The position numbers and the translations under genes were made by a program. A stretch of DNA of 64,000 bases. Source: Fibrobacter sp. UWB2. GTDB lineage: Bacteria; Fibrobacterota; Fibrobacteria; Fibrobacterales; Fibrobacteraceae. This document shows positions 1 to 64,000 of this stretch, in pieces. The DNA lies in the NCBI RefSeq assembly GCF_002210425.1, contig NZ_MWQK01000002.1, positions 558,001-622,000 on the forward strand, in the 5' to 3' direction. The notes under the pieces were generated by a model, which saw only the letters and a list, made by a program, of their open reading frames with translations, did not search any database and was not told the DNA's origin. Numbering within the stretch: the stretch's first letter is position 1; the number at the start of each line of letters is the position of its first letter.

Positions 1-1352
1 ATGAACCCATTGCTGATGGGGTCGGGCCTGTTATTCTTACGGCTGTAAAATCAAAAAATAATAGTGGAAATGTAATGCTCGTGCTTACTTTCAGCGAAAC
101 CGTGTCCGATGAATCCAAAAAGAATTTTGTACAAATGTTCGATTTCCTCTGTGTACGTTCAGGAGAAAATCGTACTCCTGAAAATCCGATGCTGCAAGGA
201 GGGGCTGATAAAACCATGTGGCTCATTTACGGGGCGACTGCAAAAGATGCGGTGCTCCCGACTAGTGGTGATCGCGTTCGTTTTACCGTTGATGGAATTG
301 TTACAGACCTTGCACAAAATAAGGCCCATAAAGAGAACCCTTGGGTTGTCATAGCCGGGAATCAGGAACTTTCTCTTGAAAGTCCCAATGTGGTACTGAT
401 TGGCGAAGATCCTTATGATATCATCAAGAAGGATGCCGTTACACAGGCTCTGCTTATTCCTAACACAGCGCAGAATGCTCAGGAAATAGGGGATTCTCTT
501 GGCGTTCAGGGAAGTCTTGTCGATTTCGATGTCTCGAAAATTATGATTGAACAGACTCAGACTGCAGTGAATCATCTTGATGCGTTTATTGAATCTCGAA
601 TTGATAATACGGTCCACTACGACACCACCGTTACAAGCATCAGCGAAGAAGAAGCTCTTGTGCAACTTTTTAACGACATCCGTACCGTAGTTGTGGATAC
701 GTCTTACGGGTTTTGCGAAGAGACGGTCAACGGGATTTTAGACGGAGCTATAAACGAGGGTAATTATAAATTAATAGTTCGACCGGAAGACCAGGTGCTT
801 ATCGCGACGATGGTCGAAGCGAATGTTGATGCGAGCCGCGATACCACCATTGCGATAGATGAAATTTTATCTGTAACGCAGGCAGACTTGTTCGATGCAA
901 TTCGACAAGGAAAAATGGATAGAGAACTTTTGCAAGCCGGTGTAAGCCAAGAACTGATTGATGCCATAAAAAATGGCGATGTAAATGAATTCAATATCGG
1001 TGAATATCGCAGTGGCGAAAAAACTGTAATTTCGGGTGATGATGTTGAACTTTATTACCATACGCGGTATTTCAGTCACTTGGGAGAATTTGTTGGAGAT
1101 TATTCCAGTTCAATTAAATGTTCGGATCGTGATTTATATGGAGAAGAAGGTTGCTTAAAAACCAAGGGAAGAATTTTCCTAGCTTGGAATATGCGCTCTA
1201 ATAATGGCCGTTTAGTGGGCACCGGAGTTTATATCGAACGCCTTGAAATCAAGGTTATCGTGAACGGGAAAAAAAATATACACCAGGTTCGGGATAAATT
1301 GATGGGCGTACGCCGTAAAGGTGGCGCGTTGTCTCATAAAAATAGTCTTTGA
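1..1352 (+). CDS. C-terminal part of a large surface protein (5' end outside window)
   Basis: The reading frame is open from base 3, well upstream of the first ATG at 75, so this is the end of a longer gene and no start is claimed. The first ~110 residues read like an Ig-like beta-sandwich module (DGVGPVILTAV, then LVLTFSETV). A middle part is rich in Asp, Glu and Ile. The last ~100 residues resemble the FlgD-type Ig domain found at the ends of exported Fibrobacter/Bacteroidetes proteins (FLAWNMRSNNGRLVGTGVYI, then IKVIVNGKK). Surface location and adhesion or binding are inference from these domains. A hairpin with a T run follows at 1389. The function of the missing N-terminal part cannot be judged. 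Confidence 0.75.
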   Translation, partial: EPIADGVGPVILTAVKSKNNSGNVMLVLTFSETVSDESKKNFVQMFDFLCVRSGENRTPENPMLQGGADKTMWLIYGATAKDAVLPTSGDRVRFTVDGIVTDLAQNKAHKENPWVVIAGNQELSLESPNVVLIGEDPYDIIKKDAVTQALLIPNTAQNAQEIGDSLGVQGSLVDFDVSKIMIEQTQTAVNHLDAFIESRIDNTVHYDTTVTSISEEEALVQLFNDIRTVVVDTSYGFCEETVNGILDGAINEGNYKLIVRPEDQVLIATMVEANVDASRDTTIAIDEILSVTQADLFDAIRQGKMDRELLQAGVSQELIDAIKNGDVNEFNIGEYRSGEKTVISGDDVELYYHTRYFSHLGEFVGDYSSSIKCSDRDLYGEEGCLKTKGRIFLAWNMRSNNGRLVGTGVYIERLEIKVIVNGKKNIHQVRDKLMGVRRKGGALSHKNSL

Positions 1353-1388
1353 AATTGAAACATATACAACACCCACAGACTCCAAATG

Positions 1389-1415
1389 CGCAGACTCGAA
1401 AGAGCCTGCGTTTTG
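1389..1415 (+). terminator. Rho-independent terminator after the surface protein
   Basis: A 9-bp stem with one mismatch (CGCAGACTC / GAGCCTGCG) around a GAAA tetraloop is followed by TTTT. It lies 37 bases after the stop codon. Confidence 0.6.
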
Positions 1416-1524
1416 CAATTCAGGGTGCTTTTAGCATTTTGTCAATGTTTTTTGTAACGTAGTTTGTTCTCTTTACCTTAAAAGAGGGTATTTTCATGCA
1501 TAGAAAAATGTATGGGAGATATGT

Positions 1525-3144
1525 ATGGAATGTTTAAAATTATCCTTTGCTGCGCTTTCTTTGGCCGCTGTTTCGGCTTTTGCGGGCCCCATCACAACGG
1601 TTCCTTGGAACGGTCATCCGGGTGCAGCCACTTTCACGTTTGACGATGGTCTCCATTCCCAAACGAACAACCTTACGTTCTTGGACAACATGGATGCAAA
1701 GGTGACGTTCTTTGTTTGCACGGGAACGATGGATTTTTCGACCAATTCGCAACCGCACTTGAATTATGCCAAGAAAGGCCACGAAATCGGGAACCACACG
1801 GTCAACCACAAAAATTTGACGCAGGGTGCGGATCTCAATTCAGAAATTGGCGGTGCTGCCACAAAGCTCCGTAGCATGGGGCTAGAAGCGACTTCCTTGG
1901 CGACGCCTTATTGCGCCCAGAACGCGACCGTTAAGAATGCGATTAACCAGGAACATTTCATCAATCGCGGGTGCGGTGGCGGCGGCCTCACGGGCTGGGA
2001 TAACGAACCGGACTGGATGCAGATTGATTCGCACTACTGGCAGGCAAGTAGCAATGTCGCGAGTTTCAAGAGTAGCCTCGATCAGGCGGCAAGCGGCAAG
2101 TGGCATGTTCAGCTGAATCACGGTGTTGCGGGCAACTGGGATGTGATTTCGACGGCGGACATCAAGACGCTGATTGAATATGCGGTTAGCAAGAATTTGT
2201 GGGTTGCGACATTCTCCACAGTGGGCGCTTACTTGCGTGCTCATTTCACGATTGATAAGGCGACTGCGACGAATACGGCGAACGGATTTACGGTCAAGTG
2301 GACATCTCCGCATGCGCATATGCCAAAGAGCGTGCCGCTTCGCGTAAAGATTCAGGGCGCACAAGGCAAGACTGTAAGCCAGAAGGGTAAAGAGGTCAAG
2401 CCGAATTCCGACGGTACCTACACGATTGAATTCATGGCGCTTGAACTTGAAGTTTCTGGTGAACCGATTGAAGTCAAGCCGTTCAAGGGCGCAATTGAAA
2501 TTCCGGGAACAGTCGAAGCAGAAAACTACGACACTTACGCTTACAGTGATGCCGATGGCAAAAGCGATGAAACGGGCTACCGCAGCGATGATGCCGGCAT
2601 TGTCAAGGGCGGCTCTGGCTATGCGCTTGGCTACACGAGTGCTGACGATTATTTCGAATACACGCTTGATGTGAAAAAGGCGAGTAAGTACAAAGTTGTC
2701 ATCAATGGCGCAACGGGTAATTCTACAGCGTCTTCTGTGACGGTTTCTGTAGGCGATAAAAAGATTGAAACGGAAATTCCGTCTAAGGGCGATTGGAATA
2801 CGTATTCCGAAGTCGAAGCGGGCGAGTTGGAGCTTGCTGCGGGCAAGCAGACGCTCCGCCTTACAATCAATACAAATTATATAAATGTCGATTGGATCAA
2901 GTTCGTGGATGAGTCGGGGACAACGAATATCGCGCGAAAAATTGCGTTTGAACATGGCCTTGCGATGGTGCATTGCCAGGTGTTCGATTTGAACGGTCAA
3001 TTGGTCAAGTCCGCAAACGTGATGGCGGGTTCTGTACGTGAAGCCTGGAATCTTGTAAAGATGGGGCTCCGAAAAGGCGCTTACATCATGCGTTACGGCG
3101 AAGCGGGACAAGGCTCGCACGTCGTGAAGGTTCGTTTGCAATAG
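1525..3144 (+). CDS. Secreted polysaccharide deacetylase (CE4) with CBM6-like module
   Basis: A signal peptide (residues 1-20, ending ...SAFA) is followed by a NodB/CE4 domain at about 25-260. The metal-binding motifs are visible: TFDDG, and the H-x3-H motif in GNHTVNH. CE4 enzymes remove acetyl groups from xylan, chitin or peptidoglycan. A CBM6/CBM35-like beta-sandwich follows at about 325-465 (IPGTVEAENYD ... YINVDWIKF), which points to plant cell wall polysaccharide, so acetyl-xylan is the likely substrate by inference. The last ~70 residues (VFDLNGQLV ... LRKGAYIMRYG) look like a C-terminal sorting or anchoring domain. The gene stands alone, and a 7-bp repeat array begins at its stop codon. 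The CE4 and CBM6 assignments are strong; the exact substrate is not. Confidence 0.87.
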   Translation: MECLKLSFAALSLAAVSAFAGPITTVPWNGHPGAATFTFDDGLHSQTNNLTFLDNMDAKVTFFVCTGTMDFSTNSQPHLNYAKKGHEIGNHTVNHKNLTQGADLNSEIGGAATKLRSMGLEATSLATPYCAQNATVKNAINQEHFINRGCGGGGLTGWDNEPDWMQIDSHYWQASSNVASFKSSLDQAASGKWHVQLNHGVAGNWDVISTADIKTLIEYAVSKNLWVATFSTVGAYLRAHFTIDKATATNTANGFTVKWTSPHAHMPKSVPLRVKIQGAQGKTVSQKGKEVKPNSDGTYTIEFMALELEVSGEPIEVKPFKGAIEIPGTVEAENYDTYAYSDADGKSDETGYRSDDAGIVKGGSGYALGYTSADDYFEYTLDVKKASKYKVVINGATGNSTASSVTVSVGDKKIETEIPSKGDWNTYSEVEAGELELAAGKQTLRLTINTNYINVDWIKFVDESGTTNIARKIAFEHGLAMVHCQVFDLNGQLVKSANVMAGSVREAWNLVKMGLRKGAYIMRYGEAGQGSHVVKVRLQ

Positions 3145-3198
3145 CCAAAGACTATTAACTAACAACCAATAACTAATGACTAATAACCAATGATAAAT
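3143..3198. repeat. Degenerate 7-bp tandem repeat array (locus 1)
   Basis: Eight successive heptamers fit RNCTAAT-like units without a register break: AGCCAAA, GACTATT, AACTAAC, AACCAAT, AACTAAT, GACTAAT, AACCAAT, GATAAAT. The array starts on the stop codon of the deacetylase gene. The same unit recurs at 10891, 53377 and 56041. Confidence 0.8.
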
Positions 3199-3233
3199 AG
3201 CTCTCGTCACTGAGGGCTGATTTTATTACAAAA

Positions 3234-3261
3234 CTTTCGTCTTTCGTCTTTCGTCTTTCGT
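3234..3261. repeat. Perfect 4x heptamer repeat CTTTCGT
   Basis: Four identical, adjacent CTTTCGT units lie 35 bases after the AACTAAT-type array, with the same 7-bp period but a different sequence. The promoter-like box of the next gene begins 8 bases downstream. Confidence 0.85.
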
Positions 3262-3268
3262 CTAAAAA

Positions 3269-3277
3269 CTATCTTTG
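3269..3277 (+). promoter_or_regulatory. Promoter-like box TATCTTTG
   Basis: TATCTTTG matches the TAnnTTTG (-7) element known from Bacteroidetes of the FCB group. It lies about 28 bases before the ATG at 3298, leaving room for a short leader. Confidence 0.4.
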
Positions 3278-3297
3278 TATCATAAACACGAGGTTTT

Positions 3298-3996
3298 ATG
3301 CAGTCCTGGACCGAAATCAAGAATATTGAAAACCCCACAGAAGAACAGCAGCTTGAAGCGATTAAGCTGAACTGGTATGCCATCAGTCTTATCCAGAACC
3401 CGACTGAAACAGTGCAAAAGGCTGCATTTGAAAAAAATGAGCAGGCCATCCTTTACGTGAAATGTGGTCCGTGCGAAGCTTTAAAGCAGGCGCTGAACGC
3501 CATGGACGAGGTCAAGTTCCTCGCTGCGTTCAAGGCCGAACCGAACTTGCTCAAGTTTATTACGAATCCGGTACTTCTCAAGGCTGCGGTATCGCAGGAC
3601 TGGCGCATTGTCCGTAAGATCGATGGCGCTTCCGATGACCTTTGGGCCGAGGCCGTTCGTCAGAGCGCGGATGCATTGAAGTTTATTCATAACCCAGGCG
3701 AAAAAGTGCTCGTCGCCGCTGTTGAACGCGACTGGAAGTACATCCAGGAAATCGAAGTCCCGACGGCGGCTGTCGTTGTGGCTGCGGTCAAGCAGGACTA
3801 CCATGCGTTTGAATACGTGAGCATCCGCCGCCGTACAGAACCGGTGCAGCTCGCTGCCGTCCGCACGGACTGGCGTTGCATCCAGTACTTGCAGCGTGCT
3901 AGCGAAAAGGTGCAGATGGAAGCGGTCAAGGCTTCTAAGGATGCCCTCAAGCTTATCAAGAATCCGGCTCCTGCTGTTAAGGAATTCTGCGCGTGA
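3298..3996 (+). CDS. DUF4116-like helical repeat protein
   Basis: A 232-residue cytoplasmic protein (no signal peptide) is built of about 6-7 degenerate ~26-residue helical repeats. Recurring elements include LKFITNPVLLKAAV, DALKFIHNPGEKV, DWKYIQEIE, DWRCIQYLQ and ALKLIKNPA. The pattern resembles DUF4116 repeats, whose biochemical role is unknown; they may be protein-binding scaffolds. The gene overlaps the following ABC ATPase by 4 bases (GTGA), so the two are probably co-translated. That suggests, but does not show, a functional link. Confidence 0.65.
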   Translation: MQSWTEIKNIENPTEEQQLEAIKLNWYAISLIQNPTETVQKAAFEKNEQAILYVKCGPCEALKQALNAMDEVKFLAAFKAEPNLLKFITNPVLLKAAVSQDWRIVRKIDGASDDLWAEAVRQSADALKFIHNPGEKVLVAAVERDWKYIQEIEVPTAAVVVAAVKQDYHAFEYVSIRRRTEPVQLAAVRTDWRCIQYLQRASEKVQMEAVKASKDALKLIKNPAPAVKEFCA

Positions 3997-4820
3997 TTGA
4001 ACTCGATTCGGTGACATTCCGTTATCCGAAATCCACGGCAGATGCTCTGTCTAATATTTCTCTCAATATCCCGCAAGGGAGCTTCTTTGCGCTGATTGGC
4101 CCGAATGGGGCCGGCAAGACGACTTTGTTGCGCTTGCTTTGCGGGCGCTTAGGCGCTTTCAAGGGCACTGTTAAAATTGACGAGTCCTTGCGCAATTCTG
4201 CGGGATTTCTGAATGCCGAAAAGTACGGTGTGCTTCTTGAAAATCCGGGCGTTTATCCGAAACTTTCCATCAAGGAATACCTCCAGTATTTTACAGGCTT
4301 TTATGGCTTTGGCGCAGAGGATTGGCGCGAAAATGGAGACCTGCTAGAGCGCTGCAACTCTTTTGCTGAACGCCTCAAGTTGCCGCCTCTCGACAAACGT
4401 TTGGAAACGCTTTCACTCGGAAACCGCCAAAAAGTGCAGATTGTCCGTGCGCTTTTGCATAGCCCGAAGCTTTTGATTCTCGACGAGCCTGTTGCAAATC
4501 TCGATCCGATTTCAAGAGATACGGTTTGGCAATTGCTTGACGAATGGCGCAAAGAAGAAAACGGAACGGCTATTGTCTGTTCTCATGTGCTTGCTGAAAT
4601 GGACCAGTGGGCAACGGATTTTGCCATTATCGACTGCGGTCGCGTTTTGAAAAGTGGGCGAGTTGCCGATGTCGGTGCCGATACCACTTCGTTTAAGATA
4701 AATGCAACTGGCACGACTCTAGAACAAATTTGTTCTGCTCTTGCTGCCGCAGGAATCTCCGCAGACGTTAATCTCGAACACACAAGCCTTTCAAAGCTTT
4801 ATCGTTCGATAATTCAGTAA
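3993..4820 (+). CDS. ABC transporter ATP-binding protein (CcmA/ABC-2 type)
   Basis: A 275-residue ATPase. Walker A is GPNGAGKTT (about residues 32-40), the signature is LSLGNRQK, and Walker B is LLILDEPVANLDP, followed by the H-loop (CSHVL). The fold is that of exporter ATPases of the ABC-2 class, with a C-terminal extension after residue ~220. The GTG start overlaps the previous stop codon by four bases. No membrane subunit is adjacent: the next gene is on the other strand. The permease partner must therefore be elsewhere, or the protein works without one. Confidence 0.85.
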   Translation: MIELDSVTFRYPKSTADALSNISLNIPQGSFFALIGPNGAGKTTLLRLLCGRLGAFKGTVKIDESLRNSAGFLNAEKYGVLLENPGVYPKLSIKEYLQYFTGFYGFGAEDWRENGDLLERCNSFAERLKLPPLDKRLETLSLGNRQKVQIVRALLHSPKLLILDEPVANLDPISRDTVWQLLDEWRKEENGTAIVCSHVLAEMDQWATDFAIIDCGRVLKSGRVADVGADTTSFKINATGTTLEQICSALAAAGISADVNLEHTSLSKLYRSIIQ

Positions 4821-4822
4821 AT

Positions 4823-4840
4823 AGCGGTGCTACCGCTTTA
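4823..4840. terminator. Possible shared terminator between convergent genes
   Basis: A 6-bp stem (AGCGGT / ACCGCT) with a 3-base loop lies in the 17-base gap between the ABC ATPase and tamA stop codons and touches the tamA stop. It has only a short T or A run on either side. Confidence 0.35.
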
Positions 4841-6769
4841 GAATGCCTGTGAAAGGTCGAAGTCGAATCGCTTCCAGGCAAAACCTTCTGACTTGTGCCA
4901 GTTGGTCAATCCTTTTTTAAATGCATAGTCTAGGCGGAACGTCAAGAACTGCCAATGGTAACGGATTCCCAGGCCTAGGCTTCCGTCCTGCTTGCGCTTG
5001 TAAATGTCGTCCTTGATGTCTTTTACCAAAGCCCAGTCACAGAACTGCACGATTTGCCATGCTCTCAAAGATTTCCATGGTAGAGTCCAGCGAAGTTCTT
5101 CGTTGATTCGGTAATACATTGGGGTTAATGCGGTGTACTTGACGACTGTGGTGTCAATTTCCTGGGTTTCGCTATTTTCTTTATAGAAGTTCCTTTCGTA
5201 ACCGGCGTAAATGCTGCGGAAATCGAAACCGCGGACAGAACGGGAACCACCCTGGTAGAATACGCGGGCGTCATCTTCGATGGCCGTGTTGAAGAAACTG
5301 CCGATGCTTCCGCTAAGCGCTCCGTAAAAAGTCCAAAATAGCGGTATGTATAGATTGAGCGTTCCTTCGCTATAGGTGTAGATATGCCCATCTTCGTAGG
5401 GGGAGGGGTCGTAATATTCGCTATTGTTTTTATTTTGAATAAAGTTTGTCCCTAAGCCGACGGTCGGCATAAAGCGGATACCCTTTGTCGGGTTGAAGTA
5501 ATCGTCGGTATAGTCGAATGTCAAACCGATTTCGCCTTTGAGCTTGAAAAGCTTGTCTTCGTTTTTGTTCACGTATCGCGTATCAATCGTTCCGCGGAAT
5601 TTGACATTGTTTGTAATGCCGAATGTCAAGTCACCACGGTTGATGATTTCGTAGCGCTCTTCAACGCTATCGGGGTATGCAGGCGGGTTGATTTTTTCGT
5701 GATTGAACGATAGGCGGTCTACAAAGCGGATGGCGGTCGGAATGAACGTGAATGCCGTACCGAACAGAAGCGGGTTTGCGTAACCAAGAGTGATTTCTTG
5801 TTTGTGCTGTGCAATTTGGACGCTTGTTGAAAATTCGTGGAACTTGCCAAAAAAGTTCTTGTGGTCGGCATACGCCATGGCGCCGAAACCGTAGATTTCT
5901 TCAAAGAAAAATCCATAGCGGGCCTCGCCAGGGACGCGTTCGATAACATCCAGGTGCACGTCCGAAAGTCCATCTTCTCGGAGTTCATCGTTTAACTTTA
6001 CCTGGGTAAATAACTGGGTGGAATAGAGCTTGTTCTTAAAGCTGAAATACTGGTTACCGTCAATGATTTCGCCATGAGGGATGCGCCAGAGCGAAGATAG
6101 CCAGGATGTGTCTGTTAGCCCTTGCTCGGGTGTCTGCTTTCTTTCGTTCTTGTTGATGACGCGCTGCGTTGTGGTAATGATGTTACCCATCAAAACTTTA
6201 GGGCCTGGGTTCACGTTGATGATAACGTTTATTTGCTTTGCCGTTGTATCGACGTGTTCTTCAGAAGAAATGTAAACGTGCAAGTTGCCTTGTTTGCGGT
6301 ACGCTTTCTGGATTTCCTGGAGGTCTTCAGAAATGTCTTCCTGGTTGTAATACTGGTGCTTGGTAATCTTGAGTGTTGCGAGGTCTATAGGGATAGGCTC
6401 ATCGCCAGAAGAAATAATTTTGGCGTCGTTGAATCGGTAACAGTCGCCTTCGCTAACGGTGATGCTGTAGGTTCGTTGGATATGTCCGTTAGACAATGGC
6501 TCACGAAGAATTTCCATTTTCAGGTCTAGGCTGAAATAGCCGCGTGAAAAGTATAGCGCACGAACGTTTTCCGAAGAAAGTCTCATCAAGAAGTCTTGCT
6601 TGATCGTATCGAGCTGCCCGAATTCATCAGGAATGTCAAGTTGCTCGTTCAGCTGGAACTTCGAGAAAATCTTGTTTCCGTTTATCGTGACCGACCATGG
6701 ATTTTTGTCGTCTGCGTCGGCAAATGCTAGTGAAGAGAAAAACAATAATGCACAAATCAGTAGAATCAT
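4838..6769 (-). CDS. tamA: Outer membrane Omp85-family protein, TamA-like
   Basis: A 643-residue protein with a signal peptide (residues 1-17, ...SSLAFA), POTRA-like repeats at about 25-270, and a C-terminal beta-barrel typical of the Omp85/D15 surface antigen family. The barrel has strand-rich segments such as FQGGSRSVRGFDFR, matching the conserved G-x-RG motif region. TamA acts with TamB to insert or fold outer membrane proteins. The ATG overlaps the tamB stop by four bases (ATGA), so the pair is one operon with tamB first. The neighbouring tamB argues for TamA rather than BamA; the sequence alone could not exclude a BamA paralogue. Confidence 0.85.
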   Translation of the reverse strand: MILLICALLFFSSLAFADADDKNPWSVTINGNKIFSKFQLNEQLDIPDEFGQLDTIKQDFLMRLSSENVRALYFSRGYFSLDLKMEILREPLSNGHIQRTYSITVSEGDCYRFNDAKIISSGDEPIPIDLATLKITKHQYYNQEDISEDLQEIQKAYRKQGNLHVYISSEEHVDTTAKQINVIINVNPGPKVLMGNIITTTQRVINKNERKQTPEQGLTDTSWLSSLWRIPHGEIIDGNQYFSFKNKLYSTQLFTQVKLNDELREDGLSDVHLDVIERVPGEARYGFFFEEIYGFGAMAYADHKNFFGKFHEFSTSVQIAQHKQEITLGYANPLLFGTAFTFIPTAIRFVDRLSFNHEKINPPAYPDSVEERYEIINRGDLTFGITNNVKFRGTIDTRYVNKNEDKLFKLKGEIGLTFDYTDDYFNPTKGIRFMPTVGLGTNFIQNKNNSEYYDPSPYEDGHIYTYSEGTLNLYIPLFWTFYGALSGSIGSFFNTAIEDDARVFYQGGSRSVRGFDFRSIYAGYERNFYKENSETQEIDTTVVKYTALTPMYYRINEELRWTLPWKSLRAWQIVQFCDWALVKDIKDDIYKRKQDGSLGLGIRYHWQFLTFRLDYAFKKGLTNWHKSEGFAWKRFDFDLSQAF

Positions 6770-9700
6770 TTTGCTTTCTCCGTGGACTGCTTTTCGCTAG
6801 TATTTTCTTCCGAGGTCTTTCCCGTAGATTTTTTCTCGTCCGACTTCTTTTCGTTCTTCTGCTCTATAGATTCCGGGTCGTTAGGCTGCAACATCGCCTT
6901 GGGCGGGCGTACCGTTTCGCAGTGGCCAATGCCCAAGATGCAGGGGTTCCAGAACTTGTACGTATAGTTCATGCCGATGTTCTTTTCGACACGATGCTCG
7001 TTATTGCTTTCGGCACCCGTGTTGGACTGGTACTGTTTCGAAATCAGGAGGCCGTTAAGCGAGAGGGACGGAGAGAAATGGTTCTTGTGCGAGTATTCCT
7101 TGCCTTGGAATACAGGGAGCGTATAGGAGGCACCGAACTGGAGTGCTTGTGTCGATGTCTCGCTTTGTTCCTGGGTGTAGCCAAAAATCAGGCTCAAGTT
7201 CTTGACCCAGCGGTCAAGCGAAATCGGAACCTTGAAATAAGAGGAGTCCTTTTCGTTGCCGGAGTTGTCGAACAACATCACCTTCATGTCGATATCGCCG
7301 ATGTAGTCGCCACCAAGTGTCTTGTTGGCCGTAGAAGAGATGAACTTGCCAATCGCGCGGCCCGCAAGCTTGTTCCAGTCTGTCGAACCGTCCGATTCTG
7401 TAGCAACGCAGCCCAAGAAGATATTGCGGTATGTATCTGCAGCTGTCGCTTCTGTTCCGCAGTTGGAACTTGGATTTGGTTGCGGGTTTGTAATCGTTCC
7501 CTGAATGTCTAGGTTGATGGGGCAGGTTTCTTTTTCGTTTTCACTAGATTCTGTACAATAGGGGAGTTCCTGCGTGCTCGAAACGTCGATGATGCCGTGC
7601 TGCCACGGAACATCGTTCCAGGAAAGGCTGAACGTGTTCAGTTCAAATTCATAGAGGTCCTTGACGCCAATAAAGCCGTTGTCTGCATTGGTGACGTCAC
7701 CGCGCAAGAGCGGTCTTGTCGTCGTGCCGAGAACCCAAATATCAAGTGTCAGCGGGAATGTGGCGAACGGCGTGATGATTTCGACGGAGTCGCTCTGGGA
7801 ATCGCTTATATGGAACGACAGGTCGATGGGGCTCGATACAGAAATCTTGGCTTCGGTCTTTTCCTTGTTGCGGAGGTTTGCTATGGCATTGTTTACGAGC
7901 GACAAAAGCTTGTCGAGCGAGCTCGGGGTGATTTCGATGTCCAGGTCCTTCCTATAGACGAGCTTGTCTATGATGAAGTTGCCGCTCACGCTCTTGTTCT
8001 TGATTTGTCTGTCTTTCGTATGCGGGATATTGAGTGTGATATCGCTTTTTCCGGTGAGGTTTGCCGTACCGAACGTTTCGTCGTTAAACTTATACTGAAT
8101 CGATGGAATGTTTGCGACGAGAGACATCTGGTCTTCGGAATCTTCCAGATGGCTCGTGACGTTACGCAAGGTGACGATGTGGTTGTCGGTTTCGAGCGTG
8201 TAGCGTTCGGTGCTGATATCGATAGCTTCAAGTCTCGAAGTCTTCAAATCATAAAGCAAAGTTGCAAGTATCAGGTCGCCGCGGTCGTTCTGCGTCGAAA
8301 TCTCGTTGATGGCGAGCAAGCCTTCTTTAAGATCGCCTCTGACGCGGAGCGGGAAATCCATGGGAAGTGTCCCGTAACGGACGATGGTGGAGTCGGACCA
8401 AAGCGTTGCTGCAATTCCCGGCAGACCTTCGCGGAGCTTGGCCTGCACGTCTATCCTCATGTCGGTCTTTTCAATTTCAGCACGGGTTTCTGGGATGAGC
8501 CATGTACCGCCGAGCTTGATGGAACCTATGAAATCGAGATCGTTGTTGATTGAACCTGCCCCCTTGATAAAGCCACCATTGGGGCTATTGTAGGTCAGGT
8601 GGACCTGCCTTGTCGTGTCGAAAACGTCATCGACGACGATATTCGTGATGCCGGTCCACACGCCGTTCATAATATCGAAGTTGGTCAGCAGTTCAACCTT
8701 GTTCTTGTTGGCCGAAACATTCAGTTGCTTGAGGTTCAAAAGCTCCGGAGGAATGTTTGTAAAGCTCAAGTCCTTGAACTCGATGTTTCCAAGCAAGCCG
8801 GCTTCTTCGTTGAAAGAAATCTCGCCGTTGAAACTACCCGAAGCAAGAGTTGTATCGCCAAGCGGTTCCAAAAGAATCGGCAAGTTGAAGTCTTGTGCCG
8901 AGGCCCAGGAATGCAGAACCTGGATGGGGAGCATGGCGGTTGGCTTAAAGTCCGGGTTCGAATCGTTCGGCAAAACGAACGACGCTTCCATGGCGACCTT
9001 GTTGCTGTTGTGCGTGAATACCGCTGTATCGACAATTACAGTATCGCCAATTTCTCTAATCTTTGTGTGCCCGTGTACGATAAACGGCTCCACATTGCCG
9101 TCGATATCAAGCTCTGCTACGCCGACTCTGGAATCGAGATTGTAATCGATTGTACCTGTGACTGTACCCTTGAGCTTGTCGTTGAGCTCGATGTCCGAGA
9201 ACGGAATTGTTGAAATTTCGGCGTGGTCCGCCTGTGCCCAGACGAGGAGCGAATCACCGACATGCACAATGGTTTCTGCTGAGCCACCGTTCTTTTGCTT
9301 CAGGCGCCAGGAGGTGTGGAGCGTGGGCTCGTGGTAGTCGACATCGCCATTGATGGAAATTTCTTCGACAGGGGTGTAGATGGTTGCCTTCGGAAAATCG
9401 ATGTATTTACGGCCGAGGTCAAGCACTAGCTGCAGTCGTAGCGAGTCTGCCTTGAAGTGGTATGCGTTGATGATGGAATCAACCTTTAAGTAAGCGCGTA
9501 ACTTGTTGTTCTGGAAAGATCCGATAATCTTTGGGTTCTTTCCGATTTCGACGTTCCCTTTGACCCAGTCTAGCGCCCACGGTTCCATGGCGGAAAGGTT
9601 TGCCGCAAAGAACACCTTCAGGCTATCCTTCGTCTTGACGTGAGCCCTGACGACAGAGCCTTCGCGGGTTTCGATGGAGGCGTCTATGTCGTCGCCCGTT

Positions 9701-10764
9701 TTTGTAATCGACTGGATGTCCATGTCCATCGGCATCATCTGGGGACCGTACATGGCGCTCATGTATGCAATTTCACCCGAAAAGTCAAAGTCCAGCTTGT
9801 CGTTGATGACGCCGTCGAGATTGATGTGCCCGCCTTCGTTGTTGCGGAATGCAGATTCAATGTTGGTCTGCTTTGGTGAACCGTAGACTTTGATGGTGGC
9901 GTCGAGCGGTAAGAACGGCCAAAACTCGCCGATATGCGTCTTGAGCGTAAAGTTGTACTGTAGCGTCTTCTTGGTGAGCGACGTCGAAACGTTTCCGTTC
10001 AGGTTCAGGTTGCTGATTCCCGGGATGGACTTCGAAAGCTTCATCGGGGCCCACTTGAGCGGTTCCTTGACACTTATGTTTGTCGATGCCTTGAGCTGGG
10101 TGAGGTCGTTCTTGGGGGCTGTCGCACTTAAAGCCACATGGTCGTTTGCTGTCTTGATGTTCCCGTTTACGATGAGATTCTTGTCTGCAAAGTCTACGTC
10201 GAGCTGGAGCGATGCCGCATCCTTTATATATGTACCTTCGATGCTGTCGGCGCTAAACGTGACGTTTTTTTGCCCGACATTCTGTAGATGGATGTTCTGG
10301 ACTTTCCATCCCATGTCTCCCATGGTAAAGTCAAGCTTTCCCAAATTGAATTTTACCGGGAACGGGATGCGAATCTTTTCAGGAAATTCTATCGGCTCTA
10401 GCGCTTTTGTGGTATCCTTGCTTGCTGGCTTGCTCGTCGCGGTGTCCGGAACGAAATTTGCAGACACTTCGTCTGCTTCGAGGAGGATTCCCCTATTTTC
10501 ACCAAACGGTGTAATGTCGAGGTGCGGTCCGCGGACCATGTAGGTTGATAGCCCTTGTTCGACCTTGATGGAATCGTAAAAGTGCTCGAGAAGATTGTTT
10601 TGGCGGTGCCCGTAGGGGGTGAGAGTCACGTTCCCGAACGTGTGCGGGGACGAAAGAAGTTCTTCGATGGCAAAATGAACATACCAGACGCCGACTGCTA
10701 CGGCGCCCACGATAGCCGTCGTTATGGCGGCTTTCACAAAGAAAATCGATAGTATGCTCTTCAA
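6766..10764 (-). CDS. tamB: Translocation and assembly module protein TamB (DUF490)
   Basis: A 1332-residue protein with one N-terminal membrane anchor (about residues 8-32), a long beta-strand-rich AsmA/TamB-like body and a C-terminal DUF490 region (about 950-1260). The end is a charged Lys/Glu/Ser/Thr tail. TamB-like proteins span the periplasm, partner an Omp85 barrel and are implicated in outer membrane protein insertion and lipid transport. The start is TTG at 10764, preceded by AGGGG; no ATG lies near the N-terminus, and the anchor follows directly. A TATATTA box begins 14 bases upstream. The downstream overlap with tamA supports the assignment. Confidence 0.88.
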   Translation of the reverse strand: MKSILSIFFVKAAITTAIVGAVAVGVWYVHFAIEELLSSPHTFGNVTLTPYGHRQNNLLEHFYDSIKVEQGLSTYMVRGPHLDITPFGENRGILLEADEVSANFVPDTATSKPASKDTTKALEPIEFPEKIRIPFPVKFNLGKLDFTMGDMGWKVQNIHLQNVGQKNVTFSADSIEGTYIKDAASLQLDVDFADKNLIVNGNIKTANDHVALSATAPKNDLTQLKASTNISVKEPLKWAPMKLSKSIPGISNLNLNGNVSTSLTKKTLQYNFTLKTHIGEFWPFLPLDATIKVYGSPKQTNIESAFRNNEGGHINLDGVINDKLDFDFSGEIAYMSAMYGPQMMPMDMDIQSITKTGDDIDASIETREGSVVRAHVKTKDSLKVFFAANLSAMEPWALDWVKGNVEIGKNPKIIGSFQNNKLRAYLKVDSIINAYHFKADSLRLQLVLDLGRKYIDFPKATIYTPVEEISINGDVDYHEPTLHTSWRLKQKNGGSAETIVHVGDSLLVWAQADHAEISTIPFSDIELNDKLKGTVTGTIDYNLDSRVGVAELDIDGNVEPFIVHGHTKIREIGDTVIVDTAVFTHNSNKVAMEASFVLPNDSNPDFKPTAMLPIQVLHSWASAQDFNLPILLEPLGDTTLASGSFNGEISFNEEAGLLGNIEFKDLSFTNIPPELLNLKQLNVSANKNKVELLTNFDIMNGVWTGITNIVVDDVFDTTRQVHLTYNSPNGGFIKGAGSINNDLDFIGSIKLGGTWLIPETRAEIEKTDMRIDVQAKLREGLPGIAATLWSDSTIVRYGTLPMDFPLRVRGDLKEGLLAINEISTQNDRGDLILATLLYDLKTSRLEAIDISTERYTLETDNHIVTLRNVTSHLEDSEDQMSLVANIPSIQYKFNDETFGTANLTGKSDITLNIPHTKDRQIKNKSVSGNFIIDKLVYRKDLDIEITPSSLDKLLSLVNNAIANLRNKEKTEAKISVSSPIDLSFHISDSQSDSVEIITPFATFPLTLDIWVLGTTTRPLLRGDVTNADNGFIGVKDLYEFELNTFSLSWNDVPWQHGIIDVSSTQELPYCTESSENEKETCPINLDIQGTITNPQPNPSSNCGTEATAADTYRNIFLGCVATESDGSTDWNKLAGRAIGKFISSTANKTLGGDYIGDIDMKVMLFDNSGNEKDSSYFKVPISLDRWVKNLSLIFGYTQEQSETSTQALQFGASYTLPVFQGKEYSHKNHFSPSLSLNGLLISKQYQSNTGAESNNEHRVEKNIGMNYTYKFWNPCILGIGHCETVRPPKAMLQPNDPESIEQKNEKKSDEKKSTGKTSEENTSEKQSTEKAK

Positions 10765-10771
10765 GTGCCCC

Positions 10772-10778
10772 TAATATA
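10772..10778 (-). promoter_or_regulatory. TATATTA box 14 bases before the tamB TTG start
   Basis: Read on the minus strand, TATATTA begins 14 bases 5' of the TTG, the distance expected if transcription begins at or next to the start codon. An AGGGG precedes the TTG, so a very short leader is also possible. Confidence 0.35.
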
Positions 10779-10890
10779 GATAATGTTGGTGTTTATTAAA
10801 TGTATGCTTACGTGGAACTTACGCTTGAACGTATATAGAACTGTAAATTATTATTTATTTAGAATAAAGTAATTGTAGGGCAAATTTCAT

Positions 10891-10932
10891 TTCTAGCAAC
10901 TAAAGACTAATAACTAGTATCTATTAACAAAA
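10891..10932. repeat. Degenerate 7-bp tandem repeat array (locus 2)
   Basis: Six heptamers in register: TTCTAGC, AACTAAA, GACTAAT, AACTAGT, ATCTATT, AACAAAA. They lie in the divergent tamB / lipoprotein intergenic region, immediately before the TATATTC box of the rightward gene. Confidence 0.7.
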
Positions 10933-10939
10933 AATTTGT

Positions 10940-10946
10940 TATATTC
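10940..10946 (+). promoter_or_regulatory. Promoter-like box TATATTC
   Basis: The box lies 32 bases upstream of the ATG at 10972, with a clear GAGGA ribosome binding site between them. It ends the divergent intergenic region. Confidence 0.4.
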
Positions 10947-10971
10947 ACGCACACATATTCATGAGGACTTT

Positions 10972-13053
10972 ATGAAAAAAGCTTTGCTTGTGTTTTGTTC
11001 TTTCTGCGCCCTGGTTTTCTCGGGTTGCAATTCCATTGGAGACAAGGATACTCTCGTTGCCAGGGTGAATGGCGAACCGATTTTCAAGGAAGACTACGCC
11101 TTCATGATGCGTGTGGGGAACATCGTCCCGAATACGGAACAGATGAGAAAAGCCTCTAGCTCCCTTTTCAGCCGCAAGGCTCTTTATACGGTGGCGCTCC
11201 AGAAGAATCCTGAACTGAAGGAACAACTCGCGGCCCACAATGAGGCTCTCGAAAACTACCTCCTCACGTTCGTGTATCAGCGCCTCTATACGATGGACCG
11301 CCTGATGTACACCGACGATGAACTTGCCTTCTATTACGACAAGCACCGTGACCAGTTTGCCGATTCGCTTTCCTACATGAATCTTCGCGACAAGGTGGCC
11401 GATGCAAAGTATATCGAGTCCAATTACGATTCCCTGAAATCCTATGCTTTCTTGCACAGGAGCTTGGACGATTCTACGGGTGAAGTCAAGATTACATACG
11501 ACATCAAGGAACGTTTTGTCTCGGACCATCGCCAACGGATTGTTCGTGAAACGGGACCGGCTCTCCTGAAAAAGTACAACATTCAGGAAACTGAAATCCA
11601 GATGCCTTCTGCGGATGCCTATTACGAAAATCACAAGAACTTGTATATGACTCCGGGTGGCTTTGTGGTCTACCACGTGGAATCTGCGGACTCTGCTAAG
11701 TTGGCCAAACGCTTTAAGGGTAAAAAGATGGACCTCAAGGCTTTCATGAAGATTGCGTCCAAGTTTAGCGAAAACAAGGACACAAAGGCCGCTAAGGGCT
11801 TTGTCGGTAAGGTTGTTCATGGCCATCCGCTTCCGTATGGTATAGGCTTTGTCCCGAATATGTTTGTCGCTCTTGACACCTTGAAAGATGGAGCTATTTC
11901 CTCGGTGATCAAGTCTGAATCTACGGGCCGTTATCATGTGTTCTACCGCGAGTCCGTTGTTCAGCCGGAACAGAAACCGCTTGATCGCGTACGCAAGAGC
12001 ATTGAACATGATTTGGCGACAACCGCTAATTACGAACTCGATTCGAACTATGTGCTCGTCACGAAAAATGGCGAACCCGCTATCCGTGAAAAGGATGTCC
12101 TTGCTGTATACAATGATAATGGGATGATGGTCCGTTCTCGCAGAACTCATGACCAGGTCGTTAAATCCCTTGCTCTTCAGCTTGCTTTTGCTGCCGAAGC
12201 CCGCGAAGTCGGACTCGACCACACTTGGGAATATCGCGCCCTCAAGCGCCAGAGCGATGTCGACTACATCATCAAGATGTACAGGATGAAGGTCCTTAAC
12301 CACATCGTGGTTCCGGAAGACTCTCTCAAGGCCCTCTACGAACGTATGGGCAATCCGGCACACCCGACTTTGACGTATGAACAGTCCCGTTCTGAGCTCA
12401 GCGACTGGTTTGAAATCCCTGAAAATCTCATGAAGAGAACGTATTACTACGCCGAAGAAGACTACCTCCCGAAAACCTACGAAGAGGCTAAGAATCAGGT
12501 GTTTGAAACGGCTTACCTGGTGTTCCGTTCTGGCCGTTGGGACAAGGAAGTCGTGACCTCCTGGGGTACCGCCAAGGTGGATCTCTTTGCTGACAACATA
12601 ACGCTTTTGCCGCAGGAATGGTCTGTGGAATTTGCCATGAAGTCTGCTGATTCTCTTTATACGCAGGCCAAGAGCCTCGAAAAGGCTTACCTAGCCTGGT
12701 CTGGAATTCGTGAACGCTATGTGGATATCGATTCTGTGGCGAAGAAGGCTACGTTCGAACTTGCCCATGTCTATAGCGATAGGGAAGAGTACGACAAGGC
12801 CCAGCGCGAATACAGGGCTTTCTACCGCACATGGCCGGATTCTCCGGATGCTGAAAAGGCTATGTTCAGTCGCGGCTTCATTCTGAACGAGAATTTGCAC
12901 AAGGATGCTGAAGCGCTCAAGGTCTTTGAAGAATTCAAGAAGCTCTACCCGAAGAGCGACCTTACCGAATCTGTCGATTGGCTTGTCCAGAACATCAAGA
13001 GCAACGGCAAACTCGCCGATGATTTGATGAAGAAAATCGAAGCGGAAGAGTAA
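10972..13053 (+). CDS. Parvulin/SurA-like peptidyl-prolyl isomerase lipoprotein with C-terminal TPR
   Basis: The ATG at 10972 is preferred over an earlier in-frame start at 10936, because GAGGA sits just before it and a lipoprotein signal follows at once (MKKALLVF ... FSGCNS, lipidated Cys about residue 20). A SurA-N-like segment follows (LVARVNGEPIFKEDY), then a parvulin rotamase-like domain at about 210-310 (SKFSENKDTKAAKGF, IGFVPNMFVAL, SESTGRYHVFYR). The final ~150 residues form TPR-like helices (ATFELAHVYSDREEYDKAQ, AEKAMFSRGFILNENL). The likely role is folding or escort of outer membrane proteins in the periplasm, which suits its position across from tamBA. The joined isomerase and TPR arrangement is unlike E. 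coli SurA. Confidence 0.8.
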   Translation: MKKALLVFCSFCALVFSGCNSIGDKDTLVARVNGEPIFKEDYAFMMRVGNIVPNTEQMRKASSSLFSRKALYTVALQKNPELKEQLAAHNEALENYLLTFVYQRLYTMDRLMYTDDELAFYYDKHRDQFADSLSYMNLRDKVADAKYIESNYDSLKSYAFLHRSLDDSTGEVKITYDIKERFVSDHRQRIVRETGPALLKKYNIQETEIQMPSADAYYENHKNLYMTPGGFVVYHVESADSAKLAKRFKGKKMDLKAFMKIASKFSENKDTKAAKGFVGKVVHGHPLPYGIGFVPNMFVALDTLKDGAISSVIKSESTGRYHVFYRESVVQPEQKPLDRVRKSIEHDLATTANYELDSNYVLVTKNGEPAIREKDVLAVYNDNGMMVRSRRTHDQVVKSLALQLAFAAEAREVGLDHTWEYRALKRQSDVDYIIKMYRMKVLNHIVVPEDSLKALYERMGNPAHPTLTYEQSRSELSDWFEIPENLMKRTYYYAEEDYLPKTYEEAKNQVFETAYLVFRSGRWDKEVVTSWGTAKVDLFADNITLLPQEWSVEFAMKSADSLYTQAKSLEKAYLAWSGIRERYVDIDSVAKKATFELAHVYSDREEYDKAQREYRAFYRTWPDSPDAEKAMFSRGFILNENLHKDAEALKVFEEFKKLYPKSDLTESVDWLVQNIKSNGKLADDLMKKIEAEE

Positions 13054-13058
13054 AAAAT

Positions 13059-13067
13059 CTATATTTC
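13059..13067 (+). promoter_or_regulatory. Promoter-like box TATATTTC before ndk
   Basis: CTATATTTC lies about 36 bases before the ndk ATG, just after the stop codon of the lipoprotein gene. ndk therefore probably has its own promoter. Confidence 0.4.
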
Positions 13068-13095
13068 TCACATCTTTAACTTAAAAGGTACTACT

Positions 13096-13548
13096 ATGGA
13101 AATGACATTTGCAATGATCAAGCCGAACGCTGTCAAGTCTGGCTTGGTTGGTCGTATTATCGATCGCTACATCAGTGCCGGTCTCTCTGTCTGCGCCGTC
13201 AAGATGCACCAGATGACCTCCGAAGATGCACGCGGTTTCTACGCTGAACACGTCGAAAAGCCGTTCTTCCCGGAACTCGAAGCCTACATGACCAAGGGCC
13301 CGTCCGTGATGCTTGCTCTCGGTGGCGAAAACGCAATTGCAAAGGTCCGCGCCATTAACGGTGCTACCAATCCGGCCAAGGCGGAACCGGGTACCCTCCG
13401 CTACGATTTTGCTCCTTCCATGACCGAAAACGTCGTTCACAGCTCCGATAGTCCGGCTTCTGCAGAACGCGAACTCGACTTCTGGTTCAAGAAGGAAGAA
13501 CGCTACGCTTACGAAATGCCTTCTCTCAAGGCCTGCTGCGTCCTCTAA
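13096..13548 (+). CDS. ndk: Nucleoside diphosphate kinase
   Basis: A 150-residue enzyme that balances NTP and dNTP pools by phosphotransfer through a phospho-histidine. The N-terminus (FAMIKPNAVKSGLVGRII) contains the family Lys-Pro region. The catalytic His lies in NVVHSSDSP (about residue 115), within the conserved NxxHxSDS motif. Length and motif order are normal for the family. The 40-base gap to sdhC contains a ribosome binding site but no obvious terminator, so partial read-through into the sdh operon is possible. Confidence 0.96.
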   Translation: MEMTFAMIKPNAVKSGLVGRIIDRYISAGLSVCAVKMHQMTSEDARGFYAEHVEKPFFPELEAYMTKGPSVMLALGGENAIAKVRAINGATNPAKAEPGTLRYDFAPSMTENVVHSSDSPASAERELDFWFKKEERYAYEMPSLKACCVL

Positions 13549-13588
13549 TTTTTAACAATAAAACCATCCTTCTAAGGAGTAGACTCAA

Positions 13589-14437
13589 ATGCAATGGATC
13601 ATCAAGTATCTTACCTCGTCCATTGGTAAGAAGCAGATCATGGGATGCACTGGCGCCTTCTTGGCTCTGTTCATCTTTGGCCACATGTGTGGTAACTTCC
13701 AGCTCTTGAACTTCGACCAGGCTGCGGCACAGGCGTCCTACAACGCTTATACCGAATTCCTGACCGGATTCAACCCGCTCCACTTCCCGGTGAAGATGAT
13801 TTACCTCATCGAACTGGTACTCGTGGCTGCCTTTGCCATTCACATCTTCCTCGCTGTTACGCTGAAGATTGAAAACAAGAAGGCTCGTGGCGGAATCGAA
13901 TACGAAGTCAACGCACGCAAGGGCAAGAAGACTTTCGCAACCTTCACCATGATCTGGTCTGGTCTCTTCATTGTTGGCTTCCTCATCCAGCACCTCATGA
14001 TGCTCAAGTTCGGCGAACACTACCTCTATGTGAACGACAAGGGCGAAATCATTCGCGACATGTGGCTCACCACGATCCAGATGTTTGCAAATCCGGGTTG
14101 GGCTGCTTTCTATGTTGTTAGCATGTTCGTCATCGGTATGCACCTCTTCCACGCCATCTCCTCTGCATTCCAGACGATGGGTATCGCTCACCAGAAGTGG
14201 ACCCCGATTATCGACATCGCCGGTATCGTTTATAGCGTCGTCGTTGCTCTTGGCTTCGGCATCACCGCTGTTGCCTCTTACTACCTCGCTAACCAGCCTG
14301 AAACCCAGGCCCTCATCGAAAAGTCCCGTAGCCTCCAGCCGCAGTACGAACAGCAGAAGAAGGCCAAGGCCGACAAGGCTGCTTTCGTCATTCCGTCTGT
14401 TGGCGAAGTACAAGTTTCTTTCAATATTGAAAAGTAA
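13589..14437 (+). CDS. sdhC: Succinate dehydrogenase/fumarate reductase cytochrome b subunit (b558 family)
   Basis: A 282-residue integral membrane protein with about five hydrophobic segments and the histidines expected to bind two hemes b: [40 protein letters not shown]. This is the single-anchor di-heme type (TIGR02046-like) seen in Bacteroides and Wolinella. It anchors SdhAB and passes electrons from menaquinol to fumarate, or the reverse. It opens a three-gene operon with AGGAG upstream and 11 bases before sdhA. In Fibrobacter this complex is expected to work as a fumarate reductase that makes the main fermentation product, succinate. Confidence 0.92.
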
Positions 14438-14448
14438 GGAGCCCACTA

Positions 14449-16362
14449 ATGATTCTTGATTCTAAAATCCCCGGTGGTTCCATCGAAGAAAAGTGGACCA
14501 AGCACAAGTTCGAACTCAAACTCGTTAACCCGGCCAACAAGCGCAAGTTCACGGTCATCGTCGTGGGTACTGGCCTTGCTGGTGCTTCTGCTGCCGCATC
14601 CCTCGGTGAACTTGGTTACAACGTAAAGTCTTTCTGCATTCAGGATAGCCCGCGCCGTGCACACTCCATTGCAGCCCAGGGCGGTATCAACGCAGCAAAG
14701 AACTACAAAAACGATGGCGACTCCGTTTATCGTTTGTTCTACGATACCGTTAAGGGTGGTGACTTCCGTGCTCGCGAAGCTAACGTGCACCGCTTGGCAG
14801 AAAACTCCAACCTCATCATCGACCAGTGCGTCGCTCAGGGCGTTCCGTTCGGTCGTGAATACGGTGGCCTTTTGGACAACCGCTCTTTCGGCGGTACGCA
14901 GGTTTCCCGTACGTTCTATGCTCGTGGTCAGACGGGTCAGCAGCTCCTCCTCGGTGCATACCAGGCTCTCATGCGTCAGGTTGCCGCCGGTAAGGTGAAG
15001 ATGTTCCCGCGTCGCGAAATGATGGACCTCGTCGTGATCGACGGCAAGGCTCGCGGTATCATCGTCCGTAACCTCATCACTGGCGAACTCGAAAGCCACG
15101 TTGCAGACGCTGTCTGCCTTTGCACTGGTGGTTATGGTAACGTCTACTACCTCTCCACGAACGCTCAGGGTTCCAACGTCACGGCTGCATTCCGTGCTTA
15201 CAAGCGCGGCGCTTTGTTCGCTAACCCCTGCTACACGCAGATTCACCCGACTTGCATTCCGCGTCATGGCGACCTTCAGTCCAAGCTCACCTTGATGAGT
15301 GAATCCCTCCGTAACGACGGTCGTATTTGGGTTCCGCGCAAGGCTGGCGACACCCGTTCTCCGGACCAGATCCCGGAAGAAGAACGTTACTACTACCTCG
15401 AAGAAAAGTACCCGAGCTTCGGTAACCTCGTCCCGCGTGACGTGGCATCCCGTAACGCCAAGCAGGTCTGCGACGCAGGTCTCGGCGTGGGTAACACCAA
15501 GCAGGCTGTGTACCTCGACTTCGCCGACGCTATCCAGCGTATGGGCGTTGCAGGTGTCTCTGCCAAGTACGGCAACCTCTTCCAGATGTACGAAAAGATC
15601 ACAGACGAAGACCCGTACAAGGTCCCGATGCGCATCTTCCCGGCTATCCACTACACCATGGGTGGCCTCTGGGTTGACTATGATTTGATGTCCACCATCC
15701 CGGGTTGCTTCGTTCTCGGTGAAGCAAACTTCTCCGACCACGGTGCAAACCGCCTCGGTGCATCTGCTCTTATGCAGGGCCTCTCCGACGGTTACTTCGT
15801 GATTCCGTTCACCATCGGTGGCTACTTCGCAGGTACCAAGCTCGAAAAGGTCTCTGAATCCGATGCCGCCTTCGAAGACTGCAAGAAGCAGACCGAAGAA
15901 CGCATCCACAAGCTCCTCTCCATCAAGGGTCACCGCACTGTTAACGATATCCATCGTGAACTCGGTAACATCATGTGGGAATACGTTGGCATGGCTCGTA
16001 ACGAAGCCGGCCTCAAGACGGCTCTCGAAAAGATTCCGGCACTCCGTCAGGAATTCTGGGAAAACGTCAACGTGCTCGGCTCCGAAGGTTCCTTCAACCA
16101 GAACCTCGAACGTGCTGGCCGCGTTGCTGACTTCCTCGAATTCGCCGAAGTCCTCACTCTCGACGCTCTCCATCGTAAAGAATCTTGCGGTGGCCACTTC
16201 CGTGAAGAAAGCCAGACTCCGGAAGGCGAAGCAAAGCGCGATGACGAAAACTTCTGCTACGTCGGTGCTTGGGAATACAAGGGCGACGGTATCGCACCGG
16301 AACTCTCCAAGGAACCTCTTACCTTTGATAACGTCCACCTTGCTACTAGGAGCTACAAATAA
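14449..16362 (+). CDS. sdhA: Succinate dehydrogenase/fumarate reductase flavoprotein subunit
   Basis: A 637-residue catalytic subunit. The FAD-binding glycine motif is [19 protein letters not shown] (about residues 34-52). The His for covalent FAD attachment is in [11 protein letters not shown]. Conserved substrate and fold elements include [41 protein letters not shown] and [17 protein letters not shown]. It interconverts fumarate and succinate on the cytoplasmic face of the membrane with SdhB and SdhC. The TAA stop overlaps the sdhB start (TAATG). Nothing suggests truncation. Confidence 0.96.
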
Positions 16363-17138
16363 TGAGCGGACTGAATTTGACTTTGAAGATTTGGCGTCAG
16401 AAGGATGCCAAGACCAAGGGACAGTTCGAAACTGTCAAGATCAACGATGTTTCTCCGGACATGTCCTTCTTGGAAATGCTCGACATTGTGAACGAAGAAC
16501 AGATGAAGCAGGGCAAGGAAGGCTTCGCTTTCGACCACGACTGCCGCGAAGGTATCTGTGGTATGTGCTCTCTCGTCATCAACGGTATGCCGCACGGTCC
16601 TGACCATGCAACGACTACCTGCCAGCTTCACATGCGTAAGTTCAAGGATGGCGACACCATCGTGATCGAACCGTGGCGCGCTGCTGCATTCCCGGTTATC
16701 CGTGACTGCGCTGTCGACCGTACCGCATTCGACCGCATCATCCAGGCTGGCGGCTTTGTTTCCGTCAACACCGGTGCTGCTCCTGAAGCATCCACGATTC
16801 CGGTTCCGAAGGCTGATGCCGACCGCGCATTCGACGCTGCCGCTTGCATTGGTTGCGGTGCTTGCGTCGCTGCATGTAAGAACGCCTCTGCTATGCTCTT
16901 CGTCTCTGCTAAGGTTTCTCACCTCAGCTTCTTGCCGCAGGGCAAGGTCGAAGCCAAGAAGCGCGTTTTGGCCATGGTCGCCCAGATGGACAAGGAAGGC
17001 TTCGGCAACTGCACGAACCTTTACGAATGCCAGGCTGCCTGCCCGAAGGGTATCACCGTCGATTACATCGCCAAGATGAACCGCGAATACCTCGGCGCAA
17101 CAGTCACTTACGCCGAAAAGGTTTACGGAAAGGATTAA
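16362..17138 (+). CDS. sdhB: Succinate dehydrogenase/fumarate reductase iron-sulfur subunit
   Basis: A 258-residue electron-transfer subunit. The [2Fe-2S] ligands are in [15 protein letters not shown] plus a later Cys (TTCQLHM). The [4Fe-4S] and [3Fe-4S] ligands are in [15 protein letters not shown] and [15 protein letters not shown]. It carries electrons between FAD in SdhA and the hemes in SdhC. The ATG overlaps the sdhA stop by one base. The operon ends here, and the 288-base region that follows holds two intergenic repeat elements and a terminator. Confidence 0.96.
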
Positions 17139-17140
17139 TA

Positions 17141-17195
17141 AGTTCACTGAGCTTGCCGAAGTGAACTGAATAGTCGGTTCGGCAGGCTCACCGAC
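17141..17195. repeat. REP-like composite palindrome
   Basis: Two adjacent hairpins, AGTTCAC ... GTGAACT (17141-17167) and GTCGGT ... ACCGAC (17173-17195). Their loops, TGAGCTTGCCGAA and TTCGGCAGGCTCA, are complementary except for one base, so the whole forms a larger imperfect inverted repeat. It resembles REP-type elements of many bacteria with a TGAGC(C/T)TG(C/T)CGAA core. Confidence 0.7.
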
Positions 17196-17203
17196 CTTTC
17201 CTG

Positions 17204-17238
17204 TGTCATCCTGGAGGGGCGTAGCCCCGATAGGATCC
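17204..17238. repeat. TGTCATCCTGGA hairpin repeat, copy A
   Basis: TGTCATCCTGGA, then a GGGGC-GTA-GCCCC hairpin, then GATAGGATCCA. The flanks match the copy at 47103 while the stem differs by paired changes. Confidence 0.75.
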
Positions 17239-17250
17239 AAGGCATTAAAA

Positions 17251-17277
17251 GGGACCGCAGCGATGCGGCCCTTTTTT
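17251..17277 (+). terminator. Terminator of the sdhCAB operon
   Basis: A GGGACCGCA / TGCGGCCC stem with a short loop is followed by six T residues. Confidence 0.75.
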
Positions 17278-17390
17278 GTATGTAAACTGCAATTGTCCAA
17301 AATTCTCGTGAAAAGGTCATTTTTTCGGGATATCTCTGAAAGAAATTGTAGCCTGATGGCATTTGCGGCGCCTTATAACCACTCTCTTTC

Positions 17391-17399
17391 CTATATTTC
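17391..17399 (+). promoter_or_regulatory. Promoter-like box TATATTTC before the ABC importer operon
   Basis: The box lies 35 bases upstream of the ATG at 17427, with a GGAA-type ribosome binding site between them, and it is beyond the sdh terminator. Confidence 0.4.
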
Positions 17400-17426
17400 C
17401 ATCAGAAATTAAAAAAGGAATCTAAA

Positions 17427-18218
17427 ATGAAAAAGATTTTTGCAATTCTTGCGACGGTAGCTTGCGCCGCTGTATTCTCTGCTTGTAACGACCAGAAGGC
17501 TGAAACGAAGACTGCTGCAGATGACTCCTTCAACAAGGTCAAGGCGGCAGGTGTGTTCGTGCTTGGCCTCGACGATTCTTTCCCGCCGATGGGTTTCCGC
17601 GACAAGGACAACAACATCGTGGGCTTTGATATTGACCTCGCGACAGAAGTTTGCGCTCGTTTGGGCATCAAGCTCAAGACGCAGCCGATTTCCTGGGACG
17701 CCAAGGAACAGGAACTGAATACCGGCAAGATTGACTGCATCTGGAACGGCATGAGTGTTGATTCTGATCGCGCTAGGGTCATGAACTTGAGCGATGCATA
17801 CCTCAAGAACCGCATGATTTTCACGGTGAAGGACAAGGCTATCACGAACCTCGCTGCTCTCGCTGGCAAGAAGATTGCCGTGCAGAACGGTTCTACCGCC
17901 CAGAAGCTTTTGGACGCTTCCGATGCTGGTAAGGCTGCCAAGGAAATCGTTCCGTTTGACGACAACCAGACGGCTCTCATGGATTTGGACAAGGGCGGTG
18001 TTGATGCCGTGTTCCTGGACGAAATCGTGGCCAAGTACTGGATTGTGACGAACGCGAAGGACTACACGGTGCTCGAGGAAGGCCTCTCCGACGAAGTCTA
18101 CGCTGTGGGTTTCCGCAAGAAGGACCAGGCTCTCCGTGACTCTGTGAATAATGTCCTCGCTGCAATGAAAAAAGACGGCAAGTTCGCTGAAATCTCTGCG
18201 AAGTGGTTCGGCAAGTAA
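17427..18218 (+). CDS. Amino acid ABC transporter substrate-binding lipoprotein
   Basis: A 263-residue family 3 solute-binding protein. It has a lipoprotein signal with Cys at about residue 20 (AAVFSACND). The bilobed binding protein follows with family landmarks VLGLDDSFPPMGFRD, NNIVGFDIDLATEV, NGMSVDSDRA and GKKIAVQNGSTAQ. It captures a polar amino acid outside the inner membrane for the permease and ATPase encoded at 18978 and 19646. The exact amino acid cannot be read from the sequence. The gene starts the operon and is followed after 6 bases by an acetolactate decarboxylase gene. Confidence 0.9.
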   Translation: MKKIFAILATVACAAVFSACNDQKAETKTAADDSFNKVKAAGVFVLGLDDSFPPMGFRDKDNNIVGFDIDLATEVCARLGIKLKTQPISWDAKEQELNTGKIDCIWNGMSVDSDRARVMNLSDAYLKNRMIFTVKDKAITNLAALAGKKIAVQNGSTAQKLLDASDAGKAAKEIVPFDDNQTALMDLDKGGVDAVFLDEIVAKYWIVTNAKDYTVLEEGLSDEVYAVGFRKKDQALRDSVNNVLAAMKKDGKFAEISAKWFGK

Positions 18219-18224
18219 TTTTAT

Positions 18225-18971
18225 ATGAAGATTTTTCAGGTCTCGACATTGCAAGCCCTGATGCTTGGATACACAAACCCTGTAATTACGGTTGCAGAGT
18301 TGTTGGAGCATGGCAATATTGGGCTTGGGACATTCAATAATATTGATGGGGAAATGATCGTTCTTGACGGTGTCTGTTACCGCGCGAAAGACGATGGGAA
18401 TGTGGTTGTCGCCGAAAGCGACCGCGGCGTTCCTTTTTCGACGGTTTGCACTATGGATACGGTCGAGCCCATTGCGTTTGGCAAATGCGGAAATGTCGAA
18501 GGTCTGAAAGCCGAACTGAACAATATCGTTGACGCCCATTTTGGACTGAACAGTATGCACATGGTGCGTATTGATGGGGTGTTTGATGTTGTCGATGCCA
18601 GATCTGAATCGGCGTATAGGTCCATGCATGTCTCCTTAAAGACGATTTTGCAAAAGACGCAGAAGTCCTTTAAATTCCAGAACATAAAGGGGACGCTTGT
18701 GGGTGTGTTTTTCCCGGACTTTATGGACGGAATTAACGCGTCTGGCTGGCATTTCCATTTTATATCTGAAGACCGAAAAAATGGTGGCCATGTGTTTGAA
18801 ATCGTGATGCGAGAGGGGAGGGGATTTATCTCAAAAATAAACTCCATAGAACTTAAGCTCCCTGACGAACCGGCCTTTGATACCTACTCGTTAAAGCAAG
18901 CTTCGGAGAAGGAAATCGAGGATGTTGAGCAGGGAAACTCCAACAGTATTTCTAATAATAAAGAATCGTAA
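18225..18971 (+). CDS. budA: Alpha-acetolactate decarboxylase
   Basis: A 248-residue enzyme that converts 2-acetolactate to acetoin. Family blocks are clear: GLGTFNNIDGEMIVLDG (active-site Glu region), GVCYRA, PFSTVC, and the zinc site GWHFHFISEDRKNGGHV with three His. The C-terminal tail is Glu/Asn/Ser rich. It sits between the binding protein (6-base gap) and the permease (6-base gap) of an amino acid importer and must be co-transcribed with them. Acetolactate is the common precursor of valine, leucine and acetoin. A link between imported amino acid and acetolactate overflow is therefore plausible, but it is inference. aldB and alsD are alternative gene names. Confidence 0.9.
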   Translation: MKIFQVSTLQALMLGYTNPVITVAELLEHGNIGLGTFNNIDGEMIVLDGVCYRAKDDGNVVVAESDRGVPFSTVCTMDTVEPIAFGKCGNVEGLKAELNNIVDAHFGLNSMHMVRIDGVFDVVDARSESAYRSMHVSLKTILQKTQKSFKFQNIKGTLVGVFFPDFMDGINASGWHFHFISEDRKNGGHVFEIVMREGRGFISKINSIELKLPDEPAFDTYSLKQASEKEIEDVEQGNSNSISNNKES

Positions 18972-18977
18972 TCTTTT

Positions 18978-19637
18978 ATGTCTGACCTGAACTCTTTACT
19001 CCCGATTCTCTGGGGCGGCTTCTGCACGACGCTCGCGATTTTCGCGCTCACGCTGTTGTTCTCGATTCCGCTCGGCTTGCTTGTAGCGGTTCTCAAGATG
19101 AGCCGCTACCGCATTGTGCGTTACCCGGTATCGTTCTACATCTCGGTGATGCGTGGCACTCCGCTACTTCTCCAGATTGTAGCGATCTACTTTGGCTCGT
19201 ACTACTTGAGCGAATACACGGGAGTGGAGTTCTCGTTTGACCGTTTTCCGGCAGTGATTGTCGCCTTCTCGATAAACTATGCCGCTTACTTTGCCGAAAT
19301 CTTCCGCGGTGGCATCCAGTCGATTCCGAAGGGCCAGTACGAGGCCGCTGCCATGCTCGGTCTTACTCGCGGTCAGACATTCTATCGCATTATTCTCCCG
19401 CAGGTGGTTAAGCGTGTTGTGCCTGCAAGTGCAAACGAAGTCATTACGCTTGTGAAGGATACTTCCTTGGCTCAGGTGATTGCCGTGACGGAACTTTTTG
19501 CACTCGCGAAAAAACAGCAGGCCGCTTACGCGAGCATTTATCCGTTGTTTGTGGCGGGTGTGTTCTATTACATCGCAAATTTGCTTTTGAGCGTTGTCTT
19601 TGCTTACGTGGAACGTAAGTTGAATTACTACAAGTGA
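18978..19637 (+). CDS. Polar amino acid ABC transporter permease
   Basis: A 219-residue inner membrane protein with about five helices of the HisM/GlnP class. The N-terminal helix region (LWGGFCTTLAIFALTLLFS) and the EAA loop that contacts the ATPase (YEAAAMLGLTRGQTFYRIILPQ region) are present. VMRGTPLLLQ is also typical of the family. It probably works as a homodimer, as no second permease is present. The stop codon is just before the start of the ATPase gene. Confidence 0.92.
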   Translation: MSDLNSLLPILWGGFCTTLAIFALTLLFSIPLGLLVAVLKMSRYRIVRYPVSFYISVMRGTPLLLQIVAIYFGSYYLSEYTGVEFSFDRFPAVIVAFSINYAAYFAEIFRGGIQSIPKGQYEAAAMLGLTRGQTFYRIILPQVVKRVVPASANEVITLVKDTSLAQVIAVTELFALAKKQQAAYASIYPLFVAGVFYYIANLLLSVVFAYVERKLNYYK

Positions 19638-19645
19638 GGCGTGTC

Positions 19646-20467
19646 ATGGATTCTCAAATTCAGTCTGTTATCATCAAGGACGCGCCTATAGATTCTTCTC
19701 CAATTCTTGAAGTCAAACATTTAAAGAAGTCCTTTGGCGATTTGCATGTGCTCAAGGATATCTCGTTTGACCTCAATGCGGGCGAGGTACTGTCGATTAT
19801 CGGGCCTTCCGGTTCAGGCAAGAGTACGCTTCTCCGTTGCCTCACGCAGCTTGAAACGTTCGAGGCGGGCGAGGTGCGTGTCGATGGCAAGGATATGGTT
19901 GTTCCCGGTTCTAACATTGGTGGTAAAATCAAGTACGCTCCCGCAAAGACGCTTCGTGACATTCGACTTTCTACGGGGCTTGTGTTCCAGAACTTTAACT
20001 TGTTCCCGCACTTGACTGTACTCCAGAACTTGACGCTTGCGCCAATTCGCGTGCTCGGTGATTCCCGTGAAGATGCTCGTGCGCTGGCTCGATTCTTGCT
20101 CAAGCAGATGGGCCTCGAAGGTAAGGAAAAATCTTACCCGTGCGAACTTTCGGGTGGTCAGCAGCAACGTGTGTCCATTGCGCGTGCGCTTGCTTTAAAG
20201 CCAAGGATTCTCTTCTTTGATGAGCCAACGAGCGCATTGGACCCGGAACTCACGGGCGAAGTCCTCAAGATTATCAAGAAACTTGCTGAAGACCGCATGA
20301 CGATGGTCATCGTGACGCATGAAATGGCGTTTGCTCGTGATGTGGCGAACAAGGTTATGTTCATGGACCAGGGCGTTGTCGTGGAACAGGGGACTCCGGA
20401 CTTTGTGTTCAACCAGTCCCAGAACAAGCGCTTGAGCTCGTTCCTGGAAAGATTCTCGAGAACATAA
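19646..20467 (+). CDS. Polar amino acid ABC transporter ATP-binding protein
   Basis: A GlnQ-type ATPase of 273 residues. Walker A is GPSGSGKSTLL, the Q-loop region is VFQNFNLFPHLTVLQN, the signature is LSGGQQQRVS, Walker B is ILFFDEPTSALDPEL and the H-loop is VTHEM. ATG at 19646 is preferred because GAGG lies 6 bases upstream. A GTG at 19634, overlapping the permease stop, would add four residues. The first ~25 residues before VKHLKKSFGDLHV form an unusual N-terminal extension. It completes the importer operon. Confidence 0.93.
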   Translation: MDSQIQSVIIKDAPIDSSPILEVKHLKKSFGDLHVLKDISFDLNAGEVLSIIGPSGSGKSTLLRCLTQLETFEAGEVRVDGKDMVVPGSNIGGKIKYAPAKTLRDIRLSTGLVFQNFNLFPHLTVLQNLTLAPIRVLGDSREDARALARFLLKQMGLEGKEKSYPCELSGGQQQRVSIARALALKPRILFFDEPTSALDPELTGEVLKIIKKLAEDRMTMVIVTHEMAFARDVANKVMFMDQGVVVEQGTPDFVFNQSQNKRLSSFLERFSRT

Positions 20468-20567
20468 TACATCCAAATTTGCCGTTCTTCCCCAAATTTC
20501 GACGTGTTGTAGAATTTTAAAACATTTTTGGGATTTTTTTGTAATAAGTCCTAGAAATGTTGTCTAC

Positions 20568-20575
20568 TATTTTTG
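20568..20575 (+). promoter_or_regulatory. Promoter-like box TATTTTTG
   Basis: A match to TAnnTTTG, 75 bases before the ATG at 20643. It implies a leader of about 65 bases that includes the hairpin at 20611. Confidence 0.4.
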
Positions 20576-20610
20576 TATTTTATCCTTCATCTAACAAATT
20601 TTGAATTTTT

Positions 20611-20630
20611 AAATAACATTTGTGTTATTT
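20611..20630 (+). promoter_or_regulatory. Leader hairpin just before the ribosome binding site
   Basis: A perfect 8-bp inverted repeat, AAATAACA / TGTTATTT with a 4-base loop, ends directly before GAAGGAG. It could protect the mRNA of an abundant envelope protein or tune translation. It has no T run, so it is not a terminator. Confidence 0.5.
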
Positions 20631-20642
20631 GAAGGAGATTAA

Positions 20643-21569
20643 ATGAAAAAGCTCTTTATTGCATCTGCTATCGCCATGATGTGCCTTAGCGCAAATGCCT
20701 TTGCCGAAGATGACGGTTACGGTAACGATATCCCGGCAGCAAGGTCCGAAGGAACCGTCGATGACGGTTACGGCAATAAGCTCCCGTCAAACGAACCTGA
20801 ATACAAGAGTTTCGAAGAAGCTCGTTCTGCTTCTTCTTACGGCAACTCTGGCAATAGCGGAAACAACAATAACCAGCGTACGCGTTTGGGTATCCACCTT
20901 GGTATCGGTGCTGCCCTTTTGGCCAATTATCCGACCGATAAAGAATTTGTCAGACAGTATGGCGATAACGAATGGATCGGTGTTTCTGGCGATATCGGTT
21001 TGATTCTCAAGTTCCCTTTGAACCCGATTCTTTCGTTTGTTCCTGAATTGAACTTTGGAATGGCCTACCTTTCCGAAGAAATTAAGGACGCCGGTGGCGA
21101 CGATTACTTCTGGGGTGAATATAAGGTAAATGACGCTAAAACGCTCTACAATATCAACATCCCGCTCATGTTGCGCTTGCAGGCCCCGTATGTGTATCTC
21201 GAAGGCGGTGTCCGTCTTAGCTTCAATATCGATACGGACCATGAATACGAATATACGGACAAGGATGGCAATCCTCTGAAGTACTATGACTATGAGGACG
21301 ACGATTACAAGACGGTCAAGCGCGATGCCGAAGATGAATGGAAAGTCAAGACGTTTATTCCGTCCATTGTTGCAGGCCTTGGTACAACGTTCCTTGCTAG
21401 CGGATTGCAGTGTGACCTCGGTCTCCGCTTTATTTGGGACCTTAGGGGTATTGAAGAAAATGACAAGGAAATCTATGCTATGGAAAATAAAAAATTGCGC
21501 ATAGCAAAGGTTATCGAAAACGAATCGAGCTTGTTCGCTATTCAACTTGTACTCAATATGTTCTTTTAA
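20643..21569 (+). CDS. Outer membrane beta-barrel protein with DDGYGN repeats
   Basis: A 308-residue protein with a signal peptide (residues 1-21, ...SANAFA). Two copies of DDGYGN(D/K)(I/L)P follow directly (about residues 23-55), then a Ser/Asn/Gly-rich linker. A PorT/OmpX-like beta-barrel of about 230 residues follows, with alternating strands (LGIHLGIGAALLANY, YVYLEGGVRLSFNID) and a C-terminal Phe-Phe typical of barrel proteins (LNMFF). The role is not recognised; the repeated N-terminal motif may bind a partner or metal. The gene has its own promoter-like box and a leader hairpin. Confidence 0.7.
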   Translation: MKKLFIASAIAMMCLSANAFAEDDGYGNDIPAARSEGTVDDGYGNKLPSNEPEYKSFEEARSASSYGNSGNSGNNNNQRTRLGIHLGIGAALLANYPTDKEFVRQYGDNEWIGVSGDIGLILKFPLNPILSFVPELNFGMAYLSEEIKDAGGDDYFWGEYKVNDAKTLYNINIPLMLRLQAPYVYLEGGVRLSFNIDTDHEYEYTDKDGNPLKYYDYEDDDYKTVKRDAEDEWKVKTFIPSIVAGLGTTFLASGLQCDLGLRFIWDLRGIEENDKEIYAMENKKLRIAKVIENESSLFAIQLVLNMFF

Positions 21570-21661
21570 GGTCTAGCTAAGAAAATTTTTCAAAGAAAAA
21601 ATGGGCCAATCGCCTGCGAAAAGCGTGTTAATATAGTAGACGCTTTTTAGCAGGAGAAAAA

Positions 21662-22366
21662 ATGATGATTCATAATCAATTGGCCTTGTTTGCTAGACCC
21701 GATTTCAACCTGATGCCGCGCGAGAAAATGGAACGCGCTGGTGTCGGTGCTTTAAGCAACGAAGAACTGCTGGCTATCATTTTGGGGAGTGGTAGCCATG
21801 AATGCAGTGTCTTTGAACTTTCCAAACGACTTTCCGATTTTTTGTCGACAGAAACTTCTGTGCCGACGCTTGAACGTCTCAAGCAAATTCGTGGACTTGG
21901 AAAAGTCAAAGCGGCTCAGATTTTGGCGTGCCTGGAACTTTCAGGGCGCTTTATTTTAAGCGACAAGGCGATTCCCGTGGCTGTTCCCGAAGATGTGCTT
22001 TCGCGCGTGTCGTATATGAAGTACGAATCGCAGGAACATCTTGTCGTTATTTCCCTGAATTCCGCAAATTACATCATTCGCGTCCACGAACTTACGACCG
22101 GGCTTGTGAATCAGACTCCGGTCCACCCGCGCGAAGCCTTTGCCCTCGCTATTGAAGATCGTGCCGTTTCTGTGATTTTTGTCCACAATCACCCCTCTGG
22201 ATCGCTAGAACCGAGCCCTGAAGACATGTCTATCACGCGCGTTTTGTGTGCTTCAGGTAAAATTTTGCAAATACCTGTTTTGGACCATATCATCATTGGT
22301 AAAAGTGGGTTTACAAGTTTGTGTCGTTGCTACCCGGAAATCTTCGAAAGCACGTTTTATAAATAA
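21662..22366 (+). CDS. radC: RadC/JAB-domain protein
   Basis: A 234-residue protein with an N-terminal helix-hairpin-helix region (SNEELLAIILGSGS, IRGLGKVKAAQIL) and a C-terminal JAB/MPN metalloprotease-like domain carrying the JAMM motif HNHPSGSLEPSPED. RadC was named for a repair phenotype later attributed to another gene, and the enzymatic role remains uncertain. A strong AGGAG precedes the ATG. The gene stands alone between two outer membrane protein genes. It is full length, so it is not an obvious mobile-element relic. Confidence 0.92.
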   Translation: MMIHNQLALFARPDFNLMPREKMERAGVGALSNEELLAIILGSGSHECSVFELSKRLSDFLSTETSVPTLERLKQIRGLGKVKAAQILACLELSGRFILSDKAIPVAVPEDVLSRVSYMKYESQEHLVVISLNSANYIIRVHELTTGLVNQTPVHPREAFALAIEDRAVSVIFVHNHPSGSLEPSPEDMSITRVLCASGKILQIPVLDHIIIGKSGFTSLCRCYPEIFESTFYK

Positions 22367-22467
22367 AAATGTGTAAAAAAAAATCAATCAAATGGCGAAA
22401 ATTAAATTTTATGTATTATTTATCCATTAATTTGCGTTAGAAAAAGTGCGGACTTTTTTTTAAAGAG

Positions 22468-22476
22468 TTATATTTC
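22468..22476 (+). promoter_or_regulatory. Promoter-like box TATATTTC before the OmpA/TSP3 gene
   Basis: The box lies about 67 bases before the ATG at 22536, after a T-rich run, and implies a leader of about 55 bases ending in AAGGAG. Confidence 0.4.
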
Positions 22477-22535
22477 ACTTAAACATTACTATAAGGACCA
22501 CTCTATCCAAGGGTTGGTCAAAACAAGGAGACTCT

Positions 22536-24860
22536 ATGAAACGAGTAGCAATGGGATTGGCCCTGGCCTTGGCGGCATCATCCGCCTTTGCTGGTCATGC
22601 CAATACGATTAACAAGACGGGCTTCGTCGGTGTCAACAAGACACAGTCTGCCCAGTCTCTCGGTCATTCAAAGCTTGTGTTTACGGCTTTGGGCGACTAC
22701 GCATTTGGTAATAGCATGTTCAAGGCTGATCCTGAAAACGGCTATCACTACGCTTTTGCGAATGAATACACGAACCAGAAGGCTGAAGCCGCAAACTATA
22801 GCGGTATCAGTGCCTACGTTGGCCTCGCTATCGGTCTTTTGGACTACTTTGATATCGGTGTGACTTTGCCGGTCTTCTATGACCAGTTCAACGGCAATGC
22901 TGTTTGTGGTGAAGCAGAAGGCTGCAACCCGGCTGCTCTCGCTGGTACCAAGGTTGGCTACATTGGTAACGTGACAGCTAGCTTGAAGGCTCGCGCTCCG
23001 ATTCCGGCTGATGTGCCTATCGACTTCGCTGCTTTCTTCAGATATTCTTTCAAGACTTCCAAGAACTCCAAGCAGGGTGTCTGGATTCGTGAACCGGAAT
23101 ACATCGCCAAGGAAGTTGGCATGGCATTCCCGTACGGTACTGCTAAGTCTGTGATGACCGTCGGTGCCGCTTTGACGTTCGACCTTTCCAAGATTGACGT
23201 GATGCCTCTCCTCGTCCACATCAACGGTGGTTACCGTATGTCCATGGACAAGGCTTACATGTCCTTCCCGTTTGCAAGCGCTGCTCTTGAATTCTACGTG
23301 CTTGACTTCCTCTCGTTCTTCGGTGAATTCTACATGGATATCCAGACCGAAGACTTTACTTGGAACGTTGCTCAGTACGGCCTCACCGAAAAGCTCGACA
23401 TGAAGCAGGTGACTGGCGGTGCCGTGTTCCACTTGCCGATTGGCCTCGACATCCAGCTCGGCGCTTCTGTCTACGTTGGCAATGACAACTATGTCCACTT
23501 TGCCCGCGTGATGGAAAACGAAGAAAACTACCTCACCGGCATCACGGCTACGAAGACTCGCGTGAACCCGCAGCTCGCCTTGTTCGGCGGCCTTACCTGG
23601 TCTGGCTTCCTCGCTCCGCAGGACCGCGATGGTGACGGCGTGGCTGACTCTGATGACCGTTGCCCGGATGACTATGGTCATCGTTTGAACGCAGGCTGCC
23701 CGATGGGTAACCCGGATAGCGACGAAGACGGTGTCTGCGACGCTTGGGTTTCCGAAAAGGCTATGCTTGACGAATTCCGTAATGTTTGCGAAGGTATCGA
23801 CCAGTGCCCGAACGAAAAGGGTAACAGCACCAATGGTTGTCCGACGGATGATCCGGACCCGGATAAGGATGGCGTCTGCGATGCTTGGGTAAGCCAGAAG
23901 GGCGCTCTCGATCAGTTCAAGGAAATTTGCGAAGGCATCGACCAGTGCCCGGCTGAAGCTGGTACGCTCGTCAACAACGGTTGCCCGGAAGACAATCCGG
24001 ATCCGGATGGCGACGGTCTCTGCTCTCCGTGGGTCACCGACAAGAACAAGCTTGACCAGTATGCCGGCGTCTGCAAGGGCTACGACATGTGTCCGGGTGA
24101 AGCTGGTGCTGCCGGCAATAAGGGCTGCCCGTGGGATGATCCGGACAGCGACGGCGACGGTATCTGCGACGAATGGGTTGTTCAGAAGAAGCTCGGCTAC
24201 TACTTCGAAAAGGCTGCCGAAGACGAATCTGTTGCTAAGGAATGGTTCATCTCCAAGACCTGTAAGGGTCTCGACAAGTGCCCGCTCGAACACGGTGTTG
24301 CCGCTAACGATGGTTGCCCGCTCCCGGATCCGGACCTTGACAAGGATGGCGTCTGCGATGCTTGGGTCACCGAAAGGAACATGTTCAACCTCTTCGAAGG
24401 TGTCTGCGCTGGTATGGATCGCTGCCCGGCTGAAGCTGGTGACGATGGCTTCGGCTGCCCGAAGAAGAAGGTAGAAAAGCTCGAAGGTATCTCCTTCAAG
24501 AGCGGCTCTGCTACTGTCAACGCTAACGCTAAGAGAATCCTTAAGGGTATCGCCCAGAAGCTTAAGGAAGACGAAGCTTACAAGGATCTCAAGATTGTGA
24601 TCCAGGGTCATACCGACAACCGCGGTAAGGCTAAGAAGAACCTCAAGCTCTCTGACCGCCGCGCTAAGGCCGTTATGAAGCAGCTCACGAAGTTCGGCGT
24701 TGCCAAGAACCGCATCAAGGCTGTTGGTCTCGGCTCTACCTGCCCGGTTGACGATAACTCCACGGCAGATGGTCGCGAAATGAACCGTCGTATTGAAATG
24801 CACTTCGTCACACCGGAAAATGACGGTATGAAGTGCGAAAGCAACTACGTTGGTGACTAA
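22536..24860 (+). CDS. OmpA-family protein with five extended thrombospondin type 3 repeats
   Basis: A 774-residue outer membrane protein with a signal peptide (residues 1-19), a predicted beta-barrel region (about 30-360), calcium-binding TSP3 repeats (about 363-645) and a C-terminal OmpA/MotB domain (about 648-774). The OmpA domain binds peptidoglycan: VIQGHTDNRGKAKKNLKLSD, REMNRRIEMHF. The linker starts with a plain TSP3 unit (DRDGDGVADSDDRCPDD). Five longer units follow, each D-x-D-x-DG(V/I/L)C plus about 20 residues, then C-x-G-x-D-x-CP (for example DGVCDAWVSEKAMLDEF, then VCEGIDQCP). The extra Cys pair and helical insert are unusual. The protein is probably abundant and structural. A strong terminator follows. 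Confidence 0.88.
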   Translation: MKRVAMGLALALAASSAFAGHANTINKTGFVGVNKTQSAQSLGHSKLVFTALGDYAFGNSMFKADPENGYHYAFANEYTNQKAEAANYSGISAYVGLAIGLLDYFDIGVTLPVFYDQFNGNAVCGEAEGCNPAALAGTKVGYIGNVTASLKARAPIPADVPIDFAAFFRYSFKTSKNSKQGVWIREPEYIAKEVGMAFPYGTAKSVMTVGAALTFDLSKIDVMPLLVHINGGYRMSMDKAYMSFPFASAALEFYVLDFLSFFGEFYMDIQTEDFTWNVAQYGLTEKLDMKQVTGGAVFHLPIGLDIQLGASVYVGNDNYVHFARVMENEENYLTGITATKTRVNPQLALFGGLTWSGFLAPQDRDGDGVADSDDRCPDDYGHRLNAGCPMGNPDSDEDGVCDAWVSEKAMLDEFRNVCEGIDQCPNEKGNSTNGCPTDDPDPDKDGVCDAWVSQKGALDQFKEICEGIDQCPAEAGTLVNNGCPEDNPDPDGDGLCSPWVTDKNKLDQYAGVCKGYDMCPGEAGAAGNKGCPWDDPDSDGDGICDEWVVQKKLGYYFEKAAEDESVAKEWFISKTCKGLDKCPLEHGVAANDGCPLPDPDLDKDGVCDAWVTERNMFNLFEGVCAGMDRCPAEAGDDGFGCPKKKVEKLEGISFKSGSATVNANAKRILKGIAQKLKEDEAYKDLKIVIQGHTDNRGKAKKNLKLSDRRAKAVMKQLTKFGVAKNRIKAVGLGSTCPVDDNSTADGREMNRRIEMHFVTPENDGMKCESNYVGD

Positions 24861-24881
24861 TAACTTTTAGAGTCTCAACCA

Positions 24882-24910
24882 AAGCCCCGGGCATAAGCCC
24901 GGGGCTTTTC
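24882..24910 (+). terminator. Strong Rho-independent terminator
   Basis: A perfect 9-bp GC-rich stem (GCCCCGGGC / GCCCGGGGC) with an ATAA loop, flanked by AAA and followed by TTTTC. It ends the OmpA gene only 12 bases before the next start codon. Confidence 0.92.
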
Positions 24911-24917
24911 TACATTT
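24911..24917 (+). promoter_or_regulatory. TACATTT box 12 bases before ATG 24923
   Basis: Only 12 bases separate the OmpA terminator from this start codon, and they contain TACATTT and no Shine-Dalgarno sequence. This suggests a leaderless transcript. Confidence 0.45.
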
Positions 24918-24922
24918 ACGGC

Positions 24923-25177
24923 ATGACAAAACTTGATGAAATTCTGACCGCAAACAACTTTAGCAATCACGATCTCGTTGAAATGCTCCCCGTGAACTTG
25001 AACCACAAGATGGTGCAGAAGGCGCGCCTTGGCAAGAAGCCCGTGCCGAAGCACACGCAAGACCTGATTCTGCAGGCCTTGAATAAGCGCTTGTTGGAAA
25101 CCGCCGCCGAAGTGGACGGCAAGGTTGTGAAGCAGTACAAGCGCGTGGAAGTGTTCGGAAACGACGAAGTCGCTTAG
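24923..25177 (+). CDS. Small basic hypothetical protein (84 aa)
   Basis: A small cytoplasmic, mostly helical, Lys-rich protein ([47 protein letters not shown]). The spacing of helices with [13 protein letters not shown] between them resembles a helix-turn-helix DNA-binding fold, but no family was recognised. It starts 12 bases after a strong terminator and 23 bases before thyA, so it may lead the thyA cluster. The start lacks a ribosome binding site. Codon use resembles neighbouring genes, which argues for a real gene. Confidence 0.6.
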
Positions 25178-25187
25178 CAACTTTTAT

Positions 25188-25194
25188 TACATTA
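25188..25194 (+). promoter_or_regulatory. TACATTA box 12 bases before thyA
   Basis: Same sequence type and same 12-base distance to the ATG as at 24911. There is no Shine-Dalgarno sequence before thyA. Confidence 0.4.
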
Positions 25195-25199
25195 ACAAT

Positions 25200-26012
25200 A
25201 TGCAGCAATACTTAGATCTTCTTAAAGATATTATCGATAACGGTGTGGACCGTTCCGACCGCACTGGCACCGGCACTCGTTCTGTGTTTGGCCGCCAGAC
25301 CCGCTTTGACCTTTCCAAGGGCTTCCCGTGCCTCACGACCAAGAAGCTCCACTTGCGCAGTATCATTCACGAACTGCTGTGGTTCTTGAAGGGCGATACG
25401 AATATCAAGTACTTGCACGATAACAAGGTTACGATTTGGGACGAATGGGCCGATGAAAATGGCGACTTGGGTCCGGTTTACGGTCACCAATGGCGCTCCT
25501 GGCCGACACCCGATGGCGGACACATCGACCAAATTGCGAATTTGATCAATAGCCTCAAGAATAATCCGGATTCCCGCCGTCACTTGGTTTGCGCCTGGAA
25601 TGTTGCCGAAGTCGACAAGATGGCTTTGCCGCCGTGCCATTGCCTGTTTCAGTTCTACGTGGGCGGTGTAGGCGCTAGCGGTAAGCGTAAGCTCAGCTGC
25701 CAGCTTTACCAGCGCAGTGCCGACATGTTCCTCGGCGTACCGTTCAACATTGCATCGTACTCGCTCTTGACGATGATGCTTGCCCAGGTCTGCGGTTACG
25801 AAGCGGGTGAGTTTGTCCATACTTTTGGTGACTTGCATTTGTACAGCAACCATTTTGACCAGGCTCGTGAACAGCTTTCTCGTACGCCGCGTGCACTCCC
25901 GACGATGAAGATGAATCCTGATGTCAAGGACTTGTTCGATTTCAAGTTCGAAGATTTTGAACTTGTGAATTACGATCCGTGGCCGACCATCAAGGCTCCG
26001 ATTGCGGTTTAA
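25200..26012 (+). CDS. thyA: Thymidylate synthase
   Basis: A 270-residue enzyme that converts dUMP to dTMP with methylene-tetrahydrofolate. The N-terminal phosphate-binding loop ([12 protein letters not shown]) is present, as are the tryptophan-rich block ([13 protein letters not shown]) and the catalytic Cys in [12 protein letters not shown]. Further family signatures are [31 protein letters not shown] and the C-terminal KAPIAV. Length is normal (E. coli 264). The stop overlaps the start of the phosphoesterase (TAATG). It makes dTMP in a cluster with other nucleotide-pool enzymes. Confidence 0.97.
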
Positions 26013-27004
26013 TGGACTCTTCGATTGACTTCATTGGCGATATTCATGGGCACTACGATGAACTCGTGGTGCTCCTTAAAAAGCTAGGCTACGAAGAACG
26101 TGGTGGCGCTTTCCGCTATCCGGGCGATGCTCGAACGGTCGTCTTTTTAGGCGATTACATTGACCGCGGGAGTCGTGTGCGCGATACGGTAAATCTCGTG
26201 CGTGCTATGCGCGATGCGGGTTCTGCGGTGGCGCTGATGGGCAATCACGAGTTCAATGCACTTAGCTTTTGGCACGAGAATGGCGCCGGTGGGCGACCCA
26301 TAAAATCGATTCACGGCGGCTATTTGCGTGAGCATTCTTTTAACAAAGTAGCGATTCATGTGAAGACTGTTGAAAGTTATCGCGGGCGCAAGGCGGAATT
26401 TCAGGAAATGCTTGATTTCCTCAAAACGCTCCCGTTTTACTTGGAAACAGACTTGTTCCGTGCGCAGCACGCTTGCTTTGACTTGAAATGCGCAGAAGTG
26501 CTTAAAGCCGAAGGTATCCGTTCTTTTATGGATGGCGATTTCGACGAGCTTATTGCACGTGCGAACGACAAGAATGACGAATACGACGATTCGCTGTATT
26601 GGCCGATAAGTTTGTTCTTGAAAGGCCCGGAATTGGATTTGCCGGAAGGCGTGACGTTCCGCGATGCTGAATGTGTCAATCGCAAGCGTACGCGAATCCG
26701 CTGGTGGATCAATCCGAAGAACGTCACTTTGCAGGAACTCAGCTTCCAGCCGGGCGTAGAATTGCCTCCACGCGAAGTTCCGCTCGAAATTCAGACTCGC
26801 GATTTCTATGGCGAAAATGAACGCCCGGTTTTCTTTGGGCATTATTGGTTGACGGGAATGCCTGAACTTATTTGTGATAACGTCTGCTGCCTGGATTACA
26901 GTGTTGCAGGTTATCGCGGTGATGGGCGCCTGGTTGCTTACCGTTTTGATGGTGAACAGAAACTCGATAACCGAAAGTTCGTCTCGGTCGAAGCTGCGCG
27001 CTAA
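26012..27004 (+). CDS. Calcineurin-like metallophosphoesterase
   Basis: A 330-residue phosphoesterase with the standard motif series DFIGDIHGHYDEL (residues ~6-18), VVFLGDYIDRGS, LMGNHEF and the late His motif FFGHYWL. These bind the dinuclear metal centre. The family includes ApaH/PrpE-like diadenosine polyphosphatases and protein phosphatases; the substrate cannot be assigned. The ATG at 26012 overlaps the thyA stop and places the first motif near the N-terminus. An earlier frame-compatible start lies inside thyA and is unlikely. Confidence 0.85.
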   Translation: MDSSIDFIGDIHGHYDELVVLLKKLGYEERGGAFRYPGDARTVVFLGDYIDRGSRVRDTVNLVRAMRDAGSAVALMGNHEFNALSFWHENGAGGRPIKSIHGGYLREHSFNKVAIHVKTVESYRGRKAEFQEMLDFLKTLPFYLETDLFRAQHACFDLKCAEVLKAEGIRSFMDGDFDELIARANDKNDEYDDSLYWPISLFLKGPELDLPEGVTFRDAECVNRKRTRIRWWINPKNVTLQELSFQPGVELPPREVPLEIQTRDFYGENERPVFFGHYWLTGMPELICDNVCCLDYSVAGYRGDGRLVAYRFDGEQKLDNRKFVSVEAAR

Positions 27005-27008
27005 TAAC

Positions 27009-27015
27009 TATATTT
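27009..27015 (+). promoter_or_regulatory. TATATTT box 13 bases before the dGTPase ATG
   Basis: TATATTT fills most of the 17-base gap between the phosphoesterase stop and the ATG at 27022. No Shine-Dalgarno sequence is visible. Confidence 0.45.
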
Positions 27016-27021
27016 TATAAT

Positions 27022-28329
27022 ATGCTACAATGGGATACGCTTCTTTCTGCAACGCGTTACGGTCACCCGGCCGATCCGGATCCGAACCGTTCTGACTTCC
27101 ATCGCGATTACGACCGCATCGTTTTTTCTACCGCATTTCGTCGCTTAGGCCGCAAGACTCAAGTTCACCCGTTCTCGGTGAATGACCACGTTCACAGCCG
27201 CCTCACGCACAGCCTCGAAGTTTCGAGTGTGGGCCGTAGCCTTGCGATTACGGTGTATCACCTGATAAAAAAGCATTTGCCGAAGTACGTGAACGAATAC
27301 CAGTTTGGTACGATTGTGCAGTCGGCATGCCTTGCTCACGATATTGGAAACCCGCCGTTTGGCCATGCGGGCGAAGCTGCAATTCGCGAATGGTTCCGCA
27401 AAAATCGCCATTCGGCGCCGATGTCTGAACTCAATGACAAGGAAATTGCGGACTTTGAAAACTTTGACGGTAATGCTCAAGGCCACCGCATTTTGAGTAA
27501 GCTCGAATACCACTTCCTCGATGGCGGTATGCGACTCACGTATGCGACAATCGGTTCGATGATCAAGTACCCGCGACTTGCGTATTACGGTTGCCCGACG
27601 AGCTTATTCCGCACCGAAGCAGAACTCTACCGCGAAACGGCCGAGATTCTGGGCATCCCGGAAATTAAGGACGGCGTTTGGGCTCGCCATCCGCTCGTGT
27701 ACTTGATGGAAGCGGCAGACGATATTTGCTATTCCATCCTCGATGTTGAAGATGCAATTGAACTTGGCATTTTGACGTTTGGTGATGTGCGCAACATGTT
27801 CAGTTTCTTGTGCGGGCCGGAAGTCGATATCGACCGCGAGTTCGAAGAAAACGGCCAGAACTTCAGAGACTTCCTCAGCAGCATCCGCGGGCGCGCTATC
27901 CAGAACCTGATTGATGACGTGGCTGTGCTCTTTGTAAAGCATTACGACCGCATCATGGAAGGTTCGCTCGACAAGCACTTGATTGACCTTTCCCGTTCCG
28001 ATACAATGGAAGGCATCCGCATTGCAAAGCGTTTGGGAGTGGAACGCATTTACCCTGACCGCCGCAAGACGGAACTTGAAGTCGGTAGCTATACGACGCT
28101 CAGCACCGTGCTCGATGCGTTTATCAATGGCGTTTACGATTACCGCCAAAATGACCGCAATTCGTACCGCGCAAACCGCATTGTCCGCTTGATTGGGCAA
28201 GCCAAGATTGGCCAAAGTGTGACGACTGCCGAAGCTTACCACCAGGTGCTCGACTTTGTGAGCGGCATGACGGACAATTACGCTACTTACCTCGCTCGTC
28301 AAATTGGCGGGCTTGCGATGGGCTACTAA
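27022..28329 (+). CDS. dgt: Deoxyguanosinetriphosphate triphosphohydrolase
   Basis: A 435-residue HD-superfamily enzyme that cleaves dGTP, or other dNTPs, to deoxynucleoside and triphosphate. The N-terminal block (IVFSTAFRRLGRKTQVHPF) is present. The HD metal ligands are in RLTHSLEVS and CLAHDIGNPPFGHAGEAAI, with a later Asp in MEAADDICYSILD. Motifs and length match the dGTPase family, closer to the type found outside enterobacteria. It lies among thyA, a phosphoesterase and a HAD nucleotidase, consistent with dNTP pool control. dGTPases can also restrict phage, but nothing else here suggests that. Confidence 0.94.
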   Translation: MLQWDTLLSATRYGHPADPDPNRSDFHRDYDRIVFSTAFRRLGRKTQVHPFSVNDHVHSRLTHSLEVSSVGRSLAITVYHLIKKHLPKYVNEYQFGTIVQSACLAHDIGNPPFGHAGEAAIREWFRKNRHSAPMSELNDKEIADFENFDGNAQGHRILSKLEYHFLDGGMRLTYATIGSMIKYPRLAYYGCPTSLFRTEAELYRETAEILGIPEIKDGVWARHPLVYLMEAADDICYSILDVEDAIELGILTFGDVRNMFSFLCGPEVDIDREFEENGQNFRDFLSSIRGRAIQNLIDDVAVLFVKHYDRIMEGSLDKHLIDLSRSDTMEGIRIAKRLGVERIYPDRRKTELEVGSYTTLSTVLDAFINGVYDYRQNDRNSYRANRIVRLIGQAKIGQSVTTAEAYHQVLDFVSGMTDNYATYLARQIGGLAMGY

Positions 28330-28342
28330 GAGGTCTTGCTCC

Positions 28343-29041
28343 GTGAGTGCGCTAGATATCGGCATCAAGAACGATGCTTCGAAAATTTGGCTGTTCGATT
28401 ATGACTTGACGCTTTACGGCGAAGAGGAACGCTTTGTCTTAAATTCGCTCGACCACCGTATTGCAGAATTTGTCCAAAAGACCGTGGGCGGGACGTTTGA
28501 AAGTGCCACAGAAATCCGCAAGGATTATCTGCACCGATTTGGCACGACGCTTTCGGGACTCATGGCGATGAACGGTACGCATCCCGACGACTTTTTTGAC
28601 TTTATTCATGAACCTGAATACCTGATTTACCCGAAGGTGGCGCCTGAAAAGCTTGAACTCCTGAAGTCGCTTGTGGGGCATCGCTTTGTGTTTACGAATG
28701 GGCGAGGGGACTGGAGCCGCGCGGGCATGGCGCACATGCAGCTCGATTCTGCGATTGAGGATGTTTTTGACCTCAAGCTCATGGATTGGGAAGGCAAGCC
28801 TCACGTGAGCGCATACGATAAAATCGAAAAATGGCTTGTGGCGCGAGGTGTCCTGGCTCAGGAATCGCCCGAAAAGTCGCAAATTGTGTTGCTTGAAGAT
28901 TCGTTACGCAATTTGGAACCCGCTCATGAACGCGGCTGGACGACTGTTCTTGTGAATCCGAACATTCAAGCGCCTAGTTGGGTGGATTTTCATATTCCGC
29001 ATTTACTAAATTTAAAAGAAAAGCTAGTTCTTAACCACTAA
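28343..29041 (+). CDS. HAD-family pyrimidine 5'-nucleotidase-like hydrolase
   Basis: A HAD hydrolase with motif I in IWLFDYDLTLYGEE (nucleophile Asp), motif II in FVFTNGRG, and motif IV in VLLEDSLRNLEPAHERGW. The TLY after motif I and the overall order fit the pyrimidine 5'-nucleotidase group (TIGR01993-like), which dephosphorylates nucleoside monophosphates. GTG at 28343 is preferred: AGAGG lies 9 bases upstream and it follows the dgt stop. An ATG at 28304 would overlap dgt by 26 bases and add 13 residues. It completes the nucleotide cluster. Confidence 0.82.
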   Translation: MSALDIGIKNDASKIWLFDYDLTLYGEEERFVLNSLDHRIAEFVQKTVGGTFESATEIRKDYLHRFGTTLSGLMAMNGTHPDDFFDFIHEPEYLIYPKVAPEKLELLKSLVGHRFVFTNGRGDWSRAGMAHMQLDSAIEDVFDLKLMDWEGKPHVSAYDKIEKWLVARGVLAQESPEKSQIVLLEDSLRNLEPAHERGWTTVLVNPNIQAPSWVDFHIPHLLNLKEKLVLNH

Positions 29042-29058
29042 TAACCCAAAACGAAAAC

Positions 29059-29865
29059 ATGCTCGACTTACTTTCCATGGATTTTTTGCAGAACGCCCTC
29101 ATCGCAGCGGTGCTTGTGGCCATTGCCTGTGGCGTTATGGGGACGTACGTCGTGGTGAACCGCTTGACGGCGCTTTCGGGTGGCGTGGCTCATGCCTCTT
29201 TTGGTGGGGTGGGGCTGGCTTGCTTTATCGGTTTTTCGCCGATGCTTGGCTCGCTTGGCTTTGCGCTCGCCTGCGCGATGCTCATGGGTGCGCTCACTTG
29301 GCGCGACCGCAAACATGCTGATACGTTTATCGGAATCATTTGGGCGGCAGGCATGGCGCTTGGCGTGATTTTGACGGATTTGACGCCTGGTTACAGTGGC
29401 GAAATGATGAGTTTCTTGTTCGGTAGCCTTTTGACCGTGCCGACAGAACTTCTCTGGTGGATGGGGGCGTTGCTCGTGTTCATCTTGGGCGCTGTTTCGG
29501 TTTGCTTCCGCAATTTCCTTTCGATTTCATACGATCCTGAGTTTGCTCGCGTCCGCGGCATCCCTGTGCTGAATTACTACATGCTTTTGATTGCGCTAAT
29601 TGCGCTCACGGTCGTGATTGCCGTGCAGGCGGTGGGCTTGATTCTCGTGATTGCGCTCCTCACGATTCCCGCATACATCGCGGAATGCTATGCCAAAAAT
29701 TTACTCCAGATGATGGTTATTTCGGTTCTGGTTTCGCTTGTACTTGTGGTGCTTGGACTTTTAGTCGCGTGCCAGTTGAACTTTGTCGTTGGCCCCACGA
29801 TTATCGCAGGCGGCGTCATCTTGTACTTGCTTAACTTTGCCGTTAAAAAGATTGTGAAAAAATAG
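29059..29865 (+). CDS. Metal ABC transporter permease (ZnuB/MntB, ABC-3 family)
   Basis: A 268-residue membrane protein with about eight hydrophobic segments. It carries the conserved start of the ABC-3 family (NALIAAVLVAIACGVMGTYV, LSGGVAHASFGGVGL) and the SYDPEFARVRGIPV loop. Such permeases import zinc or manganese with a separate ATPase and a metal-binding protein. Neither partner is in the surrounding 60 kb on either strand, so the gene is an orphan here. The exported protein downstream (10 bases later) has no metal-binding family resemblance. Confidence 0.88.
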   Translation: MLDLLSMDFLQNALIAAVLVAIACGVMGTYVVVNRLTALSGGVAHASFGGVGLACFIGFSPMLGSLGFALACAMLMGALTWRDRKHADTFIGIIWAAGMALGVILTDLTPGYSGEMMSFLFGSLLTVPTELLWWMGALLVFILGAVSVCFRNFLSISYDPEFARVRGIPVLNYYMLLIALIALTVVIAVQAVGLILVIALLTIPAYIAECYAKNLLQMMVISVLVSLVLVVLGLLVACQLNFVVGPTIIAGGVILYLLNFAVKKIVKK

Positions 29866-29875
29866 GAGAGGGAAA

Positions 29876-30988
29876 ATGTTTTCAATGTTGCGCGTTTCTG
29901 TCGCTTTAGCGTGTTCGTTCTTGGCGACGTCTGCATTCTCTGCCGTTGCCCGTAATTCGTTCGATAACATGGACGTCAAGACGTCTTATTCCGAACTTTT
30001 GCAAGAGAAAAATGCCCGTAACGACTCGCTGTTGCCGGCATTCGATGGCGACAAAGCTTTTGCCGAAGTGCTTCGCCTGAATCCGAATTTCTGGAGCTTG
30101 GGTAGCGCCATCAACAAAGAAGAATCCCTCGTGACAAAGCTTCATGTGAACTTGATTTTTGTGGATGGTACACGCGAAGAACCGTTCTGCGAACTCGACA
30201 AGGCTGCGAAAAATACCGCTGACGAATGGAACGTTCGTATCGGCGCGGACTTCGTTTCTGCAGGATCCAATACGGTCCACATTCACGTGCAGCAGTGCTT
30301 GGACTATGTGCGCGACCAGCTTGGTTACGCCATCAAGAAGGGCGACAAGATTATCCACGTGCCGCCTAAAGAAACTCTTGACAGAATCAAGAAAAGCGAA
30401 ATTCCGGATGCCATTGACATTGACTTGCAGCAGACTCTTCTCAAGGCTCACGAAGATGTGAATCTCACCGGCAAGTGCCCGAAGGATATCGAAGCTTACA
30501 TCATCCTCATGAATGTCTACAATCAAGTCAAGAACATGAAGATGGACTACGTGGTCATCAATGACCAGCTGAACAAACAGCGCAATGGTGGTTCCCGCGT
30601 GCAGTCTTGCGCCTTTAGCCGCGAATGGAACAAGCGTTACCAGGAAAGCGCAAGCTTCGAATGCGATATCGATAACGACCGTTGCACTTACCGCCAGGAA
30701 AACGATGGCGATACGGAATGGTCCATCAATTACGAAAAAGACCGCTTTGAATACATCAACAAGAAGTTCCTCTTCTTCAATCGCAATCCGATGAGCATCC
30801 ACAAGGGCGGAACCATGATGGATTTGCGCTTGATTCGTCTTTCCACAACACTTTATCTGGAAGCCTACATCAATTTGAAGGGCGAGCCGGTAACTCTTGG
30901 ACTTATCGTTGTGCCGGGCGACAAGACCATCAAGGATTATGAAGACGACCGCCCTTCTAATGAAGAAGCTCGTGAATTGACGGAATAA
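29876..30988 (+). CDS. Exported protein of unknown function
   Basis: A 370-residue protein with a signal peptide (residues 1-23, ...SAFSAVA). No family was recognised. It has an alpha/beta-looking middle (KLHVNLIFVDGTREEPFCEL, NTVHIHVQQCLDYVRDQLGY) with Cys in the mature part. The C-terminal half is rich in charged and aromatic residues (YEKDRFEYINKKFLFFNR). A ribosome binding site (AGGAGAGGG) lies before the ATG, and only 10 bases separate it from the metal permease, so it may be co-transcribed. A periplasmic or outer membrane location is likely. Confidence 0.65.
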   Translation: MFSMLRVSVALACSFLATSAFSAVARNSFDNMDVKTSYSELLQEKNARNDSLLPAFDGDKAFAEVLRLNPNFWSLGSAINKEESLVTKLHVNLIFVDGTREEPFCELDKAAKNTADEWNVRIGADFVSAGSNTVHIHVQQCLDYVRDQLGYAIKKGDKIIHVPPKETLDRIKKSEIPDAIDIDLQQTLLKAHEDVNLTGKCPKDIEAYIILMNVYNQVKNMKMDYVVINDQLNKQRNGGSRVQSCAFSREWNKRYQESASFECDIDNDRCTYRQENDGDTEWSINYEKDRFEYINKKFLFFNRNPMSIHKGGTMMDLRLIRLSTTLYLEAYINLKGEPVTLGLIVVPGDKTIKDYEDDRPSNEEARELTE

Positions 30989-30990
30989 TG

Positions 30991-31551
30991 TTATTTTAAG
31001 TACGTCAGCCCGCTGTAATTAAATTTAACGACATCGATGCTTGTGTCGGCCTGTTCGACCAGTTTTTGTTTCCATTCGCTCATCGGAATATCGCTTGCGA
31101 TGAGCGTGTTTAATCGTTGACCGAACAGAATTTCTTCGCGGGTGATTGTTTCGCCGTTTGATTTTGTACAGCCGTTGATGAGAGCTTCGGTGGGGTTGCT
31201 GATGAACATGGACGAGAAAAATCCGCAGAGGTTCATGCTTTTTGCAAATGACGAAGCGTAGCACCAGATCCCAATAACGCGTTTCGCTCTAATGTGACGG
31301 ACATTCTTTTCTGATATAATAAATGGATTGCCGTGGGTTTGCGGGGACAAGAGTCCGCTTGGGTAGCCATGCCCACATAATATAATAGTGTCTTTTTCGG
31401 TGAGCAACGCTTGTTCGACTTTCTTTGACCATGGACCGTTGAAACTGTTAATCTCGATGACTTTGACGTTCGGGAGATCCTTCCAGATATGCTTGAGAAC
31501 CAACGTGTCCGTGTCGCCCATGTTAGAAAAAATAACGGTAGCAGAATTCAT
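30991..31551 (-). CDS. Possible caspase-like (clan CD) cysteine protease
   Basis: A 186-residue cytoplasmic protein with no recognised family name. A hydrophobic strand runs into a His-Gly pair (TIILCGHGYPSGLL, His61). Some 36 residues later a second hydrophobic strand ends in a Cys (RVIGIWCYASSFA, Cys97). This strand-HG ... strand-C layout is the hallmark of clan CD peptidases (caspases, gingipains, CHAT). The remaining residues (GFFSSMFISNPTEALI) could form the next helix and strand. The catalytic claim is inference from two residues. It lies 100 bases downstream of a double AAA+ ATPase on the same strand, with a GGAG ribosome binding site and possibly its own promoter (TTGACA, 17 bases, GATACA). 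Confidence 0.5.
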   Translation of the reverse strand: MNSATVIFSNMGDTDTLVLKHIWKDLPNVKVIEINSFNGPWSKKVEQALLTEKDTIILCGHGYPSGLLSPQTHGNPFIISEKNVRHIRAKRVIGIWCYASSFAKSMNLCGFFSSMFISNPTEALINGCTKSNGETITREEILFGQRLNTLIASDIPMSEWKQKLVEQADTSIDVVKFNYSGLTYLK

Positions 31552-31630
31552 AACAATCTCCTTTTTTTTTCTGTATCGTTGTTTTGCTTATATTTGTCAA
31601 CTAACATAAGTGACAGAAAATGACCTTGAC

Positions 31631-31646
31631 AAAAATCGTGATTTTT
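31631..31646. promoter_or_regulatory. Perfect 7-bp inverted repeat between the AAA+ and caspase-like genes
   Basis: AAAAATC-GT-GATTTTT is a perfect palindrome with a 2-base centre, 5 bases past the AAA+ stop codon and upstream of the TTGACA-type sequence. It may be an operator or a weak terminator. Confidence 0.4.
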
Positions 31647-31650
31647 CTCT

Positions 31651-33936
31651 TTAGAACCCCATCTTTCTTTTATTATCACCACCTTCCTTCGCTTCGACTT
31701 CTTTTTCGAGAGCGTCAGCGATGCATTCGGCGGTGAGCTTGTGTGCTGGCAAGTAACGCAATTGGTTGTAGACCGCGCTGAAGTCGCCCGGGGCGAGTGT
31801 TGTCATGTGCTTGACCTGTGCGGGGCATTCGAGCTTGGGGAAGAACGAGTGCCACACGGTTTCGATTCCTTCGCGGGTAAGGTAATCGAATTTGACCTTG
31901 AGCGCGAAGCGGCGGCGGGAGGCGTTGTCGAGTCTTGCGTTGAAATTTGTGGCGGCGATGAAAATCCCGTTGAAGTTTTCCATCTGCGTCAAGAGTTCGT
32001 TGATCTGCGTCACTTCGAAATTGCGGACGGCTCCGTTGCGGTCGTTCAAGAAGCTGTCGGCTTCGTCGAAGAAGAGAATGGCTTTGCGTTCTTCGGCTTC
32101 TTTGAAAGCCGCCTTGATTTTGGCTTCGGTTTCGCCGACGTACATCCCGAGCAAGTCACTAGCGCGCTTGACGACGAGATTCCTGTTCAGCTTGCGGGCA
32201 AGGAATCGCACGAATTCAGTTTTGCCTGTTCCCGGTGCGCCGTAGAGCAGAATGTTCAGTGACTGCGCTGCGTCTTTGTCGTTTAACTTGTCCCAAATAC
32301 CGTTGAAGTTCTCGGCGATTTCAACGATGTCGTCGATGTTCTGGTCGATGTTGAGCCCGGTCAGCGTGTAGGCGGGGGCATGCGTTGTCTTTTCGCGGGT
32401 GTTGTCTCGGGCGATGTTGAGCAAGTTCGCATGGGCGTCGAGCATTTTGCGGATGACGGTGACCGCGATTCCCTTATCCTGCTTGGCGGCGGGGATGGCG
32501 TTTTGGATGGCCTTGGTGTAGCCTCCGACGGTGACGGGGTATTCCGCGGCGATGTTCTGGATTTCTTCTTCGCTAATCATGTCGGGAACGTGGAGCGCGT
32601 TCAACACGGAGTGCAGCTGCAATGCACGTTTTTCTGCGGTAAAGTTCTTGAATTCCATCGAAAAGTCGAAACGGCGGCGGGTGCTTTCTTCGACGAACGT
32701 CATGGAATTCGAAATCCAGATGATGGGCGTGTGGATGTCTTCCATGAGCATGTTGAGCATCCCTTTTTCGAGCCAGTTGAGCATCTGGTCGGCTTCATCG
32801 ACGAGGATGATGGCGTTTGTGTTTTCGCATTGCCAGGCTGCGAGTCGGAGTGTGCGCACGCGGCGGCGAAGAATCGCGTCGTACATGCCGCCTTCGCCAC
32901 CGAATCGATCTTGCTCCGCCGGCGCCTTGATGGTGTACATCTTGAGCCCGAGTTCATTGGCGAGTGCTTTTGAAAGTTCTGTCTTGCCAGTACCCGCGCG
33001 ACCGTAGAAAAGAATGTTGAGCGGCTTCTTGTAATCGTGATTGGCGAGCAAGTACACGAGCGTGTCTGCTTCCGGGCGGTCCTTGGCGAGCGTCTCGAAC
33101 GGAATCTTGGAATCTTCGGCAATGCCGATATCGCCAACTTTGGTAATCTCGTTTTGACCGTTCAGGTGGCGGACGATGTCACCGTCCAGATCCATATCGT
33201 TGTCGAGAATGCCGAGCTTGGAAATGAGCGCATCGCTGTTGGTCAGTTCTGAAAGGCGCTGCTTGGAAAGTCCGGTCGCGATGGGGATGAGTTCCAAGTC
33301 CTTTTCCGTGAAACGGGTCCTCATCCCGCAAGTCAAGCGCTTCTTGATGCCCTTGACTTCCATTTCGTCGTATTCCTGAATCCAGAGATAGAGAATGAGT
33401 TCAATTTCATCGTCATTCAGGTGGAACATTTCCTGGAGCTTTTCAACTCGCTGCATAGTGGAGTCGCTTTCGTCGGTGCCTTTGTTGAGTTCCTGCCAGG
33501 CGAATTTCATGAACAGCGGAATGACTGTGTTGAGAAAACGCTTCCATTCATTATCGGTGAAAACGTCCTTGGAGAGGTGCTTGATGTTTTCGATGCTGCG
33601 GGCGACTTCAATGTGGAAATCTTTGTGTGGGTATTTCTTGAGAAAAATTGCTCCGTGCGGACCGCAGTAGTTGCCGCGTGCAACGGCGAGCGGGGCTGAA
33701 CCATCGAGCTTGTTTTGTCTGTCAATTTGGGCGAGCGCATTGACGAGCTCCGTTTGCGTTTCAAAATCCATGAGGCCAATGACTGCTTCGGGGTTGAGGT
33801 AGTCGGGGTTGGCTTGCAAGTAACGCACCCAATATTCCAACACCTTCAAAAACGTAAACTTGGAGCTTGTACAGCCTTGCGGCGTGTTGCTCTGGAGCTT
33901 GTTGGCGATGTTTTGGAAGTATTCTTTTTTATTCAT
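31651..33936 (-). CDS. Large protein with two tandem AAA+ ATPase domains
   Basis: ATG at 33936 is preferred (GAGG 5-6 bases upstream), giving 761 residues. A helical N-terminal domain (~1-280, VLEYWVRYLQANPDYL) is followed by AAA+ module 1. This has Walker A GRAGTGKTE (~310), Walker B IILVDEADQML (~374) and STRRRFDFSMEF. Module 2 has Walker A GAPGTGKTE (~564), Walker B AILFFDEADSFL (~619) and arginine finger region NASRRRFALKV. Both modules look active and are of the classic FtsH/CDC48-like type, not signal-receptor STAND ATPases. The end is charged. The likely role is remodelling or unfolding a protein substrate. The neighbouring protease candidate suggests an unfoldase-protease pair, which is inference. 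Confidence 0.8.
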   Translation of the reverse strand: MNKKEYFQNIANKLQSNTPQGCTSSKFTFLKVLEYWVRYLQANPDYLNPEAVIGLMDFETQTELVNALAQIDRQNKLDGSAPLAVARGNYCGPHGAIFLKKYPHKDFHIEVARSIENIKHLSKDVFTDNEWKRFLNTVIPLFMKFAWQELNKGTDESDSTMQRVEKLQEMFHLNDDEIELILYLWIQEYDEMEVKGIKKRLTCGMRTRFTEKDLELIPIATGLSKQRLSELTNSDALISKLGILDNDMDLDGDIVRHLNGQNEITKVGDIGIAEDSKIPFETLAKDRPEADTLVYLLANHDYKKPLNILFYGRAGTGKTELSKALANELGLKMYTIKAPAEQDRFGGEGGMYDAILRRRVRTLRLAAWQCENTNAIILVDEADQMLNWLEKGMLNMLMEDIHTPIIWISNSMTFVEESTRRRFDFSMEFKNFTAEKRALQLHSVLNALHVPDMISEEEIQNIAAEYPVTVGGYTKAIQNAIPAAKQDKGIAVTVIRKMLDAHANLLNIARDNTREKTTHAPAYTLTGLNIDQNIDDIVEIAENFNGIWDKLNDKDAAQSLNILLYGAPGTGKTEFVRFLARKLNRNLVVKRASDLLGMYVGETEAKIKAAFKEAEERKAILFFDEADSFLNDRNGAVRNFEVTQINELLTQMENFNGIFIAATNFNARLDNASRRRFALKVKFDYLTREGIETVWHSFFPKLECPAQVKHMTTLAPGDFSAVYNQLRYLPAHKLTAECIADALEKEVEAKEGGDNKRKMGF

Positions 33937-34204
33937 GATGACCTCATATATAGCGAGAATACCGCACCTTTTATTCAAAAGGGTACAATATCCCCAAATT
34001 TTTTTTCATGGGGGCGTTAAAAAAGAATTTTATGGAAATTAAATTTTAAAAATGAAATTTAGTGTATGCATGACTTTTGCATCACGTCCCAAATATAGTA
34101 AAAATGACTTTTTTTGTCAAGAGTAAAAATGTGAGACAATCATTCGGATAATAGTTTACAATTGCAATATATAAAACGATATTAAAATAAAAGAGGTGAA
34201 TTGT

Positions 34205-34987
34205 ATGTCGGATAAAGTTGTGGTGCGCGATCTTGAGGAGTTGAGAAAGTTGGTTTATGATACCATTCTGCGCTTGGGGCCAAATTGTGACTTGAACTTT
34301 ATAGATGTATCTCCAATGGTAGATATGACGGGGCTGTTTACTTGCCCGAACCATACGTTCAATGGGAATATTAGCCAATGGGACGTATCCAATGTGATAA
34401 ATATGGATGACATGTTTGCGGGTTCTGATTTCAATGGCGATATCAGTCGTTGGAATGTGTCGAACGTAGAAAGCATGTACGGAATGTTTAAACATTCCGC
34501 ATTTAACGGTGATATATCTGAGTGGGATGTTTCAAACGTTCGGGAAATGAGTAATATGTTTGAGGGGACCGCTTTCAATGGAGATATTTCTGCATGGAAT
34601 GTTTCCCAAGTGAAGCATATGGATGAAATGTTCCGCTATTCAAAATTTAACGGGGATATCTCTAAATGGGATGTGTCGCACGTAACCTCTATGGATGAAA
34701 TGTTTTTGGGATCAGTATTTAATGGTGATATCTCAAATTGGGATGTTGGAATGTGTAGAAATTTTTGCAGTATGTTTTATCGTAGTGCCTTTTGTGGCGA
34801 TTTGGAGCGTTGGAATCTTGTTAATCCGGATCTCATGACTTTTGATATGTTGGACTGGTCGATGCTGGACTGGAATAAACGCCTCCCGCAATGGTATAGG
34901 GATATTTATGAAACTCAGGATGTTGTTGAAAATTTCGACGAAATGGACTCCGTTGGCGATGACGAGGATAAAAACCTGCCTTTTTAG
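34205..34987 (+). CDS. Cytoplasmic BspA/DUF285-type repeat protein
   Basis: A 260-residue protein with about seven tandem ~25-residue DUF285 repeats of the form FNGDIS-x-WDVSNV-xx-M-xx-MF (examples: FNGDISRWNVSNVESMYGMF, FNGDISKWDVSHVTSMDEMF). The family is usually described as surface protein, but there is no signal peptide here. The N-terminus is a short helical cap (VVVRDLEELRKLVYDTILRL), so it should be intracellular. The ATG at 34205 has GAGGTG just upstream; a GTG at 34196 is possible. The preceding ~200 bases are very AT-rich. Function unknown; the repeats may bind protein or ligand. Confidence 0.75.
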   Translation: MSDKVVVRDLEELRKLVYDTILRLGPNCDLNFIDVSPMVDMTGLFTCPNHTFNGNISQWDVSNVINMDDMFAGSDFNGDISRWNVSNVESMYGMFKHSAFNGDISEWDVSNVREMSNMFEGTAFNGDISAWNVSQVKHMDEMFRYSKFNGDISKWDVSHVTSMDEMFLGSVFNGDISNWDVGMCRNFCSMFYRSAFCGDLERWNLVNPDLMTFDMLDWSMLDWNKRLPQWYRDIYETQDVVENFDEMDSVGDDEDKNLPF

Positions 34988-35085
34988 GCTTTTGCGTCCG
35001 TTTGGGCTCAATTTTCTAGACTATGTCGCTTGAAATAGCATTTTTTTAATGTATATTAATGAAGTAAAATTTTAAGGAGATTTTT

Positions 35086-35895
35086 ATGAATTCTTTCGTT
35101 AAGGCTTCTCTGATCGCCGCGATGATGACGGCTCCGCTTATGGCTGACGAATCTTTTGGTGGCGTCGGCATCACCATTTACCAGGTGGGCGAAGGTGTTC
35201 ACGTGGCTGAAGTCATCCCGGGTACGCCTGCTGCAGAGACTAAACTCCGTGCCGGCGATGTGATTACCGCTGTTGACGGTGTAAGCCTCAAGGGCAAGGA
35301 CATCGAATTTTCCAAGGCTCAGCTCCGTGGCCAGGTCAACAAGCCGCTTGAAATCACTTACACGAGCAATGGCGAAACCTATTCTACAGTGGTTCGTCGC
35401 GCCCAGATTACCGTGAAGGACTTGGACAACAAGGCCGTCAAGAACTGGTATGGCGATAAGGAACGCGTGAACGCTCAGGAACTTGAAACATTTGCTAGCG
35501 CTACCGAAAATGACAAGCAGCTCGTCGCTGTGCTCAGCCGCGGAAACCTCATCAAGAACGATGTTTCTGTTGCCTCTGCTGATGTCAATGGCGTTTATGT
35601 GGAAAAGGCAAAGACCACTCCGAAGTTCACCAAGACGACTCCGGTCCGCTCGGGTGATGCAAGCCTCCGCCTTTTCAACCGCAAGGCTCTTTCGTTTACG
35701 CTCAAGTCTCCGGGCCGCGCAACTGTTACCATCCTGAATGCCGATGGTGAACAGGTGGCAAAGCTTGGCCTTGACAATGCCGTCGCAGGCGTGAACACGC
35801 TCAATTGGAATGGTGCTCAGGTGCCGAGCGGCCGCTATGTTATTTCCATTGACCACAATGGCGCTGTGAGCGGTGCAAACGCAGTGTTGAAGTAA
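35086..35895 (+). CDS. Exported PDZ-domain protein with C-terminal sorting-like domain
   Basis: A 269-residue protein with a signal peptide (residues 1-20, ...APLMA) and a PDZ domain at about 22-105 (VHVAEVIPGTPAAETKLRAG, DVITAVDGVSLKGKD). A spacer follows, then a C-terminal beta domain (about 195-269: VTILNADGEQVAKLGL, VPSGRYVISIDHNG). That last domain resembles FlgD-type or type IX secretion C-terminal domains, also seen in the two esterases here. No protease domain is attached, so it may act as a peptide-binding adaptor. Location at the periplasm or surface is inferred. A terminator hairpin follows. Confidence 0.78.
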   Translation: MNSFVKASLIAAMMTAPLMADESFGGVGITIYQVGEGVHVAEVIPGTPAAETKLRAGDVITAVDGVSLKGKDIEFSKAQLRGQVNKPLEITYTSNGETYSTVVRRAQITVKDLDNKAVKNWYGDKERVNAQELETFASATENDKQLVAVLSRGNLIKNDVSVASADVNGVYVEKAKTTPKFTKTTPVRSGDASLRLFNRKALSFTLKSPGRATVTILNADGEQVAKLGLDNAVAGVNTLNWNGAQVPSGRYVISIDHNGAVSGANAVLK

Positions 35896-35950
35896 TTCGC
35901 GTCGATTCTATCGCGCGAAATTAAATTCCGCTTAACACAAAAATTTGATG

Positions 35951-35980
35951 GACGCTTCTATTTGAAGCGTTCATTTTTTC
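35951..35980 (+). terminator. Terminator between the PDZ gene and lptD
   Basis: ACGCTTC / GAAGCGT stem with a TATTT loop, followed by TCATTTTTTC. The T run leads straight into the box before the lptD start. Confidence 0.75.
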
Positions 35981-35987
35981 TATCTTG
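35981..35987 (+). promoter_or_regulatory. TATCTTG box 14 bases before the lptD GTG start
   Basis: TATCTTG directly follows the upstream terminator, and the GTG at 35995 has no Shine-Dalgarno sequence. The spacing fits a leaderless start. Confidence 0.45.
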
Positions 35988-35994
35988 TGAAACC

Positions 35995-38475
35995 GTGATT
36001 TTATCCAAAACCCATCGCTTTTTGTGGGCCGTTTTCGCAACAATGATCGCTGCGGTCTTTGCTCCTTGCTCTTATGGCGAGGAGATGACCCGCTTTGAAC
36101 TCGAAGAGCGCGAACAGCCTGCTGAAGATACGACTGAGGTGGACTGGATGAACGACACGACTGGAGTGGATACGATTGAATACCACGCGGTCGATCTTGT
36201 GTACGATGTAGAAACCTCGACTTTTAACCTGAATAAGTCGGCACAGCTTAAGTACCGCACGGCAACGCTGGAATCCGATACCATTTGGATGGACCAGAAA
36301 AATCAGATTCTCGCCGCAAGCGGAAACCCGATTCTTCGCGAATCCAAGAATCCCTCCCTTTCGGGGATGCGCCTCAAGTACAACCTCAAGTCCAAAATCG
36401 GTGAGGTGTATTATGCAACGACGTTCCAGGACAATCAGCAACTGAACGGTATGGAAGTCCGTCGCCTTCCGGATACTCGAATCCAGATTGCGCGTGGCGA
36501 CTTCAGTACGTGTAACGATACGACGCACCAGCACTTCTACTTTTATGGCCGCCGCATGGTGGTGAAGCCCAAGGAGACGATTACTGCAAGGCCTGTGGTC
36601 TTGAATATCGCCGATGTGCCTGTGGCGGTTCTCCCGATGATTGTGGCGCCGCTCAAGAGTGGTCGTAAGTCGGGCCTTTTGACGCCGAAGTTCGGTGGTG
36701 ACCAGAAGCAGGGTTACTACTTGCGCAATATCGGTTTCTATTACGCCGCCAACGATTATTGGGATGCAACTCTTGCTGCAGACATTATTGAAGGCGACGA
36801 AGCTAGGTTCGAACGATCTACGCTCTCGGGTGAAATACGCTATAAGAAACGATATTTGTTGGATGGTCATATCAAGTATACGAGCTACCTTGAGGAATTC
36901 GACTTTGGTCGTAGCGGTTACGATATCGATTTTTCGCATAACCAAAACTTGACTCCTGATGCCAAGCATACGTTGAGTGGTCAGGGCTCGTTTGTAAGTA
37001 GCACTGATGTCCGTAAAAAAAATTCCTTGGAAGCAAGCACTATTTTGAACCAGCAGGCGAATGCCTCGTTGGCTTACTCTGGTAAATTCGGCAACAACAA
37101 GAGCTTGACGGTCAAGGTCTCGCAGAACCAAAACCTCACGACGGGTATGCTCGAAAGGGACTTGCCTGATATCCAGTACCGCATGAGCGGAAACCTTTTC
37201 AGCTTTGAACTGGAAGAAGGCGAGGTGGCTGCAGAGGACGGCTCGTTCCAGTCGTTCCTTGAAAAGTTCAATTACAGCTTTACGAACCGCTTTAACTACA
37301 AGTCTCACCGCGAACGTGATACGACGTTGAATAAGGATACAACGGCTCATTACCTGGGCTATACGGGTACATACACCTTGGATTACTCGGGGCGCTTATT
37401 TGACGTGATAAACATTACACCGCGTGCGACATTTACTGGTTTTTGGACGGGTACTGCTTGGCGCAATCCGAACGATTCTCTGTACAAGAGAAAACGTTAT
37501 ATGAGTTTTAATCCGGACGAGGGATCGTTTGGTAATGTCGCATACAACCACAATTACAGCTTGACTGCCGATACGAAACTTTATGGTATTTGGGTTCCTG
37601 AAATAGGTCGCTTCACCGGTGTCCGCCATGTGCTTTCGCCGAGCATTTCTTACACGTATGCCCCTGAAATTGATACGGTCAAAAAGTTTGCTCCGCACCC
37701 GTATTTGGGACAGTATCCGTACCAGCAGAAACAGCAGACACTTGGCTTCAGCCTGAGTAATGACTTTGATATCAAGTACCTCAAGGTGGCGGCGCGTGCC
37801 GATACGAGTCGTGGTGATTCAGCAAAGCGGGCGAAGGCTGTAGAAGACCAGTATGGTACTCGTCGCTTGCTTACGACAAGGCATAGTTTCTCGTACAACT
37901 TTGCGGCTGATTCGCTCAATTTCTCGGATATTTCGTCTTCGTTCGGGTTCCAGATTTTGCCGGATTATATGTTTACCATCAACACTCGCCATAGCTTCTA
38001 CCACAAGTACGAGACGAATCCGAATAAGGTAAGGTTCCCGGAACTCACGTATTGGGGCTATGAACTTTCAAAGAGTTTTAACTGGAGCGGTACGTTTAAT
38101 GGCGGGCTACCTTCGCAGCTCGAAAAGTACGAAATGCTCAAGTGGTCGCTGAGCTTGGATTATCGCTATTCGTTTAGCAGTACGCGTGTAGCCAAGAATT
38201 TGTTTAAGGACAACATATCTCATTCTACGGGTATTTCTGCATCGTTCCAGCCGACAGTCAACTGGGATGTCTCTTACAGCACCCGTTACGATTACAACGA
38301 AGGTAAGTTTGTCTCTCATGAATTTACGTTCAAGCGTGTGTTGCATTGCTGGCAGCTCGATTTTACATGGACGCCGACGGGCCCTGCCGCAGGGTGGAGC
38401 TTCTCCGTGTATGTCCGCGACTTGCCCGATATCAAGCTTAACGCCGGCAGCACCGATACAAAGAGTTATGACTAA
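35995..38475 (+). CDS. lptD: LPS-assembly protein LptD
   Basis: GTG at 35995 is preferred: it puts a hydrophobic signal peptide (FLWAVFATMIAAVFAPCS) right at the N-terminus. A TTG at 35962 lies inside the upstream terminator. The ~826-residue protein has an OstA/LptD N-terminal beta-jellyroll (residues ~45-190, DTIWMDQKNQILAASGNP, GDFSTCNDTTHQHFYF) that receives LPS. A large C-terminal beta-barrel domain follows (VLPMIVAPLKSGRKSGLLTP, then many Tyr-rich strands). LptD inserts LPS into the outer leaflet. The gene overlaps maf by eight bases. Together with kdsB it supports an LPS-bearing outer membrane. Confidence 0.9.
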   Translation: MILSKTHRFLWAVFATMIAAVFAPCSYGEEMTRFELEEREQPAEDTTEVDWMNDTTGVDTIEYHAVDLVYDVETSTFNLNKSAQLKYRTATLESDTIWMDQKNQILAASGNPILRESKNPSLSGMRLKYNLKSKIGEVYYATTFQDNQQLNGMEVRRLPDTRIQIARGDFSTCNDTTHQHFYFYGRRMVVKPKETITARPVVLNIADVPVAVLPMIVAPLKSGRKSGLLTPKFGGDQKQGYYLRNIGFYYAANDYWDATLAADIIEGDEARFERSTLSGEIRYKKRYLLDGHIKYTSYLEEFDFGRSGYDIDFSHNQNLTPDAKHTLSGQGSFVSSTDVRKKNSLEASTILNQQANASLAYSGKFGNNKSLTVKVSQNQNLTTGMLERDLPDIQYRMSGNLFSFELEEGEVAAEDGSFQSFLEKFNYSFTNRFNYKSHRERDTTLNKDTTAHYLGYTGTYTLDYSGRLFDVINITPRATFTGFWTGTAWRNPNDSLYKRKRYMSFNPDEGSFGNVAYNHNYSLTADTKLYGIWVPEIGRFTGVRHVLSPSISYTYAPEIDTVKKFAPHPYLGQYPYQQKQQTLGFSLSNDFDIKYLKVAARADTSRGDSAKRAKAVEDQYGTRRLLTTRHSFSYNFAADSLNFSDISSSFGFQILPDYMFTINTRHSFYHKYETNPNKVRFPELTYWGYELSKSFNWSGTFNGGLPSQLEKYEMLKWSLSLDYRYSFSSTRVAKNLFKDNISHSTGISASFQPTVNWDVSYSTRYDYNEGKFVSHEFTFKRVLHCWQLDFTWTPTGPAAGWSFSVYVRDLPDIKLNAGSTDTKSYD

Positions 38476-39040
38476 ATCTGAAATTGTTCTTGCAAGCGGT
38501 TCGCCGCGCCGTTCCGAAATTTTAAAACAGTTAGGTGTCAACTTCCGCGTGGTCGTCTCGGGCGAAGATGAAAAGCCCACGAGCACAAACCCGCTCGATT
38601 TCCCGCGCGAAAACGCCTGCATCAAGGCTTTGTCCGTATCCCGCCAGGAACGCGATGCTTACGTGCTCGGCTTTGATACGCTCGTGTTTTTGGATAACGT
38701 TCCGCTGGGCAAGCCGAAATCCGAAGCGAACGCTCTCGAAATGTTAAGCAAGCTAAACAATCGCAGTCATTTTGTCATCACCGGAGTCGCCATCGCCCGT
38801 AATGGTGAAATCGTTAGTGCGTCCGAAGAGAAAACAGAGGTCATTTTCAGAAACTGCACCTTACAGGAACTCAAAGATTATGTAAATTCTAAGGACCCGA
38901 TGGATAAGGCCGGCGCTTACGGCATTCAGACGAATGGTGCGCGCTTGATCAAGTCTATCAACGGTTGCTACTACAACGTGGTTGGGTTACCAGTTGCACG
39001 TACACTGGAAATGTTGGATGGTTTACAAGTTAGGGTATAG
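38468..39040 (+). CDS. maf: Maf-family nucleoside triphosphate pyrophosphatase
   Basis: A 190-residue enzyme. The N-terminal signature EIVLASGSPRRSEILKQLG is diagnostic of Maf, which hydrolyses non-canonical or pyrimidine NTPs (dTTP/UTP/m5UTP class) to monophosphates. Later blocks are GFDTLVFLDNVPLGKPKS, MDKAGAYGIQ and GCYYNVVGLPV. The ATG overlaps the end of lptD by eight bases. A long N-terminal extension into lptD in the same frame is possible but would precede the conserved start and is rejected. Confidence 0.93.
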   Translation: MTKSEIVLASGSPRRSEILKQLGVNFRVVVSGEDEKPTSTNPLDFPRENACIKALSVSRQERDAYVLGFDTLVFLDNVPLGKPKSEANALEMLSKLNNRSHFVITGVAIARNGEIVSASEEKTEVIFRNCTLQELKDYVNSKDPMDKAGAYGIQTNGARLIKSINGCYYNVVGLPVARTLEMLDGLQVRV

Positions 39041-39043
39041 CAA

Positions 39044-39988
39044 ATGATTCAGTTGGAAGAGAAAAATCCAAACGAACGCCTTGGTGATTTTTTGGCCCGC
39101 GTTCGCGAATCTCAGGGACTTTCTATCGAAGATCTTTCCGAGCGCACAAAAATCTCGGTGAAGATGCTTCACTTTATTGAATCGAGTGATTGGAAGTCCT
39201 TGCCGGTTGAAGCTTACGTCCGCAGCTATTTGAATTCCGTGAGCTCAAAGCTTGGCCTGGATACAAAGGCTATCCTTAAAATGTATGCCGAAGAAGTGGG
39301 CTCGAGCTATGAAGTCCGCGAGGCTGAACCCATCAAGAATATCGCTCCGATGACGGACGAAGAAAAGAAGCCGCGTAGCAAGGCTGTGCCTGTCGCCATC
39401 GTAATTATCTTGGCTCTTTTCATTGTGGCTCTTCATTTTGTGACTAAGGGCAAAACGACTTCTGACGATGGCGCCAATCCGCCGGCGGTGGTCGCTGCCG
39501 AAGACTCTACGGAAGTCAATCAGGACATGCCTGAAGGCGCAATCAAGGTCCCGGTAGATTCCATCAAGGATGAAAAGAACGAGAAAGTGACGCAGGCCGA
39601 AGTCGACAAGGCTGTGAAAAAGGCTGAAAATCTTCCGGCATCAGCAACAATTTTTATCTCTTCGACGTCCAAGAAAGATACGGCGACGGTGACGGGGCCG
39701 GTTTCGGATAACGGTCGCACTCGCATAGAACTTGTCGGTTCCGGCGAAATGCGTTCTTGGGTCGGCATCAAGCGCGACGAAGACGATGATGATTTTGTGA
39801 AAGAAGCGAACATTGCAACGGTGGACAACAAGCTTGTCTATACTGCTAGCGGTACGCTCTACATTGTGATTGGTGAACCGCGTGCCATTGGCAAGATGTA
39901 CTTGAACGGCGTGGAAACTCCGGTTCCTGTGCCGAAGTTTGGCCGTGTGGCTCGCTTCAGTGTTTATGACGGTCGTGTCCTTAAATAA
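39044..39988 (+). CDS. rodZ: RodZ-like helix-turn-helix membrane protein
   Basis: A 314-residue protein with an N-terminal Cro/XRE-type HTH_25 domain (residues ~10-85: LARVRESQGLSIEDLSERT, KISVKMLHFIESSDW), then a linker. One transmembrane segment follows at about 112-132 (AVPVAIVIILALFIVALHF), then a periplasmic C-terminal region with Asp/Ser-rich spacer and a DUF4115-like beta domain (~205-314). This is the RodZ layout, in which the HTH domain binds MreB and the periplasmic part helps set cell shape. No mreB is nearby. A DNA-binding regulator with the same layout is the alternative. It starts 3 bases after maf. Confidence 0.82.
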   Translation: MIQLEEKNPNERLGDFLARVRESQGLSIEDLSERTKISVKMLHFIESSDWKSLPVEAYVRSYLNSVSSKLGLDTKAILKMYAEEVGSSYEVREAEPIKNIAPMTDEEKKPRSKAVPVAIVIILALFIVALHFVTKGKTTSDDGANPPAVVAAEDSTEVNQDMPEGAIKVPVDSIKDEKNEKVTQAEVDKAVKKAENLPASATIFISSTSKKDTATVTGPVSDNGRTRIELVGSGEMRSWVGIKRDEDDDDFVKEANIATVDNKLVYTASGTLYIVIGEPRAIGKMYLNGVETPVPVPKFGRVARFSVYDGRVLK

Positions 39989-39999
39989 GAGGTGCTAAG

Positions 40000-40584
40000 A
40001 TGCGTTCTTCTAAGATTTCTCGCAAGACGAGTGAAACCGACATTCAACTTTTCTTGAATCTGGACGATTGCTCTAGAGGCAAGATTAGCTCGGGCTCGGG
40101 CTTCTTGGATCACATGCTGAATTTGTTCCAAGTGCATGGCGGGTTCCATCTCGATTTGACCTGCAAGGGCGATACCGAAGTCGATATGCACCACAGCATG
40201 GAAGACATCGCCATCGTGCTTGGCCAGGCTCTCGTAGAATGCCTCGGCGACAAGAAGGGCATCGAACGTTATGGCTTTTACTTTGTCCCGATGGACGAAG
40301 CCTTGAGCCGCGTGTGCATCGACTTTAGCAATCGCATCGGCTTTGTCTGGAACGTGAAGCTCCCGGCTGCAACCGCAGGCGGAATCGAAGCTAGCATGTT
40401 CGAACACTTCTTCAAGAGCCTCTGCGAAAATGCTCGCATGAACTTGCACGTGGAACTCTTCTATGGCAATGACAACCATCACTGCCTAGAATCCATCTTC
40501 AAGGCTTTTGCACGTGCTGTTGCTATGGCTGTTGCTCCTTCCCGCAATGTGAAGGGCGTCCCCAGCAGCAAGGGTGTGCTATAA
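40000..40584 (+). CDS. hisB: Imidazoleglycerol-phosphate dehydratase
   Basis: A 194-residue enzyme of histidine biosynthesis that dehydrates IGP to imidazole-acetol phosphate. Both metal-binding histidine motifs are present: DMHHSMEDIAIVLG and DNHHCLESIFKAFARA. The N-terminal block (GSGFLDHMLNLFQVHGGF) is also clear. It is a single-domain HisB, not fused to a phosphatase. No other his gene is visible, so the pathway is dispersed. Eleven bases separate it from the rodZ-like gene, and a perfect-stem terminator follows. Confidence 0.95.
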   Translation: MRSSKISRKTSETDIQLFLNLDDCSRGKISSGSGFLDHMLNLFQVHGGFHLDLTCKGDTEVDMHHSMEDIAIVLGQALVECLGDKKGIERYGFYFVPMDEALSRVCIDFSNRIGFVWNVKLPAATAGGIEASMFEHFFKSLCENARMNLHVELFYGNDNHHCLESIFKAFARAVAMAVAPSRNVKGVPSSKGVL

Positions 40585-40625
40585 GGTCGCGAAAAAATCG
40601 CTTTTCACATCTTGTAAAACTTTTC

Positions 40626-40653
40626 ATGGCGAAACTTCGGTTTCGCCATTTTC
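40626..40653 (+). terminator. Terminator with UUCG tetraloop after hisB
   Basis: A perfect 10-bp stem ATGGCGAAAC / GTTTCGCCAT closes on TTCG and is followed by TTTTC. UUCG loops are exceptionally stable in RNA. Confidence 0.9.
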
Positions 40654-40770
40654 TGTAAAATTTTGACTCTTTGTAAGAAATTTAACGTAATTATTTACGG
40701 CCCATTTCTCGAATTTTTGTGGTAAAAGTTTTATGTTTTGCCTTGGTTTGGGTGATTTAGCGAGGATAAG

Positions 40771-41829
40771 ATGAAGGTGATTTCTACGACATTGAAGTTG
40801 GCGTGTTGCCCTTTGGCTTATTGCGATATTGCGTGGGCTAAAAACGATGTCGACTATCGAAAATCGCTTGGAAAGGCTCGTGTTTATATGGTGGCCAAAA
40901 AGCCTCGCGTTGATTTTTGCAATGTGAAATTTGCGGGCCATAAAATTGATCTTGACCTCGTAAGCGAATGCGGTCGCGTAAGCGCTTCTATCCCTGCTGA
41001 TGAACCGCTTTTTAAGCCGAGTGCAAAGAAAATGCTTGTTGTCGATGTCGGCACTAACGAACCGCATGTTCTCGCTAAAGATGAAATTGTTGCAAAGACT
41101 CATGGAATAAAATTCTATGAAGTTGATACGGCGTTCTATGAAAAGGCAAGCGACAAGGAACTGAAAAAGTGCTTGGACGAGGACTCTTTTGTGGCTTGGC
41201 TTACGCCAGAGAAACTCTTATACCTTTATTCGAACAGGTTAATTCGAATCCCGAATATGGATAAAACCAAGTGTTTCCTTTGGAATTACGAACCGATGTT
41301 TATCGGGAAGGTTGTGCGACCGGTGGTGAAAAGAGCGGAAATGCGCCATGCTCGCGAGCCCTTCCTTGATATGCTCGAATCTGAAATTGAAGATTGTGAG
41401 GATATTCGCGACGATGTTGTGCTTCTGTTCTTTGATGCCGAAGAACGGGATAACAGCCTTTTAATCGGTAACGCGGTTTCGATTAACGAATTCCAACTCC
41501 CTTTAAACAGGCGTGCTTTGCCATCTATCGATTTGCTTGCGATGGATGCGGAGAATGTCTTTATCGAAAAGTTCAAGCCCAAGTACAACGCCGCGCTTTT
41601 CCATCCGTACCTGGGTGGTGCGAACGATACGCCTGATTCCGAGTACGATGCTATAGATTATGCAATCGATGACTGGATGACGCTTGTATTCAAGGGAATG
41701 AATTGGTATGGTGGGCTTGAAGGAAATTGCTTAGTTTATAGCAAAGATTCTGGATTGCGCATCATGCGTCCAATGGATTTTGACGATTTCCTGGAACGGA
41801 AATTTATTGAGTCTGTGCTCGCTTGTTAG
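40771..41829 (+). CDS. Hypothetical protein (352 aa), unrecognised
   Basis: No family was recognised. The protein is cytoplasmic in appearance (no signal peptide despite Cys near the N-terminus), acidic and rich in charged and aromatic residues. It contains predicted strand and helix blocks such as KMLVVDVGTNEPHVLA, DDVVLLFFDAEERDNSLLIG and EKFKPKYNAALFHPYLGG. It stands alone between the hisB terminator and an intergenic hairpin repeat, with a start preceded by AGGATAAG. The lean AT-rich flanks are in keeping with a lineage-specific gene. Nothing supports a specific function. Confidence 0.55.
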   Translation: MKVISTTLKLACCPLAYCDIAWAKNDVDYRKSLGKARVYMVAKKPRVDFCNVKFAGHKIDLDLVSECGRVSASIPADEPLFKPSAKKMLVVDVGTNEPHVLAKDEIVAKTHGIKFYEVDTAFYEKASDKELKKCLDEDSFVAWLTPEKLLYLYSNRLIRIPNMDKTKCFLWNYEPMFIGKVVRPVVKRAEMRHAREPFLDMLESEIEDCEDIRDDVVLLFFDAEERDNSLLIGNAVSINEFQLPLNRRALPSIDLLAMDAENVFIEKFKPKYNAALFHPYLGGANDTPDSEYDAIDYAIDDWMTLVFKGMNWYGGLEGNCLVYSKDSGLRIMRPMDFDDFLERKFIESVLAC

Positions 41830-41868
41830 AACCGTCTTTCTCGACTCTAGTGAAGTCTTGAATTGATT

Positions 41869-41900
41869 TGTCACGCCCGCCATCGAGCGGGCATCTCTTA
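41869..41900. repeat. TGTCA hairpin repeat, copy D
   Basis: TGTCAC, then a GCCCGC / GCGGGC stem around CATCGA, then ATCTCTTA. It matches the copy at 53329 with a compensating stem change. Confidence 0.75.
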
Positions 41901-41922
41901 TATGAAACAAATTGTTTTATAT
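41900..41922. promoter_or_regulatory. 23-bp near-perfect palindrome (possible operator)
   Basis: AAACAA-A-TTGTTT forms the core, with ATATG / TATAT flanks (one G-T pair in 11). Part of it recurs inverted at 41983. It lies upstream of the TIGR02147 regulator gene. Confidence 0.5.
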
Positions 41923-41982
41923 GCTTAAATAAAAATTTTAAATTTTAAACAAAAATTACTAAAAATAGAGAAAATTAATAGA

Positions 41983-41993
41983 ATTTGTTTCAT
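41983..41993. promoter_or_regulatory. Inverted copy of the operator half-site
   Basis: ATTTGTTTCAT is the exact reverse complement of ATGAAACAAAT at 41902-41912, about 80 bases away. The pair flanks an AT-rich stretch upstream of the regulator gene. Confidence 0.45.
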
Positions 41994-42050
41994 TAATATT
42001 GAATTTTGTGGTGGTGTGATTTATCTTTATTGGTGTAAAGGTTGTGAAAA

Positions 42051-42887
42051 ATGAAATCCGTTTTTGAATATAGAGATTACCGCGAATACATGCGAGACTT
42101 TTACGAGAACCGTAAAAGGTGTTCCGCATTTACGTGGCGCGAGTTTGCGAAACTTGCTGGTTTCTCTTCGTCGGGATTTTTGAAACTTGTTTGCGATGGC
42201 AAAACGCGACTTTCAAAAGTTGCGGTTGAAAAAGTCTTGCCTGCAATGAACTTGTCTGGCGCGCAGGCTGATTATTTCCGTGCGTTGGTTGAATTTTGCG
42301 ATTCCGCTCGCTCTGAAGTCCGTCAAGTCGCTTTTGAACGGATGATGAAAATTGCGCAAGAAAACAAGATTGATTTTTTAGAGGCAAAGTCGTTTGAATA
42401 TTTTTCGTCGTGGGCAAACCCGGCACTCAGGGAACTAGCCCCGATTATGAAGGGCGCAACGCCTCTTGAAATGGGACATGCTCTTGTGCCTGCCATTTCT
42501 GCTGCCGAAGCTCGTGAATCATTGGAACTTCAGGAATCGCTTGGGCTCTTGAAAAAAGATGAATGCGGAAATTACGTGCAAACAAGCGAAGGTGTTTCGA
42601 GCTCTCGTGAAGTAATCTCCGCGACGGTCGTCAACATGCAAAAGCAATATGCGCATTTGGCGGTTGAATCCCTAGAACGCTACACGCGAGAATACCGCCA
42701 CATTTCGGGCATGACGATGGGGCTTGACCGAGAAGCGTATGAGCGCCTAGCCGCAGAACTTGATGTATTCCGCAAAAAAGTAGTGGAAATTTTATCAAAC
42801 GTGAAAAGTTACGATCGCGTTTATCGAATGAATTTACAGCTCTTTCCATTGAGCAAACAAGTTGGAGAAAAAAATGAAAAAGATTAA
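42051..42887 (+). CDS. TIGR02147-family regulator
   Basis: A 278-residue cytoplasmic protein of the TIGR02147 family, a paralogous set first described in Fibrobacter succinogenes. Typical landmarks: the N-terminal start SVFEYRDYREYMRDFYE, a helix-turn-helix-like block (WREFAKLAGFSSSGFLKLV), VLPAMNLSGAQADYFRALV and the C-terminal MTMGLDREAYERLAAEL block. Members are thought to be transcriptional regulators, but the target is not known. The end overlaps the start of a lipoprotein gene by 14 bases, so both are co-translated. A palindrome pair upstream may be its own operator (inference). Confidence 0.83.
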   Translation: MKSVFEYRDYREYMRDFYENRKRCSAFTWREFAKLAGFSSSGFLKLVCDGKTRLSKVAVEKVLPAMNLSGAQADYFRALVEFCDSARSEVRQVAFERMMKIAQENKIDFLEAKSFEYFSSWANPALRELAPIMKGATPLEMGHALVPAISAAEARESLELQESLGLLKKDECGNYVQTSEGVSSSREVISATVVNMQKQYAHLAVESLERYTREYRHISGMTMGLDREAYERLAAELDVFRKKVVEILSNVKSYDRVYRMNLQLFPLSKQVGEKNEKD

Positions 42888-44715
42888 TTTGATGCAAAAT
42901 TTATTTGCCATGAGCCTTGCTTGCGTAACGGTTCTTTCGGGGGGATCGCTACTTGCGGGGTGTTCCGGTTTTACCGAAGATACGAATACATCTTCGAATG
43001 ATAATGGCGGACTCATTGATGTGCAGGCTGCTTTTGCTTCTGCACGCGTGTCGCGATTGGGCAAGGTTATAGTTGATGAATCTCAGGATTCTTTAACGAT
43101 TGTTTATGAAACTTTTGGCGGCTGCCTGAAAAATGATAATGGCGTTTATGCCTATAACTCCGATTTCTATTTTGCCAATTCAAGGACTTATGCTTATAGT
43201 TTCCATGGTGATACGCTCGTCATGTCCTATGGTTTCATCAATCATGAAAAGGGCTCGCTATACGACTTAAACTTTTATCTTATTGGTGGTAATCCCGGTG
43301 ATTTGAATGGAGTATGGATGTATTTGCCATGTACCTCATTTGGTGATGAACATAGTTGTCCTAATGAAATGGAAAATTTATTTATCCAATTCAATAATGG
43401 AAGTGTGGAAACCCGCGTTTCTGAAAATAAAACGTATGATTATATGAATTCTAGCTTTGTTCTTAATCTTGCGCTATTTATGACGGGACATGAAAATCGT
43501 ATAGATTTTGATTTGCGCGGTCAAGTGATGAGTATGGATAATGATCTTTCAGGTAATGGATTTACAGTTCAAGAAAGAACAAATAAAAATATGAAATTTG
43601 TTTATAAAGAACACCAATATGAATTGAATGTAGATTATGTTCAAGTATCTGATTCAGCTTCTGTAACTTTGTCCTCTGAAGGGCTGTCTTGTTCAGCTTA
43701 TTTGAGTGAACGTGATGATGTTTCTTCTGAAATTTGCCGCGAAGAAAATGCAGATTACCTTTATGAAAATGGCAAAGGGAGCTTGGGCTACCGTAAAGAC
43801 AATAGTGAGGAATTTGCTAGTTGCGTGAAAACCCTTGTTAATCGCAAAACGAATGCTTCTTTGAGTGATAAGTCTGGCAATAATGATGTGCAGACTGCTT
43901 TTGAATCAGCTCGTTTGAATAGAGTGGGCAAAGCTATTGTTGATGAATCCAAAGATTCTGTAACATTTGTACTTGGAATTTCTGGGGGATGCTTTAGAAA
44001 AGATGGAAAGCTTTACTATGATGCGGACTATTATTTTGAAGATGTTGATCGTTTTGCTTATAACTTCCGTAATGATACTTTGCAACTTTCGTACATTGAT
44101 GAGGATGAAATAGCAAAAGAGCTTGTTACTGTACAATGGGTTGGCGGAACTTCTGGTGTGTTGGATGGCACTTGGCGTACTTTTCCGTGCCTCTATGTCG
44201 ATAGTGTCTATGGCTGCGGCAATGATGCTTACGAAAAGTTTTTTAAGCTTGATGGAGACTACTTAGAACATCGTGTTGGTGATGTGCCAAACTATGATTA
44301 TATGAACACGAATTTTGTGGGGGATATATTCGGTTTCTTGAACGGTAAACACTCCATTATGATTGAAGATGTTTTTTATTCAAGGTCTGACTTTAGTCCC
44401 GAAAAATATGGAATTACGGTTCAAGAAAAAACGAAAAAGAGTATGAAGTTTACACATGAAGGTCGCACATTTGACTTGAAAGTGGATTTTGTTCGTTATA
44501 GCGATACCGTGGCAGTAACTCTTTCGTCTAATGGAATAGCTTGCGTTGGCAATTATAGCAAGAAGAATGATGTTCCACCCGAATTATGCCGTGAAGAAAA
44601 TTCTGCTTATCTACAGTCTTCTAGAAATGATTCGAAATCAGATGCTCTGCAATATAAAAAGGACAATCGTTCTGAGTTTGAACAATGCATCAAGGATATT
44701 GTCGGTCTTGAATAA
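42874..44715 (+). CDS. Lipoprotein with two tandem homologous domains
   Basis: A 613-residue lipoprotein with lipobox LLAGC. ATG at 42874 is preferred because GGAG lies just before it. The mature part consists of two copies of a ~270-residue domain. Matching landmarks in each copy are VQ(A/T)AF(A/E)SAR, VDES(Q/K)DS, GD-LNGVWMYLPC versus GVLDGTWRTFPC, (F/I)TVQE(R/K)T, (V/A)TLSS(E/N)G(L/I)(S/A)C, and C(R)EEN. Paired Cys occur at the same places. The copies differ at roughly half of positions, so the duplication is old. Base composition is more AT-rich than neighbouring genes. No function recognised; a surface or periplasmic binding protein is likely. Confidence 0.75.
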   Translation: MKKINLMQNLFAMSLACVTVLSGGSLLAGCSGFTEDTNTSSNDNGGLIDVQAAFASARVSRLGKVIVDESQDSLTIVYETFGGCLKNDNGVYAYNSDFYFANSRTYAYSFHGDTLVMSYGFINHEKGSLYDLNFYLIGGNPGDLNGVWMYLPCTSFGDEHSCPNEMENLFIQFNNGSVETRVSENKTYDYMNSSFVLNLALFMTGHENRIDFDLRGQVMSMDNDLSGNGFTVQERTNKNMKFVYKEHQYELNVDYVQVSDSASVTLSSEGLSCSAYLSERDDVSSEICREENADYLYENGKGSLGYRKDNSEEFASCVKTLVNRKTNASLSDKSGNNDVQTAFESARLNRVGKAIVDESKDSVTFVLGISGGCFRKDGKLYYDADYYFEDVDRFAYNFRNDTLQLSYIDEDEIAKELVTVQWVGGTSGVLDGTWRTFPCLYVDSVYGCGNDAYEKFFKLDGDYLEHRVGDVPNYDYMNTNFVGDIFGFLNGKHSIMIEDVFYSRSDFSPEKYGITVQEKTKKSMKFTHEGRTFDLKVDFVRYSDTVAVTLSSNGIACVGNYSKKNDVPPELCREENSAYLQSSRNDSKSDALQYKKDNRSEFEQCIKDIVGLE

Positions 44716-44744
44716 ATTTGCTATAGTTGTGTTAGGAGGAGAAT

Positions 44745-45506
44745 ATGTTGTTTGGAAAAATGATGCGGGTTGCCGCGCTTGTCCTGTCGCTGGTCGGCGT
44801 AGCTGAATCGATTGCTGCGGCTGATAAGCCTTTGCAATTTGGAACTCACTTGAGCCTGAGTAAAGTTAACGAAATTACCGATGCTCCATGGGGCGTTTAT
44901 GCGGATGGCGTCGGTTCTGGCGCAACTCTTTCGTTTGATGCGCTGTACCCGTTTTCGACTCGTTTTGCGCTGCATCCTTCCATCGGGTTGGACTACCGCT
45001 ATTTTGTTTCGGACGATCAGCAAATGGGTGTAAGCAGTTGCGATTGTGGCGGAAACAGTTCTTGGGAAGGGAAGAATAAAGACTATCTGCTTTATGTAGA
45101 AATCCCCGTACTAGCGCAGTTTCAAATTCCAAAAATATTTTATTTCGAGGCAGGGCCGGTTTTTGACTTTTTGCTTATGCGAAAAAGTGAATTCTATATC
45201 CCGAAAGAACATCGGCAAGACAAATGCCACGATGACCGCTTTTTCGGAGCTGGCCTATCTGTAGGTTTTGGACACGAATTTTCGTTTGGTCTCTTTGTCG
45301 ATGTACACTTGTCGTATCAATTGACCGATGTCGTGACGGTTGATAAAACTTGCGGCAGCTACACTATTTCTGGAGGGAGTAGCCGTACGGACAATACGAC
45401 TGGAATCGAAGTTGTCGAAAAGGAATTCGAATATATCGACGAAAACATGGTCGGTTCGTATTACCTGTTCAACAAAATCCAGCTTGGCGTAGGCTACTGG
45501 TTTTAA
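44745..45506 (+). CDS. Outer membrane beta-barrel protein
   Basis: A 253-residue protein with a signal peptide (residues 1-26, ...ESIAAA) and a small barrel with alternating hydrophobic strands (FALHPSIGLDYRYFV, LLYVEIPVLAQFQ, FFGAGLSVGFGHEF) and a C-terminal aromatic residue (LGVGYWF). Cys residues lie in extracellular-like loops (SSCDCGG). AGGAGGAG precedes the ATG, 29 bases after the lipoprotein gene, so it belongs to the same module as the regulator and lipoprotein. Function unknown. It converges on epmB with a 4-base overlap. Confidence 0.72.
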   Translation: MLFGKMMRVAALVLSLVGVAESIAAADKPLQFGTHLSLSKVNEITDAPWGVYADGVGSGATLSFDALYPFSTRFALHPSIGLDYRYFVSDDQQMGVSSCDCGGNSSWEGKNKDYLLYVEIPVLAQFQIPKIFYFEAGPVFDFLLMRKSEFYIPKEHRQDKCHDDRFFGAGLSVGFGHEFSFGLFVDVHLSYQLTDVVTVDKTCGSYTISGGSSRTDNTTGIEVVEKEFEYIDENMVGSYYLFNKIQLGVGYWF

Positions 45507-46471
45507 ATCGGCGTTTTGCTTTTTTCGCCGGCAATCTCGCGGACGAGTTTCGGCACGAGGTAGCCGGGGAGCTTGGTGCGGATTTGCGCGATAAGCTCCT
45601 TGGCTCGTTCATCGCTGATTTCAAAATGCGCGACGCCTTTTGCGTGGTCGAGCTGGTGCAGGTAGTAGGGGAGGACGCCTTGTTCAAAAAGCTTTCGGCT
45701 TAGGCGCTCGAGCGTTTCGGCATCGTCGTTCACGCCCTTCAGCATGACGCTTTGGTTCAAGAGCGTCCAACCACTGAACTTGAGTTGTGCAAAGACGGTG
45801 GCGGATTCTTCGTCGAGTTCGTCCTCGTGGTCCACATGGGCGACGAGGACGCAGTTGAAGCGGGCCGGCAGTTCACGCAAGAGTTCGAAATGTTGCATCA
45901 CGAGGTCGGGGCGCATCACGGGGAGTCTCGTGTGGATGCGGAGCGTCGTAACGGAGGGGTGGAACGCAATCGCTTCGATGAGGTCGCGGAATGCGCCCGG
46001 GCCGAGGGTCAGCGGATCGCCGCCCGAAAGGATGATTTCCCAGATGTTCGTGTGGACGTCGAGCCAGTTCGATACTTCGCTTGCGATGTTCTGCGTGTCC
46101 TGGAAGGGGTAGTTGCGCCTGAAGCAAAATCTACAACGCACACCGCATGCCGAAGTCGAAACGATGAGGGCGCGGTTGTCGTACTTTTGCAGAATGCATT
46201 CGGACTTGCCGGCGGGGAGGTCCCCGACGGGGTCGTCGACGAACCCGGGTGCGTCCTTGAGCTCGTCTTTCGAAGGTAGAACCTCGCGTAGCAGTTTGAC
46301 GGGCTCGCTGGATTTTTTGATCAAGTCGGCATAGTGCTTGGAACAGTAAAAGGCAAATGAAGGTTTAAGGTCGAGGTCCGCAAGCAAATCTCTTGTCAAA
46401 CCGCTAAAATCTTTGCCCAAATAGTCTAAAAATTCAGGAATATGCGTGAAAACTTTAACAGATTTTTCCAT
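45503..46471 (-). CDS. epmB: EF-P (R)-beta-lysine modification enzyme EpmB (lysine 2,3-aminomutase family)
   Basis: A radical SAM/PLP enzyme of ~322 residues. The [4Fe-4S] cluster motif is in STSACGVRCRFCFRRNYPF. The SAM-binding region (ILSGGDPLTLG) and late blocks (GVNDDAETLERLSRKLFEQG, LPYYLHQLDHAKG) fit the lysine 2,3-aminomutase family; the length fits the shorter EpmB (YjeK) branch. EpmB makes (R)-beta-lysine, which EpmA attaches to elongation factor P. efp is divergently encoded 41 bases away, the same arrangement as in E. coli. The ATG at 46471 is preferred over a TTG at 46501. epmA is not in the window. Confidence 0.88.
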   Translation of the reverse strand: MEKSVKVFTHIPEFLDYLGKDFSGLTRDLLADLDLKPSFAFYCSKHYADLIKKSSEPVKLLREVLPSKDELKDAPGFVDDPVGDLPAGKSECILQKYDNRALIVSTSACGVRCRFCFRRNYPFQDTQNIASEVSNWLDVHTNIWEIILSGGDPLTLGPGAFRDLIEAIAFHPSVTTLRIHTRLPVMRPDLVMQHFELLRELPARFNCVLVAHVDHEDELDEESATVFAQLKFSGWTLLNQSVMLKGVNDDAETLERLSRKLFEQGVLPYYLHQLDHAKGVAHFEISDERAKELIAQIRTKLPGYLVPKLVREIAGEKSKTPI

Positions 46472-46488
46472 TATATTGCTAAATTTAG
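46471..46488. promoter_or_regulatory. Shared divergent promoter region of epmB and efp
   Basis: Rightward TATATTG (46472-46478) for efp and leftward TAAATTT (46481-46487) for epmB sit side by side in the 41-base gap, so the two promoters nearly touch. Regulation is probably coupled. Confidence 0.4.
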
Positions 46489-46512
46489 AATCAAAAACCA
46501 AAAGAGGATAAT

Positions 46513-47097
46513 ATGGGTACTGTAAGCACCAACGAATTCCGTAAAAAATTGAAAATCATGGTTGATGGTCAGCCGTACGAAATCATCGAAAACCAGTTTG
46601 TGAAGCCGGGTAAGGGTCAGGCTTTCAACCGCGTTCGTATCAAGAACTTGGTGACTGGCCGTACTCTCGAACGCACCTGGAAGAGCGGTGATACGGTGGA
46701 AGAAGCTGATGTGACCTACACCGAAATGACATACCTTTACAACGACGGTTCTACTTGGTACTTCCTCAACAGCGAAACTCAGGAAACTGAAGAAATCTCC
46801 AAGGAAGCTCTCAATGGCTGCGAAGTTTGGCTCCTTGATGGCGCTACTGTCGAAGTCACTTGGTGGAAGGACCCGAAGACTCAGGCAACGCTTCCGATCG
46901 AAGTTATCCCGCCGACCTTCGTTGACTTGATGATCGTTGACGCTCCTCCGGCAGTTCAGGGCAACACCAGCGGTAACGTGATGCGTGAAGCTACTCTCGA
47001 AACTGGCGCTAAGGTGATGATTCCGCTCTTCATCGAAAACAACACCAAGATCCGTGTGGATACCCGCGACGGTTCTTACCTCGAACGCGCAAAGTAA
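46513..47097 (+). CDS. efp: Elongation factor P
   Basis: A 194-residue translation factor that relieves ribosome stalling at polyproline stretches. The three-domain layout is intact. The modified lysine is in the N-terminal loop FVKPGKGQAF (Lys at about 34), the form that receives beta-lysine in gammaproteobacteria. Other blocks are TYLYNDGSTWYF and VPLF-like IPLFIENNTKIRVDTRDG. The adjacent divergent epmB gene supports beta-lysylation. A 12-bp-stem terminator follows at 47147. Confidence 0.96.
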   Translation: MGTVSTNEFRKKLKIMVDGQPYEIIENQFVKPGKGQAFNRVRIKNLVTGRTLERTWKSGDTVEEADVTYTEMTYLYNDGSTWYFLNSETQETEEISKEALNGCEVWLLDGATVEVTWWKDPKTQATLPIEVIPPTFVDLMIVDAPPAVQGNTSGNVMREATLETGAKVMIPLFIENNTKIRVDTRDGSYLERAK

Positions 47098-47102
47098 GAC
47101 AT

Positions 47103-47136
47103 TGTCATCCTGGAGCGCGTAGCGCGATGGGATCCA
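47103..47136. repeat. TGTCATCCTGGA hairpin repeat, copy B
   Basis: TGTCATCCTGGA, then GCGC-GTA-GCGC, then GATGGGATCCA. It matches copy A at 17204 in the flanks while the stem differs by compensating bases. Confidence 0.75.
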
Positions 47137-47146
47137 GTGATTTTTC

Positions 47147-47178
47147 AAAAGCCTCGTCCAAGCGACGGGGCTTTTGTT
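47147..47178 (+). terminator. Terminator after efp
   Basis: A 12-bp stem with one G-T pair, AAAAGCCTCGTC / GACGGGGCTTTT, is followed by TTGTTG. It sits directly after the repeat at 47103. Confidence 0.75.
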
Positions 47179-47289
47179 GTACTGCGGCGAAGTCGCATAG
47201 ACAAACTGTCTATAGTTTTTCTGGGGGCAGTCGCGCGCTTAGCCTCTTTTCTGTATAATTTATAATTGTTGTTTAACCCAAAGGGATAT

Positions 47290-48864
47290 ATGGGAATGTT
47301 TAATAAGGTTTCTGGTTTTGCGTCCGCGGTGTGTGTTGCTGCGGGCTTTGTGCTGTTTGGTGCGGCTTCTTCCGAGGCGGCTCCGGACCCGAATTTCCAC
47401 ATCTACATTGCGTATGGCCAGTCCAACATGGGCGGCACGGCAGATGCGCAGAGTGCGGACAAGGTCGAAAATTCGCGCTTCAAGATTTTTGCGACTCAAA
47501 AATGCTCGGGCAAGGGTCGTAACACGCTTGGCGATGTTTACCCGGCGGTGCCATCGCTTTTTAACTGCGGCAATACGATTTCGATTGCTGACTGGTTTGG
47601 GCGCACGATGGCCGACAGCATGCCCGATGTGACGGTTGCGATTATTCCGGTCGCGGTAGGCGGTGCGAGTATCAAACTCTTCGACCAGGACCAGTACAAG
47701 AGCTACCTCTCGACCGCAGAAACCTGGCTCCAGAATTACGCGAAGGAATACGCGAGCGATGGCAACGTGACGAAGACGATTATCGACATCGCAAAAAAGG
47801 CGCAGGAAAAGGGCGTTATCAAGGGCATCATCTTCCACCAGGGCGAAACGGATGGCGGCTACTCGGACTGGCCGAAAATTGTGAAGAAAACTCGCGACGA
47901 TATTCTCAAGGCGCTCAACTTGAGCTCCGATACGGTGCCGTTCGTGGCGGGCGAGCTCTTGCGTGAAGGCTGCTGCTATTCCGACCGCGTGTCGAAACTC
48001 CCGAACACGATGGACAACACCTATTACGCCTCGTCCGAGAACTTGAAGGGCAATGGCGTGGACCGCTACCATTTCAATCACGATGCCTATGTGGAATTCG
48101 GCAAACGCTATGCGGCGCAGATGCTCAAAGCTGTGAACCGCAAGCCCGTGGAACCTGTTCCGCAGAAGCCGTTTGGCAAAGTGGTGGGCGATAGTGTTGT
48201 CGCAGGCGAACCGGCGGAAATCCCGGGCAGGATCGAGGCTGAAAACTATGACATCAATGGCGTCGGCACAGGCAATTCCTCTTATGCGGATAATGATTCC
48301 GAAAACAGGGGCGGTGTGTACCGCAAGGATGGCGTTGATATTTATGAGGGCGGTAACAATTATGCTATTGGCTACACGCAAGAAGGTGAATGGCTGGAAT
48401 ACACCGTGAACGTGACTGAAACGCGCAAGTACGGTATTTGCGCATTTGTGGCTTCAGGTACAGAATCGTCTAGCTTCAGCTTGCTCTTGGATGATAAGGA
48501 AATAGTTCCGTCTACGAAGGTTCCAAAAACAGGCGAGGATTGGAATAGTTATGACGTGTTGGAATTGGGCGAGGTTGAATTTACTGAGGGCGAGCACGTG
48601 CTGAAGCTTTTGATTACAGGCAACTACGTGAACATTGACTGGATTAATGTTTACGATCCGAGGCTTGCCATTCAACCGAAATTTGTTGCGTCATCGGGTC
48701 CGCAAACTTATGATGTGTTTGATTTGCTCGGGGCGCATGTCGGCCGTGTCGAAGCAGCAACTGCTCAGGATGTCTCGCAGAAAGTCCGCGCACTCGTGAA
48801 GCAGAACGGCACGTACCTCGTGAAGTCCCGTAACAGTTCCGCGGCCATCCGCGTGATGAAGTAA
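47290..48864 (+). CDS. Secreted acetyl xylan esterase (CE6) with CBM6-like module
   Basis: A signal peptide (residues ~1-30, ...SSEAAP) is followed by a CE6/SASA-type esterase domain at about 32-285. The nucleophile Ser is in YGQSNMGG. The conserved HQGETDGG block and the His in DRYHFNHDAYVEFG are present. CE6 enzymes remove acetyl groups from xylan. A CBM6-like domain follows (~300-450: IPGRIEAENYD, YVNIDWINVYD), then a C-terminal segment (TYDVFDLLGAHVGRV) that may be a sorting domain. The organisation mirrors the deacetylase at 1525: catalytic domain, CBM6, C-terminal domain. ATG at 47290 is preferred, with AAGGG upstream. Confidence 0.88.
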   Translation: MGMFNKVSGFASAVCVAAGFVLFGAASSEAAPDPNFHIYIAYGQSNMGGTADAQSADKVENSRFKIFATQKCSGKGRNTLGDVYPAVPSLFNCGNTISIADWFGRTMADSMPDVTVAIIPVAVGGASIKLFDQDQYKSYLSTAETWLQNYAKEYASDGNVTKTIIDIAKKAQEKGVIKGIIFHQGETDGGYSDWPKIVKKTRDDILKALNLSSDTVPFVAGELLREGCCYSDRVSKLPNTMDNTYYASSENLKGNGVDRYHFNHDAYVEFGKRYAAQMLKAVNRKPVEPVPQKPFGKVVGDSVVAGEPAEIPGRIEAENYDINGVGTGNSSYADNDSENRGGVYRKDGVDIYEGGNNYAIGYTQEGEWLEYTVNVTETRKYGICAFVASGTESSSFSLLLDDKEIVPSTKVPKTGEDWNSYDVLELGEVEFTEGEHVLKLLITGNYVNIDWINVYDPRLAIQPKFVASSGPQTYDVFDLLGAHVGRVEAATAQDVSQKVRALVKQNGTYLVKSRNSSAAIRVMK

Positions 48865-48875
48865 TTTTTGCGATT

Positions 48876-49850
48876 CTAAAGAATGGCTTTTCTAAAGACC
48901 TGGGCGACCTCGTCCGGGTTATCGCTTTTAAGCCAACTTAACGTTTCGGTACCGCGGTAGCTCCAGGCGAAAATGTTCTTGATGCCTGCAGCACGGCTTT
49001 CAGCGACAGCGATGGCGAGGTCATTTTCGCGGCCCGCTTCAATTTGGTACGCCTTGACCCACATCTGTACGGATTTCCCGTAGCGGTTTGCGACTTCGAC
49101 GAGCTTGTTTGCTGTTTCGCGGTACTTTTCGCGGACCCATTCTTCACTTGCTCCGCGCTCCCAGTACGGGTCGCTTGCAATTTCATCGACGGCATCGAGG
49201 CGCGCGACACGACCCCAGTCGTCGAGCCCCGCCGGGAACCACGGCGGGAGCATGCAAACGCAGTTGCGTTTGCCGCGCGCTTTAACATCTTGAGTCATCT
49301 CGTCCAAGAAATCAATGAGGCTTTCTTCGCGGAACTGCTTTACGTCGTCTGTAAGTTCGGCGGGCATCTCGTAACCAAACTTTGTACGGAACTTTGCGCG
49401 GCATTTTTCGCAGCGGCAGCTCCAGTTGCTAAGCCCACCCTTTTCAAAATAAAAGTGTGGCTCGTCCCAGAAAATCGTAGAGACGTTTGTGTCGCAGACA
49501 GTCGCAATCCACTTGTGCATGTAGGCGCGGAACTCTGGGTGGTTCGGGCAGGCGGCGACCTTCGGCTTTCCGTCTATGGCGACCTGGCACATGTCGTGAT
49601 TCCTGGCGGTGAGTTCCGAATACGCTTCACCGCCAAATACGCGACCGACACCCCATGGGTTCACGTAAACGGAAAGTCCCATGGCGGCGGACTCGTTCAC
49701 AATCTGCTTCATGGTGTCGTAATAGTATTGCAGGTCTTCTTCGCTCCACGTGTGGAGCACTGCGTTGTATCCTGCTTCTTTTATCTGTACAAGGTCCATG
49801 CGTGCGAGCTTCGGAGAGCGCACACCAAAGTAGCTAACGCCTTTAATCAC
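48876..49850 (-). CDS. Hypothetical TIM-barrel protein, possibly glycoside hydrolase-like
   Basis: A 324-residue protein without signal peptide. Repeated beta/alpha blocks fit a TIM barrel: GYNAVLHTWSEEDL, LSVYVNPWGVGRVFGG, VSTIFWDEPHFYFEKGG, IKNIFAWSYRG. FWDEPHF carries an acidic residue at a strand end, and CRCEKCRAKF is a Cys cluster seen in some uncharacterised barrel hydrolase families. A cytoplasmic glycoside hydrolase-like role is possible, but no substrate can be assigned. It converges on the esterase at 48864. Confidence 0.65.
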   Translation of the reverse strand: MIKGVSYFGVRSPKLARMDLVQIKEAGYNAVLHTWSEEDLQYYYDTMKQIVNESAAMGLSVYVNPWGVGRVFGGEAYSELTARNHDMCQVAIDGKPKVAACPNHPEFRAYMHKWIATVCDTNVSTIFWDEPHFYFEKGGLSNWSCRCEKCRAKFRTKFGYEMPAELTDDVKQFREESLIDFLDEMTQDVKARGKRNCVCMLPPWFPAGLDDWGRVARLDAVDEIASDPYWERGASEEWVREKYRETANKLVEVANRYGKSVQMWVKAYQIEAGRENDLAIAVAESRAAGIKNIFAWSYRGTETLSWLKSDNPDEVAQVFRKAIL

Positions 49851-49867
49851 GGTTGAAAACCTCTGTT

Positions 49868-50323
49868 TTAAATTCCTCTAAAGCTCTTGTGCTGAGTCCA
49901 CTTGGCCCACTGCGGGCTGCAGTTCTTGTGTAGCACATTTTCGAGCGTGGCGTACCATTCTTCTTCGTTGATGGGGCGCCTGATCCAGAACGTGCTGTCG
50001 TCCCTTGAATCTTCGGGGAGAGGCATGTCGTCCGGAATGATTTCGATAATCCACGATTCGGGAATGCCGTTGTGGAGTTCCTTGCTGAAGGCGAGGTTCT
50101 TCTCGGTCGCGTGGTCGGCATGGTCAAAGATGATGAGCGATGGCGACTGGCCGATGATGAGTGCCGATTCCAAAAGGCTCTGGGCGCTTTCGATGGAATT
50201 GCAAGTATAGAGGGTGGAATCTTCCGCCATGTTACCATGTTCTAAAAGCCAGCGGAAGGTCCACTGGTTCAGCTTGTCGAGGCTGCCTGGCGATGATGGC
50301 GTTATAAAAAATATGTGTCCCAC
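49868..50323 (-). CDS. Hypothetical protein (151 aa)
   Basis: A small cytoplasmic protein with GTG start at 50323. Its early part has an alternating strand and helix pattern (HIFFITPSSPGSLDKL, SPSLIIFDHADH, SWIIEIIPDDMPLPED) reminiscent of a receiver-like or Rossmann fold, without a convincing phosphorylation Asp. No family recognised. The longer overlapping frame at 49843-50238 is less likely by composition. A TATACTT box begins 12 bases upstream of the GTG, with no Shine-Dalgarno sequence. Transcribed toward the TIM-barrel gene (17-base gap), so possibly co-transcribed. Confidence 0.5.
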   Translation of the reverse strand: MGHIFFITPSSPGSLDKLNQWTFRWLLEHGNMAEDSTLYTCNSIESAQSLLESALIIGQSPSLIIFDHADHATEKNLAFSKELHNGIPESWIIEIIPDDMPLPEDSRDDSTFWIRRPINEEEWYATLENVLHKNCSPQWAKWTQHKSFRGI

Positions 50324-50328
50324 GCCTA

Positions 50329-50335
50329 AAGTATA
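50329..50335 (-). promoter_or_regulatory. TATACTT box 12 bases before the GTG at 50323
   Basis: Same spacing and box type as at 24911, 25188 and 27009. There is no Shine-Dalgarno sequence. Confidence 0.4.
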
Positions 50336-50388
50336 GAAAGTTTATTGTTAAATTATTGGCAGAAAAAATTGAATTACCCTAGAAAAAT

Positions 50389-51375
50389 ATGAATTTCCCA
50401 GACCTTGGCGAATTTAGGTTCGTCAGCAAAATTTTGGAAGGGGCCCACCCCTTGAAGAACGAACCGCCGGCACACCGCAGCTGGCTGAACGTCGGGGATG
50501 ACTGCGCCATCTTTGACGGCTGGCTTGCGACCAAGGACCTCTCGGTCGAGAACACACACTTTCGCCTGGACTGGTCGAGTCCGGAACAGGCGGTCGAGAA
50601 GCATATTGTGTCCAACGTTTCGGATGTGTCTTCCATGGGCGGTCGGCCCAAGATTGCGCTGTTCGGACTTTGCGTAAACAAAAAATGGAGCGAAGAAACT
50701 CGAAACAGAATTGCAAAAGCGGTTGCGCAAGGCTTTGAGAGAAGAGGAATTACGTTGATTGGCGGAGATACGGTCTCTGGCGATGTCGGGATGTTTTCGA
50801 CAACTCTCCTCGGCACGACCGATGGAGAAATTTCGCTCCTCCGTAGCGCCGCAAAACCGGGAGACCACGTTTTTGTGGCGGGAACTCTCGGCAAATCTGA
50901 CGCCGGCCTCTGGATTTTGATGAACCATCCCGAAGAATCAAAACGCTTCCCGAGGCTTGTCGAATACCACCTGGCACCCAAAATTTGCGAGGATGCGGGG
51001 GCCCAACTGGTCAAGCAGGGGGTGCGTGGCGCCTGCATGGACATTAGCGATGGCCTTAGTTCCGAATTGAACCACCTTGCGCTTTCGTCGGATGTTTCCA
51101 TCGAAATTGACGAGCAAAAACTGCCGATTGACCCCGATGTTTTGGAAATGTGCAGGTATTTTGGCCTGTCACCCCTCCAATTTGCACTAAATGGTGGCGA
51201 AGAATACGAACTTCTGTTCACTTCTAATCTTACAAAAAGTATATATTTAGAAGGAGCGCCCCCAAAGGGCGAAATCCACGATATCGGTTTGGTATCTCGT
51301 GGGAGTGGTGTTTATATGAAAAGGCAAGATGGAGTTAAGACGCTCCTGAATGCTCAGGCGTGGTCGCATCTATGA
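50389..51375 (+). CDS. thiL: Thiamine-monophosphate kinase
   Basis: A 328-residue enzyme that phosphorylates thiamine monophosphate to the active cofactor TPP. Diagnostic blocks: NVGDDCAIFDG, DLSVENTHFRLDW, SNVSDVSSMGGRPKIAL, LIGGDTVSGD, CMDISDGLSSELNHLA and NGGEEYELLF. It belongs to the PurM/ThiL fold. No other thiamine gene or THI-box was seen nearby. The ATGA overlap with the next gene indicates co-translation with a pilus ATPase, with no obvious functional reason. Confidence 0.94.
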   Translation: MNFPDLGEFRFVSKILEGAHPLKNEPPAHRSWLNVGDDCAIFDGWLATKDLSVENTHFRLDWSSPEQAVEKHIVSNVSDVSSMGGRPKIALFGLCVNKKWSEETRNRIAKAVAQGFERRGITLIGGDTVSGDVGMFSTTLLGTTDGEISLLRSAAKPGDHVFVAGTLGKSDAGLWILMNHPEESKRFPRLVEYHLAPKICEDAGAQLVKQGVRGACMDISDGLSSELNHLALSSDVSIEIDEQKLPIDPDVLEMCRYFGLSPLQFALNGGEEYELLFTSNLTKSIYLEGAPPKGEIHDIGLVSRGSGVYMKRQDGVKTLLNAQAWSHL

Positions 51376-53297
51376 AAGATTCAAATAGTTTAGGGCAGTT
51401 GCTGGTTCGCGTTAACCTGATTAACGAAGACCAGTTGAAGTACGCCGAAGACGAAGTCAAGTATCAGGCTCAGTTGGGCAAAAAGGTGACCCTAGTCCAG
51501 ATTCTTTTGAAGGCTGGCATGGTCAAGCAGGAACAGCTGACGGATATTCTTGGTGTCCAGATGCAGAGTGTCACCAAGAAACGTATTGGTGAAATGCTTT
51601 TGGACCAGGGCTTCATCACGCAAGACCAGCTGAACGAAGCTCTTGAAAAACAGAAGACGTCTGGGGGCAAGCGCCTCGGCCGTGTGCTTGTCGATTTGAA
51701 GTTTATCGACGAAAAGAAGCTCACGGACATTCTTTGCTGCCAGTTCGAAGTCCCGTTTGTAAAGCTTGATGCCATCAAGCTCGATGAAAAGGTTTATGAG
51801 TTCATTGCCGAAGACCAGTGCAAGGCGAACAAGATTGTTCCTCTGTACGTGACGAAGGACTCTCGCCAGGCTCTCGTGGTTGCCATGGCGGACCCGACAA
51901 ACGTGCGCCTCAGGGACTCCATCAAGTTTAAGGTCAAGCGCAATGTCGATGTGGTCATGGCGTCTGAACAGGACATCAAGAAGACTATCGATATCCTTTT
52001 TGCGGGGCACGGCCCGGCCGAAGAATCCCTTGCAGAACTTATTGGAGGTTCTGGAGAGGATGAACTTGAAACGGTCGAACGCGGAAATGGCAATAGCGAT
52101 GAACCGGAACTGACTGACGAAGAAGGCCGCCAGGTCGTGAAGATTGTGACGACCTTGATCCATGAAGCCATTGCCCGTCACGCCTCCGATATTCACCTTG
52201 AACCGCAAGAGACGTTCCTCAAGTTGCGCTACCGTATTGATGGTGACTTGCAGGTGATGTCTCCGATTCCGGCACGACTCATGCCGCAGATTCTTTCGCG
52301 TATCAAGCTTTTGTCCAAGATGGACATTGCTGAAAAGCGTAAGCCGTTGGACGGCCGCTTCACGGTGCGTTACAAGGGATCCGAAGTTGACCTTCGTGTG
52401 AGCTCATTCCCGATTTCTTTGCGTAAGCGCGGTGTCTGCGAAAAGATCGTTATGCGTATTTTGGACCCGAATTCGGGTCAGTTCCCGCTCAGGGAAATGG
52501 GCTTTGACGCCCGCGTGCTCAAGCAGTTTATCGATGCGATTAATGCCCCGAACGGCATTGTGCTCGTTACCGGTCCGACGGGTTCCGGTAAGTCTACCAC
52601 GCTTTACGCTTCTATTCGAGAAATTTTGGATTCCACGATCAACATCTCGACGATGGAAGACCCGGTGGAATTGAATATTGACGGTGTGAACCAGGGCCAG
52701 ATTAACAATGCCGCAGGCTTTACCTTTGCGGCGGGCATTCGTGCCTTGCTCCGTCAGGACCCGGACGTGATTATGATCGGTGAAATGCGTGACCAGGAAA
52801 CCTCGACGATGGCTATCGAAGCTGCTTTGACGGGTCACTTGGTCTTCAGTACGCTCCATACGAACGACGCTGCCGGTGCATTCCCTCGTTTGCTCGAAAT
52901 GGGACTGGAACCGTTCCTTGTGTCTACTGCAATTAAGGGTGTCTTGGCCCAGCGTCTTGTGCGCCGCATTTGCAAAAACTGCAAGGAGCCGGTTGAAATT
53001 TCGCAGGAACTTCGCGAAGAACTCCACCTCTCGCCGGACATGCAGTTCTACCATGGCCGCGGTTGCGAAAAGTGCGATGGTTCGGGCTTCAAGGGCCGTT
53101 GCGGTATTTACGAGTTCCTCGTGCCGAACGAAGCTGTGCGTAACCTCGTGATCAAGCGCGCATCCGGTGACGAAATCAAGCGCGAGGCCATCAAGTCTTG
53201 CGAAATGATTACGCTCCGTATGGACGGCATCAACAAGGCGCTCCAGGGCCAGACCACGTTGGAACAGGCCATCGGCGCATCCACAGCCGACGAATAG
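51372..53297 (+). CDS. pilB: Type IV pilus/type II secretion assembly ATPase (PilB/GspE)
   Basis: ATG at 51372 is preferred (overlaps thiL stop); GTG at 51360 is an alternative. The ~641-residue protein has N-terminal GspE-type domains (~1-200: ITQDQLNEALEKQKTSGGKR). The secretion ATPase core follows, with Walker A GPTGSGKSTTLY (~399), Asp and Walker B regions VIMIGEMRDQETSTMAIEAAL (~465) and His box HLVFSTLHTNDA. A tetracysteine metal motif (CKNC ... CEKC) lies near 534-575. It powers pilus extension or pseudopilus assembly from the cytoplasmic face. Whether it serves pili or secretion cannot be told from this gene alone; pilM-like and comEA-like genes nearby favour pili. Confidence 0.9.
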   Translation: MKDSNSLGQLLVRVNLINEDQLKYAEDEVKYQAQLGKKVTLVQILLKAGMVKQEQLTDILGVQMQSVTKKRIGEMLLDQGFITQDQLNEALEKQKTSGGKRLGRVLVDLKFIDEKKLTDILCCQFEVPFVKLDAIKLDEKVYEFIAEDQCKANKIVPLYVTKDSRQALVVAMADPTNVRLRDSIKFKVKRNVDVVMASEQDIKKTIDILFAGHGPAEESLAELIGGSGEDELETVERGNGNSDEPELTDEEGRQVVKIVTTLIHEAIARHASDIHLEPQETFLKLRYRIDGDLQVMSPIPARLMPQILSRIKLLSKMDIAEKRKPLDGRFTVRYKGSEVDLRVSSFPISLRKRGVCEKIVMRILDPNSGQFPLREMGFDARVLKQFIDAINAPNGIVLVTGPTGSGKSTTLYASIREILDSTINISTMEDPVELNIDGVNQGQINNAAGFTFAAGIRALLRQDPDVIMIGEMRDQETSTMAIEAALTGHLVFSTLHTNDAAGAFPRLLEMGLEPFLVSTAIKGVLAQRLVRRICKNCKEPVEISQELREELHLSPDMQFYHGRGCEKCDGSGFKGRCGIYEFLVPNEAVRNLVIKRASGDEIKREAIKSCEMITLRMDGINKALQGQTTLEQAIGASTADE

Positions 53298-53328
53298 TTC
53301 GAAGCTTGTCGCTCCGAGTTTTTAATCT

Positions 53329-53360
53329 TGTCATCCCCGCCTCCGAGCGGGGATCTCCTA
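53329..53360. repeat. TGTCA hairpin repeat, copy C
   Basis: TGTCAT, CCCCGC / GCGGGG stem around CTCCGA, then ATCTCCTA and a T run. It matches copy D at 41869 with a compensating stem change. It follows the pilB stop and could also end transcription. Confidence 0.75.
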
Positions 53361-53376
53361 TTTTTGTAAGAGTCTA

Positions 53377-53453
53377 AACTAATAACTAATGACCATTGAC
53401 CAATAACCATTGGCTATTTCCTAATGCCTAACCCCTAAAACCTACAACCTATT
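53377..53453. repeat. Degenerate 7-bp tandem repeat array (locus 3, 11 units)
   Basis: Eleven uninterrupted heptamers: AACTAAT, AACTAAT, GACCATT, GACCAAT, AACCATT, GGCTATT, TCCTAAT, GCCTAAC, CCCTAAA, ACCTACA, ACCTATT. It ends four bases before the TATATTG box of the helicase gene. Confidence 0.85.
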
Positions 53454-53456
53454 TTC

Positions 53457-53463
53457 TATATTG
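53457..53463 (+). promoter_or_regulatory. Promoter-like box TATATTG before uvrD
   Basis: The box lies 36 bases before the ATG at 53493, with TAGGAG between them. It directly follows the heptamer array. Confidence 0.4.
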
Positions 53464-53492
53464 CACATCTGTATATCGACTAGGAGTGCTAG

Positions 53493-56024
53493 ATGGACGA
53501 TTTTGTAGAATGCAATGTTGTTGATGATAGTGTTTTAGATAAAGAGTTGAACCCGGAACAGGCCGCTGCCGCGAAGAAAATTAACGGCCCGATGCTGATT
53601 TTGGCCGGTGCAGGTTCAGGAAAGACGCGTTGCATTACTTACAAGATTGCTCATCTGGTTTCGTACCACAATATCGATTCCAATCGCGTGCTTGCGGTGA
53701 CCTTTACGAACAAGGCCGCTCGCGAAATGAAGGACCGTATCCAGAAGCTTTTGAATTGCCGTAAGCCGTTCACGTGGATGGGCACGTTCCACTCCGTTTG
53801 CCTTAAGCTTTTGAAGCTCTGCTTGGCGAAAGAATCCGTAATCAAGGCGCTTGGCGGCAAGTGGTTTGATGCAAACTTTTCCATTTACGATGACGACGAC
53901 CAGAAACGCATCCTCAAGGAAATCTTGAAGGACGATCTTGGCGATGATTACGATGTAAATGAGCTGAAGAAGGTCCATAGCGCGATTTCCCGTTTCAAGA
54001 ATACGGTCTTGTACAAGAATGACAAGGCTGTCTTGCAGACGCCGGATGTGGCGGCTTTGAACGCTGAATTTGCCGATGAAGAACGCAAGGCCCGCTATTA
54101 TGCGGCTTACCAGAAAAAGCTTGCGGAATCGAACGCGATGGACTTCGACGACCTGCTGTTCAATACGGTTCGCATGTTGCAGATGGTCCCGAATTTGGCG
54201 GAACAGCTGAGAATGCGTTTCCAGTACGTTGTCGTGGACGAATACCAGGATACGAACGACGTCCAGTATGAACTTTTGAAGTTGCTCATCAACAGGGATA
54301 CGAAAAACGTAACGGTGGTGGGCGATGACGACCAGAGTATTTACGGTTGGCGTGGCGCAAACATCAAGATTATCCGTAACTTCCACCGCGATTTTGCTCC
54401 GGTGACGATTGTCAAGCTCGAACGCAATTACCGCTCGACCGCGAACATCGTTAAAGGCGCTGGTTCTGTGATTGCGCATAACGTCCGCCCTGCCGAAATG
54501 CAGAAGAACGTGTTCTCCAAAGAAGAAGCGGGCGAGCTTATTCACGTGCGCTATTTTGAAGATGACCGTGCCGAAGCATCGAACATTGCAAAGACGGTGG
54601 CTCAGGCGGGTCCTGATTTTTATGCCAAGACGGCAATTTTCTACCGCACGAACGCGCAGTCCCGAGTGCTTGAAAAGGCGCTCAACGATTTGCGCATCCC
54701 GTCGGTGATTTTTGGCGGTACAAGATTCTGGGACCGCAAGGAAATCAAGGATGTACTTGCCTACTTGCGCGTGCTCGCTAACGAAAAAGACGATGCCGCT
54801 TACTTGCGTGTGATTAACACTCCGCCGCGTGCCATCGGCAAGACTACAGTCGAAGGCGTGCTCGCCAAGGTGAAAGCGGGCGAGGGTTCGTTCTGGGACA
54901 ATTTATTGGCCGAGGCGAACGGCACGGGGCGCGGCGCTCCGAAGCTTAAGGTTTTTACGGACCTTGTGACGAACTGGAAGAACATGATGACTTCTGGCGA
55001 GTATCCGCTTCCGATTCTTGCTGAACATATCATCAACGATACGGGCTATAAGGACTTCTTGCGCAAGGAAGACGAAGTCACTGCCGACGAACGAATTGCG
55101 AACTTGGACGAAATGATTAACGCTATCCGTGAATTTGACGAAGAACATCCGGGCGCAACGCTCGATGCGTTCTTGCAGGATATTTCGCTTTTGACGGATG
55201 GCGACAAGAAGGTCGATACGTCGAAGGGCCTTGTGACGCTCATGACGATTCACATGGCAAAGGGCTTGGAATTCAATACGGTTCATTTGGCGGGTTGCGA
55301 TGACGAAATCTTCCCGCTTGTGCGTGGAACTTCTATGCTCTCGATGGCCGAAATCAACGAGCAGATGGAAGAAGAACGCCGTTTGTTCTATGTGGGCTGT
55401 ACCCGTGCCGAAAAGAAACTTTATCTGTACCATGCGGAACGCAGATTCTTCCAGGGGAATATCCGTCCGTTTGCGCCGTCGCGCTTCCTAAAGGAATTGG
55501 ATCCGTCCGTTGTCGACTTTACGCCGTGCTTGAATACACGTCCGTCTGTTCCTGATTTTGTCGGCAATACGCGCTCCAAGCCTTCTTATGGTTCTTACGG
55601 CTCGTCGAACTATGGCTCTCGTCCGTCCTATGGCAATTCGGGCACGGGCAATTCCTATGGAAACCGCTCGTTTGGCGGTGCCTCCCACGGCAGTAGCTTT
55701 GGCGGATCCCGTAGCGGTTTTGGCGGGTCTTCGTTTGGTTCTCGCCCGGCACCTGTTCCGGCGTCCATCAAGAAGAACGATAAGCACATTGTTTACCGCA
55801 ATCCGGTGAAGGTTGTAAAGGCTCCTGCTCCGTCCGGCCCGACTATCGAGTACGATAATCCGTACCACGAGGGTGCACGCGTTCGCCATTCCAGGTATGG
55901 AACGGGCGTGATTATGAAGGCTTATGGTAATGGCGACAACGCTCGTGTCGATGTGCGCTTCGACCGCGAGAACATGAACCGCACCATCATCCTCAAATAC
56001 GCTGCATTGGAAGTGATTGGATAG
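53493..56024 (+). CDS. uvrD: UvrD/PcrA-type DNA helicase with Gly/Ser/Tyr-rich insert
   Basis: An 843-residue SF1A helicase. Motifs in order: Q-motif and Walker A AGAGSGKTR (~35), Walker B DEYQDTNDVQYEL, DDDQSIYGWRGA, RNYRST, MTIHMAKGLEFNTVHLAGCD and VGCTRAEKKLYLYHA. It unwinds DNA in repair or replication. At about residues 692-750 lies a low-complexity tract of (S/G/N)-(Y/F)-G units (SYGSYGSSNYGSRPSYG, SFGGSRSGFGG). After it a PcrA-like C-terminal Tudor-type domain (YHEGARVRHSRYGTGVI) closes the protein. The tract is not part of the usual family. A UvrD/PcrA role is strong; choosing between the two is not possible. Confidence 0.92.
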   Translation: MDDFVECNVVDDSVLDKELNPEQAAAAKKINGPMLILAGAGSGKTRCITYKIAHLVSYHNIDSNRVLAVTFTNKAAREMKDRIQKLLNCRKPFTWMGTFHSVCLKLLKLCLAKESVIKALGGKWFDANFSIYDDDDQKRILKEILKDDLGDDYDVNELKKVHSAISRFKNTVLYKNDKAVLQTPDVAALNAEFADEERKARYYAAYQKKLAESNAMDFDDLLFNTVRMLQMVPNLAEQLRMRFQYVVVDEYQDTNDVQYELLKLLINRDTKNVTVVGDDDQSIYGWRGANIKIIRNFHRDFAPVTIVKLERNYRSTANIVKGAGSVIAHNVRPAEMQKNVFSKEEAGELIHVRYFEDDRAEASNIAKTVAQAGPDFYAKTAIFYRTNAQSRVLEKALNDLRIPSVIFGGTRFWDRKEIKDVLAYLRVLANEKDDAAYLRVINTPPRAIGKTTVEGVLAKVKAGEGSFWDNLLAEANGTGRGAPKLKVFTDLVTNWKNMMTSGEYPLPILAEHIINDTGYKDFLRKEDEVTADERIANLDEMINAIREFDEEHPGATLDAFLQDISLLTDGDKKVDTSKGLVTLMTIHMAKGLEFNTVHLAGCDDEIFPLVRGTSMLSMAEINEQMEEERRLFYVGCTRAEKKLYLYHAERRFFQGNIRPFAPSRFLKELDPSVVDFTPCLNTRPSVPDFVGNTRSKPSYGSYGSSNYGSRPSYGNSGTGNSYGNRSFGGASHGSSFGGSRSGFGGSSFGSRPAPVPASIKKNDKHIVYRNPVKVVKAPAPSGPTIEYDNPYHEGARVRHSRYGTGVIMKAYGNGDNARVDVRFDRENMNRTIILKYAALEVIG

Positions 56025-56040
56025 CGGCTCCGCTGCAGTT

Positions 56041-56118
56041 ACTAGTTAATAGTTGGTGGTTATTAGAATTTTTAATAAAAATCATCTAGTAACTAGTAAC
56101 TCATAACTAGGAACTCTT
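56041..56118. repeat. Heptamer repeat array in two opposite orientations (locus 4)
   Basis: Left arm: ACTAGTT, AATAGTT, GGTGGTT, ATTAGAA (reverse orientation, 56041-56068). Right arm: ATCTAGT, AACTAGT, AACTCAT, AACTAGG, AACTCTT (forward, 56084-56118). About 15 bases separate the arms, so a hairpin is possible. Confidence 0.75.
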
Positions 56119-56157
56119 ATAAAAATTCTATTTTATTTCTCGAAAAATGAGGTAATC

Positions 56158-56439
56158 ATGCTTGAACGTGAAGAAGTTTTGAAGCTCGCGAAGTTGTCTC
56201 GCTTGAGCATCGCAGAAGAAGATATTCCGGCAATCAAGGGTCACTTGGACAAGATGCTCGACCATCTCGAAGCATTGAAGGCTTTGGACCTTTCTAACGT
56301 GGAACCGATGACCGCTGTCGAAAACGGCGCAACCATCCTCCGCGAAGACGTGCCGGTGCAGGGCTTTACGCTCGATCAGGCTTTTGCAAATGCTCCGGCT
56401 GTCGAAAACGACCACTTCGCCATCCCGAAGGTGATGTAG
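56158..56439 (+). CDS. gatC: Asp/Glu-tRNA amidotransferase subunit C
   Basis: A 93-residue subunit of GatCAB, which converts Asp-tRNA(Asn) or Glu-tRNA(Gln) to the amide form. The typical start REEVLKLAKLSRLSIAEED is present, with KMLDHLEALKALDLSNVEP and REDVP. gatA and gatB are not adjacent. An in-frame ATG at 56158 with GAGG upstream starts the protein. The next gene begins 58 bases after the stop. Confidence 0.92.
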   Translation: MLEREEVLKLAKLSRLSIAEEDIPAIKGHLDKMLDHLEALKALDLSNVEPMTAVENGATILREDVPVQGFTLDQAFANAPAVENDHFAIPKVM

Positions 56440-56497
56440 TCGGCGCACTTGCCCGACGCATTTGCCGAATTTCGCGCATTTCGTTACGCATTTCGCT

Positions 56498-57250
56498 TTG
56501 AACAAGGTCAGCTGCATCGTTCCTGCCCGCATGGGCTCGTCCAGATTTCCGGGGAAACCTCTCCTGAAGCTCAACGGCAAGGAGATGATTGTCCGTACTA
56601 TGGAACGGGCGCTCCTTGCGGATTGCTTTGACCGCATTGTCTGCGCAACGGACAGTCCCGAAATCGAGGCTGTGGTCACGGCGGCTGGCTTTGATTGCGT
56701 GATGACTGGCGAATGTGCAACAGGTTCCGACCGCGTGGCGGAGGCCGCTAAAAAGCTCGGCCTTGATCTGGTCGTGAATCTCCAGGGCGACGAGCCTCTC
56801 GTTGAACCTTCCGTGCTCCGCGATGTCGCGAAAGACCTCTCGGAACACCCCGACTGCTGGGTGACGGTCGCATGCCCGTTGAACCCTGCAGAAGCTGAAC
56901 TCAAGACTGTCGTGAAAGTGCTCGTGCGCGACGGTGTGGCGGTTGACTTTACAAGGTCTGTGCCGCCTGCAGAAGCGAACCGCTGGTTCCAGCACCAGGG
57001 CATTTACGCATACTCCCGCGAAGCCCGTGACGAGTTTGCATCGCTCCCGCAGAACAAGATTGAGCTGGAACGCTCGTTAGAGCAGATGCGAATCTTAGGG
57101 CGCCGCCCCATCCGCATTGTCCAGAGCGCTTACCCGAGCATTTCCGTGGACGTCCCTGCGGACGCAGCCCACGTCGAGAATATTTTGCTAGATCGCTTGT
57201 TATATCCTTGTTTTGATGAACCTCTCAAAAAAGGCAATGAACGCATCTGA
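56498..57250 (+). CDS. kdsB: 3-deoxy-manno-octulosonate cytidylyltransferase
   Basis: A ~250-residue enzyme that activates Kdo with CTP for LPS core synthesis. The nucleotide-binding start SCIVPARMGSSRFPGKPL is diagnostic. Other blocks are VVNLQGDEPLVEP, HQGIYAYSREARDEF and LEQMRILGRRPIRI. TTG at 56498 is preferred, four residues before the conserved block. A TTG at 56462 would add 12 non-conserved residues; no ATG is available. Three CGCATTT(C/G) copies lie in the ~40 bases upstream. The end overlaps the comEA-like gene. Confidence 0.88.
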   Translation: MNKVSCIVPARMGSSRFPGKPLLKLNGKEMIVRTMERALLADCFDRIVCATDSPEIEAVVTAAGFDCVMTGECATGSDRVAEAAKKLGLDLVVNLQGDEPLVEPSVLRDVAKDLSEHPDCWVTVACPLNPAEAELKTVVKVLVRDGVAVDFTRSVPPAEANRWFQHQGIYAYSREARDEFASLPQNKIELERSLEQMRILGRRPIRIVQSAYPSISVDVPADAAHVENILLDRLLYPCFDEPLKKGNERI

Positions 57251-57719
57251 AAAAAGAATTCTCAAACTCGCAATCATCCTCTTTATCATTGGCTTAACTG
57301 TCCGCTACCTCCCGTGGGGACTCCCGTCTATCGAAACGTTCGAAGTCGGTGACGCCATTATTGTTGCAAATGCATCTCCGGCGATTACTGACGGAGTTCC
57401 TCCTGCGGATACGAGTGCGGTCCTGGCTAGCGATACCGACAAAGTAATACCCCTTGCGGATCCAGGCCCGAAATCGACCGAGCATTCCTCCGAACATCAC
57501 CGGAAAGCAAAGAAAAAAGTCTCGTTTCCGCTAAATATCAATACGGCGAGCGCCGATGATCTGTGCGCCATAAAGGGGGTGGGACCCAAGCTTGCCGAGA
57601 AAATTGTCGAGCGTAGGACTGCTGCAGGGCCGTTCAAGGGGCCTTCTGACCTCAAAAAAGTGCATGGAATTGGAAAGAAAAAGCTTGAAACAATGTTACA
57701 ATCGATAATTTTTGATTAG
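57216..57719 (+). CDS. ComEA-like helix-hairpin-helix DNA-binding protein
   Basis: A ~167-residue protein with an N-terminal membrane segment (LKLAIILFIIGLTVRYL), a Ser/Pro/Ala-rich linker, and a C-terminal helix-hairpin-helix domain (FPLNINTASADDLCAIKGVG, FKGPSDLKKVHGIGKKKLE). This is the layout of ComEA, which binds DNA at the outer face of the inner membrane during natural uptake. An internal ATG at 57237 would still keep the anchor. The gene overlaps kdsB and lies near pilB-, pilM- and pilN-like genes, which supports a DNA-uptake role (inference). Confidence 0.75.
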   Translation: MNLSKKAMNASEKRILKLAIILFIIGLTVRYLPWGLPSIETFEVGDAIIVANASPAITDGVPPADTSAVLASDTDKVIPLADPGPKSTEHSSEHHRKAKKKVSFPLNINTASADDLCAIKGVGPKLAEKIVERRTAAGPFKGPSDLKKVHGIGKKKLETMLQSIIFD

Positions 57720-57752
57720 TTTTAGGATATAAAACTTTACATAAGCATATTT

Positions 57753-58664
57753 ATGAGCGATACGAAGTTATATCTAGGCATTGAAGTTGGTGATACTTCC
57801 ATGAAGGTTGCCCTTGTGGACGCTTCTGCAAAGAAGGTGGTCAAGGCGGCTGTTCTCCCGACGGAGAGCAACCCCATTTACGATATTTTCCTTTTTGAAA
57901 GCATGCTCCAGCAGTGGGTGGACGAGAACCAGATCAAGGATATCGAGGCGACTTCTGTCACGATGCCTGCGACGATGTCGATTATCCGCAAGGTCTATGT
58001 GCCGCAGGAGGCTGTCGCGAACAAGGATCAGTACCTCAAGTGGTATATGGAACTTTTCTCGAACGCCGATGTGAGCGCCTACGTTGTGGACTCGATTACG
58101 TTAAGTGGCGACGATACCTTGGGGTATAACGAACTCATCATGGCTGTCCGCAAGGAATGGGTCGAAGCTCTGCGCAAGGGTTTCCGTTCCCGTATCCTCT
58201 CGCCGAAGTCGATGGAAGTCGATGTGCTCTCGCTTATGAACGTGATGGATGTTGGCGAAAAAATCAAGGATGCGGTTTGCGTGGTGAAGGCGGACTTCGC
58301 CGGCGTGACGCTTGCCTGGATGCGCCGTGACGAACTCCTCGCTTTGCGCTGCGTCTCGACGCTTTCGATGGTCGGCAAGACCGAAGATGTGGCGTACCCG
58401 ATTCTCGCCAATGAAATTGTTGAACAGATGAAGCTTGTCCAGTCCGAAAACGCCGTCAATGGTGTGACAGACGTGCGCCTTTGCGGTGAAATGGCTTCGA
58501 ACGAAGAGTTTGTGAATATTCTCTTAGGAAAGTTGGGCGACTACAAGGTCTCGTTGATGACCGAGTTCTCTCAGCTCCCGAGTGACGAAAGCGTGAACCC
58601 CGTTGATATGATTTGCTGTGTCGGTGCCGTCGGTGCTGCGCTCAATCAGATGGAGGGTGTATGA
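57753..58664 (+). CDS. pilM: PilM-like actin-fold ATPase
   Basis: A 303-residue cytoplasmic protein. The start (YLGIEVGDTSMKVALVDASAKK) matches the actin-like/PilM nucleotide-binding loop, with later landmarks ATMSIIRKVYVPQEA and a C-terminal VGAVGAALNQMEG block. PilM-type proteins sit under the type IV pilus or type II secretion platform. The downstream membrane protein overlaps it by four bases, the standard partner arrangement. Sequence similarity is moderate, so the exact system is inferred. The start codon is preceded by TATTT with no Shine-Dalgarno sequence. Confidence 0.75.
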   Translation: MSDTKLYLGIEVGDTSMKVALVDASAKKVVKAAVLPTESNPIYDIFLFESMLQQWVDENQIKDIEATSVTMPATMSIIRKVYVPQEAVANKDQYLKWYMELFSNADVSAYVVDSITLSGDDTLGYNELIMAVRKEWVEALRKGFRSRILSPKSMEVDVLSLMNVMDVGEKIKDAVCVVKADFAGVTLAWMRRDELLALRCVSTLSMVGKTEDVAYPILANEIVEQMKLVQSENAVNGVTDVRLCGEMASNEEFVNILLGKLGDYKVSLMTEFSQLPSDESVNPVDMICCVGAVGAALNQMEGV

Positions 58665-59650
58665 TTCATATGAACCTTATTGCGGTGGCGGAAAAGAATT
58701 CCTCCATCGGTAGCGTTTCGCAGCATCTGCATGTCACGAATGTCGCGGATGTGGAACGCCAGTATAAGAGAAAGTATTTGACTGTTGCCGCTATAGTTGT
58801 GGCTGCAGTTCTTGGCTTAAGCGGTTATTTGAGCATGAATGGCGTTCCGGCGGCGTTGGAAGGCGTGTTCCCGGACTCTTACCTCAACTTGATTGGGGCT
58901 AAGTCGGCTTCGACATCTAAGACGGCCTCTGCCGGTCCGACCGCCGAAGAGATTGCAAAACAGAAGGAAGCCTTGGCAAAGGCTCGTGCCGCCATGCCTG
59001 TAAAGGACATCGTTGGCGAAATCCAGCCGCAGGCTCTGTTTAATAACAAACGAACAGGCTACGGCAGTTACTTGCCTCTCGAAAAGCTCTCGTTCCAGAA
59101 GACTTCGCTTCCGCAGTTCCTCTCTTTCTTGAACACGGCTGTGCCGGACGATATCGGGTTCTCGGAATGTGTGTTCCAGGCTCCGAACTATTATTACTTG
59201 CGCGGTGTTGCCATGAAGGCTTCTTCGCAGCATACTCTCATGGATAGACTTAAGGCTGTGAGTAAGCAGTTCCAGTCGCCGATTGCCTCTGAAGCGGCTA
59301 CCGAAGTGGCTGCGTTTGGCCAGTTCAATGTTCCGCAGGTGCGCCTCGATGCCGTGCGTGGCTTTGTCCCCACAGCTGAAATTGGTGCAGAAGTCAAGGC
59401 TTTCAAGTCTCTTGCGACTACGAATAAGGTACAGCTGAAGGGCCTCGAAAAGCCTGTTGTCGAAGACTTTGGCGTGTTTAAGCGCTATGCGTACAACGTT
59501 TCGTCGACGGCGGACTTTGCCGACTTGCTGAATTTCTTGAACACATTTGCAAATTCCCCGATCCGCATGGGTATCCCGAAGGCAGAACTCAAGTTCGCCA
59601 AGAAGTTCTTGATTACGAACATGCGTGTCGAAATGTTCGTTCTCCGTTAG
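58661..59650 (+). CDS. PilN-like inner membrane assembly protein (tentative)
   Basis: ATG at 58661 overlaps the pilM-like stop (ATGA). The ~329-residue protein has a short cytoplasmic N-terminus (NLIAVAEKNSS) and one membrane segment (YLTVAAIVVAAVLGLSGYLSM). The long periplasmic part has an Ala-rich helical segment (SAGPTAEEIAKQKEALAKAR) and a C-terminal alpha/beta domain. It has no strong family match. Its place after a PilM-like gene, bitopic shape and small N-terminal tail suggest a PilN- or PilO-type platform partner. This is inference from context. Confidence 0.6.
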   Translation: MIHMNLIAVAEKNSSIGSVSQHLHVTNVADVERQYKRKYLTVAAIVVAAVLGLSGYLSMNGVPAALEGVFPDSYLNLIGAKSASTSKTASAGPTAEEIAKQKEALAKARAAMPVKDIVGEIQPQALFNNKRTGYGSYLPLEKLSFQKTSLPQFLSFLNTAVPDDIGFSECVFQAPNYYYLRGVAMKASSQHTLMDRLKAVSKQFQSPIASEAATEVAAFGQFNVPQVRLDAVRGFVPTAEIGAEVKAFKSLATTNKVQLKGLEKPVVEDFGVFKRYAYNVSSTADFADLLNFLNTFANSPIRMGIPKAELKFAKKFLITNMRVEMFVLR

Positions 59651-59651
59651 T

Positions 59652-60194
59652 ATGCCGATTCGTATTACTGGCGGTTCGTTGCGGGGGCGCAACATCGAGT
59701 CCCCGGATACTATGAAAACGCGTCCGACGGCTTCCCGCACTAGGGAAGCTCTCTTTAACATTTTGCAAGGCGTCGATGGGTTCCGCATGCTGGACCTTTT
59801 TGCCGGCAGTGGCATTATGGGGCTCGAGGCGTTGAGCCGTGGGGCCGCAAGCGTTACAGCTGTGGAACTTGCTCGTGTGCAGGCGAAGATGATTGAACGC
59901 TCGTACAAGTCGGTCGGTATGGATTCCAGACTCAGGCTTTTGGAAACGAGCGTTTTGACTTTGAAAAAGGAAATTGTCTGTGCGGATGGCGGTTTTGACC
60001 TGATTTATGCGGATCCGCCGTTCAAGGACATGGATTACCCGGACTTGCGCCCGTTTATCGAATGGCTTAACCTTGGTGGAGTGGCCGTTTTTGAGGCTCC
60101 GAGCCGCAAGTTGCCCGAATGGGCCAAGGGGGAGGATTTTCAGGGGCAAGTTCGTCGCTATGGCGAGTCGTCGCTGATTATTTTCAGGGCGTGA
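59652..60194 (+). CDS. rsmD: 16S rRNA (guanine966-N2)-methyltransferase RsmD
   Basis: A 180-residue SAM-dependent methyltransferase. The start PIRITGGSLRGRNIESPD and the R-x-TRE motif (RPTASRTREALFNIL) are diagnostic. The SAM site is LDLFAGSGIMGLEALSRGA, and the catalytic DPPF motif follows in IYADPPFKDMDY. ATG at 59652 lies one base after the previous stop; an upstream ATG at 59625 would precede the conserved start and is rejected. It modifies 16S rRNA; coaD follows, a common pairing across bacteria. Confidence 0.94.
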   Translation: MPIRITGGSLRGRNIESPDTMKTRPTASRTREALFNILQGVDGFRMLDLFAGSGIMGLEALSRGAASVTAVELARVQAKMIERSYKSVGMDSRLRLLETSVLTLKKEIVCADGGFDLIYADPPFKDMDYPDLRPFIEWLNLGGVAVFEAPSRKLPEWAKGEDFQGQVRRYGESSLIIFRA

Positions 60195-60200
60195 TTTTTG

Positions 60201-60207
60201 TAAATTA
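60201..60207 (+). promoter_or_regulatory. TAAATTA box 13 bases before the coaD ATG
   Basis: TAAATTA fills the short gap between rsmD and coaD, at the same distance as the other leaderless-type boxes. There is no Shine-Dalgarno sequence. Confidence 0.35.
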
Positions 60208-60213
60208 TACCAC

Positions 60214-60795
60214 ATGGTGTGGAAATCAAAAGCACAGAAGAAATCGATTGTGGAGGCAGGCCGTGAACGCCGTGTGGCGGTGTTTGCAGGTTCCTTTGAT
60301 CCGTTTACCGTAGGTCACTTTGACCTTGTGAAGCGTGCCGCAGGCCTCTTTGATACCCTTGTTGTGCTTGTCGCCCAGAATGCAAGCAAGAAAAACTTGT
60401 TTGACGCCGAGACGCGCAAGGCGATGGTGGAGGCGGCAGTCTCTGAATTCTCAAATGTGAAGGTTGCTGTCCATGGCGGTTTGACAGTTGATTTTATGAA
60501 GTCCGTCGGGGCGCATTACCTGGTTCGTGGCGTTCGCAGTTCCGCAGACCTAGATGCCGAACAGGCTGTAGCCTGGAACAATAAGGTTATCTATGGGGAT
60601 GGCGATGTCGAGACGGTGCTTTTGCTCAGTGCGCAGGAACACCTCGTGGTGAGTAGCACCCTCGTGCGTGAACTCCTCAAGTGCGGTGCCGCTAAGAGCG
60701 CATCCGAACAGAAATCGCTCCTCTCTAAATATGTGCCAAAGAACATGGTCTCCATGCTTTTAAAAGAGTTTAGGAAGAATTATGAAGCCATTTAA
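60214..60795 (+). CDS. coaD: Phosphopantetheine adenylyltransferase
   Basis: A 193-residue enzyme making dephospho-CoA from phosphopantetheine and ATP. Diagnostic nucleotidyltransferase motifs are VAVFAGSFDPFTVGHFDLV and the late ISST-like VVSSTLVREL. FMKSVGAHYLVRGVRSSADL is the substrate loop. A 20-residue basic N-terminal extension (WKSKAQKKSIVEAGRERR) exceeds the usual start, so a later start is possible. It follows rsmD, as in many genomes. Its end overlaps the rhomboid gene by 14 bases. Confidence 0.93.
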   Translation: MVWKSKAQKKSIVEAGRERRVAVFAGSFDPFTVGHFDLVKRAAGLFDTLVVLVAQNASKKNLFDAETRKAMVEAAVSEFSNVKVAVHGGLTVDFMKSVGAHYLVRGVRSSADLDAEQAVAWNNKVIYGDGDVETVLLLSAQEHLVVSSTLVRELLKCGAAKSASEQKSLLSKYVPKNMVSMLLKEFRKNYEAI

Positions 60796-61672
60796 ATATT
60801 TGCCCAAGGCGTTGCAGACGCTGTTGCTTGCGAATGCCGCTGTTTTTATTATCGCATTCCTGGGACGCGGACTTGAAATCAACCTGGGCGCCGGTTACGG
60901 GAGCCTCACGGATTACATCAGCTATTATGGCGCATTTATGCCGAGAGTCCCGCTTGAACTGTGGCGCTACGTGACGTACATGTTCATCCACTTTGACTTT
61001 ATGCATTTCTTCTTCAATATGCTGATGCTCTGGATGTTCGGTTCCGAAGTGGCAGAATGGATGGGGTCGCGTCATTTTATCTCGATGTATTTTTTCTGTG
61101 GAATCTTTGCGGCGCTGTTCAGCTTCTTCATGTGCTTGCTCGGACTCACGAACAATCCGATTATCGGTGCGTCGGGCGCCTTGATGGGTGTCTTTGTCGC
61201 TTACTACAAGTTCTTCCCGGATCGTGTCATCCTCATGTTCTTTGTCATCCCGATGCGAATCAAGAACGCCATGTGGGTGATGATTGCGCTTGATATTCTC
61301 TTTGCAAATTCGGGGGACATGATTGCACACTTTGCCCACTTGGGCGGTGTCGTGGCCGGTTTCCTTTACATGGCGGTTTTCCAGAACGGACCGAAGGTGC
61401 TTTACAACTCTCCGCTTTCGGCTATTTTCCGCCTGTTCTCCAGCAATCCTGAAAAGTATAATCGAGGCCGTTCTTCGCGCTCTTCCCATAGCGATAGCGT
61501 TGAAGAACCGGAAGTTCTCGAAGGTGAAGTGTTCTACGTAAATGAACAGAAGCGCATGGACGAAATCCTCAAGAAGGTGGAACGCGAAGGCCTCCAGTCC
61601 TTGAGTGAATCGGAACGTGATTTTTTATTAAAAGCGGGTGACAAGTTGCGTCGCCGTCGCGGAGGATTCTAA
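60782..61672 (+). CDS. Rhomboid-family intramembrane serine protease
   Basis: A 296-residue membrane protein with about six helices. The catalytic Ser lies in GASGALMG, the catalytic His in AHFAHLGGVVAGFLY, and the HFDFMHFFFNMLMLWMFG block is typical of rhomboids. It cuts membrane proteins within the bilayer. A cytoplasmic C-terminal region of ~90 residues (SSRSSHSDSVEEPEVLEGEV, EGLQSLSESERDFLLKAG) ends with an Arg-rich tail. It overlaps coaD by 14 bases and the kinase start by one base (TAATG). Confidence 0.9.
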   Translation: MKPFKYLPKALQTLLLANAAVFIIAFLGRGLEINLGAGYGSLTDYISYYGAFMPRVPLELWRYVTYMFIHFDFMHFFFNMLMLWMFGSEVAEWMGSRHFISMYFFCGIFAALFSFFMCLLGLTNNPIIGASGALMGVFVAYYKFFPDRVILMFFVIPMRIKNAMWVMIALDILFANSGDMIAHFAHLGGVVAGFLYMAVFQNGPKVLYNSPLSAIFRLFSSNPEKYNRGRSSRSSHSDSVEEPEVLEGEVFYVNEQKRMDEILKKVEREGLQSLSESERDFLLKAGDKLRRRRGGF

Positions 61673-62631
61673 TGAAGAAAGTTCTTGGTATGGGCGCTGC
61701 CCTTGTTGATATTTTGGCAAACGTGAGCGATGAATGGATTGCTGCACAGGGTGTCCAGAAGGGCGGCATGAACATGGTCGACTGGCCGCAGATGGAAAAG
61801 TTCCTTGGTGCACTCGAAAATCCGATTCGCGTGCCGGGCGGCTCTACTTGCAATACCATGGTCGGTCTTTCCCGCTTGCATGGCAAGGCTGCCTTTATTT
61901 CGAAGATTGGCGATGATGAACTCGGCAAGCTTTTCCAGGAACACTTGAAGAATAACGGCGTGGAATCGAAGCTCGGAATGAGCGATGTCGCTACGGGTTG
62001 CGTGTTCTCTGCCGTGACTCCGGATGCCCAGCGCTCCATGTGGACTTACCTTGGCGCTTCGGACTTCCTCGGTTCGGATGACTTTACTCCGGCTCTCTAT
62101 GATGGTGTGGGCCTCCTCTATGCAGAAGGTTATCGCGCATTTAACGGTGAATGCTTCAAGAAGTCGTTTACTCTGGCTCGCAGCCTCGGTGTAGAAACGG
62201 CTCTTGACTTTAGCTCGTTCGGCGTTGTCGAAGCTTGCCGCAAATTGTTCGATGAACTTTTCGAAGAAAAGATGATTGATATCATCATCGCTAACGAAGA
62301 CGAAGCTTACGCTTATGCAGGCGTCAAGGAAGAAGCTGCCCTCGAAGTCTTGGCCAAGAAGGCTAAGGTTGCGGTCGTGAAGATTGGCAAGCGTGGCGCC
62401 TTGATTGCTAAGGATGGCGTGGTGACTCGCGTATCTGCGGGTGCTGCAAAGGCTATTGATACGACGGGTGCCGGTGACCTCTGGGCATCGGGATTCCTCT
62501 ATGGTTACATGAACGGCTGGGATATGGAACGCTCGGGCAAGCTCGGTAGCATCGTCTCGAACGAAGTGGTCCAGGTGATGGGCGCCCAGATTCCGGAAGA
62601 AGGCTGGCAGCGCATTTACGCCCAGATGTAA
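61672..62631 (+). CDS. PfkB-family carbohydrate/nucleoside kinase
   Basis: A 319-residue ribokinase-fold kinase. The N-terminal GMGAALVDILANV block and the substrate loop (GGSTCNTMVGLSRLHG) are present. The ATP/anion-hole signature is DTTGAGDLWASGFLYG, with the catalytic Asp. The closest resemblance is to adenosine kinase/ribokinase-type enzymes, but the substrate is not fixed by the sequence. It is translated right behind the rhomboid gene. Confidence 0.88.
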   Translation: MKKVLGMGAALVDILANVSDEWIAAQGVQKGGMNMVDWPQMEKFLGALENPIRVPGGSTCNTMVGLSRLHGKAAFISKIGDDELGKLFQEHLKNNGVESKLGMSDVATGCVFSAVTPDAQRSMWTYLGASDFLGSDDFTPALYDGVGLLYAEGYRAFNGECFKKSFTLARSLGVETALDFSSFGVVEACRKLFDELFEEKMIDIIIANEDEAYAYAGVKEEAALEVLAKKAKVAVVKIGKRGALIAKDGVVTRVSAGAAKAIDTTGAGDLWASGFLYGYMNGWDMERSGKLGSIVSNEVVQVMGAQIPEEGWQRIYAQM

Positions 62632-62641
62632 TTGAGGGTAT

Positions 62642-63091
62642 ATGGTTTCTGTTGTTCGTTCTTTTGTGAAGTCGTGGACTTTGAGTGCCTTAATCGTGCT
62701 TGCTTTTGCAGGTGCTGCAAATGCGGCTGGAAATGCTGCTGAAAAAAGTGATGCCGAAAAGGCTGAACTTGTCGCTGAAATTGCCGTGCGCGATAGCGTG
62801 ATGGCGATTCACGACAGCGTCTGCATCGTTGAAAAGAAAGCTCTCCGTTCGGACTTAGAAATCGAAAGAGCCAAGTGCGAAAACTGGGAACAGAGCTATA
62901 ACACACTGAAGAAGAACAACGAAACTTGCGCCAAGGCGTTGAGCGTTGCTGTACAGGCAAGTCAGGAACAGGCTGAAAAGCAAAAAGCCAAGGAAAAAGA
63001 AAAGGAAAAGTCTGATGTCGTGATGCAGTCTGCATCTATGGCGGCAAGCTTTGGACTTGGCATGCTTATCATGTGGCTGATTCTGGATTAA
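62642..63091 (+). CDS. Small exported or membrane protein with coiled coil
   Basis: A 149-residue protein with an N-terminal hydrophobic segment (LSALIVLAFAGAANAAG), probably a signal peptide. A Lys/Glu/Ala-rich predicted coiled coil follows (RSDLEIERAKCENWEQSY, QASQEQAEKQKAKEKEKEK). A C-terminal membrane segment (ASFGLGMLIMWLILD) closes it. No family recognised. GAGGG precedes the ATG. It could be an envelope spacer or anchored scaffold. It starts 10 bases after the kinase gene. Confidence 0.6.
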   Translation: MVSVVRSFVKSWTLSALIVLAFAGAANAAGNAAEKSDAEKAELVAEIAVRDSVMAIHDSVCIVEKKALRSDLEIERAKCENWEQSYNTLKKNNETCAKALSVAVQASQEQAEKQKAKEKEKEKSDVVMQSASMAASFGLGMLIMWLILD

Positions 63092-63110
63092 CTTTTTTTG
63101 AGGGATTGAA

Positions 63111-64000
63111 ATGAAAAAAACGACATTTGTCTTGAGCTTGCTTTTGGGCGCAGGTCTTGCAATCGCTAAAAAGTCTGATGTTCCGACGGGACCGTTCCAT
63201 TGGGGAACGACGCTTAAGCAAATTGCTTCAATCCCCATGACCACTGCTGAAATTTCGGCGTTTATGCCCGAAAAGAAGGTGCTGTTTGTCGTTGGCGGAG
63301 AAAATGTTCTCGAAGTGGTTGATTTGGCTGACCCCGCAAATCCGAAAAAGATAAGCGAAATCAAGTTGCCGGGGGGCGCCTCTAGCGTAACGGTCAATGG
63401 AGACCTTGTTGCCGTAAGTCTCTTGAACAATCCCGAATGGAAAATGGGCCATGTGCAGGTGATGCGCTACAACAAGAAACTCGAAGTTCTTGGAAAGCAT
63501 GAACTGTGCTACATGCCCGATATGATTACGTTTACGCCGGATGGTACAAATTTGCTCGTGGCCTGCGAAGGCTCTCCGGACGAGACGTTCTCGGAAGATC
63601 CGGAAGGCGGCATTGGCGTTTTGTCGATTGCAGGCGTGAATGCGTCGGCGAGTGCAGCTGATTTAGCTAGGACTTGGAAAAAGCCGCAAAAGACGGTTGT
63701 CGGATTTGGTGAACTGGATTCGCTTGCATTGATGGCTAAAGGCATCCGTAAGACGGGCGTGAAGAGTTTTGCGCAGTCGCTTGAACCGGAATACATTACG
63801 GTTTCTGGTGATGGAAAGACGGCTTGGGTGAGCTTGCAGGAAAACAATGCAATCGTCAAGTTTGATGTCGAAGCGAAGAAAATCCTGGATGTGTTCCCGC
63901 TCGGTTATGTGGACCATTCCAAGCCGGGATTTGGCCTGGACATCAAGAAGAACAAGAAAATTGAAATCAAGAATTATCCGCTGCGCGGCCTTCGCCAACC
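63111..64000 (+). CDS. Choice-of-anchor I family beta-propeller protein (partial)
   Basis: The ATG at 63111 has AGGGATTG upstream and the frame is open to the window end (3' end missing), giving at least 296 residues. A signal peptide (KKTTFVLSLLLGAGLAIA) is followed by beta-propeller-like repeats of the choice-of-anchor I type: STAEISAF-like TTAEISAFMPEKKVLFVVGG, VVDLADPANPKKISEIKLPG, ITFTPDGTNLLVACEG, YITVSGDGKTAWVSLQENNA. Members are secreted and resemble phytase- or phosphatase-like propellers. The C-terminal region is outside the window, so the anchor type is unknown. Confidence 0.8.
   Translation, partial: MKKTTFVLSLLLGAGLAIAKKSDVPTGPFHWGTTLKQIASIPMTTAEISAFMPEKKVLFVVGGENVLEVVDLADPANPKKISEIKLPGGASSVTVNGDLVAVSLLNNPEWKMGHVQVMRYNKKLEVLGKHELCYMPDMITFTPDGTNLLVACEGSPDETFSEDPEGGIGVLSIAGVNASASAADLARTWKKPQKTVVGFGELDSLALMAKGIRKTGVKSFAQSLEPEYITVSGDGKTAWVSLQENNAIVKFDVEAKKILDVFPLGYVDHSKPGFGLDIKKNKKIEIKNYPLRGLRQ

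What the first reader, a model, noticed from the sequence alone, without database searches (positions are those of the whole stretch)
30991..33936. Double AAA+ ATPase followed by a possible caspase-like protease
The 761-residue protein has two intact AAA+ modules. A 186-residue protein downstream on the same strand has a strand-His-Gly (His61) and strand-Cys (Cys97) pair with 36-residue spacing, the clan CD dyad layout. Pairing a remodelling ATPase with a caspase-like protease is reminiscent of bacterial conflict systems. Neither protein has an obvious name, and I cannot test homology here. They may instead be unrelated neighbours.
Basis: inference. Interest (0 to 1): 0.75.

Follow-up and report, generated by a model that had tools for sequence, protein, structure and literature searches.

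The report
Huge-phage caspase-fold protease in Fibrobacter
The small protein is a confidently predicted caspase-fold protein of an undescribed family found mostly in very large bacterial viruses and probably acquired from one of them by Fibrobacter; the ATPase gene beside it is an optional neighbour rather than a fixed partner.

Summary
Both genes are real and the fold guess is right. The 186-aa protein (30991-31551, minus) has a very confident AlphaFold2 model (pLDDT 96.5). All 50 top structural matches are clan CD folds (SAVED-CHAT Z 12.5, gingipain 10.5, separase 10.0, legumain, caspases). His61 is kept in 147/148 relatives and Cys97 in 148/148 (near-copies counted). No Pfam, NCBIfam, PADLOC or PHROG family describes it. 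The unexpected part is where relatives live: about 315 viral contigs, many of 200-424 kb, the ~540-kb Lak megaphages, a few Bacteroidales, and about a fifth of Fibrobacter genomes sampled. The Fibrobacter copies form one clade nested among phage sequences. The 761-aa double-AAA+ protein is a real Cdc48-like ATPase. It lies upstream of the caspase-like gene in 6 of 12 Fibrobacter loci, separated by two opposite-strand genes in 4 of these, and is absent from 21 huge-phage records. One locus (L091) does look like an AAA-caspase operon. So the clan CD reading is supported; the two-gene conflict-system reading is not general. Most likely it is an intracellular cysteine endopeptidase used by huge phages in infection and captured by Fibrobacter. 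Activity and substrate are untested.

The parts
30991..31551 (-). 186-aa single-domain clan CD (caspase-fold) cysteine peptidase candidate, P0001
   Evidence: AF2 pLDDT 96.5/pTM 0.92; top 50 VIA matches all clan CD folds; family alignment; no known sequence family
31369..31371 (-). codon of His61 (catalytic His candidate, in GHG motif)
   Evidence: 147/148 relatives; follows strand 55-59
31261..31263 (-). codon of Cys97 (nucleophile candidate, in WC motif)
   Evidence: 148/148 relatives; follows strand 91-95
31571..31600 (-). promoter-like element TTGACA-17-GATACA upstream of the small gene, conserved in 7 of 11 aligned Fibrobacter loci although upstream genes differ
   Evidence: read directly; not listed by the consensus scan, so it rests on conservation only
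31558..31563 (-). ribosome-binding site AAGGAG of the small gene
31651..33936 (-). 761-aa double AAA+ ATPase, P0002 (Cdc48/VCP-like domain order, about 300-residue N-terminal region of unknown kind)
   Evidence: paralogues
32980..33003 (-). Walker A of AAA module 1 (GRAGTGKT)
32218..32241 (-). Walker A of AAA module 2 (GAPGTGKT)
34196..34987 (+). DUF285 (BspA-like) repeat protein, part of the same variable island, not of the protease
   Evidence: repeats

Best explanation
The 186-aa protein is a compact, single-domain cysteine endopeptidase of clan CD with a His61-Cys97 dyad, apparently cytoplasmic, with no evident signal peptide, prodomain or sensor domain. It belongs to an undescribed family that is mainly a gene of huge phages. 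Fibrobacter most likely acquired it from such a phage once, after which it was kept by selection as an accessory gene, usually with its own promoter. In the phages it most likely cuts specific host or phage proteins inside the infected cell (host take-over, counter-defence or processing of phage accessory proteins); in Fibrobacter it may have been turned to a protective or competitive use. The neighbouring double AAA+ ATPase is a Cdc48-like remodelling ATPase whose gene sits in the same variable island and may act with the protease in some lineages but is not required by the family. Shown by computation: fold, dyad conservation, distribution, phylogeny, purifying selection, lack of obligate linkage. 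Inferred: proteolysis, direction of transfer, and the infection role.
For: AF2 model pLDDT 96.5, pTM 0.92; VIA-align: SAVED-CHAT 8tl0 Z 12.5 (159 aligned, 2.9 A), gingipain RgpB 10.5, separase 10.0, legumain 9.9, caspase-1 9.7, Csx29 9.7, and all 50 entries shown are clan CD folds; Foldseek ranks SAVED-CHAT first in PDB and a viral caspase-domain protein first in BFVD. GHG/C dyad invariant or nearly so in 148 sequences. About 315 confirmed viral-contig relatives; 15 Lak megaphage records, complete ~540-kb genomes where inspected; 47 of 78 viral contigs tabulated are at least 100 kb and 24 at least 200 kb. Fibrobacter rows form one clade (98/92) nested among viral rows. dN/dS about 0.04-0.12. 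Own promoter-like element. Found in only 7 of 37 same-genus genomes, as expected of an accessory gene.
Against: No activity assay and no substrate. The superposition of His61/Cys97 on known catalytic pairs could not be inspected residue by residue. Profile-profile comparison found no significant sequence relation to the peptidase C25 set or the single CHAT sequence tested. The tree is unrooted, so phage-to-Fibrobacter transfer is the simplest reading, not proven. The infection role rests on distribution alone; neighbours in phages are mostly unrelated between loci. The size distribution of the viral collection as a whole was not measured, so enrichment in huge phages is not quantified.
Confidence: 0.62

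Rival explanations
1. The two genes form a dedicated conflict or defence module: the AAA+ ATPase senses or remodels a target and licenses the caspase-like protease, as IetA (AAA) is paired with the subtilisin-like IetS.
For: Adjacent and same strand in the window, 99 bp apart; 12 bp apart in L091; AAA upstream in 6 of 12 Fibrobacter loci with congruent divergence; P0002 matches PADLOC/NCBIfam IetA models, though only through the AAA domain; a single-AAA gene lies 0.9-4.2 kb downstream of several Bacteroidales copies.
Against: Two opposite-strand genes lie between them in 4 loci; AAA absent next to the gene in 5 Fibrobacter loci (a sixth is cut by its contig end); absent full-length from 21 huge-phage records; own promoter-like element; AAA paralogues without any shared partner. 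IetA hits are far below the curated cut-off (120 vs 510 bits).
Confidence: 0.15
2. The protease is one effector of a larger Bacteroidales-type signalling cluster (NrtR-Nudix, DUF1810, gp30.3-esterase, two phosphatases, AAA, vWA, Hsp70-like), cleaving targets on a phosphorylation or NAD-linked signal, and the Fibrobacter copy is a stray member.
For: Recurring neighbours around Bacteroidales copies.
Against: The Bacteroidales clade is a side branch; none of these neighbours recurs in Fibrobacter or Lak phages; cluster composition varies.
Confidence: 0.08
3. The protein has the clan CD fold but is not a peptidase (another thiol hydrolase, or a binding protein).
For: No sequence link to characterised peptidases; no substrate; one Bacteroidales copy has lost the His (LLGRG, L118).
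Against: Near-absolute retention of both dyad residues over very divergent sequences, which binding proteins rarely keep.
Confidence: 0.1

Closest known systems
SAVED-CHAT protease (PDB 8tl0) and other CHAT proteases (Csx29, separase)
   Same: Best structural match, Z 12.5 over 159 residues; His-then-Cys order after two neighbouring strands
   Different: No SAVED/TPR or other sensor domain, no CRISPR or cyclic-nucleotide neighbour seen; not matched by Pfam CHAT; 15% identity
Gingipain R (peptidase family C25, RgpB)
   Same: Fold, Z 10.5; GHG motif; H-C spacing 36 here, 33 in RgpB (from memory)
   Different: Secreted multidomain enzyme; hhalign to C25 domains from Fibrobacterota not significant
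Caspases, metacaspases (C14) and legumain (C13)
   Same: Fold, Z about 9-10
   Different: Smaller than legumain; no p20/p10 processing site or prodomain evident; no Pfam C14/C13 match
IetAS defence system (AAA ATPase plus subtilisin-like protease)
   Same: An AAA ATPase gene next to a protease gene
   Different: Different protease clan, two AAA modules instead of one, linkage not conserved, IetA score far below cut-off
Cdc48/VCP/VAT double AAA+ ATPases (for P0002)
   Same: Two tandem AAA modules, E about 1e-32
   Different: N-terminal region (about 1-300) matches no known N domain; conserved C-terminal RKMGF-type ending of its own

Membership tests
Clan CD cysteine peptidases (P0001) | caspase/gingipain-type alpha-beta fold | tested here: met
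   AF2 pLDDT 96.5; the 50 entries shown by VIA are all clan CD folds, best Z 12.5
Clan CD cysteine peptidases (P0001) | His (often H-G) after one strand, Cys after the next, in that order, conserved | tested here: met
   H61 147/148, C97 148/148
Clan CD cysteine peptidases (P0001) | dyad superposes on catalytic residues of a solved member | not testable with these tools
   tools return aligned ranges, not residue pairs or coordinates
Clan CD cysteine peptidases (P0001) | peptidase activity | not testable with these tools
   needs an assay
Peptidase C14 / C13 / CHAT as sequence families (P0001) | match to the family's profile | tested here: not met
   no match at E<=1 in 26 members
Peptidase C25 as a sequence family (P0001) | match to the family's profile | tested here: not met
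   one of 26 members at E 0.0067 only; hhalign to C25 set not significant
IetAS-like AAA-protease defence module (P0002+P0001) | IetA match over curated cut-off | tested here: not met
   120 vs 510 bits
IetAS-like AAA-protease defence module (P0002+P0001) | conserved gene pair | tested here: not met
   6 of 12 Fibrobacter loci, 2 directly adjacent; 0 of 21 huge-phage records
Known anti-phage defence proteins (P0001) | match to a PADLOC model | tested here: not met
   only single-member matches, Cmr5 at E 0.0023 and weaker
Cdc48-type double AAA+ ATPases (P0002) | two intact tandem AAA modules | tested here: met
Cdc48-type double AAA+ ATPases (P0002) | Cdc48 N domain and curated CDC48 cut-off | tested here: not met
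   94.5 vs 802.65 bits; N-terminal region unmatched

The most novel reading that the evidence does not exclude
Huge phages encode caspase-fold proteases that process or are aimed by short C-terminal tags: in a 415-kb phage contig ten otherwise mostly unrelated small proteins encoded around two of its three protease genes end in (EV)EFMDI, and in a related contig six to seven end in (LE)DIVL, so the protease may cut, or be recruited by, these Asp-containing tags, a phage-encoded regulated proteolysis pathway not described before.
Probability: 0.1. Interest if true: 0.9.

Novelty: new variant of a known kind. Interest (0 to 1): 0.62.

Why it matters
Prokaryotic caspase-fold proteins are usually discussed as host suicide or immunity effectors. 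Here an undescribed, minimal family is carried chiefly by huge phages, including the Lak megaphages of Prevotella, and at least one cellular lineage seems to have acquired it from them. If it is an active protease, it gives a handle on what very large phages do to their host's proteins and makes traffic of caspase-like enzymes between viruses and hosts directly testable. Four papers on Lak and other huge phages did not mention it in their main text.

Tried and rejected
First protein-only scan of genome contigs found nothing; an alignment with the phage copies was needed. Plasmids: no match. PDB by sequence: nothing credible. hhalign against peptidase C25 (first tries mis-framed; corrected) and one CHAT sequence: not significant; the CHAT alignment paired the GHG/GHS motifs but at E 0.07. 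AF2 of the AAA protein with only 4 sequences gave pLDDT 57 and was not used for fold search. A shared downstream partner for AAA paralogues: none. A constant neighbour for the phage copies: none beyond near relatives such as the Lak topoisomerase/folD block. Literature on phage caspases/metacaspases: nothing on this family. Idea that the gene is a virion maturation protease: considered less likely because Jug huge phages are reported to carry a separate prohead protease (PMC12363816), and because of the varied gene context.

Full report
What is there. The window lies in a Fibrobacter-type genome (G000:C2:558001-622000; named Fibrobacter relatives). On the minus strand a 761-aa ORF (31651-33936) is followed after 99 bp by a 186-aa ORF (30991-31551). 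The large protein has two intact AAA modules and resembles Cdc48/VCP-type double AAA+ ATPases, with an N-terminal region of about 300 residues that matches nothing. Related full-length proteins occur in several copies in many genomes of the genus. The small protein matches no Pfam, NCBIfam, PADLOC, PHROG or PDB sequence family credibly.

Fold. Using 26 relatives (A3), AlphaFold2 gives pLDDT 96.5 and pTM 0.92. Foldseek ranks the SAVED-CHAT protease first in PDB (E 1.5e-3, probability 1.00) and a Megaviridae 'caspase domain protein' first among viral models (E 1.9e-5). VIA-align gives SAVED-CHAT Z 12.5, gingipain RgpB 10.5, separase 10.0, legumain 9.9, procaspase-1 9.7, Csx29 9.7; all 50 entries shown are clan CD folds. 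Strand 55-59 runs into G60-H61-G62 and strand 91-95 into W96-C97. A profile search recovered 149 family sequences; in the 148 that cover the sites G60, G62 and C97 are invariant and H61 is kept in 147 (near-copies included). The one clear His loss, LLGRG in L118, is a Bacteroidales copy. A sequence-profile link to C25 or CHAT was not significant, so the protein is filed under the clan only.

Distribution. tblastn against phage records found 15 Lak megaphage records with a 37-38% identical copy covering 97% of the query, 184-188 aa in the genomes read, beside folD and near a type II topoisomerase gene. A scan of viral contigs with A3 confirmed 315 relatives and returned the best 79 loci. Of 78 viral contigs tabulated, 47 are at least 100 kb and 24 at least 200 kb; the collection's overall size distribution was not measured. 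Cellular copies: 7 of 37 same-genus genomes, further Fibrobacter MAGs, Bacteroidales and two odd MAG contigs, and 8 of 393 genomes of the Bacteroidales order sampled. In the maximum-likelihood tree the 12 Fibrobacter rows form one clade (98/92) inside a group otherwise made of viral rows plus the two MAG rows. The tree is unrooted, but acquisition by Fibrobacter from a huge phage is the simplest reading.

Is the ATPase a partner? In 12 Fibrobacter loci the AAA gene is upstream on the same strand in six: the window, G010, G019, G034, G036 and L091. In G010, G019, G034 and G036 two opposite-strand genes lie between. In L091 the gap is 12 bp, operon-like. In five loci the flank of at least 4.9 kb has no AAA gene; in G002 the contig ends too near to tell. 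No full-length match to P0002 occurs in 21 huge-phage records that carry the protease, and other AAA paralogues share no partner. Upstream of the small gene an element TTGAC-N17-CGATA plus AAGGAG is conserved in 7 of 11 aligned loci with different upstream genes; the consensus scan did not list it, so it rests on conservation. Both genes are under purifying selection (dN/dS about 0.04-0.12 and 0.16-0.17, dS near saturation). The pair is a recurrent neighbourhood within a variable island between conserved genes (LptD/PDZ on one side, a secreted protein on the other), possibly a functional pair in some lineages, but not a defining module.

Bacteroidales context. There the family sits among NrtR-type Nudix, DUF1810, T4 gp30.3-esterase, DSP-like and low-molecular-weight phosphatases, a single-AAA ATPase, vWA and Hsp70-like genes. 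This looks like a signalling or conflict island, but its genes are not those of the Fibrobacter or Lak loci.

A lead on substrates. In the 415-kb contig G483 (three copies of the gene), ten small ORFs (117-157 aa) within about 12 kb of two copies end in FMDI, mostly EVEFMDI; no other of 404 ORFs in the sampled parts does. Only two pairs of the ten are detectably homologous. In the related contig L127 six end in DIVL and a seventh in DIIL around its two copies. In these phages the proteases have C-terminal extensions of about 100 residues. The tags may be cleavage or docking signals; they were not seen in the other protease-bearing loci examined, so the link is a lead only.

Mechanism, with marks. 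Shown by computation: fold, dyad conservation, single-domain design, distribution, selection, lack of obligate linkage. Inferred: cysteine endopeptidase activity (about 0.85 given the above), phage-to-Fibrobacter capture (about 0.75), use against specific proteins during infection (about 0.5). Function in Fibrobacter is open.

Novelty. A new family within a known clan and an unusual home (huge phages); hence 'new variant of a known kind'. Papers on Lak, huge and Jug phages did not mention it in their main text; supplements could not be read.

Noticed in passing
L124:2044-13626 (415-kb viral contig G483), also L125: Ten small, mostly unrelated ORFs around two caspase-fold genes share the C-terminal tag (EV)EFMDI; none elsewhere among 404 ORFs sampled from the contig.
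   Followed up: partly
L127:4917-14059: Six ORFs ending in DIVL and one in DIIL around two caspase-fold genes in a related viral contig.
   Followed up: partly
L154, L173, L176 (viral contigs G492, G494, G495): Family variants of about 250 aa in which the two halves of the profile match are separated by an insertion just after the GHG region.
   Followed up: no
L051:9733-12052, L052, L053, L054: Tandem paralogous genes of about 300-410 aa with no Pfam match, on the opposite strand between AAA and protease genes in four Fibrobacter genomes.
   Followed up: no
31543-31563 (-) and 35074-35094 (+): Near-identical 21-nt inverted repeat made of the ribosome-binding site and start region of the protease gene and of the PDZ gene, bounding the AAA and DUF285 genes.
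   Followed up: no
34196-34987: DUF285 (BspA-like) gene built of 72-bp repeats; similar genes recur beside the protease in several Fibrobacter genomes.
   Followed up: no
L109:1597-10421 and L104, L100, L108, L114: Bacteroidales island with NrtR-Nudix, DUF1810, gp30.3-esterase fusion, two phosphatases, single AAA, vWA and the caspase-fold gene.
   Followed up: partly
G010:C7:98654-100925: An AAA paralogue split into two adjacent open frames of 373 and 439 codons, a possible broken copy.
   Followed up: no

Follow-up and report, generated by a model that had tools for sequence, protein, structure and literature searches.

Period-seven repeat arrays between Fibrobacter genes are probably the arms of very small dispersed inverted-repeat elements

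Introduction

What does a run of about 12 imperfect CYAWTRA-like heptamers, all in a single register, represent at the promoter of a uvrD-type gene in Fibrobacter, a rumen genus? The array occupies positions 53377..53462 (+) of the window, i.e. the whole 64-kb stretch of DNA analysed here (contig C2, 558001-622000, of a 3.53 Mb assembly, genome G000). It continues into a predicted promoter element of the uvrD-type gene, the box CTATATT (53456..53462, +), which lies in register with the heptamers. The genes around the array encode a T2SSE-type ATPase, a UvrD helicase and GatC (Pfam), and within the window Rfam returned nothing and ARAGORN no tRNA. Heptamer repeats have been noted for decades in scattered bacteria without an accepted function, and both heptamers and inverted heptamer pairs are already known outside Fibrobacter. 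For Fibrobacter itself, we found no title or abstract describing a heptamer or inverted-element family, in a search whose coverage excluded most subscription journals.

Results

Period-seven arrays recur across Fibrobacterota

An earlier note on this DNA had proposed a family of period-7 arrays common to several intergenic loci, which should exceed shuffled sequence and recur elsewhere. When all spacers were analysed together by global autocorrelation, period 7 stood out only weakly, and local period scores were therefore used instead. In 464 kb of the same contig (maximal-segment score of at least 13), period 7 yielded 15 segments, 14 of them intergenic, compared with 0-2 segments each at periods 4, 5, 8, 10, 11 and 13 and none in an order-2 Markov control subjected to the same scan. 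Periods 14 and 21 were harmonics of 7, and multiples of 3 fell mostly inside genes. The period specificity and the empty control rule out chance as the source of the arrays. A second sample of the same genome (400 kb) held seven period-7 segments, three of them intergenic by a first gene mask, whilst the relative G004 was far richer (55 segments per 500 kb, 46 intergenic) and showed the same preference for period 7 and its multiples. The pattern CYAWTRRCYAWTRRCYAWT matched 32 times in the genome of origin and its reversed control not once. Together with the period-7 signal in relatives, this bore out the expected recurrence.

Amongst 35 Fibrobacterota loci, 25 period-7 windows with differing unit sequences were detected, against none at periods 5, 8, 11, 13, 16 and 17 and 2, 2 and 1 at periods 10, 19 and 20. 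Loci from outside the phylum (521 kb) held two period-7 segments, not above other periods; period-7 arrays are not a general bacterial background. Over Fibrobacter the units vary (CTAATGA, CTAGTAA, CTTCCTA, CTCTCGT, CTCATAA, CCTAACC, GAATTAT and others) and the period stays at seven, so that patterns built on a single flavour match just part of the genus; the CYAWTRR pattern occurs in 15/60 genomes of the phylum. In most units an anchor, N(A/T)CT or NACC, precedes three less constrained bases, and flavours within single arrays grade into one another.

Within the window, arrays were confirmed at five places, and the array at 53377 keeps its register as first described. A CYAWTRA-flavour array (3151..3198, +) starts 6 bp past a stop codon, and a GTCTNNN-flavour array of CTTTCGT x4.3 (3234..3263, +) has the next start codon 34 bp downstream; read on the opposite strand, CTTTCGT becomes ACGAAAG, an ACNNNNN heptamer resembling other units. 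A short mixed-flavour array (10899..10926, +) precedes the gene at 10972. The array reported at 56041 exists, but comprises two oppositely oriented arrays (56037-56066, minus; 56086-56115, plus) rather than one. An AT-rich period-14 array of another flavour, TTAAAAATGAAATT (twice seven), was also seen in the window (34017-34060) and at L034:9520.

Arrays pair around a short core with one-way polarity

Many of the arrays flank a short core as a pair of facing arms, with constant polarity. For the AGTT flavour, AGTTACTAG-N10-60-CTAGTAACT gave 317 matches in 14/41 genus genomes, overlapping matches within one element being counted separately in all such pattern searches, and the pair was absent from the other 27/41. 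The order of the AGTT arms was the same in 300 matches against 0 for the opposite order (11 genomes). The GTCATTRG flavour gave 100 versus 0 (9 genomes), the opposite-order pattern being somewhat stricter. For the GGAAGTAG flavour, paired in 11/41 genus genomes, the figures were 79 versus 2 (41 genomes), and the two opposite-order matches, in G001 and G006, were near-identical in sequence.

A pattern-independent survey of G000 and G004 (1.364 Mb) gave the same polarity. The survey counted 106 arrays, distributed over 84 intergenic regions, with orientation assigned by CT versus AG counts (6/106 undecided). Neighbouring arrays within a region were ordered -+ in 19 cases, ++ in 2, -- in 1 and +- in none. 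At the threshold used, 63/84 array-bearing regions held one array only, and such solo arrays pointed to the nearer gene edge in 49 cases versus 8 (p=3e-8), with genes called by a simple script of our own.

Most often the element is directional and ~80 bp long, with an arm of four heptamers (T1), a core of 19-21 nt and a second arm of four heptamers (T2). Read one way, the AGTT element is AGTTYNRAGTTYNRAGTTACTAGTTACTAG, the core of 19-21 nt, then CTAGTAACTNNTAACTATTAACTAGTAACT; core length fell within this range in 34/42 elements, and exactly four units were present in 53/84 arms. Arm types were T1/T2 in 26 of 41 AGTT elements, T1-T1 in one, T2-T2 in none and unclear in 14, elements with an arm cut at the locus end being left out. 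The GGAAGTAG flavour has its own two arm types, GGAAGTAGGAAG (a) and GGAAGTAGACAG (b); amongst the matches listed, taken as 53 elements with one entry each, 47 paired a with b, two were bb, none aa and four unclear. These two distinct arm types give the element a direction.

The anchor bases agree between the two arms, whilst the middle triplet matches in 0, 7 and 0% at its three positions. Variable triplets of arms from one element matched in 28% and those of arms from different elements in 30%, and element-specific covariation of the arms was accordingly rejected; the first nine bases of the AGTT arms are set by the search pattern and are uninformative here. The arms act like a pair of fixed end sequences rather than a stem maintained by compensatory change.

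Positions 56037-56115 of the window are one complete two-armed element. Its left, T1-like arm (56037..56066, -; four heptamers, AGTTACTAGTTAATAGTTGGTGGTTATTAG) and right, T2 arm (56086..56115, +; four heptamers, CTAGTAACTAGTAACTCATAACTAGGAACT) enclose a 19-nt, unstranded core (56067..56085), and the element folds at -31.2 compared with -14.3 (sd 3.7) for shuffles. At its outer end lies a mini-hairpin, GCGGC-TCC-GCTGC with one G-T pair (56024..56036, +), which shares one base, the last, with the TAG stop of the uvrD-type gene. The arrays at 3151 and 10899 are best read as orphan arms. A facing arm was also looked for around 53377..53462 and none was detected; taking this array for an orphan arm is the least secure step of our interpretation.

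Cores and hairpins are shared between flavours

The cores could be sorted into AGAATTTCATATTAAGAATT-like and AAATGTTCTTATTGCAATCT-like sets and a set with the hairpin TTATAATCGCGGC-NNN-GCCGCC. In 29 cores picked by hand for their hairpin, from which listed elements with no hairpin or a broken one were excluded, pairing was 95.9% and 13 cells had changed on both sides, a number reached in 0/500 shuffles. The hairpin core TTATAATCGCGGCNNNGCCGCC is found in GTCATT elements and, amongst the matches listed, in 8/53 GGAAGTAG elements, where its direction relative to arms a and b was identical in 8/8. The same core within two arm flavours indicates that arms and core are separable modules. Exact hairpins with a 5 bp stem and a 3 nt loop followed 18/84 AGTT arms. 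Spacers held 128 such 5-3-5 hairpins (30 expected), of which 14 lay near arrays (4% expected); the hairpin thus also occurs away from arrays. A third kind of core was seen in the AGTT pairs of G012, G021 and G025, longer and holding the palindrome CAAGAAGCTTCTTG.

Arrays crowd gene edges

Stop codons lie very near the arrays, at median distances of about 1 and 7 bp, and starts some 25-43 bp away. In 21 cases a facing array overlapped or touched the gene end (-14 to +4), and the stop codon was TAG in 12 of these 21 genes compared with 289/1108 overall (p=0.004); TAG also ended 12/18 genes with an array at 5-40 bp. The heptamer contains TAG on that strand, so that in many cases the stop apparently derives from the element. 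The counts agree with the earlier placing of arrays between genes and near promoter boxes or stop codons. Arrays occurred in 25/181 divergent, 44/380 co-directional and 15/132 convergent spacers.

The CTATATT box and the sequence after it are conserved across the orthologous loci L032-L036, and the array beside it is not. L034 retains the promoter-side units of array 53377 with a different far end, L043 and L046 carry other flavours, and L035 has no array at all, a stop codon lying 3 bp from the box (CTATATTGC). The L035 promoter rules out one conserved promoter element, and makes a fixed promoter spacer unlikely, the earlier note having considered spacing elements.

Elements turn over between syntenic relatives

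Within G018, 18 elements shared a mean pairwise identity of 0.78, against 0.65 when shuffled and 0.58 for both flanks. Long blocks of the G000 and G004 genomes are syntenic, at roughly 84-96% identity, and within them elements present in one genome are absent or truncated in the other. Remnants included a truncated arm in G000 where the G004 arm is longer, and a single G000 arm at a site with a full element in G004. Two absences resemble deletions in G000. Comparison of G000 with G004 revealed no heptamer element cleanly inserted with a target duplication, the intergenic stretches compared being mostly replaced, and inspection by eye of the G000/G004 junctions and the printed element flanks likewise showed no target duplication. 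The number of units differs amongst orthologs. At the site of the window element, the uvrD-gatC spacer, arrays or pairs of other flavours occupy L037, L041, L042, L044, L057 and L060.

Other spacer sequence was seen to change as well. Between G000_C2 and G004_C1, whose coding DNA is ~90% identical, spacers between conserved genes were replaced wholesale, sometimes including promoters. A palindrome, GTCATCCCCGCC...GGGGATCTCC (53330..53358, unstranded), a distinct small intergenic repeat, adjoins array 53377. It belongs to a second palindrome population, GTCATCC...GGATGAC / ACTGGATCC, also seen at several G004_C1 sites, and the genomes G000 and G004 differ in which sites carry palindromes of this GTCAT kind. 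In G004, one copy forms a 105 bp insertion that is almost clean and may have an ATTRAT duplication.

Discussion

We consider it probable, though well short of certain, that the arrays are arms, paired or orphaned, of very small non-coding inverted-repeat elements dispersed between Fibrobacter genes and built as heptamer arm A, a core of ~20-35 nt and heptamer arm B. Their dispersal, direction, fixed length and shared cores suggest that the elements spread as units, either through an enzyme acting in trans or by recombination. They would settle between stop codons and promoters, where harm is least, and later loss of an arm by deletion would leave solo arrays such as that at 53377. The heptamers would most likely serve as repeated end sites for the spreading machinery, with the unit drifting and the period and anchor bases retained. 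Several observations count against this reading. Neither an autonomous copy nor an enzyme was found (Y1_Tnp and RVT_1 were examined), and the grading of flavours within arrays suits local mutation better than discrete families. The want of a clean insertion between G000 and G004, the two absences that resemble deletions in G000, the prevalence of solo arrays (63/84 regions), the genomes lacking AGTT pairs (27/41) and the missing covariation of the arms also stand against it.

The most substantial alternative is that the pairs are RNA or DNA structures selected at gene ends, such as insulators, 3' end or RNase processing sites, or REP/BIME-like sequences, answering a recurring need rather than reflecting mobility. 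The folding of the window element, the covarying core hairpin, the greater proximity of arms to stops than to starts and the pairs of different flavours that occupy the uvrD-gatC spacer in several species all speak for such structures. However, arrays are also carried by 25/181 divergent spacers, where 3' ends do not exist, many orthologs have no element, no T-run was seen after the stem of the window element, and the second triplet of T1 and T2 is systematically mismatched (0 to 7% match) with no covariation, and we regard selection at gene ends as unlikely. Ordinary replication slippage with a 7-nt preference, plus some inverted duplication, would suit the persistence of period 7 whatever the unit sequence, the variable unit number of orthologs and some long homogeneous arrays (AGAACTG in L056, CTAATGA in G004). 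Yet it accounts for neither the one-way polarity, the two arm types, the conserved cores nor the four-unit arms. Like long simple sequence repeats, the arrays show a tandem excess of 7-nt units, but they have a preferred pairing and one polarity. The slippage-prone DNA entertained in the earlier note does not explain these features, and slippage appears improbable.

Could the arrays instead be predicted binding sites for a heptad-reading regulator or nucleoid protein? The omega protein of plasmid pSM19035, of the ribbon-helix-helix kind, recognises heptads, and by analogy a repeated recognition site would resemble the invariant anchors and variable triplets seen here, many arrays lying directly before promoters. 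Anchors nevertheless differ amongst flavours in one genome (AACT, GACT/GACC, TACT, GTCT), arrays lie no less close to stops than to starts, and relatives lack an array at the same promoter; such a protein is thus a very improbable explanation. Elements of the REPIN type, moved by a RAYT (Y1 tyrosine transposase), would share the inverted doublets, short spacer, high copy number and intergenic location. Y1_Tnp (PF01797) is, however, absent from G000, G018 and G061 (the last only 69% complete), and occurs in 6/14 genomes with AGTT pairs and 6/27 without, with no overall association. With the transposase missing from the genome of origin and from the richest genomes, we rejected this explanation as extremely improbable.

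Dispersed inverted-repeat elements, the reading we prefer, recall several known systems. Like MITEs, they are short, non-coding, dispersed and present in many copies with imperfect terminal inverted repeats; neither a parent transposon nor a target duplication has been seen so far. Nostoc reportedly carries small dispersed repeats (SDR), very small hairpins with compensatory changes that often sit inside tandem heptamers, as Elhai et al. are said to have described in 2008. The mini-hairpin cores found here, with compensatory changes (13 cells in the 29 hand-picked cores), resemble them, although the phylum is another and the likeness is one of described features. REPIN halves are imperfect palindromes with a GTAG-type foot. 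REPINs comprise short inverted doublets scattered between genes (Bertels and Rainey 2011, PMC3116915), but Fibrobacter arms are series of heptamers and the richest genomes have no Y1 transposase. Xanthomonas and Nostoc carry GGGNATC repeats (Rehm et al. 2015, PMC4692102); those of Xanthomonas form four-unit GGGAATC arrays, and inverted pairs number 70 in one of its genomes and 75 in another. Like ours, GGGNATC repeats are 7-nt, mostly intergenic, typically of four units, paired in inverted orientation and near a neighbouring gene. They differ in being G-rich, quadruplex-forming and of one unit sequence, with few pairs in Nostoc, and in the accessible part of that paper two arm types, a conserved core and a core hairpin were not met, these being Fibrobacter features (PMC4692102). 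The TAACTGA heptamers of Beggiatoaceae, Cyanobacteria and Bacteroidetes (MacGregor 2015, PMC4679880) are likewise intergenic, with an AACT anchor and many sets per genome. In contrast, as far as the accessible part of that account extends, TAACTGA is one fixed unit, with 169 sets of direct repeats and a single indirect one, mostly located immediately ahead of starts and with no inverted plan (PMC4679880). The same source relates that Mrazek and colleagues proposed slippage for long simple repeats (PMC4679880). A long near-homogeneous GAGAACT array, unlike the four-unit arms, was seen in L056 (F. intestinalis ATCC 43854, ~216-355).

If the arrays are arms of one-way, two-ended elements, a repeat curiosity becomes a testable question, namely what copies them and why the step is seven. 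The elements would account for part of the rapid spacer replacement between syntenic Fibrobacter species, and could also provide stop codons and the surroundings of promoters there. Only tentatively do we extend this to a modular class of mobile elements with ends defined by period and polarity and not by one fixed sequence, in which pairs from unrelated phyla (Xanthomonas, L148 and perhaps cyanobacteria) might share a mechanism stepping in 7 nt. The L148 pair (8467-8560) is an inverted pair of a GC-rich heptamer, GTCGGGC ... GCCCGAC, in a GC-rich Fibrobacterota genome from another taxonomic family of the bacterial class to which Fibrobacter belongs.

A reverse transcriptase was rejected as partner of the elements: RVT_1 occurs in 5/14 genomes with AGTT pairs versus 7/27 without, and is absent from G000, G001 and G004. 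The two AGTT-richest genomes do carry a reverse transcriptase, in a 411 aa open frame (G018:C28:23450-24139 and G061:C8:26785-27474).
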